The notes below the pieces were generated by a model. That model saw nothing but the letters and a program-made list of their open reading frames with translations. It had not been told where the DNA came from and searched no databases. A DNA stretch of 25,791 nt from a virus: positions 1 to 25,791 of the IMG/VR virus record IMGVR_UViG_3300044946_000138. One strand, given 5' to 3'. How positions within the stretch are numbered: the first letter of the stretch is position 1; every line of letters begins with the position of its first letter. Made by a program: the position numbers and the translations under genes. Shown here one piece after another: positions 1 through 25,791 of the stretch.

Positions 1-2
1 AA

Positions 3-59
3 TATAATGAGAGCACATCTGATTGGCTTAGAGAAGCATTATACTGGATGAACAGGTGA
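3..59 (+). CDS. 3' end of a gene cut by the left edge
   Basis: An open frame enters from the left edge and ends at TGA 57-59. The 18 visible residues (YNESTSDWLREALYWMNR) look like ordinary protein, with a Trp-rich amphipathic end. The stop overlaps the GTG start of the next gene in a GTGA junction, the arrangement of translationally coupled genes, which supports both calls. No function can be read from so short a piece. Confidence 0.5.
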   Translation, partial: YNESTSDWLREALYWMNR

Positions 60-343
60 CGGCCAACAGGATTGTTAAAATTTTATCTAAAAAAGGCATT
101 AGAAACAATGATATAGTTTCATTCAAGGTTGAAAATCAAGATATGTGGATTGGTCCTACGGCAGGTAAATTGATTTTAGAAGGAAAAGATGCGCCGTACT
201 TAGATTGTGATGGGATGATTTTAACAATTGATGAAGGTTACGATGTTTATGGAGGCACCATAGAAAAATTAGAGGCGGACGAAATTGATCTTAAGCTATA
301 TTATTCTCTCTTAAAATCTAGAAATCAAATTACATCTGGTTAA
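56..343 (+). CDS. Hypothetical protein, 95 aa
   Basis: Starts with GTG at 56, overlapping the stop of the preceding frame (GTGA), so it is probably coupled to that gene. The protein is soluble-looking and mixed alpha/beta: a basic N-terminus (about residues 4-16), alternating hydrophobic stretches that suggest beta strands (residues 20-70) and an acidic C-terminal helix. There is no signal peptide, membrane segment or Cys cluster. I do not recognise the family. The start is supported by the overlap rather than by a clear ribosome site. Confidence 0.6.
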   Translation: MTANRIVKILSKKGIRNNDIVSFKVENQDMWIGPTAGKLILEGKDAPYLDCDGMILTIDEGYDVYGGTIEKLEADEIDLKLYYSLLKSRNQITSG

Positions 344-385
344 ATTACACCAGGCGATGTGTGACTTCGTATAACAGCCATTATG

Positions 386-514
386 TTAAATTATTATTTT
401 TACTTCCACATCAATTAATCTGCTTCTAAGCTCTTTTATCTCTTTAGATAAATCGCCAATTTTAAGTATTAAGATCCAAACAATAATTGATAAAGCTATA
501 AATAAAATTAACAT
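386..514 (-). CDS. Small one-TM protein with charged helical tail, 42 aa
   Basis: ATG 514-512 to TAA 388-386. Residues 1-17 are almost purely hydrophobic (MLILFIALSIIVWILIL), a single membrane segment. The rest is a charged heptad-like helix (DLSKEIKELRSRLIDVEVK) that would form a short coiled coil in the cytoplasm or periplasm. The start lies 6 bases after the stop of the 67-aa gene, so it is the last gene of a three-gene minus-strand unit. There is no strong Shine-Dalgarno site, and expression probably depends on coupling. The topology fits small phage membrane proteins (holin-, spanin- or exclusion-type), but nothing in the sequence picks one of these. Confidence 0.55.
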   Translation of the reverse strand: MLILFIALSIIVWILILKIGDLSKEIKELRSRLIDVEVKIII

Positions 515-520
515 ATGTAT

Positions 521-724
521 TCAACTGAGTCCAATTTGTGACTTATAGTCTTCACAGACTCTCATAAATGCATTCATCACTTCGAATTCTAAACAAATCC
601 GATTTTCTATATAAATTCCATTGGAGGTTAACAACCAAAGTCTATTCATTTTATCTATATGGGCATACGCTCCGTCCCCCAGGAAAACTGAATTTTCTTT
701 ATTTAAATCTTCTTGTTCGATCAT
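521..724 (-). CDS. Small conserved phage protein (LGDGAYA family), 67 aa
   Basis: I chose the ATG at 724 because GGGAG lies 7 bases upstream; an ATG at 748 is also open but has no ribosome site and overlaps the upstream gene. The protein contains VFLGDGAYAHID near residue 13, then RLWLLTSNGI and ENRICLEFEVMNAF. It resembles a widespread unnamed family of small phage proteins with 'LGDG.YA ... NG ... I.LEPEV' (recalled, not searched). The function of that family is not known to me. It is the second gene of the 1221-386 unit, 20 bases after the stop of the 158-aa gene. Confidence 0.72.
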   Translation of the reverse strand: MIEQEDLNKENSVFLGDGAYAHIDKMNRLWLLTSNGIYIENRICLEFEVMNAFMRVCEDYKSQIGLS

Positions 725-744
725 TATTGCTCCCGTGTAAATTA

Positions 745-1221
745 TCAAATCCCAAAAAACGCCGTAATCGATTGTCGATAATGATTAAGGCTTGCCAATA
801 ATACCACCCATTCTGAAAATGGAATAGTGATCGGATTGGCTCTCTCAGAAATATCTATTTGAGAGTTGCTTTGCGTTCCGTAATAACTAATTATACTGGG
901 CCCACTGGATTCGTTGCAAGTTAAAGACCATGCATTAGTAAAAGAAATATAATGTTCATTAGAAACAAAAGAGGTAAAAGGTGTTATAAAGGCGCTTCCA
1001 GGACTAAAATTATAGACAATGGCCGTTTGAAATATAGTTATTTGATTTAATAATGTAATAAAATCTGTTCCCGAAAGGGATATACCAGGAATGATCGAAA
1101 ATACAATATTGTTGCTTGATTGGTCGTAGGTAATATTTTCAACGGCAGTAACGCCTGATAAAGAATCAAAAGTAACTGTTCCGCCCGCTAAATCTACAAC
1201 ATTGGTATTGACTAAGCTCAT
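745..1221 (-). CDS. Hypothetical beta-rich protein, 158 aa
   Basis: ATG at 1221 is preceded by AAGGA at 9-10 bases and by the promoter at 1260-1288. The protein is rich in Ser, Thr, Ile and Asn, with alternating hydrophobics and few charges, like phage virion or fibre proteins. Examples are NNIVFSIIPGISLSG and SSGPSIISYYG. It ends in a short amphipathic part (SLNHYRQSITAFFGI). No catalytic motif or signal peptide is visible. It could be an accessory virion or surface protein expressed apart from the main late operon; this is an inference from composition only. Confidence 0.65.
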   Translation of the reverse strand: MSLVNTNVVDLAGGTVTFDSLSGVTAVENITYDQSSNNIVFSIIPGISLSGTDFITLLNQITIFQTAIVYNFSPGSAFITPFTSFVSNEHYISFTNAWSLTCNESSGPSIISYYGTQSNSQIDISERANPITIPFSEWVVLLASLNHYRQSITAFFGI

Positions 1222-1259
1222 ATTAATATGTCCTTAAATGAATTTCTTTAATCGTACAA

Positions 1260-1288
1260 ATTATAAGAAATTTTCAGGGAATTTGCAA
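1260..1288 (-). promoter_or_regulatory. Sigma70-like promoter for the 158-aa gene unit
   Basis: On the minus strand TTGCAA (1288-1283) and a perfect TATAAT (1265-1260) are separated by exactly 17 bases. The predicted transcript start near 1253 leaves about 30 bases of leader containing AAGGA before ATG 1221. It would drive the 158-, 67- and 42-aa genes. Confidence 0.72.
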
Positions 1289-1312
1289 GCGTTTATAAAT
1301 TTACTGATTTTT

Positions 1313-1411
1313 TCATATTAACATCTTAATGGCCTCTATTAATGGCTGTATATTATCTTCTCTTATATCGTGAGATAAAGCTATATATAGACCTTTTACT
1401 GAATCCGTCAT
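1313..1411 (-). CDS. Micro-protein, 32 aa, phage VKGLYIALSHDIRED family (short)
   Basis: The SPFH gene ends with TGA, and after one base an ATG (1411-1409) opens a 32-codon frame. The sequence VKGLYIALSHDIRED followed by PLIEAIKML matches a small phage family I recall as 'VKGL.VALS.D..EDDA..I..AI.MI'. Members of that family usually continue past this helix for about 25-35 residues, so this copy may be truncated. It has no Shine-Dalgarno site of its own and is probably translated by coupling to the SPFH gene. Confidence 0.5.
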   Translation of the reverse strand: MTDSVKGLYIALSHDIREDNIQPLIEAIKMLI

Positions 1412-1412
1412 T

Positions 1413-2354
1413 TCATTTAGTGGGCAATATAAAAGGAACGCCATGTGAGGCCAAAGTAGATGGCAATTTTCCATCCCATTTTTGAACGCTTTGCCATTGA
1501 ACAAGCTCTGCAGTCACGGATTTAGATATTAACTGATTAGACGCAGATTCCGCCTGGGCCTTTATGAGCTGACTTTTAGCTTGGCCTTCGGCAATGGCTA
1601 TTTGTTTTTTAGCCTCTGCTTCTGCCTCCCTCAACTCGTTTTCTCTTTGTTGTGCCCGTTGAGTAGCCTCAATCTTTAGGTTTAGCGCCTTCATAACGGT
1701 TTCTGGTACATCGAAACTACCGATCAAAAAGATTCTAGATATATTAAAACCAAGCGGTTCTAAATCTATTGCTACTTCTTTTCGAATAAAATCAAAAAAA
1801 TCTTCTTTTTTTGGCCCTATTAAATCTTCAACTTTCATTCTAGAAGAGGCCCTGTTGATAGCGTCCCTAATGTTGTTTCTGATGAATAGATGAGTTATTT
1901 CGTCCATTCCTTTCCTATATTTACAAAATAATTCATGTATTTTAGTGGGAACCAGATTAAAATTTATACCAATTCCGGCTTTAATTGTTAAACCTTCCGA
2001 AGTTTGAAAACTGAAAGACTCCTCATTAATCCACTGATGATTTTGTTCAAATATTGGGAATTTATATAAAGATTCCCAAGGCTTAATAAAATGATAACCA
2101 ACTAAAAGTTCTTTTTCTTCAACCCCCTTTTTGGAACCAAATAAATTTACAATGACCCCAACTTCTCCAGGACTAACTTTTGAAAAAGATGAAAAAATTA
2201 AAGTCCCCCACAATATAACAAAAATTGAAACTAAAGACCATAAAATATTAAAACTTTTTTCTTCGGCGGGAAAACGCTTTAAATCTTTAATAAGACTAAA
2301 TTTCAAAAATATAAGAAAAAATATAGTTGCAATTAATACGAATATAAAATACAT
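1413..2354 (-). CDS. SPFH/Band-7 (stomatin/prohibitin-like) membrane protein, 313 aa
   Basis: Residues 1-21 and about 37-57 are two hydrophobic segments. They are followed by a Band-7 domain (about 58-225, beginning SPGEVGVIVNLFGSKKG and containing GYHFIKPWE and IRNNIRDAINR). A long Ala/Glu/Lys/Gln coiled coil occupies about 230-280 (NELREAEAEAKKQIAIAEGQ). The end, WDGKLPSTL...VPFI, is typical of bacterial and phage SPFH proteins. SPFH proteins form membrane-associated ring or cage assemblies, and the bacterial HflK/HflC pair modulates FtsH protease. In a phage this could shield or redirect a membrane protease or form a microdomain, which is inference. Two N-terminal TM segments are more than the usual single anchor. 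AGGGG lies about 7 bases before the ATG. The neighbours are two small TM coiled-coil genes upstream and the 32-aa gene downstream. Confidence 0.9.
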   Translation of the reverse strand: MYFIFVLIATIFFLIFLKFSLIKDLKRFPAEEKSFNILWSLVSIFVILWGTLIFSSFSKVSPGEVGVIVNLFGSKKGVEEKELLVGYHFIKPWESLYKFPIFEQNHQWINEESFSFQTSEGLTIKAGIGINFNLVPTKIHELFCKYRKGMDEITHLFIRNNIRDAINRASSRMKVEDLIGPKKEDFFDFIRKEVAIDLEPLGFNISRIFLIGSFDVPETVMKALNLKIEATQRAQQRENELREAEAEAKKQIAIAEGQAKSQLIKAQAESASNQLISKSVTAELVQWQSVQKWDGKLPSTLASHGVPFILPTK

Positions 2355-2374
2355 TTCTAGCCCCTGTTGATTAA

Positions 2375-2620
2375 TTATTTCAACCAGTTAAATATCATAT
2401 TGATTACAAGAGCTCCTATAATAGTAACTCCTATTCTTTCTAAATATTTAAATTCAACCGCTATCATCTCAAATCGCCCATTTATCTTTTCGAACATCAG
2501 ATTTAAGTCAAGTTCTGGTTCAGCTGCCTTTGATAAAGTCTCTGCCTCAAATAAAGCCTGCTCTTCTGTATAGCCTGCTTCTAGCGCTTGTTTATAAGTT
2601 TGTAGTGTGTCAATTCTCAT
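2375..2620 (-). CDS. CCDC90/DUF1640-like coiled-coil membrane protein, 81 aa
   Basis: A strong ribosome site (GAGGAGG) precedes ATG 2620. The N-terminus MRIDTLQTYKQALEAGYTEE and the following helix have the pattern of the DUF1640/CCDC90-like family (IDTL.xYK..xxAGYTE.QA). A charged coiled coil follows, with one C-terminal TM segment (about residues 60-78, IGVTIIGALVINMIF). The 78-aa paralogue lies just upstream in the same unit and the SPFH gene 20 bases downstream. These proteins form TM-anchored helical bundles; no biochemical role is established for the phage versions. Confidence 0.78.
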   Translation of the reverse strand: MRIDTLQTYKQALEAGYTEEQALFEAETLSKAAEPELDLNLMFEKINGRFEMIAVEFKYLERIGVTIIGALVINMIFNWLK

Positions 2621-2640
2621 TCAAAACCTCCTCATTTTAA

Positions 2641-2750
2641 TGTCCGCGCCCGCAGATAGGGATTACACCTATCAATCTTCCCGGACATCTAAGCTAATAG
2701 CTTTTGATGGCGGGGTGCTTTCTTGGCTCGGTTTTACGGACGTTACGGGC
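2641..2750. other. GC-rich, strongly self-complementary intergenic island, perhaps a decayed tRNA-like element
   Basis: This stretch between two minus-strand genes is visibly more GC-rich than its surroundings and folds extensively. Stems seen are: GATAGG 2655-2660 with CCTATC 2668-2673 (7-base loop GATTACA); AAGCT 2691-2695 with AGCTT 2699-2703; TGTCCG 2641-2646 with CGGACA 2682-2687; and GCCCGCA 2648-2654 with TACGGGC 2744-2750, one T-G wobble. Read on the minus strand, the last stem encloses the element like an acceptor stem and the 6-bp/7-base hairpin next to it resembles a T arm, but the TTC of a T loop is absent and no D or anticodon arm can be fitted. A short palindromic hairpin (2765-2780) follows. 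Plus-strand and minus-strand frames here do not resemble a known protein. Confidence 0.4.
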
Positions 2751-2808
2751 TCTCTAAGCTATGCAGGATATTTATATCCTATACTAATCGCGTGTGATTT
2801 AACAGTAA

Positions 2809-3045
2809 TTATTCCCATCCAAATCTTTTTCCAATCTTAGGCAGAACAAATGCAATCAAAAATACGCCGGCTATTTCCCAGGTGAAGAATATTTTCAAAT
2901 CATTTTCCAGGATTTTTAAATCTTTTGTAGTTACAACACTATCAAAAGAAGCATTTAGTGAATCTACAGCAATTACGGCCTGTTTTTCGGTATACCCGGC
3001 AGCTAAATAATCTTTATAAACTTTCAGCGTATCTATGTGACTCAT
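2809..3045 (-). CDS. CCDC90/DUF1640-like coiled-coil membrane protein, 78 aa
   Basis: AAAGGAG lies 6 bases before ATG 3045. The N-terminus MSHIDTLKVYKDYLAAGYTE is nearly the same as that of the protein at 15420-15725 (MSHIDTLKVYEEYRAAGFDE) and close to that at 2375-2620. Residues 20-50 are a charged helix, and about 53-70 a TM segment (WEIAGVFLIAFVLPKIG). First gene of the membrane module that includes the SPFH protein. Function unknown; it is one of four paralogues in the window. Confidence 0.78.
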   Translation of the reverse strand: MSHIDTLKVYKDYLAAGYTEKQAVIAVDSLNASFDSVVTTKDLKILENDLKIFFTWEIAGVFLIAFVLPKIGKRFGWE

Positions 3046-3084
3046 GACAATCTCCTTTCTTAAATCTATTCTATACTAATAGTG

Positions 3085-3405
3085 ATGGAAAAGGAAAGCC
3101 GTGAAACTAGGAATCTAAGACAAGAGTCCAGGCTTTTAGGGGCTCATCTCCATATTTTATTTAATAAACTAAATGATGCAACCAAACAATTAAATGAAAT
3201 GGGACCTAGGCTTAATATCATTGGATGGTTATATGACACTTTTATTAGTGATAAACGAAAAAGGCTTGAAGAAGAAGTTCTAGTTTATGAAACAAAAATA
3301 GTAGAAGTATTGGAAGAGAAAGCAAAACTAGATACAATCCTAGATGAATCTGAGGAAGAAGACCGGCAAATCAAAGAAGGGTTTGAAAAGGCCAGGACGA
3401 CTTAA
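3085..3405 (+). CDS. Coiled-coil protein, 106 aa
   Basis: The frame opens with GTG-ATG (3082 and 3085); I prefer ATG 3085. No Shine-Dalgarno site is present. A TATACT hexamer at 3072-3077 would place the transcript start at about the ATG, so the mRNA may be leaderless; no good -35 box is visible, however. The protein is highly charged and helical. Residues 20-45 and 60-105 are coiled coil (RKRLEEEVLVYETKIVEVLE), joined by a GPRLNIIGWLYDTF hydrophobic hinge around residue 42-55. It is convergent with, and overlaps by 4 bases, the zinc-binding gene at 3402. Not recognised. Confidence 0.62.
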   Translation: MEKESRETRNLRQESRLLGAHLHILFNKLNDATKQLNEMGPRLNIIGWLYDTFISDKRKRLEEEVLVYETKIVEVLEEKAKLDTILDESEEEDRQIKEGFEKARTT

Positions 3406-3623
3406 ATAAAACCTCGATAATCCTTTAAAATACGCTTAGCGAAGTCAGAAATATTAATCGGATTTTCGGGGGGATTCTTTTCAGCGCTGCTTACGCAAGA
3501 TGGATTGTCATTACAATATCTTATTGTAACGACCCAGTCTCTTGCCTTGATTTTTCTGGTCGAAACATGAGTTTCATCCCTAGATTGGTCGCATATATTA
3601 CAATTCCATTTGATAGAGCCCAT
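3402..3623 (-). CDS. Putative zinc-binding phage protein, 73 aa
   Basis: Contains WNCNIC (CxxC, residues 8-11) and, about 28 residues later, RYCNDNPSC (Cx5C), which together give four Cys able to bind one zinc. The 'RYCNDNP.C' signature occurs in small phage zinc-ribbon-like proteins I recall; their role is not known to me. The ATG at 3623 overlaps the stop of the 26-aa micro-gene (TAATG), making it the last gene of the RHH-headed chain of small genes. Confidence 0.65.
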   Translation of the reverse strand: MGSIKWNCNICDQSRDETHVSTRKIKARDWVVTIRYCNDNPSCVSSAEKNPPENPINISDFAKRILKDYRGFI

Positions 3624-3703
3624 TAATTCTCTCTAAAACAAGTAGCCCCAGAATAAATTAAAATCCCTATAAAATGTACTATACATTCTGTTTTTTCCTT
3701 CAT
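3623..3703 (-). CDS. Micro-protein, 26 aa, hydrophobic
   Basis: ATG 3703-3701 is preceded by an excellent ribosome site (AGGAGG, 7 bases away). The frame (MKEKTECIVHFIGILIYSGA, then TCFREN) ends in a TAATG overlap with the zinc-binding gene. A hydrophobic stretch (residues 8-21) could span or lie on the membrane, and the two Cys flank it. The good ribosome site and end-to-start overlap make translation likely. No known family. Confidence 0.5.
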   Translation of the reverse strand: MKEKTECIVHFIGILIYSGATCFREN

Positions 3704-3719
3704 TGTCGCCTCCTAATAT

Positions 3720-3845
3720 CTAATAACCATCATTATCAGCTATTCGTATAATGCTCTTCATAGATTTAATACTATACCCCCAGATATACCCGGCTACGAA
3801 ACTAAAAATCATCAGAAAAAAAGTATCGACTAATAACATCGTCAT
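3720..3845 (-). CDS. Small one-TM protein, 41 aa
   Basis: ATG 3845-3843 overlaps the preceding stop as ATGA and has GAGAG 7 bases upstream; an in-frame ATG at 3839 is an alternative. Residues 3-24 form a TM segment (MLLVDTFFLMIFSFVAGYIW), followed by a basic/polar tail (SIKSMKSIIRIADNDGY). It ends at TAG 3722-3720, 16 bases before the ATG of the 26-aa gene. Function unknown. Confidence 0.5.
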   Translation of the reverse strand: MTMLLVDTFFLMIFSFVAGYIWGYSIKSMKSIIRIADNDGY

Positions 3846-3928
3846 TCTTCATCTCTCTGTATCACTAAATCAAGACAATCCCTCATTACCTAAAAATATC
3901 CATTATTTGTTTTTTTCCTTTCTATCAT
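3842..3928 (-). pseudogene. 28-codon frame interrupted by one amber codon
   Basis: From ATG 3928, which overlaps the RHH stop as ATGA, the frame reads MIERKKTNNGYF and then TAG (3892-3890). The same frame continues with GTA, ATG 3886 and 13 further codons (MRDCLDLVIQRDEE) to TGA 3844-3842, which overlaps the next ATG as ATGA. GGAGGAG precedes the first ATG. The frame therefore exactly bridges its two neighbours with overlapping ends, as an intact gene would, except for the amber codon. It may be two micro-genes, a nonsense-mutated gene, or a read-through gene. TAG ends other genes here (4387-4389 and 25573-25575), so general recoding is unlikely. Confidence 0.35.
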
Positions 3929-4113
3929 TTCCTCTCCTCCTTCTCAAGTCGTTCACTTAACCACAACCTAATCAAACTACTAAAGGCGATTCCTTTTCTG
4001 AGCGCCATAGCACGAAGACTTTCTAATAATTCATACGTTACCTTTACGTGTACACGCCCTAGATACTGGTCCTCTTCGTCTTTTCTCGACTTCTTACGGG
4101 TTTTTGTTCTCAC
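3925..4113 (-). CDS. Ribbon-helix-helix (CopG/Arc-like) regulator, 62 aa
   Basis: A very basic N-terminus (RTKTRKKSRK) is followed by GRVHVKVTYELLESLRAMAL, a beta strand plus helix, then ALRKGIAFSSLIRLWLSERL, the second helix of a ribbon-helix-helix fold (about residues 18-60). Such proteins bind palindromic operators as dimers and often repress their own gene. GTG 4113 is the start. TATAAT (4124-4119) ends five bases before it and there is no ribosome site, so the mRNA is predicted to be leaderless, as for some phage repressors. The stop overlaps the next ATG (ATGA). A TGTGCACA palindrome lies 17 bases upstream. Likely local repressor of both divergent units. Confidence 0.72.
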   Translation of the reverse strand: MRTKTRKKSRKDEEDQYLGRVHVKVTYELLESLRAMALRKGIAFSSLIRLWLSERLEKEERK

Positions 4114-4147
4114 TTGACATTATACCCCATTGTGCACATGATGGATA
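4114..4147. promoter_or_regulatory. Divergent overlapping promoters with palindromic operator
   Basis: Plus strand: TTGACA 4114-4119, 17 bases, CATGAT 4137-4142, leading to the 66-aa gene. Minus strand: perfect TATAAT 4124-4119 with a weak TATCCA at 4147-4142, leading to the RHH gene; the -10 of one overlaps the -35 of the other. TGTGCACA (4131-4138) lies between them and is a perfect palindrome, a likely site for the RHH dimer. Binding there would cover the plus-strand spacer. Confidence 0.6.
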
Positions 4148-4188
4148 GATGATGCCGAGGGACATTTCAAAAGTCAATAGGAGTTTTC

Positions 4189-4389
4189 ATGGGTCTAATA
4201 TTTTCGTGTATGGGTAAAAATAAGATAGTCCCTAAACTTAGTCCACCAATTGTTCTAGGCGAAGTCATAGATTTTGAAGAGGCTAAAAAGATTGCAGAGC
4301 GGCAATCAACGCCCTATCCTCGTCGACGGTCTTCCACCAAAAGCTCCGAAAAAGAAAAAATGTTCAACAAAATCAATAATCAAGTCTAG
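4189..4389 (+). CDS. Hypothetical basic protein, 66 aa
   Basis: AGGAG lies 5 bases before ATG 4189, and the promoter at 4114-4142 points to it. The N-terminal MGLIFSCMGKNK is followed by a Pro/hydrophobic patch (VPKLSPPIVLGEVIDFEEAK) and a Ser/Arg/Lys-rich tail (YPRRRSSTKSSEKEK). First gene of the plus-strand early unit. There is no recognisable domain, and the Cys at 7 lacks a proper lipobox. Confidence 0.6.
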   Translation: MGLIFSCMGKNKIVPKLSPPIVLGEVIDFEEAKKIAERQSTPYPRRRSSTKSSEKEKMFNKINNQV

Positions 4390-4390
4390 A

Positions 4391-4483
4391 ATGGCACCCC
4401 TTAAAAATATTTTCATTTATTTGTTGACAATCGTTTTAAGCGTGTGCATAATGGGGCCATGTGTAACTTACAGGAGCAATTGA
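4391..4483 (+). CDS. Possible small membrane protein, 30 aa
   Basis: One base after the TAG of the 66-aa gene, ATG 4391 opens a frame with a strong hydrophobic segment (NIFIYLLTIVLSVCIMGPC) and a short polar tail. It has no ribosome site and would need coupling. The same DNA contains a consensus promoter (4424-4452), which may be the real reason for this spacer. I list it as possible only. Confidence 0.35.
   Translation: MAPLKNIFIYLLTIVLSVCIMGPCVTYRSN
4424..4452 (+). promoter_or_regulatory. Sigma70-like promoter for the exonuclease-RecT unit
   Basis: Perfect TTGACA (4424-4429), 17-base spacer and CATAAT (4447-4452, 5 of 6). The expected transcript start near 4459 gives a leader of about 27 bases holding AGGAG before ATG 4486. 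It allows the recombination genes to be expressed independently of the RHH-controlled promoter. Confidence 0.7.
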
Positions 4484-4485
4484 AG

Positions 4486-5253
4486 ATGAGACCGACAGGC
4501 ATATACAATAATTTAGATATAGACGAATATCATGCATCCGAGGGCATTAGCTCTAGCGGCATATCATTGATATTGGATTGTCCTAAACGATATTTTCATG
4601 AATATATGGCTAATAATATAGATATTGAGGATTCTAGGAGACAAAATGACAAGTTCAAGCTCGGGCGAGCCGTTCATATGTTAGTATTGGAGCCCGAAAA
4701 GTTTCATGAAAAATTCTATGTTATGATGAATGATGTAGATTTAAGGACTAAAGTCGGCAAAGAAGCTTACGCAGACGCCGAGAATAGCGCTAAAGGCCGC
4801 GACATCATCAGAGCTAACGATTACAGGGAAATCGCAAAGATTTCTGAATCTGTTCTTTCTCACTCACTTTGGAAAACGTTTGATAATCGTTTAGTCGAAC
4901 AATCCATATTTTGGGATGCTGGTCTATTCAATACGCGCTTGCGCTCTAGGCCGGACGTCTACAATGACAAAATAATTATTGATATTAAGACAACCGACTC
5001 CATCAAAGCGTTTTCTAATTCAATTTATCAGTATGGATATCACAGACAAGCGGCAATGCAAATAGATGGGCTTCGCAATTTTGATGAAAAGGAACGCACA
5101 TTTGCATTCTTCGTAGTAGAAAAGAAAGAGCCGTATCTAACTGCCTGCTTTGTTTTAGATGAAGCCTCTATAGAACAGGGCAGACGTGAATATCATGATG
5201 GGGCCGTTATTTATAGCGAATGTCTTCAAAATAAAGAATGGCCCGGCTATTAG
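4486..5253 (+). CDS. RecE-like PD-(D/E)XK exonuclease (DUF3799 type), 255 aa
   Basis: I start at ATG 4486, with AGGAG 9 bases upstream, rather than at the open ATG 4444, which lies in the promoter. Features of RecE-type phage exonucleases are visible: an N-terminal helix with SSSGISLILDCPKRYFHEY (about 22-40), GRAVHMLVLEP (60-70), then the catalytic core RPDV (Asp157), IIIDIKTTDS (Asp166-x-Lys168) and YGYHRQAAMQ (Tyr185, Gln188). The family degrades one strand of double-stranded ends to expose single strands for annealing. RecT is encoded 230 bases downstream, the usual partner. Length agrees with the catalytic domain of RecE. Confidence 0.88.
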   Translation: MRPTGIYNNLDIDEYHASEGISSSGISLILDCPKRYFHEYMANNIDIEDSRRQNDKFKLGRAVHMLVLEPEKFHEKFYVMMNDVDLRTKVGKEAYADAENSAKGRDIIRANDYREIAKISESVLSHSLWKTFDNRLVEQSIFWDAGLFNTRLRSRPDVYNDKIIIDIKTTDSIKAFSNSIYQYGYHRQAAMQIDGLRNFDEKERTFAFFVVEKKEPYLTACFVLDEASIEQGRREYHDGAVIYSECLQNKEWPGY

Positions 5254-5308
5254 GAAAAGTTTCAATTAATCTCCATTCCTAAATGGGCAATCAAAGAGGA
5301 GAGCATCC

Positions 5309-5491
5309 ATGCTTAATCATGAAACCGAAACACACAATATGAAGCTTTTCGAAAAACGAATGGCTGAACTTAAGGCTCGAGGGCTTACAACTCAAGACAT
5401 ACTTAAAATGACAGGCTCAGATTACGATGTTCTTTACAAAGATTCTGTAGATAGCATCATAAAATTTTTAGAGGAGAAAACGAATGTCTAA
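5309..5491 (+). CDS. Hypothetical protein between exonuclease and RecT, 60 aa
   Basis: AGAGGAGAG precedes ATG 5309, and the 3' end overlaps the recT start by 8 bases, so it belongs to the operon. The product is small, charged and helical (KLFEKRMAELKARGLTTQDI), with no Cys, TM segment or known motif. Its place inside the exonuclease/RecT pair suggests an accessory to recombination, but this is from position only. Confidence 0.7.
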   Translation: MLNHETETHNMKLFEKRMAELKARGLTTQDILKMTGSDYDVLYKDSVDSIIKFLEEKTNV

Positions 5492-6359
5492 TACAGAAAC
5501 CGAAACAAGACCCGACACAAGAATCATGCCAACCAATCCAGGATTCATGCAGGTAGGCTCTATTGAAGCCGCTATGCAATGCGCAGAGCTTATCGCAAAG
5601 TCTTCGTTCTGCCCTAAAGGAATGGTAGGAAAGCCCGGCGATGTTGTAATAGCCCTTCAAATGGGCCAGGAACTCGGTTTAAAGCCTATGCAAGCGCTCC
5701 AGAACATCGCGGTTATCAATGGCCGCCCTTCTCTCTGGGGCGACGCTATGCTCGCCGTATGCCGTCAGAGTCCTGATTTTGAATACATCAAGGAAGAGTA
5801 TTTAGAAGAGACTAAAACTTATGTTTGTCGTGTTAAGCGAAAATACGAGCCGGAGTTCATGCAAACATTTTCTGAGGCCGATGCTAAACTGGCTCGCCTA
5901 TGGGGCAAGGAAGGTCCCTGGACTCAATACCCCCGCCGAATGCTTCAGTTTAGAGCCAGAGGCTTTTGTTTGAGAGATGCCTACCCTGACCTTCTTCGCG
6001 GGATTATCACCTGCGAAGAGGCAGAGGATATGCCAAAAGAGCGCGTAGACTATAGCCGAAAAGTTGGTAATATTTATGATAGCAAAATATCGGATGGTGA
6101 AATCATTACTCCACATCAGTTAGATGTCTTAAAGGATTTAATGCAAGATGCGGACTCTAAGCCAGAAAATATTTGCAGCCATCTTAAAATAGAGTATCTT
6201 GAGATGATGCCGCTCAGTAAATGGGAAGGCGTTTGTAGGCTTCTACAACAAAAGATTGCTAAAAAACGCAAAATAGACTTGCCAATTAATCAAGTTTATG
6301 AGGCGAAAAAAGTTTCGGAAGCTGTAGCAGAGTTTGATAGAGAATATGAGGAGGGTTGA
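5484..6359 (+). CDS. recT: RecT-family single-strand annealing protein, 291 aa
   Basis: GAGGAG precedes ATG 5484. The core has the pattern of phage RecT proteins: GKPGDVVIALQMGQELGL, KPMQALQNIAVINGRPSLWG and the characteristic LWGKEGPWTQYPRRMLQFRA, then GFCLRDAYPDLLRGI. Residues about 30-190 form the annealing domain; the C-terminal third (TPHQLDVLKDLMQDA onward) is a helical module with a basic patch (QQKIAKKRKIDL). RecT coats single strands made by its partner exonuclease and promotes annealing and strand invasion at phage DNA ends. Fourth gene of the early plus-strand unit; its stop is adjacent to the next start. Confidence 0.92.
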   Translation: MSNTETETRPDTRIMPTNPGFMQVGSIEAAMQCAELIAKSSFCPKGMVGKPGDVVIALQMGQELGLKPMQALQNIAVINGRPSLWGDAMLAVCRQSPDFEYIKEEYLEETKTYVCRVKRKYEPEFMQTFSEADAKLARLWGKEGPWTQYPRRMLQFRARGFCLRDAYPDLLRGIITCEEAEDMPKERVDYSRKVGNIYDSKISDGEIITPHQLDVLKDLMQDADSKPENICSHLKIEYLEMMPLSKWEGVCRLLQQKIAKKRKIDLPINQVYEAKKVSEAVAEFDREYEEG

Positions 6360-6361
6360 AA

Positions 6362-6610
6362 ATGAAAGAAACAGATATTTTATCTAAATATATAGAGGCG
6401 TTAACCAATCATATGCCAGATAATCAGGCACAATTATTTGCCAGGTCGTGGGCTGAGGCTTCAGAGCCTCATCCCAGCTTGGCCACAAAACACGAGCTAG
6501 AATTGGCCATAGAGCGGATAAACAGTACCGTAAGTAAATTATCTTTAGGCGTATATTCCATTTTTCTAGTTTTGATTATTGAAATAATAAAGGAATGGAT
6601 ATTCAAGTGA
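6362..6610 (+). CDS. CCDC90/DUF1640-like coiled-coil membrane protein, 82 aa
   Basis: I use ATG 6362, which has AGGAGGG 6 bases upstream inside the end of recT; TTG 6356 is also open. The order is as in the family: N-terminal helix (YIEALTNHMPDNQAQLFARS), a short linker with SLATKHELELAIERI, then one C-terminal TM segment (about 60-80, LGVYSIFLVLIIEII) and a final IFK. A third paralogue of the proteins at 2375 and 2809, here inside the recombination operon. Stop 6608-6610. Confidence 0.75.
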   Translation: MKETDILSKYIEALTNHMPDNQAQLFARSWAEASEPHPSLATKHELELAIERINSTVSKLSLGVYSIFLVLIIEIIKEWIFK

Positions 6611-6969
6611 ACAACCACACCTACGCCTTAAAATATTGTCTGAAGTTCAATTCCAATGAAGGAAAAGGATTTACAGAAAAAGAAGCCATAGAAGATGGAA
6701 TGCATACATGTGATGCATTAATGATTTTAAATTTTATAAAGCCAAAAGACAGCCCGCTTTCAATAGAATTTTTTTCTATAGATGGTAAAAATGATGGGAA
6801 ACAGATTTCATCTGAAGATGCCTTTGGCGCATGGTCATTAATGGCGCATCACTTAAGCAAAGATTTATCAATTCCAAGTCTGCAAAGAAAAATTGCAAAG
6901 CAAGCAGTTGAAAGTGTTTCAGATTTTATTAAGGTGACGAGACAAAAGGAGGCGGACAATGACGATTAA
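6595..6969 (+). CDS. Hypothetical protein, 124 aa
   Basis: Two starts are possible: ATG 6595, with AAGGA directly against it, and GTG 6607, which overlaps the upstream stop as GTGA and sits 12 bases from the same AGGA. The second would give 120 aa and matches the junction style seen at 56-59. The product is soluble, mixed alpha/beta, with a C-terminal helix (PSLQRKIAKQAVESVSDFI). No motif is recognised. It ends 11 bases inside the following micro-gene. Confidence 0.65.
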   Translation: MDIQVNNHTYALKYCLKFNSNEGKGFTEKEAIEDGMHTCDALMILNFIKPKDSPLSIEFFSIDGKNDGKQISSEDAFGAWSLMAHHLSKDLSIPSLQRKIAKQAVESVSDFIKVTRQKEADNDD

Positions 6970-7089
6970 TGAAATACAAAAAATGATACAAAAAAAGCTA
7001 ATGTGAAAAAACTGATAGCCATGATTAAAAATAAATACTCTTCTACTTTCCTACATAATTTGGATTTTAAATTTTGTAACATCGGATAA
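6959..7089 (+). CDS. Micro-gene with -1 slippery site (15 aa, or about 43 aa after frameshift)
   Basis: AAGGAGG lies 7 bases before ATG 6959, one of the best ribosome sites in the window, yet the frame stops after 15 codons at TGA 7004-7006 (MTINEIQKMIQKKLM). Just before this stop, in frame, is A AAA AAG (6991-6997), the classical bacterial -1 frameshift heptamer. In the -1 frame the reading continues from GCT 6998 shifted back by one (ANVKKLIAMIKNKYS and more) to TAA 7087-7089, giving a natural-looking basic helical protein of about 43 aa. It is either programmed frameshifting or a one-base length change in the A run. The far end nearly meets the convergent RusA gene. Confidence 0.45.
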
Positions 7090-7094
7090 GACTC

Positions 7095-7475
7095 CTATTG
7101 TTCAAAAATTTGTACTTCCAACTTTCCATCCTTAAATTGCTCTTTTCTTTCAATGAATAACAAGTCTATTTGACAATCGTCTAAAAACACTCTGGCTTTT
7201 TGAAGTGAATCGATCGTGATTTTACAAAGATTATCGATATCGCGCTTACGTTTATCTGGCGGATAAGCCAAAATACGTAAAGATAGTCTGCCCTTTAGAC
7301 AAGGAATGCGCCAAAAAAGATTAAGCTTTGCAATCAAAGCTCTATACGCGCGAGCCTCGTCTGAAATATGCACGCGACCACCATCATATCGCCAGTAGCG
7401 ATTTGCCGAAGGTGGCCACGGCATCTGTATGTTTAAAGAATCGTCTTTAGACACACAGTAGGCTATTTCATGCAT
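7095..7475 (-). CDS. rusA: RusA-like Holliday junction resolvase, 126 aa
   Basis: The RusA signature is complete: MPWPPSANRYWR near the N-terminus, YPPDKRKRDIDNLCK (Asp79 and Asp81, the metal-binding pair) and LDDCQIDLL (Asp99-Asp100, Asp104). RusA is a dimeric endonuclease that cuts four-way junctions, so it would resolve the intermediates of the RecET-type system encoded just upstream on the other strand. I choose ATG 7475; GTG 7484 is also open. Both lie inside the 3' end of the His-rich gene, so coupling is likely. Length is close to the 120 aa of E. coli RusA. Confidence 0.9.
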   Translation of the reverse strand: MHEIAYCVSKDDSLNIQMPWPPSANRYWRYDGGRVHISDEARAYRALIAKLNLFWRIPCLKGRLSLRILAYPPDKRKRDIDNLCKITIDSLQKARVFLDDCQIDLLFIERKEQFKDGKLEVQIFEQ

Positions 7476-7708
7476 CCTGAGCACTTGCTACCATGTACTC
7501 CGAATGGTCGGCCGCCCATTTCCCCATGTCCTTCATTATAAGAACCTTGTGGGCCATGGAGTCCGCCGCCATGCATAGACATGATAGGATTATGTGGCAC
7601 ATGATACTCATGAGTTCCCATACCATGCCCATCTGGGCCACCGGGTGCTGAATGGCGACCTTCATGATGCTTATGGTGTTCATGACGACCGTGATGTTTC
7701 TTACGCAT
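7463..7708 (-). CDS. His/Gly-rich small protein, 81 aa, putative metal binder
   Basis: AAGGAGAG precedes ATG 7708. About 16 of 81 residues are His, concentrated in the first 20 residues (HHGRHEHHKHHEGRH), and the protein ends with KCSGCMK (CxxC). Gly and Pro are also frequent, so it is probably disordered without ligand. Such composition suggests binding of Ni, Co, Zn or Cu, or interaction with nucleic acid; no domain is recognised. It lies in a run of five small basic genes between the fibres and rusA. Confidence 0.68.
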   Translation of the reverse strand: MRKKHHGRHEHHKHHEGRHSAPGGPDGHGMGTHEYHVPHNPIMSMHGGGLHGPQGSYNEGHGEMGGRPFGVHGSKCSGCMK

Positions 7709-7729
7709 TTACTCTCTCCTTGATTAAAC

Positions 7730-7858
7730 CTATTTCTTACCTTTCTTGGACTTCATTTTTTTACCTTTGTGCATACGCTCCATAGCATCAATGTGTTTCA
7801 TCTCTGCTTTTTCATGAGCCATGCCCATTTTACCACTGCACGATTTACTTTTTGCCAC
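7730..7858 (-). CDS. Small Lys/Met-rich protein, 42 aa
   Basis: Starts at GTG 7858, with GGAGG 7 bases upstream, and ends at TAG 7732-7730, followed after some 10 bases by the ribosome site of the His-rich gene. The sequence is basic, with a Cys at 7, a HEKAEMKHIDAMERMH helix and a Lys-rich tail (KGKKMKSKKGKK). It resembles short basic virion or DNA-binding proteins common in phages. No exact family is known to me. Confidence 0.6.
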   Translation of the reverse strand: MAKSKSCSGKMGMAHEKAEMKHIDAMERMHKGKKMKSKKGKK

Positions 7859-8018
7859 GAGATATCCTCCGTTTTGATTTCAACTCTTTAATGTATTCCT
7901 TGGTTTCATTCACGATGCCCCCGCTACCTTTTTGCTTTTCGGTTTCCTTCCTTTGAGCTTTGCGAATAGCGCTGTTAGGCGCATCTTGGTCAAAATTCCT
8001 AGGAATCTTTTTTGGCAT
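7845..8018 (-). CDS. Small basic protein, 57 aa
   Basis: I start at ATG 8018 (AAGGGG 7 bases upstream) and not at the far upstream ATG of the same frame, because that longer frame lies over the well-supported 58-aa gene. The product is MPKKIPRNFDQDAP followed by a highly charged helix (AIRKAQRKETEKQK), a Gly hinge and a basic helix (ETKEYIKELKSKRRISRGKK). It overlaps the 58-aa gene upstream by 20 bases and the next start by 14 bases. Function unknown; the charge suggests nucleic-acid binding. Confidence 0.6.
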   Translation of the reverse strand: MPKKIPRNFDQDAPNSAIRKAQRKETEKQKGSGGIVNETKEYIKELKSKRRISRGKK

Positions 8019-8175
8019 GGCGTTTCCCCTTCTTTGGAATCTTCGCGCCAGATTTTCTGGCTTGTGAATAAGCAATGGCTGCCGCCTGTTTGATAGGCAT
8101 ATCAGGATGAGCGTGTTTTTCAATCCTGATATTTTCAGATATTGCCTTTTTCCCTTTGCCTTTAACTAATGGCAT
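7999..8175 (-). CDS. Small basic phage protein, MPLVKGKGKKAIS family (DUF6496-like), 58 aa
   Basis: AAGGAG lies 5 bases before ATG 8175; TAG at 8001-7999 ends it. The sequence MPLVKGKGKKAISENIRIE, then MPIKQAAAIAYSQARKSGAK and a Lys-rich end, matches a very common family of short phage proteins (MPLVKGKS...NI..E...G.P.KQA.AIAL..AR), which I recall as related to DUF6496. Members usually sit near virion genes and their function is unknown. Its frame differs from that of the overlapping 57-aa gene. Confidence 0.75.
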   Translation of the reverse strand: MPLVKGKGKKAISENIRIEKHAHPDMPIKQAAAIAYSQARKSGAKIPKKGKRHAKKDS

Positions 8176-8184
8176 ATGAACTCC

Positions 8185-8379
8185 TTATTGAGAAGCTTCG
8201 GGCGCAGGAGCAGCAGGTGCCGCATCCTTTGCCTCACACTCTTCTTTAAAGATAGACTGAAGCATAAATTTTGCTTCCTCCAAGTGCCCTAGCAACATGC
8301 TGTAATTAGCCTTTGATTGCTCAAGAGCGGCCTGGATTTCATTTACGCGCTTTGCCAGAATTTCCTTTACGTCTTTCAT
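8185..8379 (-). CDS. Small coiled-coil protein, 64 aa
   Basis: AGGGGG precedes ATG 8379. Residues 1-45 are one charged helix (KEILAKRVNEIQAALEQSKA and NYSMLLGHLEEAKFMLQSIF), and the last 15 are an Ala/Pro-rich flexible tail (PAAPAPEASQ). Proteins of this pattern are frequent at the ends of phage late operons and may be chaperones for the fibre next door; this is inference from position. It lies 13 bases from the fibre gene upstream. Confidence 0.65.
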   Translation of the reverse strand: MKDVKEILAKRVNEIQAALEQSKANYSMLLGHLEEAKFMLQSIFKEECEAKDAAPAAPAPEASQ

Positions 8380-8392
8380 AAAAAACCCCCTA

Positions 8393-9484
8393 TTAAACCT
8401 TGGTAATAATATAGTTTATATGACTTGCCCCAGGATCGGCAGAGGAAGTCACAATAAATTGACCAACGCCTGCTGCTACGGTTAGGATCGAAGCGGGGTT
8501 AGTTTGGTCATTCCAGGACGCTGTTACCATGCTTGCAGCCGTGCAGAAAGCGTCTATCACGGTCTGCGCCGCGGCTCCCCCTGCTACAGCGGCCTGGGCT
8601 ACAACTTTTTGTTGATAGCCGGCATCTGCTATTAAACCGCCCGTTCCGCTGGCAACCAGTGAGTGATTTGCGGTGAAAGGCGTTGCGGTGGCGGCTACTA
8701 AGAATCGGCCAACGGCGTTGACTGGGTCGGGTATTGATACTATCGAGGCTTGCCCCATTGCGACGTTACTAATCGTGGTATTGGTATTACCCGTATTAGC
8801 AACAGCGGCTACGATAAGACTACCGCGCAATGCAGTGCCTGAAAATGATGTTAATACACCGGTATTACCGCTAGAACCCGCAGTAACATTACCCGTTGCG
8901 ACAGATAAGTTACCGGTTGCAATGGTTTGAGTGCCAGCGCTGTTGTTTAAAATGAAACTAGCAGCAGCAACGCCTGGGTCTGGTAATGTATAAGTTGTTG
9001 CTTGTCCTACAGCTGAATTTGTTATTTTTGAGACAAAGTTATTGACGTTGTTAGAGGCTGCAACTACCAAAGTTCCGTTTGCAGGAGTCGGGGGGAATGC
9101 TACAAATGATCCCGCATGTCCGCTTGAACCTGCAGTTATATTACCGCCAGCGGTAATTGTCCCACTGACCACTAAATTTCCAGTAATGCTGCTTTGAGAT
9201 TCCGCTAGGGTTATAATCCCATTAGAAGCAATTTGTACTTGATACCAGTTAACCAATTGGTCTGTCGTATAAACCAAAGCCATTTGAGTTTGACTAAAAC
9301 TCAATTCGCCTGTAGTAGATTGCTGAAGTGCATTCAAATAACCTGCTGTGGTTACCGTAGCATTCGTATCATTGGTTGCGATTAAAAGAATTGACGGCGT
9401 TTGCGCAGCAGCCGGCAACGTATTGTTTGGATTTGCAGTTGGGACTACCCCAATTTGCAATTGTTGTATGCTTAAAATGGTCAT
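8393..9484 (-). CDS. Fibre-like virion protein with internal duplication, 363 aa
   Basis: Low in charge, rich in Ala, Thr, Ser, Asn and Gly, with many short beta strands, like phage fibre or adhesin proteins. Two similar blocks are visible: about 115-180 (NITAGSSGHAGSF ... VGQATTYTLPDPG) and about 199-266 (NVTAGSSGNTGVL ... MGQASIVSIPDPV), suggesting a duplicated module. The start (MTILSIQQLQIGVVPTANP) has a ribosome site (AAGGAGAG) about 7 bases upstream. It immediately follows the 934-aa fibre gene and is probably a co-expressed tail or surface protein. No enzymatic motif. Confidence 0.65.
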   Translation of the reverse strand: MTILSIQQLQIGVVPTANPNNTLPAAAQTPSILLIATNDTNATVTTAGYLNALQQSTTGELSFSQTQMALVYTTDQLVNWYQVQIASNGIITLAESQSSITGNLVVSGTITAGGNITAGSSGHAGSFVAFPPTPANGTLVVAASNNVNNFVSKITNSAVGQATTYTLPDPGVAAASFILNNSAGTQTIATGNLSVATGNVTAGSSGNTGVLTSFSGTALRGSLIVAAVANTGNTNTTISNVAMGQASIVSIPDPVNAVGRFLVAATATPFTANHSLVASGTGGLIADAGYQQKVVAQAAVAGGAAAQTVIDAFCTAASMVTASWNDQTNPASILTVAAGVGQFIVTSSADPGASHINYIITKV

Positions 9485-9507
9485 TTCATCTCTCCTTGAT
9501 TAAAAAA

Positions 9508-12312
9508 CTATGTAACATCTGCGTCTGCCTGATATGCAATTGATAAAACATATCCTGGCAATGCTCCAGCATCGCCTGTAGTCGTAACATAAAATCCACT
9601 CGTAGTTGCTCCGGCAGTGGCAGTAGAAGAACAATCTGCTCCCGTTGAAATGTCTCTTGCTTGTGCATTAGCTGCATTAGGGTTGTAAAGAGTAATGCTC
9701 GGCGTTTTTAGCATGTCTGGATGAAAAGCAATCATTGGGGATGTATTATTGACTGCCGCGGTTCCTTGAGCGCCAAAAGTAATTCCGCCAGTATTATTTT
9801 GTGAGGGCAGGAAAGCATAAGGAAGCGATTTTCTATAAAATCTTTGGCAAAGTGCTTGCTCGTCTCCAAATGAACGGCGCTGAAATGGTGTTTGATTCGG
9901 GCTTATTTCAAGCTGTACATCTGTAATACTAAAGCTATCATCAGCACCTGCAGCTCCAACCCCATTAAATGCAAATGATACATAAAGCTGTGTAACGGTT
10001 GATCCAAGCGTTGTGGTGGTGAATTTGTAGTTCGTTAATGTTGATGTGATAGCCTGAGTTGTGCTAAGGACAGAAGTTGCACCACCCATAAAACCCGTTG
10101 TAAAGTTTGATACATCAGTAGTGCCAGTTCCTGATTGAACCTGTATAGTGATAAGACCACCCGCCGATGAAAAGTTAGCCCCGGACTTCGCTTTAAAAGA
10201 AAGTGTAACTACATTTCCAGCCGAACCTATGCACATATCTCTGGTCAAGCTTTGTGAAGCAGTAATAGTGTCTGTCCCTGCGCTGGCATTATTTCTTTGG
10301 ACTTTCATTAAAAATGAGCCAGAAGTTGCACCAGCCGATTGAGAAAAAGTTGTTGCAGTTCCTGCTCCGCCACTATTACATTGCCATCTATCGGCTGTGT
10401 AGCCTGTAGCGTTCGTTAAACCAAAAGTAGCGCTGCCGCCGGCTCCTCTCTGCCACACCTGGAAATCACCATTAATTAACATGTTCTGGCCAGGAATATT
10501 GGCAACCGCGGGTGTACCAGAAGCAACACCTACCAAGGATTGCTGAGCTCCTAGAGCCAATAAAGAAGGAACGCCCGATGCACTTGTTACCAATGTTCCG
10601 CTGTTTGCTGTGGCAAGCGCGGCCATCGTATTTGCTGAGCTCGCATATAAGAGCGTGTTTGCGGCATTGGTTGCAGGATAAGTACTTGTAGTCCAGGCTG
10701 GTGTCGTGCTTGCACCAGAGGTCAATAATTGTCCGGCGGTTGCGGTGCCCGCAAGAATTGCACCCGCTGTAGCTGTTGAATAAAATATTCCGCCATTGGA
10801 GGCAGTCAGGTTTGCATTAGTTCCACCATAAGCAAGCGCTACAGGGGTTCCTTGCCAGACACCGGTCCCGATTGTGCCAACTGTTGTGATGTTTCCTTGG
10901 ACTGCAGCAGGTAGCGTAGAACTGATACTCGGAGCACTGCCGGCGCTTGTGATAAGTACACCGTTAGCGGCGCTCGCTAATCCTGCAACAACATTGTTTG
11001 ATGAAGAATACAGAAGTTGATTAATCGTTGTAGTTGCAGGCCAAGTCGATGTAGACCAAGCTGGGGTCGTTGAGGAGCCCGATTGTAACATTTGATTTGC
11101 AGTGGCTGTCCCGGCCAGGATAGCGCCCGCTGTGGCCGTGGAGTAAAAAATACCTCCATTTGAGGCCGTTAAGTTAGCATTAGTTCCACCATAGGCAAGA
11201 GGAATTATCGAACCGTGCCAAACGCCGGTTGTAATTGTGCCCAAGGTGGTAATTGAAGATTGCCCCACGTAAGCAGGGTCAATTGATACAACGACATTCC
11301 CTGTTGTAGGCGTTGCAACAATTTGTCCCGCTGTGCCTGATACGCTTGCTACACCGGTAACAGCACCTGTTGATTGCCAGGTGGGTAAAGCGCCAGCTCC
11401 ATTGCTTGTTAATACGTACCCATTGGTTCCAACACCTACGACGTTTTGGAAAGTTCCCGTTGCCGTAGTTCCAGCGCATATCACCGAATAGGCCGTGAAT
11501 GTAGTATTTCCTGTGCCGCCCAAAGGAACCGTTACCGGAGTAAATCCGGCTGCCAAGGAACCAGAGGCCAAAGCGCCAGTAGCAGTGATGTTGCCCTGAA
11601 CAGCGGCGGGTAATGTACTAGAAATTGAAGGAACCCCAGCACCGCTTGTAACAAGAGCACCATTATTAGCGGTTGCTAATTGCCCATATTGAGCGGGTGC
11701 AACGCCGTACAACAATTGATTGGCATTGGCATTTAAAGGATAAGTTGCCGTGCTCCAATTTGGAGCAGAGCTTGCGCCAGACATTAGAATTTGAGCGGCA
11801 GTAGCGGTTCCCGCAAGAACAGCCATAGCGCCCGCAGTGCTATAAATTATTCCACCATTTGAGGCTACTAATGCAGCATTGGTGCCACCGTGATTTAATG
11901 GAACATTAGTTCCATTCCAGACACCGGTTGTAATGGTTCCTAGCGTCGTTATAGATGCCTGTCCAACATAGGCAGCATCGATATTCACTGTTGCAGTTGG
12001 ACCAACAGTTACAACGCTGATTCGATTAACGGTTCCATTTATTGTGGATATACCACCGCCGCCAGTAGCTAGATTGACCCAGGTAGCGCCATCCGTAGAG
12101 CACTCAAAAAATCCCGTGGTTGTGTTTAAACGAATAGCCCCTTGGTTTAGTACTCTTTGCGCCGTTGTGCCAACAGGGACTGTAATTGAGCCATTCCCAG
12201 GAATAATTGGATTAGAAGCTAGGCCAACAATGGGATCGTTAACAGTGCCCGTAACCGCTGTTTGATTTGCAGTCTGTGTGAGTGAATTAACAACAGAAAG
12301 GGCAACACTCAT
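9508..12312 (-). CDS. Large tail fibre, 934 aa, repeats plus jelly-roll and C-terminal tip domain
   Basis: The ATG overlaps the preceding stop (ATGA). Residues 1-110 form an N-terminal region with a LNTTTGFFECSTDGATWVNL motif common in fibres. Three copies of a roughly 110-130-residue repeat follow, at about 115-243, 347-476 and 477-585 (TTLGTITTGVW, YGGTNANLTASNGGIFYST, TLPAAVQGNI). A different fibre repeat (PLGGTGNTTFTAYSVICAGT, 262-312) lies between the first two. Residues about 609-803 look like a carbohydrate-binding jelly roll (NMLINGDFQVWQRG, ADRWQC, LSFKAKSG). Residues 816-934 are a tip domain shared with the 706-aa protein. Role: receptor binding. It is the longest gene here. Confidence 0.82.
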   Translation of the reverse strand: MSVALSVVNSLTQTANQTAVTGTVNDPIVGLASNPIIPGNGSITVPVGTTAQRVLNQGAIRLNTTTGFFECSTDGATWVNLATGGGGISTINGTVNRISVVTVGPTATVNIDAAYVGQASITTLGTITTGVWNGTNVPLNHGGTNAALVASNGGIIYSTAGAMAVLAGTATAAQILMSGASSAPNWSTATYPLNANANQLLYGVAPAQYGQLATANNGALVTSGAGVPSISSTLPAAVQGNITATGALASGSLAAGFTPVTVPLGGTGNTTFTAYSVICAGTTATGTFQNVVGVGTNGYVLTSNGAGALPTWQSTGAVTGVASVSGTAGQIVATPTTGNVVVSIDPAYVGQSSITTLGTITTGVWHGSIIPLAYGGTNANLTASNGGIFYSTATAGAILAGTATANQMLQSGSSTTPAWSTSTWPATTTINQLLYSSSNNVVAGLASAANGVLITSAGSAPSISSTLPAAVQGNITTVGTIGTGVWQGTPVALAYGGTNANLTASNGGIFYSTATAGAILAGTATAGQLLTSGASTTPAWTTSTYPATNAANTLLYASSANTMAALATANSGTLVTSASGVPSLLALGAQQSLVGVASGTPAVANIPGQNMLINGDFQVWQRGAGGSATFGLTNATGYTADRWQCNSGGAGTATTFSQSAGATSGSFLMKVQRNNASAGTDTITASQSLTRDMCIGSAGNVVTLSFKAKSGANFSSAGGLITIQVQSGTGTTDVSNFTTGFMGGATSVLSTTQAITSTLTNYKFTTTTLGSTVTQLYVSFAFNGVGAAGADDSFSITDVQLEISPNQTPFQRRSFGDEQALCQRFYRKSLPYAFLPSQNNTGGITFGAQGTAAVNNTSPMIAFHPDMLKTPSITLYNPNAANAQARDISTGADCSSTATAGATTSGFYVTTTGDAGALPGYVLSIAYQADADVT

Positions 12313-12791
12313 AACACATTCCCTTGATAATTGAGTATGAAGGCCGTAGTCGTTGTAAAAGCTATCAGAACAGGCTTTAAAACATGGCCTGGTATAACTG
12401 GCGCAACCGCTGTATAGCTTCCTGCAACAACATCAGATAAATAATAGACGTTCCCAGGAATGAATGCCGCGATTGGTGGATTTATTTGCGGGGTAATCGG
12501 GGGAGTTAATCCAATGTATTGTAATACAAAGTTATTAGCGTCAATAACTTGTATTACAATACCAATAACATTGGATAATAAAGGACTAAACGCGCTCGCT
12601 AAACCAAATGTTCCTGGGCCATTGACTTCTAAAAGTTGGCCTACTAAAAACCCATGCCCAACCTGATTAATTTCCAAGGTGCTTGTAGTATCAGGAATAA
12701 AAAGCGTATTTAAGTTATTCCTAAGACCCGCAATTCTATCGCCCGCTTGGAGATTACCACCATTAATAAATTGCGAGAATTGGGTCGGCAT
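12309..12791 (-). CDS. Small virion/fibre-associated protein, 160 aa
   Basis: Begins QFSQFINGGNLQAGDRIAGL, a motif found at the start of small phage proteins next to fibre genes, and ends with GNVYYLSD...GHVLKPVLIAFTTTTAFILN, a beta-rich domain also common there (recalled). The body is low in charge and Pro/Ile/Asn-rich. It is coupled to the large fibre by an ATGA overlap, which suggests joint assembly. Probably an adaptor or short fibre subunit; the exact role is unknown. Confidence 0.65.
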   Translation of the reverse strand: MPTQFSQFINGGNLQAGDRIAGLRNNLNTLFIPDTTSTLEINQVGHGFLVGQLLEVNGPGTFGLASAFSPLLSNVIGIVIQVIDANNFVLQYIGLTPPITPQINPPIAAFIPGNVYYLSDVVAGSYTAVAPVIPGHVLKPVLIAFTTTTAFILNYQGNVL

Positions 12792-12794
12792 TTT

Positions 12795-13178
12795 TTACGA
12801 TTCCACTAGCGCATAAAATGAAACGGATATGTCGGCAACGCCGGCACAATAAAAGTGTAGTACATCTCCTGATTGAACGTACTTAGCTGGCGGTTCTATT
12901 TCCGAGGTACTGAGAGCAAAGTTGCCTCCTGCTGGAACGGCTGCTACGGCGTTTTTGGCAAACCATACGGCATCGTCCGCGGTATGTCTGACATATTGCA
13001 TTACTGCTATCCATTTATTATTGGTTTGAGAAGGAAGTCCGATGCCTGCAGTGAGCGGCACAGCTACAGCAGTGTCCGTAATTGCGACCAGTGTGGCCGT
13101 ATAAATGGTATCGCAGGCAGGCAGGCCGAACCCATTAACACCAGATATGTTCTTGTCCAAATTGTAAATAGTGGTCAT
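12795..13178 (-). CDS. Small beta-rich virion protein, 127 aa
   Basis: TAACAAGGAG precedes ATG 13178. The protein is a compact beta-type domain with motifs VWFAKNAVAAVPAGG, FALSTSEIEPPAKYVQSGDV and LHFYCAGVADISVSFYA. Its strand pattern resembles small head-decoration or fibre-tip domains; I know no named family. It sits between two fibre genes, so a tail-associated role is likely. Confidence 0.6.
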   Translation of the reverse strand: MTTIYNLDKNISGVNGFGLPACDTIYTATLVAITDTAVAVPLTAGIGLPSQTNNKWIAVMQYVRHTADDAVWFAKNAVAAVPAGGNFALSTSEIEPPAKYVQSGDVLHFYCAGVADISVSFYALVES

Positions 13179-13193
13179 TGCATTAACTCCTTG

Positions 13194-15314
13194 TTAAACG
13201 CCCAATCGTGCATCAGCGGACCAATGTACGCCAATAGTGTCAGTAATTGTGCCCCCTGCATTACCTGTACAATAGAGAGCAAATCCTTTTGGCAAAATGT
13301 ATCTTGTGTTAACGGCACTACAGTCCCCTGCTGTATAATCATAAGGCTGACCATTCATGTTGTGCGGGTTATAGAATGTAATTGTGGGGGCCGCGTACAT
13401 GGAAGGAACAAAATAAATAGTAGGAGCATAATTACCCTGTGCTCCGTTAGAAATCGCCGTAAACAAATAATCGCCACTGAAATTACCAACTGCTTGTGCT
13501 GGAACTACCCCATAATTAAATGTACTTTGATAAAAATATTTACACTCTTCAAAAACCTCTGTATCTGTTTTAGCTCCGGGCCGCGTGGGTATATTTCCTG
13601 GAACCAAAGAGACCGCCCCTATATCAATAGAATTGGCTAATCCTAATGTTGCAAATCCCACTACTATTGCAAAATAAGTAGCTGTTCCAACACCGGCAAC
13701 CCCGTTTGCATTCCATCCAGAAAAGCCATAATCAAGCCAATTTAGATTTGCAGACTGGCCCAACGTAAACTGGGCATTTCCCAATCCGTTTCTTGTTACT
13801 TCAGTCCAGCCTCCGGCAACCGTGGGATATCCCGTTGCGCTTAGACCCGTTACAAGCGAATTCCAAGGCCCTGCTGGAGCAATACCTGTATGAGGCAACG
13901 CACCCGCTGTGTACCAAAGCGATATAGTGCCTACCAGGGTGCCTGCAAAATTAGTCGTTCCTGAGAACATAGACGATAAGGGGTTGTTTAAAATTTCATT
14001 CGCTAAAAAACTAGGTATATATTGTATTATCGCAAACTGCGTGGCGGCATTGGCCGTTATTCTTAACGCACCCGTTCCTGTAGCAGATTGAGTTGTCGTA
14101 ACACCATTAGTTACAGATTGAAAAATAATAGTCTGGTCTATGGCTTGAAACGAGCCATTAGCGCCTGTCGCATAAGGACCCAGAGTCCAGCCTAGGGCTT
14201 GTGCGGGATTTAAGGGAAATTCCCACCCTATAAGATAACTGGGTATTGGTTTTGCCTTCAAAAGAGGGCCATAATAATTAAACTCAAAATCTCGTTCTCG
14301 ATTGGCCGTTCTTTGGTCATAAGTAATACCAGCAATATTCGTATTCAATGGAACAATTTGAATATTGCTTAGCGTAGTTGGAACAGTAATACTTAATCCA
14401 AGTATAATGTTTACGGAGCCAGTATCGCCCGTTGATGGATTTGTGGCAGGAGCCAGTTGAACCGTATTATTAAACGTTGCATAAGCCCCTCCTGTATTAT
14501 TAGCATTTAATACTAATTGGACTGCCTGCCCATTTGGTTGATAGCCAATAATTACTTGGCTTGCAGGCGCCAAGAGAATGGATGCTGACAGATAACCACC
14601 CGCAGCCAATGCCGGAGAAAATACGTCTGGATTGTTTGAAAACGTTTGTACAAGTTGTAATGAGGCTAAATTTGCGCCGGGTGTTATTGTGAGTGTATAA
14701 GGCGGATTGTTGGGATAAGCAAGACTACCGGCTATAGGCGTTCTTACGACTGTTACAGTTCCGTTTCCCGTGCTTGATATAACCAGGTTCCAGCCCGGTG
14801 CTATGTTAATCGTATTAACAGCGACGCCAACATAATTGAAACTAATTCCAATCGTTGGCGGAAAGTTCACATCGACAAACTGGCTATTTGTTATTTGATT
14901 TGAAAAAGCAAATTGTCCACCAGGAGGCGGCAAAATTTGAGATTCATTAGGCGGCCATCCTTGTCTTGTAAATTGCTGGACGCCCTGAGAATTAGCAACA
15001 ACAATATAATACAAATCTAACAGCTGTGTAGTGTCATTGAAAGGATAATAATAAACGGGAACATTGTTACCGTTGTTGTCTTGGATTTGACCAGAAGCGC
15101 TTAATGTAATGGGATCTGGAAGTGGAACATAGGAATAAGCGGGCGGTAATGCGGGATTGTTATTTTGTATTGTATATACAAGCTTTGGTGTTACATGGTC
15201 AACATCTCTAAAAAAAGATATAGTGCCCCCACTCAATGGTTGTCCTGTATCCTTATCAAGAAAAACCTCTGATAAATCAAGCCCGGCAACAAGATAATCG
15301 GGATTTATCGCCAT
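13194..15314 (-). CDS. Tail fibre/spike-like protein, 706 aa
   Basis: GAGGAG precedes ATG 15314. Residues about 10-125 (GQPLSGGTISFFRD, PITLSASGQIQDNNGNNVPV, YYIVVANSQGVQQF) follow the pattern of an N-terminal head-binding domain of podovirus tailspikes. That domain binds the tail, which fits the position right after the ejection genes, where P22 has its spike gene. The middle (130-340) is a beta-rich repeat-like region, 345-575 resembles a jelly-roll domain, and 583-706 is homologous to the last 119 residues of the 934-aa fibre (CKYFYQS, PTITFYNPHN, GDCS). No hydrolase motif is seen. Confidence 0.75.
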   Translation of the reverse strand: MAINPDYLVAGLDLSEVFLDKDTGQPLSGGTISFFRDVDHVTPKLVYTIQNNNPALPPAYSYVPLPDPITLSASGQIQDNNGNNVPVYYYPFNDTTQLLDLYYIVVANSQGVQQFTRQGWPPNESQILPPPGGQFAFSNQITNSQFVDVNFPPTIGISFNYVGVAVNTINIAPGWNLVISSTGNGTVTVVRTPIAGSLAYPNNPPYTLTITPGANLASLQLVQTFSNNPDVFSPALAAGGYLSASILLAPASQVIIGYQPNGQAVQLVLNANNTGGAYATFNNTVQLAPATNPSTGDTGSVNIILGLSITVPTTLSNIQIVPLNTNIAGITYDQRTANRERDFEFNYYGPLLKAKPIPSYLIGWEFPLNPAQALGWTLGPYATGANGSFQAIDQTIIFQSVTNGVTTTQSATGTGALRITANAATQFAIIQYIPSFLANEILNNPLSSMFSGTTNFAGTLVGTISLWYTAGALPHTGIAPAGPWNSLVTGLSATGYPTVAGGWTEVTRNGLGNAQFTLGQSANLNWLDYGFSGWNANGVAGVGTATYFAIVVGFATLGLANSIDIGAVSLVPGNIPTRPGAKTDTEVFEECKYFYQSTFNYGVVPAQAVGNFSGDYLFTAISNGAQGNYAPTIYFVPSMYAAPTITFYNPHNMNGQPYDYTAGDCSAVNTRYILPKGFALYCTGNAGGTITDTIGVHWSADARLGV

Positions 15315-15341
15315 TTGTATATGCTCCTCGAATTAAAGGCG

Positions 15342-15370
15342 TTGACATCAAATATTATTTGACATACAAT
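15342..15370 (+). promoter_or_regulatory. Consensus promoter of the inserted plus-strand cassette
   Basis: TTGACA (15342-15347) and TACAAT (15365-15370, 5 of 6) are 17 bases apart. A second TTGACAT begins at 15359, so the sequence holds a TTGACAT direct repeat 17 bases apart, perhaps also a binding site. It faces the 101-aa gene and is opposite to all surrounding late genes. Confidence 0.75.
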
Positions 15371-15419
15371 GATAACTGTAGATGAAAGTATTTTCTTTAC
15401 TAACTTAATGGGTGTGAGA

Positions 15420-15725
15420 ATGTCGCATATTGATACTTTGAAAGTATATGAAGAATATAGAGCCGCTGGTTTTGATGAAAAAACAGCGAAAGAACTTACT
15501 AATGTCCTAGAAAGTTCTTTTACGAAAATCCATAAATCATTGTTCGAAGAATTAAAACAATGGTTAAAAGAAGCCAAAGAAGATTTTGCCAGCCAAAAAT
15601 TAATTTCTATTTTAGGCGGATTAATCTTGCTGGCCTTAACAACCTCTATAGGTTTGCTGTGGAATCTAACCGTTGATTTCCAAATTTTAAAAAGTTGCGG
15701 AATAGTACTAAAAGAAAGTAAGTAG
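15420..15725 (+). CDS. CCDC90/DUF1640-like coiled-coil membrane protein, 101 aa (moron gene)
   Basis: I start at ATG 15420 because the N-terminus MSHIDTLKVYEEYRAAGFDE then matches the 78-aa paralogue start to start (MSHIDTLKVYKDYLAAGYTE); upstream in-frame ATGs add no similarity. Residues 20-60 are a charged coiled coil (KSLFEELKQWLKEAKEDFAS), and about 65-82 a TM segment (LISILGGLILLALTTSIGLLW). It is transcribed from its own promoter against the late operon, between the ejection and spike genes, the pattern of a moron. Function unknown, but such inserts often serve the lysogen or exclude other phages. Confidence 0.75.
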   Translation: MSHIDTLKVYEEYRAAGFDEKTAKELTNVLESSFTKIHKSLFEELKQWLKEAKEDFASQKLISILGGLILLALTTSIGLLWNLTVDFQILKSCGIVLKESK

Positions 15726-15742
15726 TTTAGGAGTGAAAAACG

Positions 15743-15874
15743 ATGTTGAATTGTATTCTTTTTTTGGTTGTTTTTAGTATGATTTATGGATTCTTTGCGA
15801 AAATTCTTTGTGATGACTCCTGCGCTTGTTCTTGCAGCTTTGATGGGGATGAGGAAGAAGAATACGACGATTAA
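15743..15874 (+). CDS. Small membrane protein with Cys cluster and acidic tail, 43 aa
   Basis: AGGAG lies about 9 bases before ATG 15743, 17 bases after the stop of the 101-aa gene. Residues 1-22 are hydrophobic (MLNCILFLVVFSMIYGFF), then come ILCDDSCACSC (four Cys in nine residues) and an acidic end (DGDEEEEYDD). TM-Cys-acid layouts suggest a membrane-held metal site or a disulfide-bonded peptide. It ends 9 bases before the convergent stop of the ejection gene. Not recognised, but it is clearly part of the inserted cassette. Confidence 0.55.
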   Translation: MLNCILFLVVFSMIYGFFAKILCDDSCACSCSFDGDEEEEYDD

Positions 15875-15882
15875 TTTATTTA

Positions 15883-17115
15883 TCATTTTATTAATCCTAA
15901 TAAATGAAGCGCTTCATATCCCGCAGCAGCTGTTCCAAGACCCGCAGCTCCTGATAAGGCGTGCTTAAAATATTGTCTAGTGCCTAGCTCTGGGTACTTT
16001 TCTCCTAATTGCTTCCTAAACTTTTTATCTTTTGATAAGGCATTTAGTAAATCCTTTTCTGTCAATTCGCCCTTTCTAAAAGTATTAATAGGTTTGTTTT
16101 TTGTATAAGGCAGAACTTCTTTAGCATACCCTCTAGTTAGCTCGCCATATTTTTCGGCTAGTTCCGGGGTTCCTTTCTTTAAAAACCCTTGATACATAGA
16201 ACCCCTTATTTTCTTTTGGGCGCCAAGAGCAGCCTCCAAAGCCTCTTGTTGTGAAGTATTGAGGCCAACCCCCTCATGAGTTTTTTCTAATCTTCTAATT
16301 GTTCTTCCAAGATCACTTTGAGCCCTATGAGCGGTTTCTAATGTTGGATTAGCTATAAATTTTTCTATGGCACTAAATTCCTTTGACGTTGTATTTTGTT
16401 TAATAGCATTAGCGTTTAACTTAGGTACTTTTAATGAATTAACTCCGGAACTTTGAGCTTCTTTAAACAAAGATTTATAGGCATCCGAATACTGATTTTT
16501 AATCATATCTCTATCAGAAATTATTCTTTTGGCCACTTTTTCAGCGGGATACGCTTTATTAATTGCTTTTCCTGCAGAGTACCCTAATGGAATCCCGCCA
16601 AAAATAGATCCCATTCCTGCCCCCATCAAAGCATTTTTAAGCCTAGAATCTTCGGGGTTAACATATTGAGAGGCTCCTTGTAGACCCCCTCCTATACCAC
16701 CACCAAGAATTCCAGATAAATATTGTAAAAATTTAGGAGCTTTTGATAATGTTTGCGCAGTTGTAACGCCCCCAGCTACCGATCCTGGTAAATTTATAGC
16801 TATATTCCCAAGTATATTACCTAACATCGCTGAACGCGGGTGTTTTTGTTGAGCTTGGAAATATCTTTCTGACCTTTCTCTCGCCACATTTTTAGAACCT
16901 CGTTTGATATTTTCGCCCAAATACCCACTCTCTAATAGCGGCTGCAATATACCATGGGTTGTTTCTTCTATGGCTCTATTAAATGCAGGGACAGATCCGG
17001 CTATCCACGGAGCTTCATACCAAGGCTCCTTGGCGGATTGTTGAGGAGCCGGTCCAATTATTTCCCATTCACTTTCTTGGGCCGGAGCGGGGCCTATGAT
17101 TTCCCATTCGCTCAT
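15883..17115 (-). CDS. Ejection/pilot protein, P22 gp16-position, 410 aa
   Basis: Begins with a tandem 13-residue duplication (SEWEIIGPAPAQE then SEWEIIGPAPQQS). A glycine/alanine-rich hydrophobic region (about 100-185: NILGNIAINLPGSVAGG, LGGGIGGGLQGAS, MGSIFGGIP) could insert into membranes, followed by a charged helical part and an end with GAAGLGTAAAGYEAL. P22 gp16 leaves the capsid to help DNA cross the membrane. This match rests on position (third of three genes after gp10) and character rather than direct sequence identity. The start overlaps the previous stop (ATGA). Confidence 0.68.
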   Translation of the reverse strand: MSEWEIIGPAPAQESEWEIIGPAPQQSAKEPWYEAPWIAGSVPAFNRAIEETTHGILQPLLESGYLGENIKRGSKNVARERSERYFQAQQKHPRSAMLGNILGNIAINLPGSVAGGVTTAQTLSKAPKFLQYLSGILGGGIGGGLQGASQYVNPEDSRLKNALMGAGMGSIFGGIPLGYSAGKAINKAYPAEKVAKRIISDRDMIKNQYSDAYKSLFKEAQSSGVNSLKVPKLNANAIKQNTTSKEFSAIEKFIANPTLETAHRAQSDLGRTIRRLEKTHEGVGLNTSQQEALEAALGAQKKIRGSMYQGFLKKGTPELAEKYGELTRGYAKEVLPYTKNKPINTFRKGELTEKDLLNALSKDKKFRKQLGEKYPELGTRQYFKHALSGAAGLGTAAAGYEALHLLGLIK

Positions 17116-18206
17116 TGGCCACCTCTTAATCTCTCGGCTTCTTCTTTTGTTACGAACTTCACTTCGCCTGTTTTATTGCTTCTAATTTGAACCATGTCTT
17201 GAGCGCCCCTACTTATAACATCAGCACCTTGAAATCCGCCTAATAGCTCTGGTTGCCCTCTTTCTGCAGATTCTCTGAATAATTGCGGATTATCTATAAT
17301 CTTATATCTATTTTTAAGCCCAAACCTTAGAGCTTTTTCCCATTCTGGGCCAGCACCCATTAATCCCTTCATATTTTTTATTATGAATTTATTGGCTTCG
17401 GCTGTATTAGCCACATCTGGCTTCATGGAAGCAATTAAGGCTTGTCTTGCATCTGTAAATCTTTGTCCGCTTCCTAAAGCCTCGCCCCCAGACGCGACCA
17501 ATTCATTCGAAAGCTTTCTAAATATATCGACCTGTGTTTTTTCATCTTTATTTATGATATTACGCTTTACGTATTCTTCTAGCCCGGATTTATCTTCCGG
17601 ATTTGATAGCATTAAGGAAAAACTTTTCCAAAGATTTGGATTTTGGTCCATAATAGACTGCATCTGATCTAAAGTCTTTATGGTTTTTGTCATGTTTTGT
17701 GCTTTCTTTAAATCGTCTTCCATCTTTTTAACATAAAAAAGTTGCTCGTTTTTTGGAAGGCCTCTCAAAGAACCGCCCAATACATCTGGCGGAATATCTG
17801 AATCGATTGCTTTTGCATATAATTCATTGCTAGGATTTAGACCTTGTAATTCATAGTTTTCTTTTAAGGCCTCTTTAAATTCAGGGGTACCCGCCCCATA
17901 AATAGCCGCCAAATCTCGTTGTGTGCTTGTTTGTGGGTTTAACAAGTTTTGTGCATAAGCAAGTTTTGAAGCAATCTCAGCCTCTCTTGTTTTTTTACCG
18001 TATAGTTGTTCTAGCGCGTTTTCCATTGCTGCTGCTTTTAATTTTTCTTCATTCATCATTCTTTTATGGCGCAGTTCAAACGGAGTTTCGCGCGCTTCCG
18101 CTGTTTCTTTATACGATTTTAAAGCTTGCGGAATAAAATTGACAATACCCGAGTAATCGGGCTCAACCAAGGGAATATTACCAAAATTTGGATATTGTAC
18201 AGGCAT
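17112..18206 (-). CDS. Ejection/DNA-transfer protein, P22 gp20-position, 364 aa
   Basis: Mostly helical, with a long charged coiled-coil region (about 40-90: ELRHKRMMNEEKLKAAAMEN, GKKTREAEIASKLAYAQNL) and no TM segment. The mid and C-terminal parts contain KSYKETAEARETPFELRH-type and ALGSGQRFTDARQALIAS motifs seen in podovirus internal proteins (recalled). Position between the gp7-like and gp16-like genes gives the assignment. The start overlaps the 219-aa stop by one base (TAATG), and the end overlaps the next start (ATGA), so the three are a coupled set. Confidence 0.68.
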   Translation of the reverse strand: MPVQYPNFGNIPLVEPDYSGIVNFIPQALKSYKETAEARETPFELRHKRMMNEEKLKAAAMENALEQLYGKKTREAEIASKLAYAQNLLNPQTSTQRDLAAIYGAGTPEFKEALKENYELQGLNPSNELYAKAIDSDIPPDVLGGSLRGLPKNEQLFYVKKMEDDLKKAQNMTKTIKTLDQMQSIMDQNPNLWKSFSLMLSNPEDKSGLEEYVKRNIINKDEKTQVDIFRKLSNELVASGGEALGSGQRFTDARQALIASMKPDVANTAEANKFIIKNMKGLMGAGPEWEKALRFGLKNRYKIIDNPQLFRESAERGQPELLGGFQGADVISRGAQDMVQIRSNKTGEVKFVTKEEAERLRGGQ

Positions 18207-18865
18207 TATCTAACCCCTCCCCCGCCACCCATAAACGAAGCACCAGAACCGATAAGATTACTTAAGAATTGTCTTCTTGCGTTACTTCTGGCTTGATCCA
18301 TGGACATTTGTTGGGCTCGTCCTTGTGACGCTAAAAATCCTTGCTGTGCTAAGTTACTGCCCACTATATCGCCGTATCCTGTTGATGCTCTATGCCCTCT
18401 TTCTATACGGCTTTCTTGGCCTGCTAACCCGCTTCCTTGTACCCCTAACAGATTAGCTAAAAATTCTTGCATATCTTGACTAAGAAGGCCTTGAGTAAGT
18501 TCGCCCTGTTGTTGTTGGCTATAAGGAGTTCCTACGAAACCGCCATGAGATGCATCATTTCTCATAGATCTTTCCATTTGCTCTTGTTTGAATCGATAGC
18601 CTCTGGAAGGGGTATATCCTTGCATTAATTCTTCTATAAAGGCACCAGGAGAGCGCGACATTCGCTCATAAATGGGATTAGTCATGGATTCTGCTTGTCT
18701 GCCGGATTCAATGAATGGCTGATAATAGGGCTGTACTGCCCCAGGAATTTGATTTAAATAGCCCATTCCTGCATCAGCTGGATTGCCCCCGCTTCTTCCA
18801 CCGCCAAATAAGCCCCTGGCTACGCCAGGAATACCAAATCTTGTAGCGCTACTAAAAAATCCCAT
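18206..18865 (-). CDS. DNA-transfer/internal virion protein, P22 gp7-like, 219 aa
   Basis: AAGGAAGAGAT precedes ATG 18865. Gly- and Gln-rich, with the pattern typical of the first podovirus ejection protein: GNPADAGMGYLNQIPGAVQP, YYQPFIESGRQAES, a SPGYQ-like YTPSRGYRFKQEQ, FVGTPYSQQQQGEL and QDMQEFLANLLGVQGSGL. The C-terminus is Gly-rich (GASFMGGGGGVR). Related proteins are packaged in the head and ejected first; P22 gp7 is 229 aa, very close to this length. Confidence 0.8.
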   Translation of the reverse strand: MGFFSSATRFGIPGVARGLFGGGRSGGNPADAGMGYLNQIPGAVQPYYQPFIESGRQAESMTNPIYERMSRSPGAFIEELMQGYTPSRGYRFKQEQMERSMRNDASHGGFVGTPYSQQQQGELTQGLLSQDMQEFLANLLGVQGSGLAGQESRIERGHRASTGYGDIVGSNLAQQGFLASQGRAQQMSMDQARSNARRQFLSNLIGSGASFMGGGGGVR

Positions 18866-18874
18866 ATCTCTTCC

Positions 18875-19162
18875 TTAAGGATAAGCTGCTGTCTGAATGC
18901 GTCTTAAAACGCCACTCCTTTTAACTACTAAATCTGCAGGGGCTCCGTCTGAAATCCACCACACGCTCCCATTAGGCGCTAAGGCCGCTACCGTAGTCAT
19001 ATTACCGTTTGGGTCGACAACTGGATTAACGGTCAATTGCGCATTCGTCAGCGTCGAAACTTGAAAGCCATTAGGGCCTATCGCCTGATAAAGCGTTTGA
19101 TTAAGCTCCTCGTTATAGTTCTCCTGGTCAGGAGACTTAACGTAAGGTGGTATATCTGACAT
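18875..19162 (-). CDS. Small virion protein between gp10-like and ejection genes, 95 aa
   Basis: GAGGTG lies 9 bases before ATG 19162, 4 bases after the gp10-like stop. Motifs are SPDQENYNEELNQTLYQAI (helix) and NGSVWWISDGAPADLVVKRS (strand), which resemble short phage structural proteins found next to gp10 in other genomes (recalled). P22 has its tail needle (gp26, 233 aa, coiled coil) in this place; this protein is much smaller and not a long coiled coil, so it is not a direct gp26 equivalent. Confidence 0.62.
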   Translation of the reverse strand: MSDIPPYVKSPDQENYNEELNQTLYQAIGPNGFQVSTLTNAQLTVNPVVDPNGNMTTVAALAPNGSVWWISDGAPADLVVKRSGVLRRIQTAAYP

Positions 19163-19165
19163 ACC

Positions 19166-20794
19166 CTAATACACCTCAATCAATCCATTGTTTACAACAA
19201 CCCGGAACATACTATAAAAATTTAGTCTAAAAGTGACGATATTGGCAGCTCCCAAACGATTCCAGGTCAAAATATTTTTACGATTACCAATAGGCCTTAA
19301 TCCTCGGCTTACGATATTAGACCAGGAAGTTGCTCCATCAATTGAAATAGATAAATCTACGCGAGCTTGGTAAGGGATCACATAAGGGTTTCCTGGCCCT
19401 CCCGCGCCCGCTTGTTCGTTGACAATAGGGATTGATCCAGAGGCATATTCTGTGATGATTCCATCATCAGCAGGATTAAATGGATCTTCAGTGATTATAT
19501 TTAATGGGTTTATAGATAAAGCAGTGAAGTTAGCTTCATTTCCCTGTTCAATGGGAATTACCAATCGATTAATACGAAATCTATCTGTATCATCAAATTC
19601 AATGTTTTCGGTAACGCGTATCCTTGGGATGATGTTTATCAAAGCAGGATTGGACGGTGCTCCCGGTAAGTTCTCATTATAAACAGTAATATTTGTGCTT
19701 TCTTGGTAGATTGTTCCATTATTTATGGATACAAAATAATTCATATTATTAAAATAAGCAAAGTTCCTAGCGGGATGATAGTTCATGCTTTGATCTGTTA
19801 AATTATAAAATAGACTAGTACTAAAATCATAAGCAAGCGTAAGATTATCGGCTGCATTGTAAAAAGTGATTTGATAAATAAGATGACCATCTACTTTTCT
19901 AAAGGCGGCTGTGGAGTCTGCTGGGTATTGGATAGTATCCATCAGGTTATCTATTCCATCGGTCGATATCGGGGCAGCTCCTTGCCCTGAATAAACCATA
20001 ATAACTGGAACATCTTTTTCATTAACGGCAAGCCACGCAATATAAGAATCCGAACTATCTATCGTAGATGCGGATACACAGCCATAATCGACATTAATTG
20101 TGTTTACGCGTCGATAGTTTTGTGTTCCCCCAACCCCCGTGTATACTTCGCAAACTACTTGCCCAATAACCAACACATTTGCGGCCTGTGCTGGTATTCT
20201 AAGAACTGCTAACGCAACATCGGGTTTTGTTTGAATAGCTTGGGTTGAGGTTAATTGTATAGTGGTTGCGCTTAGGAATGACCACGACGTCCACGCTTGA
20301 GGATTTGGGCTTGTAATAGTGCTTCCGATATTAAAAAACGAATTGTGGAAGGATACATAACTAGGCACTTGCCCCAATAAGTTTTGAATTGTTATGAAAG
20401 GAGCTCCACTCCAATTGTATATGTAGACATTAAGCCCATCGCAAATAGCAATTTGAGAACTTAAGTTTTCATCGATGGTTACCTCGCCCGTAGAGGTCGC
20501 TAGAGTTCCAACCGGTATGAATGTTAAGTCAGGGTTAATTCTATAAACGGTAGAATTAACAACTGCTATCATTAAGTTTCCTCTAACACTTCTAAAAATA
20601 CCCCTCCCTTCTCCTGTGGCTTGTAATTGAATAGCCCTTTGATACCCAGCGAAATTAACCAGCCATTTTTCCTTTTCAGAGACCGATATCATCATGTTGT
20701 AAGTTCTTTCTGAAGAGATCCGATTGTAGCGGCCAAACGTCGAGCCGCCGACAATGTTGATCGGCAAAGTTTTTGAGTTTTGAACTTTAGGCAT
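19166..20794 (-). CDS. P22 gp10-like tail/packaged-DNA stabilisation protein, 542 aa
   Basis: I start at ATG 20794 (MPKVQNSKTLPINIVGG), with GGAG 5-6 bases upstream, rather than at 20821, which overlaps the previous gene. The N-terminus has the form of gp10 proteins: SSERTYNMMISVSEKEKWLV followed by GYQRAIQL. A beta-propeller-like series of strands then runs through the middle (ICDGLNVYIYNW; DNLTLAYDFSTSLFYNLTD, HPARNFAYFN). P22 gp10 (472 aa) forms a hexameric ring in the tail below gp4 and keeps DNA in the head. Position after gp4 agrees. The extra length lies mainly in the C-terminal third. Confidence 0.85.
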   Translation of the reverse strand: MPKVQNSKTLPINIVGGSTFGRYNRISSERTYNMMISVSEKEKWLVNFAGYQRAIQLQATGEGRGIFRSVRGNLMIAVVNSTVYRINPDLTFIPVGTLATSTGEVTIDENLSSQIAICDGLNVYIYNWSGAPFITIQNLLGQVPSYVSFHNSFFNIGSTITSPNPQAWTSWSFLSATTIQLTSTQAIQTKPDVALAVLRIPAQAANVLVIGQVVCEVYTGVGGTQNYRRVNTINVDYGCVSASTIDSSDSYIAWLAVNEKDVPVIMVYSGQGAAPISTDGIDNLMDTIQYPADSTAAFRKVDGHLIYQITFYNAADNLTLAYDFSTSLFYNLTDQSMNYHPARNFAYFNNMNYFVSINNGTIYQESTNITVYNENLPGAPSNPALINIIPRIRVTENIEFDDTDRFRINRLVIPIEQGNEANFTALSINPLNIITEDPFNPADDGIITEYASGSIPIVNEQAGAGGPGNPYVIPYQARVDLSISIDGATSWSNIVSRGLRPIGNRKNILTWNRLGAANIVTFRLNFYSMFRVVVNNGLIEVY

Positions 20795-20808
20795 TACAAC
20801 TCCATAAG

Positions 20809-21813
20809 TTAGGTAACCCACCCATGTGAGAGGTTTATAAATCCAAAGTTCAAAGTCGTATCTTTCTGAAGCGTAGATATTTTCTGCATGGTTAAATCTA
20901 ATTGTTGTGAGCGTTTGCTTATCATCATTTGTAGCTCGACTAGTTGCTTCTCAATCATCATAGGAACATCGTAGTTCCATTCAATGCACATGCGTTTGGC
21001 TAGATAGTACTTTAAATAATTAACGTACCACCGCTCCATCTGAACGGCGTTATAATTTTGGTTCGCATATCCATTAATCGTTGAGAAGTTTGAGAAGGTT
21101 ATATTAGATATACCATTACCGGCTGAGGTCAACACAATTGTGTTAGGGGAACGGAGAATCAAATCATTATTAGATAGAGAAGCATTAGCGCCTATTGCCG
21201 ACGAATTCAAATTAATAAAATTGAATAAGGCTATGGCATTGGCGTAAGTTCCAGCGCAATCGAATCCATTGATGACAAATTGTCCAGGGGGAATTGTGCC
21301 AGGTGGTGTATACAAAACATTACCGACATCGACAACAGCCTGAGAAGCCTGTAAGTCTTGGTTAATGGTTACCTGATTAAGTTTAAACTGCCCCCACAGC
21401 TCTATAGGGTAATTACTGTCCGGTAAAAAGTATAAAAACAAGGTGGCTCCATTAGCCTGGCGTTCTATGTGCCATGAGAAAGGCAAGGACTGAATGTTGT
21501 CGGCACGAGCCACTCCAAAGAACTGCTTCCTTTGAAATTGCGTCATGGAGTATCGTATACCGCTTATAAAGAAAACAAGCGTATCAACTAGAATTAGGTT
21601 AGGAATAAAGTAAGTATATTGTCCTGGCTGTAAGACTTGTTTGTATTGGGAATAATACGGAATCATATCGTTTTCGACTGCCGTATCATCCAATATATCG
21701 TTTAGAATATCTAGCCCGTCTTGCGCTTGGCCCCCTGTAACTTCCTGAAACTCACGCGCTACAATACCAGATAGGTAAAAAGCGTTAGTAATGAGTTTCA
21801 GGACTGTATACAT
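20809..21813 (-). CDS. P22 gp4-like tail accessory factor, 334 aa, with large insertion
   Basis: I start at ATG 21813 (MYTVLKLITNAFYLSGIVAR), which has AAGAG upstream and begins just after the previous gene; upstream frame is low-quality, Cys/Arg-rich and overlaps that gene. Typical connector features: N-terminal ITNAFYLSGIVAREFQE and QDGLDILNDILDDTAVE; C-terminal ERWYVNYLKYYLAKRMCIEW, then a long helix (EKQLVELQMMISKRSQQLD). Gp4 joins portal and gp10 in the P22 tail. P22 gp4 is 166 aa; here about 110 extra residues (roughly 180-290, NQVTINQDLQASQAVVDV to NITFSNFSTINGYA) of beta-rich sequence separate the two parts. Confidence 0.8.
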   Translation of the reverse strand: MYTVLKLITNAFYLSGIVAREFQEVTGGQAQDGLDILNDILDDTAVENDMIPYYSQYKQVLQPGQYTYFIPNLILVDTLVFFISGIRYSMTQFQRKQFFGVARADNIQSLPFSWHIERQANGATLFLYFLPDSNYPIELWGQFKLNQVTINQDLQASQAVVDVGNVLYTPPGTIPPGQFVINGFDCAGTYANAIALFNFINLNSSAIGANASLSNNDLILRSPNTIVLTSAGNGISNITFSNFSTINGYANQNYNAVQMERWYVNYLKYYLAKRMCIEWNYDVPMMIEKQLVELQMMISKRSQQLDLTMQKISTLQKDTTLNFGFINLSHGWVT

Positions 21814-21824
21814 CAGCCATACTC

Positions 21825-22655
21825 TTATAACAAGTCTACAAACCCGTGAACCAATACAGCCACTGCGGCTGCAGCATTTGATACCGCATAGAATGACGTC
21901 ATCGGCAACACAGGTCCTGCGCCGGGCGTGCAAGGAATTTGTAAAGAGGCCGTGGTCACTGTGCTGGCAGGCGAGCTGATTATCACTTCGCCAACCGTGG
22001 CAGCATTTGCGATAGTGACGCTTCCATCTGCATCAAATACGCAGGTTCTGGTTCCGCCGGCATCGGCTGTTAATGCAACTTTTGCAAAAACTTTACCGGC
22101 TGTTAAGGGAACAATCGGGGTAGGTGTGGCATTCGACCAGTTGAACGACGTTAAAACAACTGCGTTGCCGGCAGCTAATGCCGTCGCAATGGGGACGTTC
22201 CACCAAGTATCGCGCCCGCTACCATTTCCACGTTGATGGAAAGAAAGAATACCTGTGCCTGCTGCGTTAGATAGAACTGTACCTACACGACGATACATGT
22301 CATATCCAAATGGCAATGTTGGGGTTGCGACAATATTATCGGCCAGTGATAGCAAAGTGCCTGGCGTTCTATATTGTGTAGAATCGGCAATCGCGTATAC
22401 ATAATAAAGAGTTACTGCAGCTGCCAAATCTCCTACGTCAAGGGCATTAACTTGCCCACTGATTAATGGATTTAAGGCATAAGTTGCATTGGGTAATATA
22501 ATATCGTTTGTATCGGTTGAATCACGACATTGACCACCAGCAACATTAATTACGGCAGTTGCCAAGTTTGCAACGGTAATTGCGCCTTGAGATACGGCGA
22601 AGCCATTAACATACAAAAGGCCTTTATTGACTATGGGGATATTAGGTGTCGACAT
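21825..22655 (-). CDS. Beta-rich structural protein between coat and gp4, 276 aa
   Basis: AAGGAGAG lies about 8 bases before ATG 22655, below the terminator-like hairpin that follows the coat gene. The protein is low in charge and rich in Ala/Thr/Val/Asn. The motif PFGYDMYRRVGTVLSN occurs, as far as I recall, in phage structural proteins of similar size. Its place between coat and gp4 suggests a head decoration or head fibre. The last codons overlap nothing; the gp4-like start is 12 bases downstream of the stop. No known domain is certain. Confidence 0.65.
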   Translation of the reverse strand: MSTPNIPIVNKGLLYVNGFAVSQGAITVANLATAVINVAGGQCRDSTDTNDIILPNATYALNPLISGQVNALDVGDLAAAVTLYYVYAIADSTQYRTPGTLLSLADNIVATPTLPFGYDMYRRVGTVLSNAAGTGILSFHQRGNGSGRDTWWNVPIATALAAGNAVVLTSFNWSNATPTPIVPLTAGKVFAKVALTADAGGTRTCVFDADGSVTIANAATVGEVIISSPASTVTTASLQIPCTPGAGPVLPMTSFYAVSNAAAAVAVLVHGFVDLL

Positions 22656-22684
22656 TTGATGCTCTCCTTCAATTCGTTAAATTT

Positions 22685-22708
22685 AATGCCCCCGAATTCG
22701 GGGGCATT
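22685..22708 (-). terminator. Perfect 24-base palindrome after the coat gene
   Basis: The two halves AATGCCCCCGAA and TTCGGGGGCATT form a perfect inverted repeat centred at 22696/22697, a 10-12 bp GC-rich hairpin between the coat stop (22715) and the next ribosome site. Downstream on the minus strand the sequence is AAATTTAACG, only weakly T-rich. It is probably a partial terminator or an mRNA 3'-end stabiliser that helps to raise coat over downstream expression. Confidence 0.6.
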
Positions 22709-22714
22709 ATCTAA

Positions 22715-24028
22715 TTACAGCGGGAATAACATGGCCATACCATATTCAGGAACCTGCACAGAACCATGAATACAATCATGGATCATTCCTCTTACGTTTT
22801 GGCCAAACAGCGAACCATAATATTGACGTAAAGATACGCCAGTATCTGGATCGACAGAATTACCCGTTGGATAGGGAGTTAAGGCCGGTAATTGTGGCAT
22901 TGCTAGATACAATGAATTACCGCCATTAATCATGCCTACTCTACAATTTGGAACTACCTGTAGTTGCATCCCAACTGCTAAAGCATTGTTGATGTTTTGG
23001 TTGCTGGTTGCCAACGCTTGTAGGGGTGGGTTGAAAGTAAAGGTCACTGCGCCAGCGCCGTTTGAGGCCGCAGTAACGGTCGACTGGATTTGTACGGGCA
23101 CTGAGCTTACTAATTGGCCTATAAAGGTTAAGTATCTCATGTCGGGTTGTCCAGCTACTCCGTCAATGAATTGCATTCGATCGCCTTGCAGAATTGCATT
23201 AGGATCGGCGGCAACTGCACCACCCGAAGTAACCGTAATGGAGTTGATGGAGCCGTCTGGAAGAGGGGCTCCGATTGCCGAGATGGTTAATGTACGGCCA
23301 GCCCAACCGTTGGCTTGATTACCGATATTCCCAGCGATGTGCACAGGCAACAGATTTGATTGGTACCATTCGCAACCAGAGAAAGCGCCTACTTGCCACG
23401 ACAATGCCTCTTTGTCGTTTCTATCCAATGCAAATTGGTTGAGACCAGAGCCCACGATTTGAGCAACCGCGATGTCGGATAAATATCCTTTTACATCATA
23501 AGTTACTGAACCATAGTTTCTGAATAATGCCAAAGCCTGGGCTAACTGGTTATAGGTATTAATGGGCGTTAAGCCATCTCCATAAAACCGATAAGGTCCC
23601 GGTTGAAAGAATGCAGCAGTTGTTGAGCTTGCTGGAACGATTTGGAAATCGCAATTGCTCGCAACAACGGCTTCAATTTTCGCGCCCATTTCTGCCATAG
23701 CAGCGGTACCGAATCTTTCCATATATTCGCGAACATTGAATAAAAATTGTTGATCGCTGAATGCATAGGAGGTTGAGATTTGATTCCGCACGGAGAGTGC
23801 TTGGACACGCTGATTAGCTGGCTGGAAATTCGCAACCAAGCTGGCGGTCGTCGTAAATCGGGGTGGCAAATCAAAGGTAACGGTGTCGCCTAAGTTTGCA
23901 GTCATTCTATCAAAATCTCTAAATTTGGCATTAGAAGTAGACACAAAACAGCATAAGTTTTGTAGATATGCCAAATTGGACATTTGATAGGTTTGGACGG
24001 TTTGTAATATCTGTGCTGGAACGGCCAT
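22715..24028 (-). CDS. Major capsid (coat) protein, P22 gp5-like, 437 aa
   Basis: GAGGAGG lies about 8 bases before ATG 24028. Length is very close to P22 coat (430 aa). Visible features are an N-arm and helix (MAVPAQILQTVQTYQMSNLA, residues 1-20), DTVTFDLPPRF (48-58), a long helix with EYMERFGTAAMAEMGAKIEA (101-120), and the YLSDIAVAQIVGSGLNQFALD (182-202) to VGAFSGCEWYQSNLLPVHIAG (213-233) segment, which parallels the P22 GFD.....P.L motif. The middle (about 240-350) is probably the inserted domain of the HK97 fold. The scaffold gene precedes it and a terminator-like hairpin follows, both usual for a coat gene. Some divergence in the C-terminal third. Confidence 0.85.
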   Translation of the reverse strand: MAVPAQILQTVQTYQMSNLAYLQNLCCFVSTSNAKFRDFDRMTANLGDTVTFDLPPRFTTTASLVANFQPANQRVQALSVRNQISTSYAFSDQQFLFNVREYMERFGTAAMAEMGAKIEAVVASNCDFQIVPASSTTAAFFQPGPYRFYGDGLTPINTYNQLAQALALFRNYGSVTYDVKGYLSDIAVAQIVGSGLNQFALDRNDKEALSWQVGAFSGCEWYQSNLLPVHIAGNIGNQANGWAGRTLTISAIGAPLPDGSINSITVTSGGAVAADPNAILQGDRMQFIDGVAGQPDMRYLTFIGQLVSSVPVQIQSTVTAASNGAGAVTFTFNPPLQALATSNQNINNALAVGMQLQVVPNCRVGMINGGNSLYLAMPQLPALTPYPTGNSVDPDTGVSLRQYYGSLFGQNVRGMIHDCIHGSVQVPEYGMAMLFPL

Positions 24029-24079
24029 GTTAAACGCCTCCTCATCAAGTTATGAAAGGACGTTGTGTGGCCGCTAGCT

Positions 24080-24802
24080 TTACCTAGTAGGTCTGAGCCA
24101 AGAAGCGTTTTTAAAATCCGCTACGCTCATTTTTCCACTATCAACGCCATTGTTTTGAGACGATTTAAGGCGTGATAGAGGCGGTTGTGCCGCAACATTT
24201 CCCTGGACAGCCTGCTGGTTTTGAGAGATGGATAACGCTAGTTTTTTCATCTCTTTTTCAGCAAGTGCAGGATGGGTTTGCGCGAGTGTTTGCAAGGATG
24301 CGAGCTTCATAGGGTTTTTAGCCAGCTCATACATAATGGCTGGGGTATTTTCCTCTTGAGCCGCTAGGTAAACGAGTTGCGGGAAAGCTTGGGGGACAAA
24401 ATCGCCCATTACTTCTTCGAAGTCGTCAAAAAAATCCTTTCCTTGAGACATCTTAGAACGATATTTATCAACAAGTTGATGCGCCTCGTCGAGTTGCTTT
24501 TGTTGCATCTCGTCTTGGTAGCGCTTAGCTTGTTCTTCCTCGTGTTTCTTAGCCTCGGCCATGAGACGGTTAACGACTCTATCCTCAATAGAGGCAAGGT
24601 CGTCTCGTACTTCCGGCTTAGAGCCTTGGCTCCGTAACAAAGCAAGTTCTTCAGCATGCCGTGCTTCGAGTTCCCTTCGGACATTCTCGGCCGCTATTCC
24701 CTTTTCGCGTCTCACAATTTCGTTTACACGACTAGCAGGCACAGTCTTTTCGGGCTCTGCCTGTAAATCTTGCTCACTCTTGACAACAGCTTCTTCATCC
24801 AT
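24080..24802 (-). CDS. Scaffolding protein, P22 gp8-like, 240 aa
   Basis: A charged, almost wholly helical protein: TVPASRVNEIVRREKGIAAE and NVRRELEARHAEELALLRSQ (20-60), a long coiled coil (IEDRVVNRLMAEAKKHEEEQ and beyond, 71-120), then a more mixed part and a C-terminal ending with DFKNASWLRPTR. Phage scaffolds have this layout, with a basic C-terminal coat-binding segment. It lies directly before the coat gene, as in P22. GGGGGAA and GCGGA are upstream. It is the first gene of this late strand segment, with 214 bases of regulatory DNA before it. Confidence 0.82.
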   Translation of the reverse strand: MDEEAVVKSEQDLQAEPEKTVPASRVNEIVRREKGIAAENVRRELEARHAEELALLRSQGSKPEVRDDLASIEDRVVNRLMAEAKKHEEEQAKRYQDEMQQKQLDEAHQLVDKYRSKMSQGKDFFDDFEEVMGDFVPQAFPQLVYLAAQEENTPAIMYELAKNPMKLASLQTLAQTHPALAEKEMKKLALSISQNQQAVQGNVAAQPPLSRLKSSQNNGVDSGKMSVADFKNASWLRPTR

Positions 24803-24878
24803 AAATCCGCTATTCCCCCGCGACGGTGATGACTTCTAACGTTGAATCTACGCTGACTCTAACCCTGAGCCAGAGGTG

Positions 24879-24892
24879 TTAACCTAGGTTAA
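24879..24892. promoter_or_regulatory. 14-base perfect palindrome, putative operator
   Basis: TTAACCTAGGTTAA is a perfect inverted repeat in the region between the scaffold gene (-) and the Gly-X gene (+). It is the size of a dimeric repressor or activator site, and it lies about 77 bases upstream of the scaffold start, so it could control late transcription. No matching sequence was seen elsewhere in the window. Confidence 0.5.
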
Positions 24893-24942
24893 ATGGCCTA
24901 GTCCACTTATAGGTATAGTAAAGATTGTGAATTGTGCAAGCT

Positions 24943-24973
24943 GGTGGGTAAAATAGCTCGGATTTTACCCGCC
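24943..24973. promoter_or_regulatory. 12-bp inverted repeat with 7-base loop
   Basis: GGTGGGTAAAAT (24943-24954) and ATTTTACCCGCC (24962-24973) pair over 12 bases with one T-G wobble, with AGCTCGG between them. No T-run follows on either strand, so a simple intrinsic terminator is unlikely; an operator or a regulatory RNA hairpin in the leader of the 25017 gene fits better. Confidence 0.5.
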
Positions 24974-25016
24974 ATGGGTATGTTAAAATGTGGTATGAGC
25001 AGATTTAGGAGTACTT

Positions 25017-25244
25017 ATGACCAGAATTGAGACAGTTAAATTATATGGCGATGGCAATGGCGCTGGCTCTGGCCATGGCTATGGCGATGGCTATGGCTAT
25101 GGCTATGGCGATGGCTATGGCTATGGCTGTAGCTCTGGCTCTGGCTCTGGCTATGGCTATGGCGATGGCTCTGGCCATGGCGATGGTGATGGCGATGGCC
25201 ATGGCGATGGTGATGGCTCTGGCTATGACGATGGCTCTGGTTAA
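25017..25244 (+). CDS. Gly-X low-complexity protein with CCDC90-like first ten residues, 75 aa
   Basis: AGGAG precedes ATG 25017. The first ten residues, MTRIETVKLY, follow the start of the small coiled-coil family here (MSHIDTLKVY, MRIDTLQTY). Then the protein becomes a regular series of Gly-X dipeptides, X being Tyr, Asp, Ser or His (for example GYGDGYGYGYGDGYGYG), up to TAA 25242-25244. Similar Gly-rich hexanucleotide-repeat proteins are known in phages, with no established role to my knowledge. The family helix and TM segment are absent, so this looks like a paralogue whose body was replaced by a repeat array. It could be a disordered protein or a non-functional relic. Confidence 0.55.
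   Translation: MTRIETVKLYGDGNGAGSGHGYGDGYGYGYGDGYGYGCSSGSGSGYGYGDGSGHGDGDGDGHGDGDGSGYDDGSG
25047..25241 (+). repeat. Hexanucleotide repeat (GGCNNN)n, about 32 units
   Basis: 195 bases of GGC-headed hexamers, with GGCTAT, GGCGAT, GGCTCT and GGCCAT the common units and a few single-base variants (GGTGAT, AGCTCT, GACGAT). Any change by whole units keeps all frames. In the plus strand the three frames read Gly-X, Met-Ala/Leu-Ala and Trp-X, all open over most of the array. A further part unit (GGCGATGGCTGTGGCT) occurs at 25590-25605, after the DUF6948-type gene. Confidence 0.9.
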
Positions 25245-25278
25245 GTATGTTGTTAACTTTTTTAATAGGATGAATGAA

Positions 25279-25575
25279 ATGGCAAATGAAGACATGAGAT
25301 ATGTAATTGTTAGAACTTATTCAGCAGGAGTTTTTGCTGGTAATTTCGAGTCAAGAAATGAGAAGGAAGTTGTACTGAGAAATGCTCGTAGACTTTGGAG
25401 ATGGGCTGGAGCGGCTTCCCTGTCACAATTAGCAATGGAGGGAGTTAAGAAACCAGATGAATGTAAATTTCCTTGTGAAGTAGACAAGGTTCTTCTGCTG
25501 GATACCATTGAAATCTTAGATACTACTTTAGTAGCAGAAAATTCTATTAAAGATGTTGCAATATGGTCAGCATAG
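25279..25575 (+). CDS. DUF6948-type phage protein, 98 aa
   Basis: I start at ATG 25279 (AGGA 8 bases upstream); ATG 25270 and a longer frame running back through the repeat to 25027 are open. From residue 7 the sequence is RYVIVRTYSAGVFAGNFESR, then NEKEVVLRNARRLWRWAGAA, SLSQLAMEGVKKPDECKFPC and KVLLLDTIEILD, ending IWSA. This is the well-conserved small phage family I recall as DUF6948 (VRTYSAGV..G......GKEV.L..ARR.W.W.GA.SL). Its function is not known. It follows the Gly-X repeat gene and is convergent with the gene at the right edge. Confidence 0.8.
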   Translation: MANEDMRYVIVRTYSAGVFAGNFESRNEKEVVLRNARRLWRWAGAASLSQLAMEGVKKPDECKFPCEVDKVLLLDTIEILDTTLVAENSIKDVAIWSA

Positions 25576-25642
25576 TCGTCTATAACGACGGCGATGGCTG
25601 TGGCTTATGTGCATACCCTATTATTCAGAAGGCTTTTGGGTT

Positions 25643-25791
25643 TTAATATTTTAGTAATTCATCTTCAATAGAACAAATATTAAAGTCTAGTATGTCTCGA
25701 GTTAGTTCTACCATTCTGGCCGTAGAAAGATCATTCGGATACATGTGGCTTGTCCAGTAGAATCTCATTAAAATAAAGGCTTTATTTTCGT
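25643..25791 (-). CDS. Gene cut by the right edge, 3' 48 residues
   Basis: From the edge an open minus-strand frame runs to TAA 25645-25643. The visible part (FILMRFYWTSHMYPNDLSTA, then RMVELTRDILDFNICSIEDE) reads like a normal helical, mixed-charge protein. An internal ATG lies at about residue 8 without a ribosome site, so the gene probably begins outside. Family not recognised; it is not an obvious portal or terminase C-terminus. Confidence 0.5.
   Translation of the reverse strand, partial: ENKAFILMRFYWTSHMYPNDLSTARMVELTRDILDFNICSIEDELLKY

Follow-up and report, generated by a model that had tools for sequence, protein, structure and literature searches.

A probable displaced copy of the DUF6948-associated Gly-X gene in a tailed-phage genome

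How did an open reading frame that starts like a member of a coiled-coil family come to encode almost nothing but Gly-X dipeptides? The question arises in a whole virus record of 25,791 bases, which we refer to in full as the window. The gene set of the window is that of an ordinary tailed phage, with an exonuclease VIII-like gene at 4444-5253 (PHROG 412) and the major head and scaffold proteins at 22715-24802; a megablast search of phage records with the window gave no match. The reading frame itself (25017-25244, plus strand) opens with ATG and encodes 75 residues, the leader MTRIETVKLY and then Gly-X, with a period-6 array filling codons 11-75. An earlier note on this DNA had reported the 75-residue frame, its good ribosome site and its 195-base Gly-X hexanucleotide array, all of which we confirm:

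25017..25244, plus strand: Gly-X ORF, 75 aa, probably a displaced additional copy of the gene that partners DUF6948
25007..25011, plus strand: ribosome site AGGAG, 5 bases before the ATG of the 25017 ORF, as read from the sequence
25017..25046, plus strand: leader MTRIETVKLY, like MSHIDTLKVY
25047..25241, plus strand: hexanucleotide array GGC-NNT, 32.5 units, two of them broken, 195 bases

Tandem Repeats Finder placed the array at 25044-25240 (period 6, 32.8 copies, 80% matches). The dipeptide rule is broken twice, by AGC-TCT (Ser-Ser) and by GAC-GAT (Asp-Asp).

The gene that matters most for the question is absent from the earlier note and lies beside the array, 34 bases from the 25017 ORF. 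A second, much shorter Gly-X frame overlaps its end:

25279..25575, plus strand: DUF6948 (PF22253) gene, 98 aa, predicted Sm/LSm-like fold
25563..25646, plus strand: Gly-X ORF MVSIVVYNDGDGCGLCAYPIIQKAFGF in the canonical slot, shrunken; its ATG lies 13 bases before the DUF6948 stop codon ends (-13)

The product of 25279-25575 is a clear member of the Pfam family (E 1.6e-30), and the association with an array extends far beyond this phage: in the 220 loci that we collected in all, 204 DUF6948 copies have a Gly-X array downstream. When loci were picked by DUF6948 only, from viral contigs and the genomes of very diverse bacteria, the array lay directly downstream in 53 of 62; the rest comprise two loci with degenerate arrays (L127 and L199), six cut by contig ends and one false match (L215). 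A Gly-X ORF thus stands behind DUF6948 in 55 of the 55 usable loci, the two degenerate ones included. Loci picked by array DNA alone mostly have DUF6948 directly upstream. Across 210 cassettes the Gly-X start is in frame without exception (210/210) and overlaps the DUF6948 stop in 95%, and in 130 it stands exactly 13 bases before the end of that stop (-13). Phages and prophages carry the cassette in hosts as distant from one another as Bacteroidales, Clostridia, Acidobacteria and Chlamydia-like bacteria. Pfam assigns no function to DUF6948, and the Gly-X partner falls outside the Pfam model. Literature searches on the cassette found nothing, no paper naming DUF6948 was found in the literature searched, and a paper on Pectobacterium phages leaves glycine unmentioned. 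As far as we have found, DUF6948 and Gly-X form a common, conserved phage gene pair that is seemingly undescribed.

The 25017 ORF adjoins DUF6948 on the same strand and fits the Gly-X class, having a short leader, at least 15 Gly-X units and an X that is mostly Tyr, Asp or Ser. It lacks the class-typical overlap with the DUF6948 stop and sits upstream of that gene; because this lies outside the usual slot, we call it a displaced copy. Arrays upstream of DUF6948 occur in two loci only, this window and L044. The latter is a tandem repeat of the DUF6948/Gly-X pair, and the window array is the only upstream array that has no full-length partner in the usual slot. That slot is kept in the window at exactly -13, shrunk to about three repeats (25563-25646). 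Since it is present but shrunken, the reported gene is best read as an extra upstream copy with its own ribosome site; lying upstream with no full-length slot partner, the array would have needed a start of its own.

A short leader followed by an array is the normal form of the class. The leaders are varied: we counted 112 distinct ones, many of them unrelated, an outcome that the earlier note had named as refuting a hybrid origin. The N-termini are exchangeable, ranging from short leaders to domains of 57-63 residues and, in L038, a DUF7666 domain. In L038 the Gly-X array lies in frame behind DUF7666, which sets a precedent for the attachment of an array to an unrelated gene. L010, L040, L115, L123, L067 and L119 each contain several Gly-X genes in tandem, with one leader in common and differing arrays, and in L216-L218 a strong hairpin resembling an intrinsic terminator (CCCCCGAAAGGGGG, then T-rich) directly follows the Gly-X stop. 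A further group of loci (L225-L304, e.g. L227:1483-1938) carries a C-terminal domain, WHH.LTGSC..GR..F, that always stands behind a Gly-X array. The array precedes it in frame in 79 of the 80 loci picked by the domain, the other being cut by a contig end, and no array-free relative of this "TGSC" domain was found among the 80 loci. The in-frame domain in those 79 loci argues for translation through the array. The domain was modelled with a pLDDT of 94 and had no clear PDB match.

In length and unit order the arrays change much faster than the genes beside them, with leader and ends held constant, and they do so within a narrow alphabet. The leader MSKLIKPE(K/R)Y is common to seven Pectobacterium phages and one Dickeya phage, while the length of their Gly-X genes varies between 162 and 270 bases in increments of six. 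Between Ymer and Amona the flanks show 0 mismatches in 2979 bases, whereas the Gly-X genes measure 222 and 204 bases and differ in unit order. Unit order in most sister-phage pairs is no closer than in shuffled arrays; a unit-level distance that left gap extension free carried no information, and a different distance was used for this order test. A clear internal duplication distinguishes L260 from L258. Ser, Tyr and Asp account for 92% of X (S 34, Y 32, D 26, N 3%), and these residue classes are kept in every GC range. The third base of the X codon (unit base 6) tracks the genome, with a GC fraction of 0.23 in low-GC loci versus 0.77 in high-GC loci. The two bases that change the amino acid vary between the units of an array (0.97 and 1.01 bits), whereas the synonymous bases are nearly constant (0.07 and 0.18 bits). 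GGC encodes 80% of array Gly in AT-rich (low-GC) loci, compared with 23% in the genes there, a bias that protein-level selection alone does not predict. The birth and death of units, combined with selection on composition, may explain the fixed synonymous bases. An Rfam search gave sub-threshold matches of the repeat type only. We also considered whether the array's +1 frame (Ala-Met/Leu) might be fused to DUF6948 by frameshifting or read-through; that frame is not conserved, NNC units in other phages giving Ala-Ser/Thr, and what keeps it open is simply that GGC-NNT units offer no stop codon in it.

A structural model of DUF6948 (pLDDT 95) predicted an Sm/LSm-like fold: nearly all of its best 50 PDB matches are Sm/LSm or snRNP chains, although these matches are borderline (best E 4.6e-3; VIA Z 7.3, below 8). 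Among the PDB matches listed for this model, DUF6948 being the only protein of the locus that was modelled, there is no RAMP. The predicted fold suggests RNA or protein binding. In Sm/LSm proteins and Hfq, an Sm-like fold is paired with a Gly-rich low-complexity segment or glycine-rich tails. The DUF6948 fold is predicted to be alike; as far as a predicted fold allows the comparison, the cassette differs in that its Gly-rich segment is a separate, fast-changing gene.

On balance, we consider the 25017 ORF to be probably a displaced extra Gly-X partner, encoding a translated low-complexity protein that would work with the RNA-binding-like DUF6948. The product would alternate Gly/Ser spacers with Tyr and Asp. 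FUS and hnRNP proteins contain prion-like low-complexity domains that are Gly-rich with Tyr, Ser, Asp, Asn and Phe. Compared by composition, the Gly-X protein resembles them in combining Gly/Ser/Asn spacers with aromatic residues and differs from them in its strict dipeptide period and near absence of Arg and Gln. Translational coupling may set the ratio of Gly-X to DUF6948, which, with its predicted Sm-like fold, would bind RNA or protein while the Gly-X partner self-associates around it. Gain and loss of units would scramble the array; selection on its composition would preserve the three residue types, and the synonymous bases, being neutral, would become homogenised. That the leader is like the coiled-coil family would reflect either convergence or a start captured when the array left its slot. 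This explanation is weakened by the borderline strength of the Sm-like matches, by synonymous bases more constant than the amino-acid-changing ones, by the retention of GGC in AT-rich loci and by the position of the reported gene outside the usual slot.

The earlier note had likened the leader to the starts of two coiled-coil genes of the window and had spoken of four paralogues. Three of these are related, finding each other with phmmer (E 1e-4 to 7e-7); the candidate fourth, at 6356-6610, showed no detectable kinship to the other three in the phmmer comparison:

2375..2620, minus strand: coiled-coil paralogue a, MRIDTLQTY start
2809..3045, minus strand: coiled-coil paralogue b, MSHIDTLKVY start
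15420..15725, plus strand: coiled-coil paralogue c, MSHIDTLKVY start

The family occurs in other phages too, and I-D-T-L is kept in all members seen; where its members have a helical body and a C-terminal membrane segment, the 25017 ORF has the array in codons 11-75. MTRIETVKLY and MSHIDTLKVY share five identical residues and four further conservative pairs, giving a BLOSUM62 score of 26 over residues 2-10. Among column-shuffled gene starts, a fraction of 1.5e-5 scored as high; the chance of the score is 6.3e-5 under a model of Gly-X leaders and 6.5e-4 as the best of the 40 gene starts in the window. When the same procedure as in the earlier note was applied to other contigs, each Gly-X leader being set against the gene starts on the contig that carries it, the likeness ranked first among 94 leaders, the window's own included. 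The claim that the ten-residue starts are alike beyond chance is therefore borne out. Part of the likeness reflects habits of Gly-X leaders, in which residue 4 is hydrophobic in 62% (versus 25% of other gene starts) and of which a quarter end in Tyr. With hydrophobic residue 4 and the final Tyr held fixed, the chance of the score is still 5e-4, and the likeness thus stays unusual, yet by itself it is no evidence of descent. At the DNA level, codons 2-10 match the 15420 gene at 17 of 27 bases, probably about what the protein similarity leads one to expect. The 30 bases upstream of the 25017 ORF match those of the paralogue at 9 of 30, which is chance level; the upstream bases of the true coiled-coil paralogues do not match one another either, so the missing upstream match is uninformative.

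These data bear on the possibility that the array, on leaving its slot, acquired its start from a coiled-coil paralogue by recombination and retained ten codons of that gene. Such a capture would account for the similarity beyond chance; the window array is also the sole upstream array without a full-length downstream partner, and the N-terminal modules of the class are exchangeable. The leader, however, departs from the start pattern M-x-x-I-D-T-L-x-x-Y at family-invariant D5 and L7, reading I-E-T-V where the family keeps I-D-T-L, and its hydrophobic residue 4 and final Tyr are class habits. No further Gly-X gene with its pattern turned up in the viral contigs searched, where a DNA pattern of the leader plus Gly gave a single, unrelated match, and no Gly-X arrays were found on contigs of other phages that carry the coiled-coil family. 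We regard capture as possible though doubtful. The hybrid origin suggested earlier is mostly wrong: the statistical reality of the shared start stands, capture of a start is possible and unproven, and invasion by the array is unsupported.

The array might instead act mainly as RNA. VIPR loci contain YNNGG pentanucleotide repeats in a non-coding RNA and a RAMP protein, Vipr, and their guide RNAs (vrRNA) combine a fixed GGY with variable NN (PMC13142463). Like VIPR, the cassette is phage-borne, joins GG-pyrimidine and variable dinucleotides to an RNA-binding-like partner (here a predicted one), and has arrays that are unrelated between close phages (PMC13142463). An array working as VIPR GGY/NN guides do, with variable dinucleotides pairing with a target and DUF6948 binding the RNA, would fit the fixed GGC and sixth base around variable bases 4-5, the retention of GGC in AT-rich genomes, the unit order scrambled between sister phages, the predicted Sm-like partner and the GGY plus hypervariable NN that VIPR arrays share (PMC13142463). 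In contrast to VIPR, the cassette arrays have period 6 rather than 5 and form an ORF with a conserved start geometry (in frame in 210/210 cassettes), and their partner is predicted to be Sm-like rather than a RAMP. TC, TA or GA make up 92% of the variable dinucleotides, too few for arbitrary targets. The arrays are thus neither a pentanucleotide non-coding repeat nor freely variable at NN, and the C-terminal domain behind some of them is in frame. Target searches with a 1-base skip gave no convincing match: the first 11 units of the window array had none in viral contigs, and in 201 genomes one 3-mismatch match only, itself a short tandem repeat, both searches being weak tests. We judge a mainly RNA role unlikely. 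A variant in which DUF6948 binds the array transcript through its GGC..pyrimidine frame, reading a period-6 dinucleotide recognition code that is also translated, seems to us unlikely as well; if it is true, VIPR would have an independent counterpart based on Sm. That TA, TC and GA are closed under reverse complementation was also considered as a sign of a pairing code and set aside, since lineages that use Asn (AA) but lack Phe (TT) break the closure.

Fast unit turnover and the GGC bias could also come from a repeat that is selfish or acts at the DNA level, for instance as a recombination hot spot, and that codes for protein only incidentally. Against this, the sixth base follows genome GC, the residue classes are kept, and start codons and overlap are conserved; we consider such a repeat improbable. 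Invasion of a coiled-coil gene by the array behind its tenth codon, as the earlier note had suggested, is very improbable: the start likeness and the DUF7666 case, where an array follows a real gene, speak for it, but the leader reads I-E-T-V in place of the family's I-D-T-L, no gene remnant (codons 11 onward) is present in the 34 bases between array and DUF6948, capsid relatives have no coiled-coil gene at the equivalent place beside the capsid genes, and the array is integral to the class (79/80 C-terminal-domain loci, the other cut by a contig end).

For this window, the hybrid-gene account is replaced by one of a displaced copy and a shrunken copy. For the family as a whole, the strict start-stop geometry and the wide host spread indicate that the cassette probably does something useful. 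Its Gly-X partner, changing very fast behind a fixed leader and within a fixed residue alphabet, resembles a diversifying tool.
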